From Halobacteriovoraceae bacterium (GTDB taxonomy: Bacteria; Bdellovibrionota; Bacteriovoracia; Bacteriovoracales; Bacteriovoracaceae), in NCBI GenBank assembly GCA_018663815.1, contig JABJPQ010000377.1:1-10081 (forward strand): a stretch of DNA of 10,081 nucleotides. The letters run 5' to 3'. How positions within the stretch are numbered: position 1 is the stretch's first letter; the number at the start of each line of letters is the position of its first letter. Under the pieces are notes generated by a model. That model had not been told where the DNA came from. It saw only the letters and a program-made list of their open reading frames with translations, and searched no databases. Below, in pieces: positions 1 to 10,081 of the stretch. The position numbers were made by a program, and so were the translations under genes.

Positions 1-410
1 AAAAAAATCAGAATGAAATACGTATTAGAAAGAAGGCAATAAAATACGCTCTTCAATCCCTCTGGGCTAAAGACTTTAAATATGCCACATCAAAAAGAGT
101 GCTCTCTGAGCTTTATCCTAACTGGCCAAAGCTTCCAGGAAATAAGTCTGAAGTTGGAACAATACTTGGTAAGGGTCGGTTTGGGTTTTACTTAGAGCAA
201 GGTGAAAAAATTGATAAACTTAACTCATATAAAATCCCAAACCCTGCGGAATTTCCAGAGTGGTACAAGAAGGATATCTTCCTTCCAAAAACTTATTATT
301 CTAAAAATGGACTCCTCAAAATATTAACTTATGAATATCAGAGGTATCAAAACAATTTCTTCCATAAATTAGCTGTCTGTGAAGATATCCTAGGAGGTTC
401 TGATGAATAA
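1..410 (+). CDS. Hypothetical protein, 5' end outside the window
   Basis: The reading frame is open from the left edge (first full codon at base 3) to TAA at 408-410, so this is the last roughly 136 residues of a longer protein. A GTG at 99 could start a 103-aa product, but no clear ribosome binding site precedes it. The translated sequence upstream of it, basic at first and containing ALQSLWAKDFKYA, looks like continuous protein. The visible part is rich in aromatic and lysine residues, with no signal peptide, membrane segment or motif I recognise. The stop overlaps the next gene by 8 bases, and that gene's AGGAGG lies inside this coding sequence, so the two are very likely co-transcribed. 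Function unknown. Confidence 0.7.
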   Translation, partial: KNQNEIRIRKKAIKYALQSLWAKDFKYATSKRVLSELYPNWPKLPGNKSEVGTILGKGRFGFYLEQGEKIDKLNSYKIPNPAEFPEWYKKDIFLPKTYYSKNGLLKILTYEYQRYQNNFFHKLAVCEDILGGSDE

Positions 411-939
411 GCCCATTACCAAAACAGAACCCGGAACAACATCACCACCAGTGTTTAAAGCTGATCATAACGGCGTTCTTAATAGCCCTGATTCTGATCT
501 AGTGCATAATCAGAAAATGTTAGAGACTACAGGTTCCAAAGATCGAGGCTTCCAAAACCAAATACTCAATGAAGCGGCTTCATCGAACCCCTTTTTTTTC
601 GACAACCCCGAAAAAGCACTTAATCGTACAGCAGCAGCACTTCATGGCATCAATCCAAAAGATACTATTGAGGGAATGTTAGCCTCTCAAATGGTCGCCA
701 TCCACAATCTAACTATGCGATTCACAACTATTGCTTCAGATTCTGAACAACCAACTCGTGCCCGAGAGGAACTAACGAGGCTAGTAATTAAGTTGAGCCG
801 AACATATTCTCTACAGTGTGAGGCTCTCAATAAACATAGAAAGAGTGGTAGTCATCAAATGGTAACCGTCGAACATGTACATGTGCACCAGGGAGGTCAG
901 GCAATTGTAGGAAACATCTCTCCACAAAGTAAGGGGTAG
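403..939 (+). CDS. Accessory-region hypothetical protein with C-terminal VEHVHVHxGGQAIVGN motif
   Basis: A 178-residue soluble protein. The ATG at 403 is set by a strong AGGAGG at 392-397, five bases upstream. Residues 1-60 are polar and probably disordered. Residues 85-145 look helical (EGMLASQMVAIHN, then KLSRTYSLQCEALNKHR). The tail at 153-171 reads MVTVEHVHVHQGGQAIVGN. I recognise this helical body plus histidine-rich tail as a family of uncharacterised proteobacterial proteins found in prophage-like and other accessory DNA, commonly beside an HGGxSTG protein, which is exactly what follows here. The HVHVH run could bind metal, but that is inference. The gene overlaps the previous one by 8 bases, and only 5 bases separate it from the next. 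Molecular function unknown. Confidence 0.85.
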   Translation: MNKPITKTEPGTTSPPVFKADHNGVLNSPDSDLVHNQKMLETTGSKDRGFQNQILNEAASSNPFFFDNPEKALNRTAAALHGINPKDTIEGMLASQMVAIHNLTMRFTTIASDSEQPTRAREELTRLVIKLSRTYSLQCEALNKHRKSGSHQMVTVEHVHVHQGGQAIVGNISPQSKG

Positions 940-944
940 GGTAA

Positions 945-1268
945 GTGAATCTACAAAATGATTTACCCCATACGCCACGGGGATGGCTCAAGAATGGAAA
1001 TCCTCCTGGTGATTTTACAAAGGCCACTCGTTGTGGGGCGAAGACAAGAAAGGGAACCCCCTGCCTTGGTCCTGCTATGAAAAATGGTAAGTGCCGAATG
1101 CATGGAGGCAAAAGCACAGGTGCAAAGACCATAAATGGAAAGCTCAGGGCACAAACTGCCAATTGGAGGCATGGATACTACTCTGTAAAGGCCAAGCGAG
1201 AGCGTAGCAAAATCCATAAATTAATCGCCCAATGCAACGATACTTTAGGCGAGTTATTCCCATGTTAA
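945..1268 (+). CDS. HGGxSTG domain-containing small protein (zinc-ribbon-like)
   Basis: A 107-residue basic protein starting at GTG 945. AAGGGG at 931-936 and AGGG at 938-941 act as the likely ribosome binding site, overlapping the previous gene's stop. The core at residues 28-62 has Cys30, Cys40, Cys50 and His53 in the pattern C-x9-C-x9-C-x2-H, followed by HGGKSTGAKT. This is the diagnostic HGG-STG motif seen in many short proteins encoded by phages, integrative elements and islands of proteobacteria. The Cys/His spacing suggests one bound zinc and, with the basic tail (VKAKRERSK), nucleic-acid binding; that is inference. It pairs with the upstream VEHVHVH gene, and the two often travel together. 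No catalytic residues are apparent, and no one has assigned it a clear role that I know of. Confidence 0.85.
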   Translation: MNLQNDLPHTPRGWLKNGNPPGDFTKATRCGAKTRKGTPCLGPAMKNGKCRMHGGKSTGAKTINGKLRAQTANWRHGYYSVKAKRERSKIHKLIAQCNDTLGELFPC

Positions 1269-1329
1269 CCAACGGCCTATTTTATTAGATAAATATCAGG
1301 AATACTTGGGGATTTCCGATACGTAAGAC

Positions 1330-2844
1330 ATGAAGACAAGAAATTTATCCAAATCACAGTACTGTCGTGGGAAGAAGTGTAAAAAATCACTCTGGCTATA
1401 TCGCAATAAAAAAGAATTGGCAGACACACCCACTGAGTTTATGCAAAATATCTTTGATCAGGGTACGGCTGTTGGTGAACTAGCAACAGATGTTTTTGAA
1501 GAAGGGGTCTTGGTAGGTGAAGACTATACCGAGACTGAACAAGCCCTATCCAAAACTGAAATATTGGTTGCCCAAAACGTACCCGCTATTTTTGAAGCCG
1601 CTTTTATTTTTGAAAGTGTTCTTATAAGGGTTGATGTTTTAAGAAATAACAATGATGGTACTTGGGATCTTATCGAAGTAAAATCAACAAATAGCGTTGA
1701 GCCAAAGTCTCACCTTGATGATGCTGCAATTCAAAAATGGGTTCTTCTAAATTGTGGCATTATAATTAATAAGACAATCCTCATGCACTTAAACAGAGAG
1801 TATGTTCGTGAGGGTGATCTTAATCTCAAGGACCTTTTCGTTCTAGAAGATATCAGCGAAGCTATTCAGCCAAACTATGTCCTTATTGAAAATGAGTTGG
1901 AAAATATTAAAACACATATTTCGCTACCGAAAGAGCCTGAAGAGCTAATTGGAGCTAAATGTAAAAACCCTTATCTCTGTGATTTCAAATCATACTGTTG
2001 GGCTGAGGCACAGCCTGGAACTATACATACCCTTGGTAGAATCAGTGATAAAAAAAGACATGAATTAATGGATATGAGTGTTGCACTAATCGAAGATATT
2101 CCTGATAACTACAAGCTCTCTACTAATCAGCAGATTGAGACTTTGTCATATAAGAACAATGATACTCAAATAGATTTAAAAAATATTAACAATCATCTCA
2201 CTGAATTAAAATATCCTCTTTATTATCTTGATTATGAATCAGTGGCATATGCCGTTCCAAAGTTTGATGGGTCATGGCCTCATAAGCATTTGGTGACTCA
2301 ATATTCTCTACATATACAAGAGACTCCATCTTCAGAACTAATTCACAAAGAGTATTTGCATAATAAAAATACTGACCCCTCTCTGGCTATCACTGAGAGA
2401 CTACTTCAAGATATTAAAGATGATGGTGGGTCAATAATTGTTTACCACAAAACCTACGAGAGAGACAGAACTGGAGAGCTTGCAGCAATGCTGCCTAAGT
2501 TTCAAGATCAATTACACGGGTTGATTGACAGGATGTGGGACCTCGAAACACCTTTTACAAAAAGATGGTATTGGGATAAAGAGTTTAATGGATCAAGTTC
2601 TATAAAAAATGTGCTTCCAGTTTTTGCCCCTGAATTTTCTTATAATGATCTTGAAATAAAAAAAGGTGATACTGCTCAGATGAAATACGGAGAGATGGCA
2701 GAGCTGCCTGAAGAGTCTCAAGAGCGATTGCAAATCTACAATGCTCTTTTAAAATACTGTGAACGTGACACCTTGGCCATGGTTATTATTTTACAGAAGT
2801 TATTTGAAACCCTAAATTATGATCAAGATAAGGTTGCTGTATGA
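1330..2844 (+). CDS. Cas4/RecB-like nuclease fused to DUF2779 (DEDD exonuclease-like) domain
   Basis: A 504-aa protein. An in-frame TAA lies two codons before ATG 1330, so the start is at or after this point; the ribosome binding site is weak. The N-terminal half (about 1-230) is a PD-(D/E)xK nuclease of the Cas4/RecB type: Asp102 in RVDVL and Glu116/Lys118 in EVKST form the active site. Cys12 or Cys17 near the start and Cys211, Cys217 and Cys223 downstream match the split four-cysteine iron-sulfur cluster of this family. The C-terminal half (about 295-495) is DUF2779, with the hallmark PLYYLDYES, then a GSWPHKHLVTQYSLH stretch, VYHKTYER and YCERDT. The acidic residues Asp301, Glu303 and Asp480 resemble a DEDD 3'-5' exonuclease site. 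It is therefore probably a two-nuclease DNA- or RNA-processing enzyme. ATGA at 2841-2844 couples it to the membrane-protein gene. Confidence 0.85.
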   Translation: MKTRNLSKSQYCRGKKCKKSLWLYRNKKELADTPTEFMQNIFDQGTAVGELATDVFEEGVLVGEDYTETEQALSKTEILVAQNVPAIFEAAFIFESVLIRVDVLRNNNDGTWDLIEVKSTNSVEPKSHLDDAAIQKWVLLNCGIIINKTILMHLNREYVREGDLNLKDLFVLEDISEAIQPNYVLIENELENIKTHISLPKEPEELIGAKCKNPYLCDFKSYCWAEAQPGTIHTLGRISDKKRHELMDMSVALIEDIPDNYKLSTNQQIETLSYKNNDTQIDLKNINNHLTELKYPLYYLDYESVAYAVPKFDGSWPHKHLVTQYSLHIQETPSSELIHKEYLHNKNTDPSLAITERLLQDIKDDGGSIIVYHKTYERDRTGELAAMLPKFQDQLHGLIDRMWDLETPFTKRWYWDKEFNGSSSIKNVLPVFAPEFSYNDLEIKKGDTAQMKYGEMAELPEESQERLQIYNALLKYCERDTLAMVIILQKLFETLNYDQDKVAV

Positions 2845-3431
2845 TTGAAGCATTGGCGTTACATAGTGCACAGTTTGCTCTTACAATCGGAAAAGACCAA
2901 GCCGTTAAATATCTAAAGGGAAAGGTGGATCTAAAAGTCTTAGAAACTGTTCAAGCAAAAGTTGAACAGGAAATTAATCAGTTTGTACTTTCTATTCAAA
3001 AACGAACCATCGCTTACGTATCCCTCTCTGTTTTAAATCTTAGTTCTGCTGCCGCAGCACATAGCTGGTCAACAATGGCCTCCCTTAACTATATTGCTCT
3101 AATAATTTCTATTGGTTTTTTGGCCTTTATTATTTCCAATACAGTCAAAACCTTCACGGCTACAGTCGGTTATCTTGAAAATTTTGAAAACCACATAAAA
3201 TTATTGCTCACTGAAGAGTTTAAAAAAGCTAAAGAGAAAAACTGGAAGAATAAGCTCACCCTCCTTGTAAACTCAAAGGATGCACAAGACTACTACCACT
3301 TTGTTCTTGAGCAGATTGTTGAATCCTTCTCCGCCTGGTTAAGAAAAAATAAGAGCCTTCTTTATAGCAGATTAGCTTTTTACTTTATCGCATCTTTTTG
3401 TCTTACTCTCTCAATGAGAGGACTTCTGTGA
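2841..3431 (+). CDS. Hypothetical membrane protein
   Basis: A 196-residue protein of no family I recognise. It starts at ATG 2841 within an ATGA overlap with the stop of the DUF2779 nuclease gene, so translation is probably coupled. Residues 1-52 are soluble and helical. Hydrophobic segments lie at about 57-75 (a weak, alanine-rich one), 82-101 (strong: YIALIISIGFLAFIISN) and 172-192 (YSRLAFYFIASFCLTL). Between the second and third is a charged, lysine-rich soluble stretch of about 65 residues. It could be an inner-membrane anchor or effector working with the nuclease. The layout of a cytosolic enzyme followed by a small multi-span protein resembles many phage-defence operons, but no pore or enzymatic motif is visible. 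The last four bases overlap the GTG of the ASCH gene. Confidence 0.75.
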   Translation: MIEALALHSAQFALTIGKDQAVKYLKGKVDLKVLETVQAKVEQEINQFVLSIQKRTIAYVSLSVLNLSSAAAAHSWSTMASLNYIALIISIGFLAFIISNTVKTFTATVGYLENFENHIKLLLTEEFKKAKEKNWKNKLTLLVNSKDAQDYYHFVLEQIVESFSAWLRKNKSLLYSRLAFYFIASFCLTLSMRGLL

Positions 3432-3784
3432 AAGGATTAATTATCAAAAAAGTCCACCTTGATAATATCATCTCAGGTGAAAAGACATGGGAAATACGCA
3501 GCTCTAATACAAAAATTAGAGGTAAAATTGCACTGATTGAAAGTGGGAGTGGCACTGTTGTTGGCACAGCTTATGTCAGTGATTCCTTTGCTCTTACAGA
3601 TAAGGATCTACTAAAGAATATTGATAAGCATTTGGTCCCTAAAAAGAGTATTAAGGCTGGTTTGAGATATAAACGACCTCATGCTTGGGTGTTAACTAAA
3701 GCCAAGCGACTCAAAAAGCCAAAGCCATATAAGCACAAACAAGGTGCTGTAATCTGGGTAGAAATCGGAAATTTGAAAATCTAA
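3428..3784 (+). CDS. ASCH domain-containing protein (first copy)
   Basis: A 118-residue, single-domain ASCH protein (PUA-like beta-barrel fold). I chose GTG 3428 because AGAGGA at 3417-3422 lies five bases upstream and GTGA overlaps the stop of the membrane-protein gene. A TTG at 3398 would add ten residues with no homology. The family signature is GEKTWEIRS at residues 17-25, giving Lys19, Glu22 and Arg24 at the mouth of the barrel. It is followed by GTAYVSDSF and a final HAWVLTKAKRL...AVIWVEI strand pair. ASCH/PUA-like domains bind RNA or modified nucleobases, and the E. coli member YqfB hydrolyses N4-acetylcytidine. The residue aligned with the catalytic threonine of YqfB (Thr24) is Glu22 here, so the same chemistry should not be assumed. 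It ends the DUF2779 unit and precedes the radical SAM unit. Confidence 0.85.
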   Translation: MKGLIIKKVHLDNIISGEKTWEIRSSNTKIRGKIALIESGSGTVVGTAYVSDSFALTDKDLLKNIDKHLVPKKSIKAGLRYKRPHAWVLTKAKRLKKPKPYKHKQGAVIWVEIGNLKI

Positions 3785-3810
3785 TCACCGATGAACTCTG
3801 TTAAACAACG

Positions 3811-3853
3811 TTTGACACTGTAATGACTACACAAACCATATTTGACGTTGACG
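3811..3853 (+). repeat. TTTGAC/TTGACG direct repeats, candidate operator
   Basis: TTTGAC occurs at 3811-3816 and again at 3841-3846, exactly 30 bases apart (about three helical turns), and TTGACG recurs immediately at 3848-3853. An AACGTT palindrome sits at 3807-3812. The cluster lies just in front of, and overlaps, the -35 region of the promoter proposed for the ribbon-helix-helix gene. Ribbon-helix-helix repressors typically bind short tandem repeats and repress their own operons, so this is a plausible operator. Some of the repeats may simply be alternative -35 hexamers. Confidence 0.35.
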
Positions 3854-3876
3854 CACATTGTTATGCGGCCTATACA
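3848..3876 (+). promoter_or_regulatory. Candidate sigma70 promoter for the RHH-radical SAM-ASCH unit
   Basis: TTGACG (3848-3853) and TATACA (3871-3876) are separated by 17 bases, each five of six to consensus. Transcription would begin near 3882-3884, almost on top of the GGAGG ribosome binding site, giving an unusually short leader of about ten bases. A second, poorer combination uses TTGACA at 3812 with CATATT at 3837 (spacing 19). The 108-base gap in which these lie is the only sizeable break in the plus-strand gene run between 1330 and 5932. Confidence 0.5.
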
Positions 3877-3892
3877 AAGGTTGGAGGATCAA

Positions 3893-4090
3893 ATGTCCAA
3901 AACCAAAGGTATCCGGCTTTCAGATAGTGAAGAAAGGCTCGTTAACGAGTTTCTAAAGAAGAACCCTTTCTTCGACTTTTCATCAATGGCTAGAACCGCA
4001 ATATCTAAATTCATCGAAGATCCCCAAATAAAGCTTACCCCGATAAAAAGGACTAAGCGATATGATAGGGAGAACTCAAATGTCAGATGA
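3893..4090 (+). CDS. Ribbon-helix-helix-like DNA-binding protein, probable operon regulator
   Basis: A 65-residue protein. The start is ATG 3893, preceded by a strong GGAGG at 3883-3887 (five-base spacing). An in-frame ATG at 3842 lacks such a site and would begin upstream of the proposed -10 box. The sequence follows the ribbon-helix-helix plan: a short strand with alternating residues (KGIRLSD, about 4-10), helix A (EERLVNEFLKKN), a turn (PFFDFSS) and helix B (MARTAISKFIED), then a basic tail rich in Lys and Arg. Such proteins act as dimeric repressors, often of their own promoter. The gene overlaps the radical SAM gene by 11 bases and leads the unit, so regulation of that enzyme is the natural inference. 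An antitoxin role is possible, but no toxin partner is evident. Confidence 0.75.
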   Translation: MSKTKGIRLSDSEERLVNEFLKKNPFFDFSSMARTAISKFIEDPQIKLTPIKRTKRYDRENSNVR

Positions 4091-5543
4091 TAATATTAAT
4101 AACATGGAACTTAGAAATAACTCGGATAACGTCATAAGCTTTCCTCCACCATCTGATTCGATAACCTCAGGTTCCTCTAAATCAAAACTAAGTAAAGATA
4201 AAATCCCCACCCCAACATATGACAAACTCTTATCCGAAGGGGAAAAGCTAGATAAGTTATCAAAGTATAACTGTGAATTTGATTATTCCATATACAAAAA
4301 ACTTGAACAAAGATTTGCCCACAAGAATGTTCGTGGCGGTATCGTTAAAAATAATCCCATGAAATTAGTAAATTCACATCACTCCTGTCAGCAGTGCTTT
4401 TACGCCCTAGAAATTGACACCTACGGGAGAGGTTGTGTTCACAATTGCCTTTACTGTTATGCAAAGGCCGAACTTACTGTGCATGGATATTGGAACAACC
4501 CAATGCCTATGCCAATTAACATTAACGAAATCAGAAAGATGTTTTACACCGTTTTTGAAACAGATAAAAAGTCTAAGTGGAGAACCGTACTACAACAAAA
4601 AATTCCACTGCGAGTTGGGTGTATGTCTGACTCCTTTATGTGGATGGATCAAAAATATAAAGTTTCACAAGAGCTACTTAATATACTTAATTATTACGAT
4701 TACCCTTACACCATTTTAACTCGAAGTGACCTTATTGCTCGTGATGATTATTTAAATCTTCTTAATCCTTCGCTCTGCTCCGTGCAGTTTAGTATTGCTT
4801 CCACTAATGATAAAATGAATAAGCTTATTGAGCCGGGGACACCTTCTGCTAAAAGAAGATTAAAGGCGGTAGAGACCCTTTCTAAAGCAGGAATATGGAC
4901 AAGTGTTCGCATTAACCCGATCTTCCCAATCTATCCCGATGGCTATTATACTAACCCTGATTTCAAGTGGGATGGGCCAGTCCCTAAATTTGATTTTACC
5001 ACTTTTGAGATGGTGGATGAGATTGCTGCGACAGGGACCAAATCAATTATTGCTGGTTTTGGACGCTTCAGTTCCTTTGCCTTAAATAATATTGAGAAAG
5101 CTATTGGATTTAATCTCAAGCCATTTTTTAATAAAGATGATGTCAATAAATCAAGACGTGATTGGCATTTCAGCGATAAAGAGATTCGATATTATTATGA
5201 AGAGTTCAAAAGACGTTGTGATAAAGTTGGTGTTGAAAAGACCGTCTGCTATATTGGCAATGGTGAAGAGCATTTCTGGGGCCATCAAGACCTTTGGAGT
5301 AATAAAAAAGATTGTTGTAATATAAAAGATAGAATCGCTTCATTTAAATCTGACACACGACAAGTTCCTTTTGAAGAGAGGCTCAAGTTTACTACGCACA
5401 AATGTTCTAAAGCTATTAACCCTAAACGCCTCCATGAAGATGTTGGTGCATCACCTGAAAGTAAATCTGAAGTTTTCCTTAAATCAATAAAACCCCCGAA
5501 AGACTGGGAATCCAAAAATGATGAGCCTGAGGTAAATATCTAG
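4080..5543 (+). CDS. Radical SAM protein, spore photoproduct lyase-like (COG1533) family
   Basis: A 487-residue enzyme. ATG 4080 follows AGGGAGA at 4067-4073; an ATG six codons earlier has no better site. The cluster motif is GRGCVHNCLYCYA, with Cys119, Cys123 and Cys126 (C-x3-C-x2-C) binding the 4Fe-4S cluster that cleaves S-adenosylmethionine. RVGCMSDSF (178-186), YTILTRSDLIARD (210-222), VQFSIAST (235-242) and the RINPIFP strand (277-283) match the spore photoproduct lyase/COG1533 core. This group includes DNA-lesion repair enzymes and many members of unknown substrate. The protein is much longer than a typical SplB of about 340 residues: it has a Ser/Asn-rich, probably disordered N-terminus, an extra C103-x2-C106 just before the core, and a C-terminal extension with Cys390, Cys412, Cys413 and Cys442. 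The downstream ASCH gene overlaps its stop codon. The substrate is unknown. Confidence 0.88.
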   Translation: MSDDNINNMELRNNSDNVISFPPPSDSITSGSSKSKLSKDKIPTPTYDKLLSEGEKLDKLSKYNCEFDYSIYKKLEQRFAHKNVRGGIVKNNPMKLVNSHHSCQQCFYALEIDTYGRGCVHNCLYCYAKAELTVHGYWNNPMPMPININEIRKMFYTVFETDKKSKWRTVLQQKIPLRVGCMSDSFMWMDQKYKVSQELLNILNYYDYPYTILTRSDLIARDDYLNLLNPSLCSVQFSIASTNDKMNKLIEPGTPSAKRRLKAVETLSKAGIWTSVRINPIFPIYPDGYYTNPDFKWDGPVPKFDFTTFEMVDEIAATGTKSIIAGFGRFSSFALNNIEKAIGFNLKPFFNKDDVNKSRRDWHFSDKEIRYYYEEFKRRCDKVGVEKTVCYIGNGEEHFWGHQDLWSNKKDCCNIKDRIASFKSDTRQVPFEERLKFTTHKCSKAINPKRLHEDVGASPESKSEVFLKSIKPPKDWESKNDEPEVNI

Positions 5544-5932
5544 TGGCGAAAAAAGAATATTCTGGGATTAACATACAGTGGCCAATATCTGAGCTAATTC
5601 TGACTGGTAAAAAAACTATTGAAACACGTACGTACCCAATCCCAAATCATTATCTAAATAAGGAAATGATTCTAATAGAAACCCCTGGCAAAAAAGGGAA
5701 TTTTAAATCAAGAATGAGAGGAATTATTCTCTTTACAGATTGTTTTGAATACGAAAATAAATCAGCTTTTTATAAGGACTCTAAAAAACACTGTGTAACC
5801 CCAAATTCAGAATGGGCTTGGATCGACAAACCTAAATGGGGCTGGAAGGTTGAAATAAAAAAACTTTTCCCTAAACCTCTCCCTCTTCAAAAGAGAGCAG
5901 GGATAAAATTTTCTCGGGGAATATTCCTTTAA
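5543..5932 (+). CDS. ASCH domain-containing protein (second copy)
   Basis: A 129-residue ASCH (PUA-like) protein. The GTG at 5543 shares its first base with the TAG stop of the radical SAM gene (TAGTG), and TGAGGT at 5528-5533 provides a ribosome binding site, so translation is tightly coupled. The signature GKKTIETR at 22-29 places Lys24, Glu27 and Arg29 as in the first ASCH protein. Next come a MILIETPGK strand, RMRGIILFTDCFEY, and a tryptophan-rich WAWIDKPKWGWKVEIKKL pair near the C-terminus that could stack on a base. The two ASCH proteins share the motif but little else, so they are distant paralogs, not a recent duplication. A role as partner, reader or downstream hydrolase for the radical SAM product is inferred from coupling only. 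It ends tail-to-tail with the restriction gene. Confidence 0.85.
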   Translation: MAKKEYSGINIQWPISELILTGKKTIETRTYPIPNHYLNKEMILIETPGKKGNFKSRMRGIILFTDCFEYENKSAFYKDSKKHCVTPNSEWAWIDKPKWGWKVEIKKLFPKPLPLQKRAGIKFSRGIFL

Positions 5933-8900
5933 GCAGCTTCCTTAAGCTCCTCCTCTAGAGTAAATCCAATATTTCCATCATAAAACTTTTCAACTCTAAG
6001 GATATCTTCTCGTGAAAGGTTATATATTTTATAAACTTCATTATTCAAATCATCAAAATTTGAAACACCTGAATTATTTTTAATTAACTTTCGAACAATT
6101 TGAGTAATAAATGAGCTCTCCCTTGACGTTGGACTTTTAATTGGTATTTCGGATAGAGGTTTCTGATAAAGCTCAAGCATTTCTCCCTTTCGCTTTCCCT
6201 TGAAATATAACCACATATAATAAAGTTTGGAATTGAGAACACCTAATAGATAGTAGAGATCAAGGTTTGTACTCTTTTTTGCCGTTATAAAATAAACATC
6301 TGCTGAAGCGTACCATTGAACATCATTATACCCAAAAGTATTTACCCTGCTTCTTTGAGGTGCAACGATTTTAGGGCCACTAAAGTCTATAGCAGTTTTC
6401 GGCAGAGCCATCACATCCCAGCGTCCACGCTTCAAGGCCCCCTTAAGCGAGTTATCCTTCCTATTCTTTAGCTTGTCTTTATGTTCAGCTAGATACTTCA
6501 TAATATTAGGAATATCTTCTCTCTTGTATGGGGCTTTCTCATAGTGATATATTACTGAGCGTTTATTAGTGGTTTCAGTACTAAACTTTCTTACATCCGA
6601 ATTTTTAAACAGCGGCAATATGATATCTTTTTCTATCTTATTCATTTTGATGAGCCTTTCTAGCTCACCCTTAGCATGTATAAAAACATTATCACATGCT
6701 GTGAACAGTCCCGTGTTGACATTTACTTCATCACCTAAACATAAATCTGATATATTTGAAATCTGGCAAAGTATTTCATCATAAGCACTAACTATTCGAA
6801 TGTATGACTCATTAGATTCGAATCTACCTAGCAGCTTGGCAGATTGAACTTGCTCCTTGAAATATTCCTTTTCAAAATTCTTATTCTTAGGGATATTAAT
6901 AGCACTGATAGCATCACAGGGCCCCCCTCTTTCTAAGATGCTAATCATATTATGTTGCCCCGAAGCGGATTCAAATACCTTATTTTCATTTAATTGGATA
7001 AGAGCCAGGCTCGACGCTCTCTCCTGCAAATCGATTCTAAGTACTCTAGCTCCTGCCGCCGTTGGAAAGTAATTTGTTGTAATAAACCCAAGCCTCCCTT
7101 TGGGAGCTAGCATATCTAACCCTAGGTGGAAAAAAAAGTAAAAGTAATCCATTTTACCTTGGTAATACTTACTTAACCTACCTCCCTTTACGTCTTCAAA
7201 AAGATGCTTATTTCCTTTTTCTCCAATATATGGAGGGTTTCCTACTACGGCACTAAAGCCAGAGTCCATAATATTTTTGTATTCAGGCCAAATGGTTTCT
7301 TCAACTAAAGCATTAGAGTTTATTAATTGATCATCTAGTCGCTCTAATTTTTTTCCCCAATGGGCACTTTCTAACCACAAACTCATCTTAGCAAGTTTTA
7401 CAGCTCTAGGATTGATATCCACGCCAAAAATACATTTATCTAATACTACACGCTTTGCTTCTTCTTTTGATGGTATATCAGCACTAAGCTGTTCATCCTC
7501 AAGAGCTTTCAAATAATATGAGGTAAGGAAATTTAGTGCCCCTATCAGAAAATGTCCGCTACCCATTGCCGCATCACACACTTTAACTTCGAGAAGCTCC
7601 TTGCTATTTTTACCCTCGCAAATTGAAGTAAGAGTTTCCTTTATAATATATTGAACAATAAAATCGGGTGTATAATAACTTCCCGTAGCCTTTCGTTCAG
7701 CATTATCCGGTGTGAAAAAGGCTTGGCCGACTTTTACTATCGGCTCAAATCCTTTTAATTTATTTTGAATGGATGCCGTTAGTTTCATCCACTGTTTATA
7801 TTTACCTTTTTTTAGGTAAACCATTGGCTCCTTGGCTATACCCAATTTGTACTCTAAAAAACTTTCATATATAGATCCAAGTTGCCGTGGTGTAAAATAA
7901 TTGTACGGAATTTGCTGGTAATTTCTTTGCAAGAAAGCACTTGCTTTTGAATAGCCTAATTCAAAAAATATCCGAACCATTTGTTCATCTGTCAGACAAT
8001 GTTTTTTGGCAAAAACACATTCCGTGTCCGAAAATATATTTTCCCTAAATCCCTTAATTTCAAACCCAAAATCATCTTTCTTAGCACCATCATGGATTAC
8101 CTCTGTTAGTCTTATTAGATTTTTGTATAATGCATGGCCATCTGGTTTGAACTTGTGTGACCGAAGACTTTTTGAAAGTCGCATATTAATATATTCCCTG
8201 TCTTTCTTGGCAATATACTTTTCAGGATCAAATACAGATATTCTGTCAATAATGCTTGTTAAGCTAATTTCATAATATTTCGGGGATTTTGTAGGCAAAA
8301 CGCCTCTGGCCTCACATGACTTAATAAATAAGATATTGAAAAGATGGCTTTCTGCAACAGTTCTAATAAGTTTTAAATCTTCATCTGTAGGCTTCGTTAT
8401 TGTGCCCTTCTCTTTAGCAGCCTTAAGAAGACCGTCACAAGTTATATTCATAGCAGAAATAAAGCGGTCTTTTAAATCTTCCTCGATACTATCAATATAC
8501 TTACGGCTTTCTTTAAGAACTTCATCTAGAAATATTTTTCCAACATCATCCTTTACATAGGATGCCTTACCAAAGAATAAATAAAAATATTTTGCATTCT
8601 CCAGGAATTCGACGTCATCAACTTCACCTGATTCAATCTTAGCCTCTTGAGATAGTAAACTCTCAATTTTGAACTCGAAACACCTCTCTGGTGACTCACC
8701 AGAAATGTCATTATTTACAAGCCGCCAAATATTACCATCAGTTACAATCCCCCATTTTTTGTGGAGGATGTTCATGTAATTTAATACTTGTTCATTGAAA
8801 GAGGTTGCTACTCCAGTATCATCAGTTTCCTTATTGGCCCTTCTTTTATCTTCCTTAATTTTACTCTTTTCCTTTTCGACAATACGATTCCAGTACTTGG

Positions 8901-9441
8901 CCTCGAGAGGTGCTATACAGTGCTCCCTAGCCTCTCTCTTCCGTTTTTCAGTGTCATCTGAATCACTTATGAAACTTGCTTCAGCTGGATAATTAACGAG
9001 AATCATATCTGTTCTATATGTTTTGTTTCTAGGCTTTGCTTTCACTGTAAAAGAAGTTTCCGCAGCATACGGCTCCTCTACATTATTTGAACAGTTATCA
9101 TACCATCCTAAGGCATCTAAAAGTGGGGCGATCATTTTTGTTATTGTATCAGTTTCACTTAATTTCTTTTTGGACAAGCCTCTTAGGCTTTCTGCAATAT
9201 TACGGAATTCATTATAAAAATGATAAAAACCAGATTTTATACTCTCACCTTCATCATCAAATACAACGTCATCATAATCTTTATCCCACTTCTCAGAAAA
9301 ATCTCTTTTCAAATCATTGCCAAGGTAAACTTTTGAAAAAAGTGTGCTCTCCCAATACGCTATATTCCGTAGAGAACTGTTTAAGTCTAGCTGCATGTTT
9401 TCCTGTTCATCAGATTTATTATTCAAGTTGTTCGCTAACAT
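5929..9441 (-). CDS. Type IIG restriction-modification enzyme (Eco57I-like, single chain)
   Basis: A 1170-residue enzyme combining endonuclease, adenine methyltransferase and target recognition. ATG at 9441-9439 is preceded by GGAG (9452-9449). The N-terminal region carries a PD-(D/E)xK nuclease site: RTDMILVN with Asp145 and APLEAKYW with Glu180/Lys182. After a long helical linker comes the methyltransferase: GSYYTPDFIVQYII (587-600, motif X), CDAAMGSGHFL (622-632, motif I binding S-adenosylmethionine), FGVDINPRAVKLA (672-684) and NPPY (735-738, catalytic motif IV of N6-adenine methylases). The C-terminal part (about 905-1105) resembles a TaqI-like specificity domain: GLFTACDNVF, ILPLFKNSDVRKF, PKIVAPQRSR and LLGVLNSKLYYMWLY. 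No helicase domain is present, and the nuclease site separates it from BREX PglX. It appears full length with all key residues intact. The recognition sequence cannot be read from the protein. Confidence 0.9.
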   Translation of the reverse strand: MLANNLNNKSDEQENMQLDLNSSLRNIAYWESTLFSKVYLGNDLKRDFSEKWDKDYDDVVFDDEGESIKSGFYHFYNEFRNIAESLRGLSKKKLSETDTITKMIAPLLDALGWYDNCSNNVEEPYAAETSFTVKAKPRNKTYRTDMILVNYPAEASFISDSDDTEKRKREAREHCIAPLEAKYWNRIVEKEKSKIKEDKRRANKETDDTGVATSFNEQVLNYMNILHKKWGIVTDGNIWRLVNNDISGESPERCFEFKIESLLSQEAKIESGEVDDVEFLENAKYFYLFFGKASYVKDDVGKIFLDEVLKESRKYIDSIEEDLKDRFISAMNITCDGLLKAAKEKGTITKPTDEDLKLIRTVAESHLFNILFIKSCEARGVLPTKSPKYYEISLTSIIDRISVFDPEKYIAKKDREYINMRLSKSLRSHKFKPDGHALYKNLIRLTEVIHDGAKKDDFGFEIKGFRENIFSDTECVFAKKHCLTDEQMVRIFFELGYSKASAFLQRNYQQIPYNYFTPRQLGSIYESFLEYKLGIAKEPMVYLKKGKYKQWMKLTASIQNKLKGFEPIVKVGQAFFTPDNAERKATGSYYTPDFIVQYIIKETLTSICEGKNSKELLEVKVCDAAMGSGHFLIGALNFLTSYYLKALEDEQLSADIPSKEEAKRVVLDKCIFGVDINPRAVKLAKMSLWLESAHWGKKLERLDDQLINSNALVEETIWPEYKNIMDSGFSAVVGNPPYIGEKGNKHLFEDVKGGRLSKYYQGKMDYFYFFFHLGLDMLAPKGRLGFITTNYFPTAAGARVLRIDLQERASSLALIQLNENKVFESASGQHNMISILERGGPCDAISAINIPKNKNFEKEYFKEQVQSAKLLGRFESNESYIRIVSAYDEILCQISNISDLCLGDEVNVNTGLFTACDNVFIHAKGELERLIKMNKIEKDIILPLFKNSDVRKFSTETTNKRSVIYHYEKAPYKREDIPNIMKYLAEHKDKLKNRKDNSLKGALKRGRWDVMALPKTAIDFSGPKIVAPQRSRVNTFGYNDVQWYASADVYFITAKKSTNLDLYYLLGVLNSKLYYMWLYFKGKRKGEMLELYQKPLSEIPIKSPTSRESSFITQIVRKLIKNNSGVSNFDDLNNEVYKIYNLSREDILRVEKFYDGNIGFTLEEELKEAA

Positions 9442-9442
9442 A

Positions 9443-9667
9443 TTAAAGCTCCATAGATAATTTGGTTACGTGCCGTGCAAATTCATCATCAAGAACCTGA
9501 ACTTTAACTTTCTGATTTTGTTTTAGAGTTTTACGTTTTTTATTTGAATCAATTGCTGAATAATGGACGTAGTAGTTCTTTCCATTCTCTGCTCTTATAA
9601 CCCCTTCGCCGGAGCCATCATTAAACCACGAAACCTCACCCATCTTCCATTTCACTGAAGCACTCAT
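9443..9667 (-). CDS. Cold-shock-domain-like small protein preceding the restriction gene
   Basis: A 74-residue single-domain protein. ATG at 9667-9665 follows GAGAGAGG (9683-9676) eight bases upstream. It fits the cold-shock OB fold: GEVSWFNDGSGEGVI, then GKNYYVHYSAI (RNP2-like), ending with KVKVQVLDDEFARHVTKLSM. The usual RNP1 motif KGFGFI reads SGEGVI here (19-24), so two stacking aromatics are replaced by Glu21 and Val23, while Trp14, Phe15, His35 and Tyr36 remain. It should therefore bind single-stranded nucleic acid less strongly than CspA, or with altered specificity. Only one base separates its stop from the restriction-modification start, and the downstream GGAG lies inside its last codons, so the two genes are almost certainly translated together. 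A role in setting restriction expression is inference. Confidence 0.8.
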   Translation of the reverse strand: MSASVKWKMGEVSWFNDGSGEGVIRAENGKNYYVHYSAIDSNKKRKTLKQNQKVKVQVLDDEFARHVTKLSMEL

Positions 9668-9700
9668 CCTTGAATCCTCTCTCTTTTTAATGTTTTCAAA

Positions 9701-9729
9701 ATTCTATTCGGAAGAAAATTGGATTAAAA
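9701..9729 (-). promoter_or_regulatory. Candidate promoter for the cold-shock/restriction unit
   Basis: On the minus strand TAGAAT (9706-9701) matches five of six positions of a sigma70 -10 box. The hexamer 17 bases upstream, TTTTAA (9729-9724), is a poor -35. Transcription would begin near 9694, leaving a leader of about 27 bases that contains the ribosome binding site. The -10 is reasonable and the -35 weak, so this is tentative and may need an activator. Confidence 0.3.
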
Positions 9730-9751
9730 TGAGACTAATCAGAGATATTTA

Positions 9752-9799
9752 GCCCTACTTTAGATGTAGGTCTGGCCTCTCTGTTAGACCAGCCTGGGC
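9752..9799. other. Structured intergenic segment with nested inverted repeats
   Basis: In the 205-base divergent gap (9668-9872) several complementary arms cluster. GCCC (9752-9755) can pair with GGGC (9796-9799), enclosing CCTAC (9754-9758) with GTAGG (9766-9770). Also enclosed is either GGTCT (9769-9773) with AGACC (9786-9790), or the longer bulged stem AGG-T-CTGG (9768-9775) with CCAGCCT (9789-9795). The last two are mutually exclusive. No T-run follows on either strand, so it does not look like a terminator. It may be an operator region, or a structured leader if transcription starts further upstream. Confidence 0.35.
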
Positions 9800-9807
9800 A
9801 TAAGTCC

Positions 9808-9836
9808 TTGAAGCAAAAGCCTTTTATATAGATACT
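9808..9836 (+). promoter_or_regulatory. Candidate promoter for the right-edge gene
   Basis: TTGAAG (9808-9813) and GATACT (9831-9836) are 17 bases apart, each four of six to the sigma70 consensus. A start near 9843 would place one arm of the adjacent inverted repeat at the 5' end of the transcript. It is moderate to weak. TATATA at 9825-9830 is a better -10 but has no correctly spaced -35. Confidence 0.3.
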
Positions 9837-9872
9837 AATTACTCTGATATCTTTTCCCTAAAGAGAGTAATT
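9837..9872. repeat. Perfect 9-bp inverted repeat abutting a start codon
   Basis: AATTACTCT (9837-9845) and AGAGTAATT (9864-9872) are exact reverse complements around an 18-base loop. The right arm ends on the base before ATG 9873 and overlaps the AGAGAG ribosome binding site (9862-9867). As DNA it would be a typical dimeric repressor operator, placed just downstream of the candidate -10. As RNA it would hide the ribosome binding site. Either reading points to control of the right-edge gene. Confidence 0.5.
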
Positions 9873-10081
9873 ATGGACCAACAGTTAGACTTTATTATTA
9901 CAACAATTAAAGAAAAATTGGCTCTAGGCCAAACATTGCAAGATGCAGAGTTTGCACTCCGTAACGTCTTTGGAAAAGAACTTGTTGAAAAAGCTCTAAC
10001 ACTTGTAAAAGAGCAAGATCCTATTTTAGCTGGTGAAGCTGAGCCGGTTGCCTTAAGTGATCAGCAGGATTTTCTTGGTTG
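9873..10081 (+). CDS. Hypothetical protein, 3' end outside the window
   Basis: ATG 9873 follows AGAGAG at 9862-9867 (five-base spacing) and opens a frame that stays open to the right edge, giving about 69 residues. The start is MDQQLDFIITTIKEKLALGQ. The visible part is acidic and helical, alternating Leu/Ile with charged residues (LRNVFGKELVEKALTLVKEQ), and looks like a small helical N-terminal domain. I see no signal peptide, membrane segment or recognised motif. It is transcribed divergently from the cold-shock/restriction unit. Function unknown; it could be the N-terminus of a much larger protein. Confidence 0.6.
   Translation, partial: MDQQLDFIITTIKEKLALGQTLQDAEFALRNVFGKELVEKALTLVKEQDPILAGEAEPVALSDQQDFLG

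What the first reader, a model, noticed from the sequence alone, without database searches (positions are those of the whole stretch)
3893..5932. RHH regulator, radical SAM enzyme and ASCH protein as one translationally coupled module
Three genes overlap in series (11 bases, then TAGTG) behind their own candidate promoter. The enzyme belongs to the spore photoproduct lyase-like group, whose best-known member acts on damaged DNA bases. The partner has a PUA-like fold that in other proteins binds or hydrolyses modified nucleobases. A second ASCH gene ends only 108 bases upstream. I know of no described pathway with this composition. A reasonable inference is an enzyme that makes, removes or senses a modified nucleotide (in phage or host nucleic acid), with the ASCH protein as reader or second-step enzyme.
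Basis: partly seen in the sequence, partly recalled or inferred. Interest (0 to 1): 0.75.

Follow-up and report, generated by a model that had tools for sequence, protein, structure and literature searches.

The report
Radical enzyme module riding restriction systems
In predatory bacteria related to Bdellovibrio, a small regulator, a radical-chemistry enzyme and a base-binding protein travel as one cassette beside many different DNA restriction systems, so they may alter or read the chemical marks those systems use; what they do has not been tested.

Summary
RHH (3893-4090), radical SAM (rSAM, 4080-5543) and ASCH (5543-5932) overlap as described. rSAM and ASCH are adjacent in 38 of 38 non-redundant loci; RHH lies upstream in 24 of 31 testable ones. 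A two-site operator-like motif precedes the module in 17 of 33 loci (shuffle mean 0.1).

The module's 3' end usually abuts restriction-modification (RM) genes of at least five kinds: 35 of 38 loci hold an RM-like gene, against 0 of 20 control regions. The tree forces repeated partner changes. All 31 partner methyltransferases that could be typed are amino (N6A/N4C) enzymes.

ASCH keeps EOLA1's GxKxxExR motif but lacks YqfB's nucleophile, so it is more likely a reader than an amidohydrolase. The rSAM has the spore photoproduct lyase fold plus five further invariant cysteines; it is not shown to be a lyase.

Best guess: an RM-linked module acting on aminomethylated bases; chemistry untested. Ten literature searches found no description. 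So far seen almost only in Bdellovibrionota.

The parts
3800..3816 (.). operator-like site GTTAAACAACGTTTGAC: two GTNNNAC half-sites 10 bp apart
   Evidence: only match in the window; same pattern upstream of rSAM in 17 of 33 loci, shuffled mean 0.1, maximum 2. Outside the module 4 sites in 492,475 bp, control regions 2 in 240,020 bp. The pattern was chosen after looking at these same sequences.
3893..4090 (+). ribbon-helix-helix-like small protein, probable autoregulator
   Evidence: ATG with GGAGG. Pfam DUF6290 17.8 bits, below its cut-off of 27. Homologs by HMM in 24 of 38 loci, 24 of 31 with at least 500 nt upstream.
4080..5543 (+). radical SAM enzyme, 487 aa: CX3CX2C at 119/123/126 plus invariant C103, C106, C390, C412, C413
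5543..5932 (+). ASCH-b, 129 aa, GxKxxExR motif (G22 KKTIET R29), likely modified-base reader
5929..9441 (-). convergent partner: type IIG-like restriction enzyme-methyltransferase (NPPY), 1170 aa; its stop overlaps the ASCH-b stop
   Evidence: PADLOC REase_MTase_IIG 160.7 bits; motif; 10 of 12 homologous places in the phylum stand beside the module
9443..9667 (-). cold-shock-domain protein in the partner operon
   Evidence: Pfam CSD 37.2 bits; homologs in 12 of 38 loci (cluster C4)

Best explanation
A mobile RM accessory module. Shown by sequence: RHH, rSAM and ASCH-b form one overlapping unit with its own conserved operator-like site, attached to and exchanged among RM systems whose methyltransferases are of the amino type. 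Inferred: RHH represses its own operon through the 3800-3816 site. ASCH-b flips out and holds an aminomethylated base, most likely N6-methyladenine made by the partner methyltransferase. The rSAM then uses a 5'-deoxyadenosyl radical, with an auxiliary Fe-S cluster held by some of the five extra cysteines, to oxidise or otherwise tailor that base or its methyl group. This would change the mark, or stop foreign DNA from using it as a passport, independently of the kind of nuclease in the partner system. The chemistry and the substrate (DNA, RNA or a nucleotide) are inferred, not shown.
For: rSAM-ASCH adjacency in 38 of 38 loci, rSAM-ASCH junction usually a 4-base overlap. RM-like genes in 35 of 38 loci, 0 of 20 control regions. 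25 of 28 convergent neighbours end within 60 nt of the ASCH stop, 21 of 28 within 10 nt (counted). At least five RM kinds. Starred branches force at least 5 changes for IIG, 4 for type III-like, 4 for McrBC partners (34 rows). Amino-MTase motif IV or Pfam amino-MTase in the partner of 31 of 38 loci, no C5 enzyme as immediate partner, although C5 enzymes occur in 125 of 126 genomes of the class. The relation is partly reciprocal: 10 of 12 places with a window-like IIG enzyme have the module. ASCH-b has K24, E27, T28, R29 at the spacing of EOLA1's K21, E24, T25, R26 and lacks YqfB's catalytic Thr24. Reviewers quote a prediction that ASCH domains read 6mA (passage in PMC11037411). Module rSAMs are more basic than their non-module paralogs (median charge +8.5 against -3, p 8e-5).
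Against: No substrate or activity was tested. Amino-MTases dominate IIG and type III systems anyway, so the amino bias may only mirror the partner kinds; the background mix of RM systems was not measured. The nearly universal C5 gene of the class may be a core orphan, a poor control. Paralogs without ASCH keep all eight cysteines and lie near carbamoyltransferase, aminotransferase and GDSL genes, which suggests small-molecule chemistry for the wider family. The basic charge is ordinary for these loci (47 other ORFs of 380-550 aa: median +3, upper quartile +10), and ASCH pI 9.8 is near the background 9.1. Phage contigs carry the same ASCH without the rSAM, and 3 of 74 of those loci have an amino-MTase-like ORF. 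L113 has an RCC1-repeat protein instead of an RM gene, L105 no RM gene seen.
Confidence: 0.36

Rival explanations
1. Counter-counter-defence: the rSAM strips or alters protective base modifications in phage DNA, guided by ASCH-b, so that any RM partner can cut it again.
For: Explains why the partner can be any RM kind and is exchanged. ASCH/PUA-like folds scrutinise modified bases (passages). Phages carry the same ASCH subfamily.
Against: No direct evidence. Nothing ties it to C5-type RM partners, which would profit equally.
Confidence: 0.18
2. Toxin-antitoxin or abortive-infection unit guarding the RM system: RHH as antitoxin and repressor, rSAM/ASCH as a toxin acting on RNA or nucleotides when the RM system fails.
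For: Small RHH first, overlapping genes and an operator are the usual layout of such operons (recalled); an ASCH protein from Zymomonas is an ssRNA nuclease (stated in PMC6803910, passage).
Against: RHH was not found in 7 of 31 loci with enough upstream sequence (in one of these, L097, the rSAM ORF is cut short); an antitoxin should not be dispensable. No toxin of this composition is known to me.
Confidence: 0.17
3. The rSAM makes or modifies a small molecule, free nucleotide or protein (as viperin makes ddhCTP, or as peptide maturases do), and ASCH-b handles the product; the RM link is co-location.
For: Eight cysteines shared with paralogs in biosynthetic contexts; viperin-like and peptide-maturase structures are among the lower structural matches.
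Against: Nearly constant, end-to-end attachment to RM genes and repeated partner exchange are hard to explain by co-location. The partners share no common protein that could be the substrate.
Confidence: 0.17
4. Passenger of defence islands with no functional link to the RM systems.
For: Defence islands collect unrelated systems (recalled). A DUF2779 gene also recurs (10 of 38 loci, 0 of 20 controls).
Against: Adjacency is immediate, not just in the same island, and window-like IIG enzymes have the module in 10 of 12 places.
Confidence: 0.12

Closest known systems
Spore photoproduct lyase (SPL, TIGR04070)
   Different: 16.8 bits against a cut-off of 400; eight invariant cysteines instead of the three of the cluster (that SPL needs only the cluster plus one hydrogen-donor Cys is recalled); paired with ASCH
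PA0069-family radical SAM (NF033668)
   Same: best NCBIfam match, 96.9 bits over residues 58-284
   Different: far below the cut-off of 360; function of that family not known to me; no paper holds both 'PA0069' and 'radical SAM' in the library
EOLA1/CXorf40A and other ASCH proteins
   Different: bacterial, stand-alone partner of an rSAM; no ligand known
E. coli YqfB ac4C amidohydrolase
   Different: catalytic Thr24 (PMC6972931, passages) is Glu27 in 38 of 38 bacterial and 53 of 53 viral rows
RM systems with stand-alone ASCH or EVE accessory proteins
   Same: ASCH beside an RM system; described for type I RM, mostly in archaea (passage of PMC7641849)
   Different: here a fixed rSAM-ASCH pair with its own regulator and several non-type-I RM kinds; that paper's single radical SAM mention is a cobalamin-dependent enzyme near EVE

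Membership tests
Radical SAM superfamily | CX3CX2C cluster motif and Pfam score above cut-off | tested here: met
   PF04055 40.2 bits, cut-off 29.5; C119, C123, C126 in 33 of 34 rows, the other a gap
Spore photoproduct lyase | score above TIGR04070 cut-off | tested here: not met
   16.8 bits against 400
Spore photoproduct lyase | hydrogen-donor cysteine (Cys140/141, recalled) | not tested
   no residue-level alignment of that region was obtained
PA0069-family rSAM (NF033668) | score above cut-off | tested here: not met
   96.9 bits against 360
ASCH superfamily | GxKxxExR motif and ASCH fold | tested here: met
YqfB-type amidohydrolase | Lys-Thr-Glu triad with Thr nucleophile | tested here: not met
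   by motif spacing Thr24 is replaced by Glu27 in all rows (residues from PMC6972931 passages)
RHH/DUF6290 | score above Pfam cut-off | tested here: not met
   17.8 bits against 27; RHH fold itself not modelled
Type II toxin-antitoxin system | antitoxin gene always accompanies the toxin gene | tested here: not met
   RHH found in 24 of 31 testable loci
Type II toxin-antitoxin system | toxicity neutralised by the first gene product | not testable with these tools
   needs expression
Restriction-modification system (partner, not module) | DNA methyltransferase plus restriction component beside the module | tested here: met
   PADLOC/Pfam hits, RM-like gene in 35 of 38 loci; cleavage not tested

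The most novel reading that the evidence does not exclude
An RM-independent epigenetic tailoring module: a radical SAM enzyme that rewrites the aminomethyl marks laid by whatever RM system it is plugged into, with an ASCH protein reading the mark. It would be the first radical-chemistry tailoring of N6-methyladenine or N4-methylcytosine in bacterial DNA known to me, and phages would carry the same reader as a counter-measure.
Probability: 0.25. Interest if true: 0.92.

Novelty: new variant of a known kind. Interest (0 to 1): 0.7.

Why it matters
RM systems are the commonest bacterial defence, and their accessory parts are few. A fixed radical SAM-ASCH pair that plugs into IIG, type III-like, McrBC-type and helicase-type RM systems suggests a shared, still unknown step in how these systems mark or inspect DNA. 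It makes the open question whether ASCH domains read adenine methylation directly testable, in a cultured predator (Peredibacter starrii carries the module) and in E. coli K-12. If the enzyme changes a base, it would be a new DNA modification chemistry.

Tried and rejected
Rejected: ASCH-a (3431-3784) and the 196-aa protein before it as module parts. In one search the 196-aa protein matched nothing else, and ASCH-a matched only ASCH-b genes of six other loci (24-28% identity). BLASTP of ASCH-a against ASCH-b gives E 0.10.

Rejected: the photolyase function as a conclusion. Rejected: the YqfB reaction. Rejected: a sigma-70 promoter (0 found).

Led nowhere: rSAM in viral contigs by one sequence (none) and by alignment (61 stretches, none confirmed). 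rSAM in plasmids and phages gives only distant hits covering at most 47%. ASCH-b in INPHARED phages and PLSDB: none. PDB sequence searches with the rSAM gave weak matches only, the top ones to designed armadillo repeats by short stretches, and none by phmmer. PHROGs on ten viral proteins: six with a hit at any level, one useful.

Breadth: one further family outside the phylum was searched with the ASCH profile, 1 of 128 genomes, the one already known; its 5.8-kb contig (L014) may be misbinned. The genome-contig scan used words of one sequence and finds close relatives only, so absence from other phyla is not shown.

Limits of the counts: the 38 loci are the 34 strong ASCH matches plus L005, L009, L010, L014. 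Of the 14 loci, 8 were dropped as duplicates by equal contig length (L003, L004, L006-L008, L011, L013, L016), and L012 and L015 stand for two G genomes. In the tree four loci with short rSAM pieces were left out (L050, L107, L113, L117), and partner labels were set by me; partner type is still mildly clustered on the tree (17 changes, shuffled mean 20.4, as low in 2 of 200). The HMMs were built from the partners, so 35 of 38 is circular on that side; for L101 the counted hit is another ORF, although its own partner has NPPY and ResIII, and the L014 hit is weak (E 6.6e-4). The 20 control regions were placed by me at round coordinates in eight module-bearing genomes, and one of them has an ORF with an [DN]PP[YFW] motif. 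The searches scored only two or three candidates per genome, so they are lower bounds; besides two helicases with the module, five places in four genomes at 30-45% identity come from genomes without a strong ASCH match.

Full report
What is in the window. Downstream and convergent stands a 1170-aa type IIG-like enzyme (5929-9441, minus strand) whose stop codon overlaps the ASCH-b stop, and a cold-shock protein.

The pair is fixed. With the rSAM as query, 14 loci of other genomes were fetched, and in 15 of 15 including the window the ASCH-b gene follows. In 129 genomes of the class the rSAM query hit 21 genomes and ASCH-b 10. The full-length rSAM places at 432 bits or more have ASCH-b; the seven between 373 and 282 bits do not. 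With the ASCH-b profile, 34 of 368 genomes of the phylum matched: 30 genomes with 34 places at 139 bits or more, four genomes below 30 bits. All 34 strong places have the rSAM just upstream. Together with four loci from genome contigs this makes 38 loci and 38 of 38 adjacent pairs. The junction is usually a 4-base overlap. RHH is found by HMM in 24 of 38 loci, 24 of the 31 with at least 500 nt upstream.

A conserved control site. Upstream of the module 17 of 33 loci contain GTNNNACNNNGTNNNAC, against a mean of 0.1 and a maximum of 2 loci in 200 shuffles. It is rare elsewhere in these loci (4 in 492,475 bp) and in control regions (2 in 240,020 bp). In the window it is at 3800-3816 and occurs once. 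The pattern was read off the same sequences, so the count is descriptive. No site was seen at the RM promoters, so the RM operon seems to be controlled separately (inference).

The partner is an RM system, and it changes. The next gene after ASCH-b is convergent in 28 loci, codirectional in 9 and beyond the contig in one. Of the 28, 25 end within 60 nt of the ASCH-b stop and 21 within 10 nt. By my grouping: IIG-like alone 14 loci, methyltransferase with McrB- and McrC-like genes 6, type III-like or N6_N4 methyltransferase 6, Eco57I-type methyltransferase with a giant DEAD/MZB helicase 4, methyltransferase with ResIII 1, other N6-type enzymes 3, unclear 4 (L014 and L100 at contig ends, L105, and L113 with an RCC1-repeat gene). 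HMMs made from the partners hit 35 of 38 module loci and 0 of 20 control regions of the same genomes. On a tree of 34 rSAMs, well supported branches force at least 5 changes for IIG, 4 for type III-like and 4 for McrBC partners; partner type is nevertheless mildly clustered. In reverse, window-like IIG enzymes (E 1e-60 or better) occur at 12 places in 11 of 368 genomes. Ten have the module, one stops at a contig end just where the module would lie, and one lacks it. The type III Res of L102 was found in 3 genomes, all with the module. The giant helicase's two close copies have the module; five diverged places in four genomes do not.

Amino methylation. In 31 loci the partner methyltransferase carries an amino-type motif IV or a Pfam amino-methyltransferase hit. 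No immediate partner is a C5 enzyme; L051 has one C5 enzyme upstream of RHH. C5 enzymes are present in 125 of 126 genomes of the class, though mostly one per genome, possibly an orphan core gene. Because IIG and type III enzymes are amino-type anyway, this is suggestive only.

Viral relatives. 74 IMG/VR contigs encode relatives of ASCH-b. 71 were recovered as ORFs, and the 53 distinct rows keep the invariant residues. None of these loci has the module's rSAM (HMM E 1e-5). Whether the phage proteins oppose the module or serve another purpose is open.

Literature. Ten searches found no paper describing the rSAM-ASCH pair or its RM link. Of eight papers I saw passages only; the rest were seen as listings. 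The library holds open-licence papers only.

Verdict. Real, conserved and, as far as I could search, undescribed. The RM link and partner exchange are well supported; the mechanism is inferred. I call it a new variant of a known kind (an RM system with an accessory module), with the categorical reading left open.

Noticed in passing
L147-L220 (uncultivated virus contigs): 74 phage-like contigs carry a stand-alone ASCH with the same invariant residues as ASCH-b and no module rSAM nearby.
   Followed up: partly
window 1330-2844: DUF2779 protein; homologs recur in 10 of 38 module loci and in 0 of 20 control regions. Possible extra nuclease of the defence island.
   Followed up: partly
window 3431-3784 and 2841-3431: A second, unrelated-looking ASCH gene and a 196-aa protein before the module, not conserved with it.
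   Followed up: partly
G000:C129 (L050): A second copy of the module in the same genome, its rSAM cut by the contig start, again convergent to a IIG enzyme with two cold-shock genes.
   Followed up: yes
window 9443-9667 and 12 of 38 loci: A cold-shock-domain gene heads the IIG operon, a possible regulator of the RM genes.
   Followed up: no
L058-L064: Paralogous rSAMs without ASCH in conserved chromosomal clusters, with carbamoyltransferase, SxtJ, GDSL, aminotransferase and QueC-like genes in L060.
   Followed up: partly
L204:1666-2595: Phage protein near ASCH with endonuclease VII and Lar-like restriction-alleviation matches.
   Followed up: no
G000:C252:169-912 (L145): A separate protein of the spore photoproduct lyase group in the same genome, 106 bits to TIGR04070, below its cut-off of 400.
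   Followed up: no
L097, L102, L104: A 113-120-aa protein of unknown family sits between the type III Res gene and ASCH-b in all three of these loci (cluster C21).
   Followed up: no
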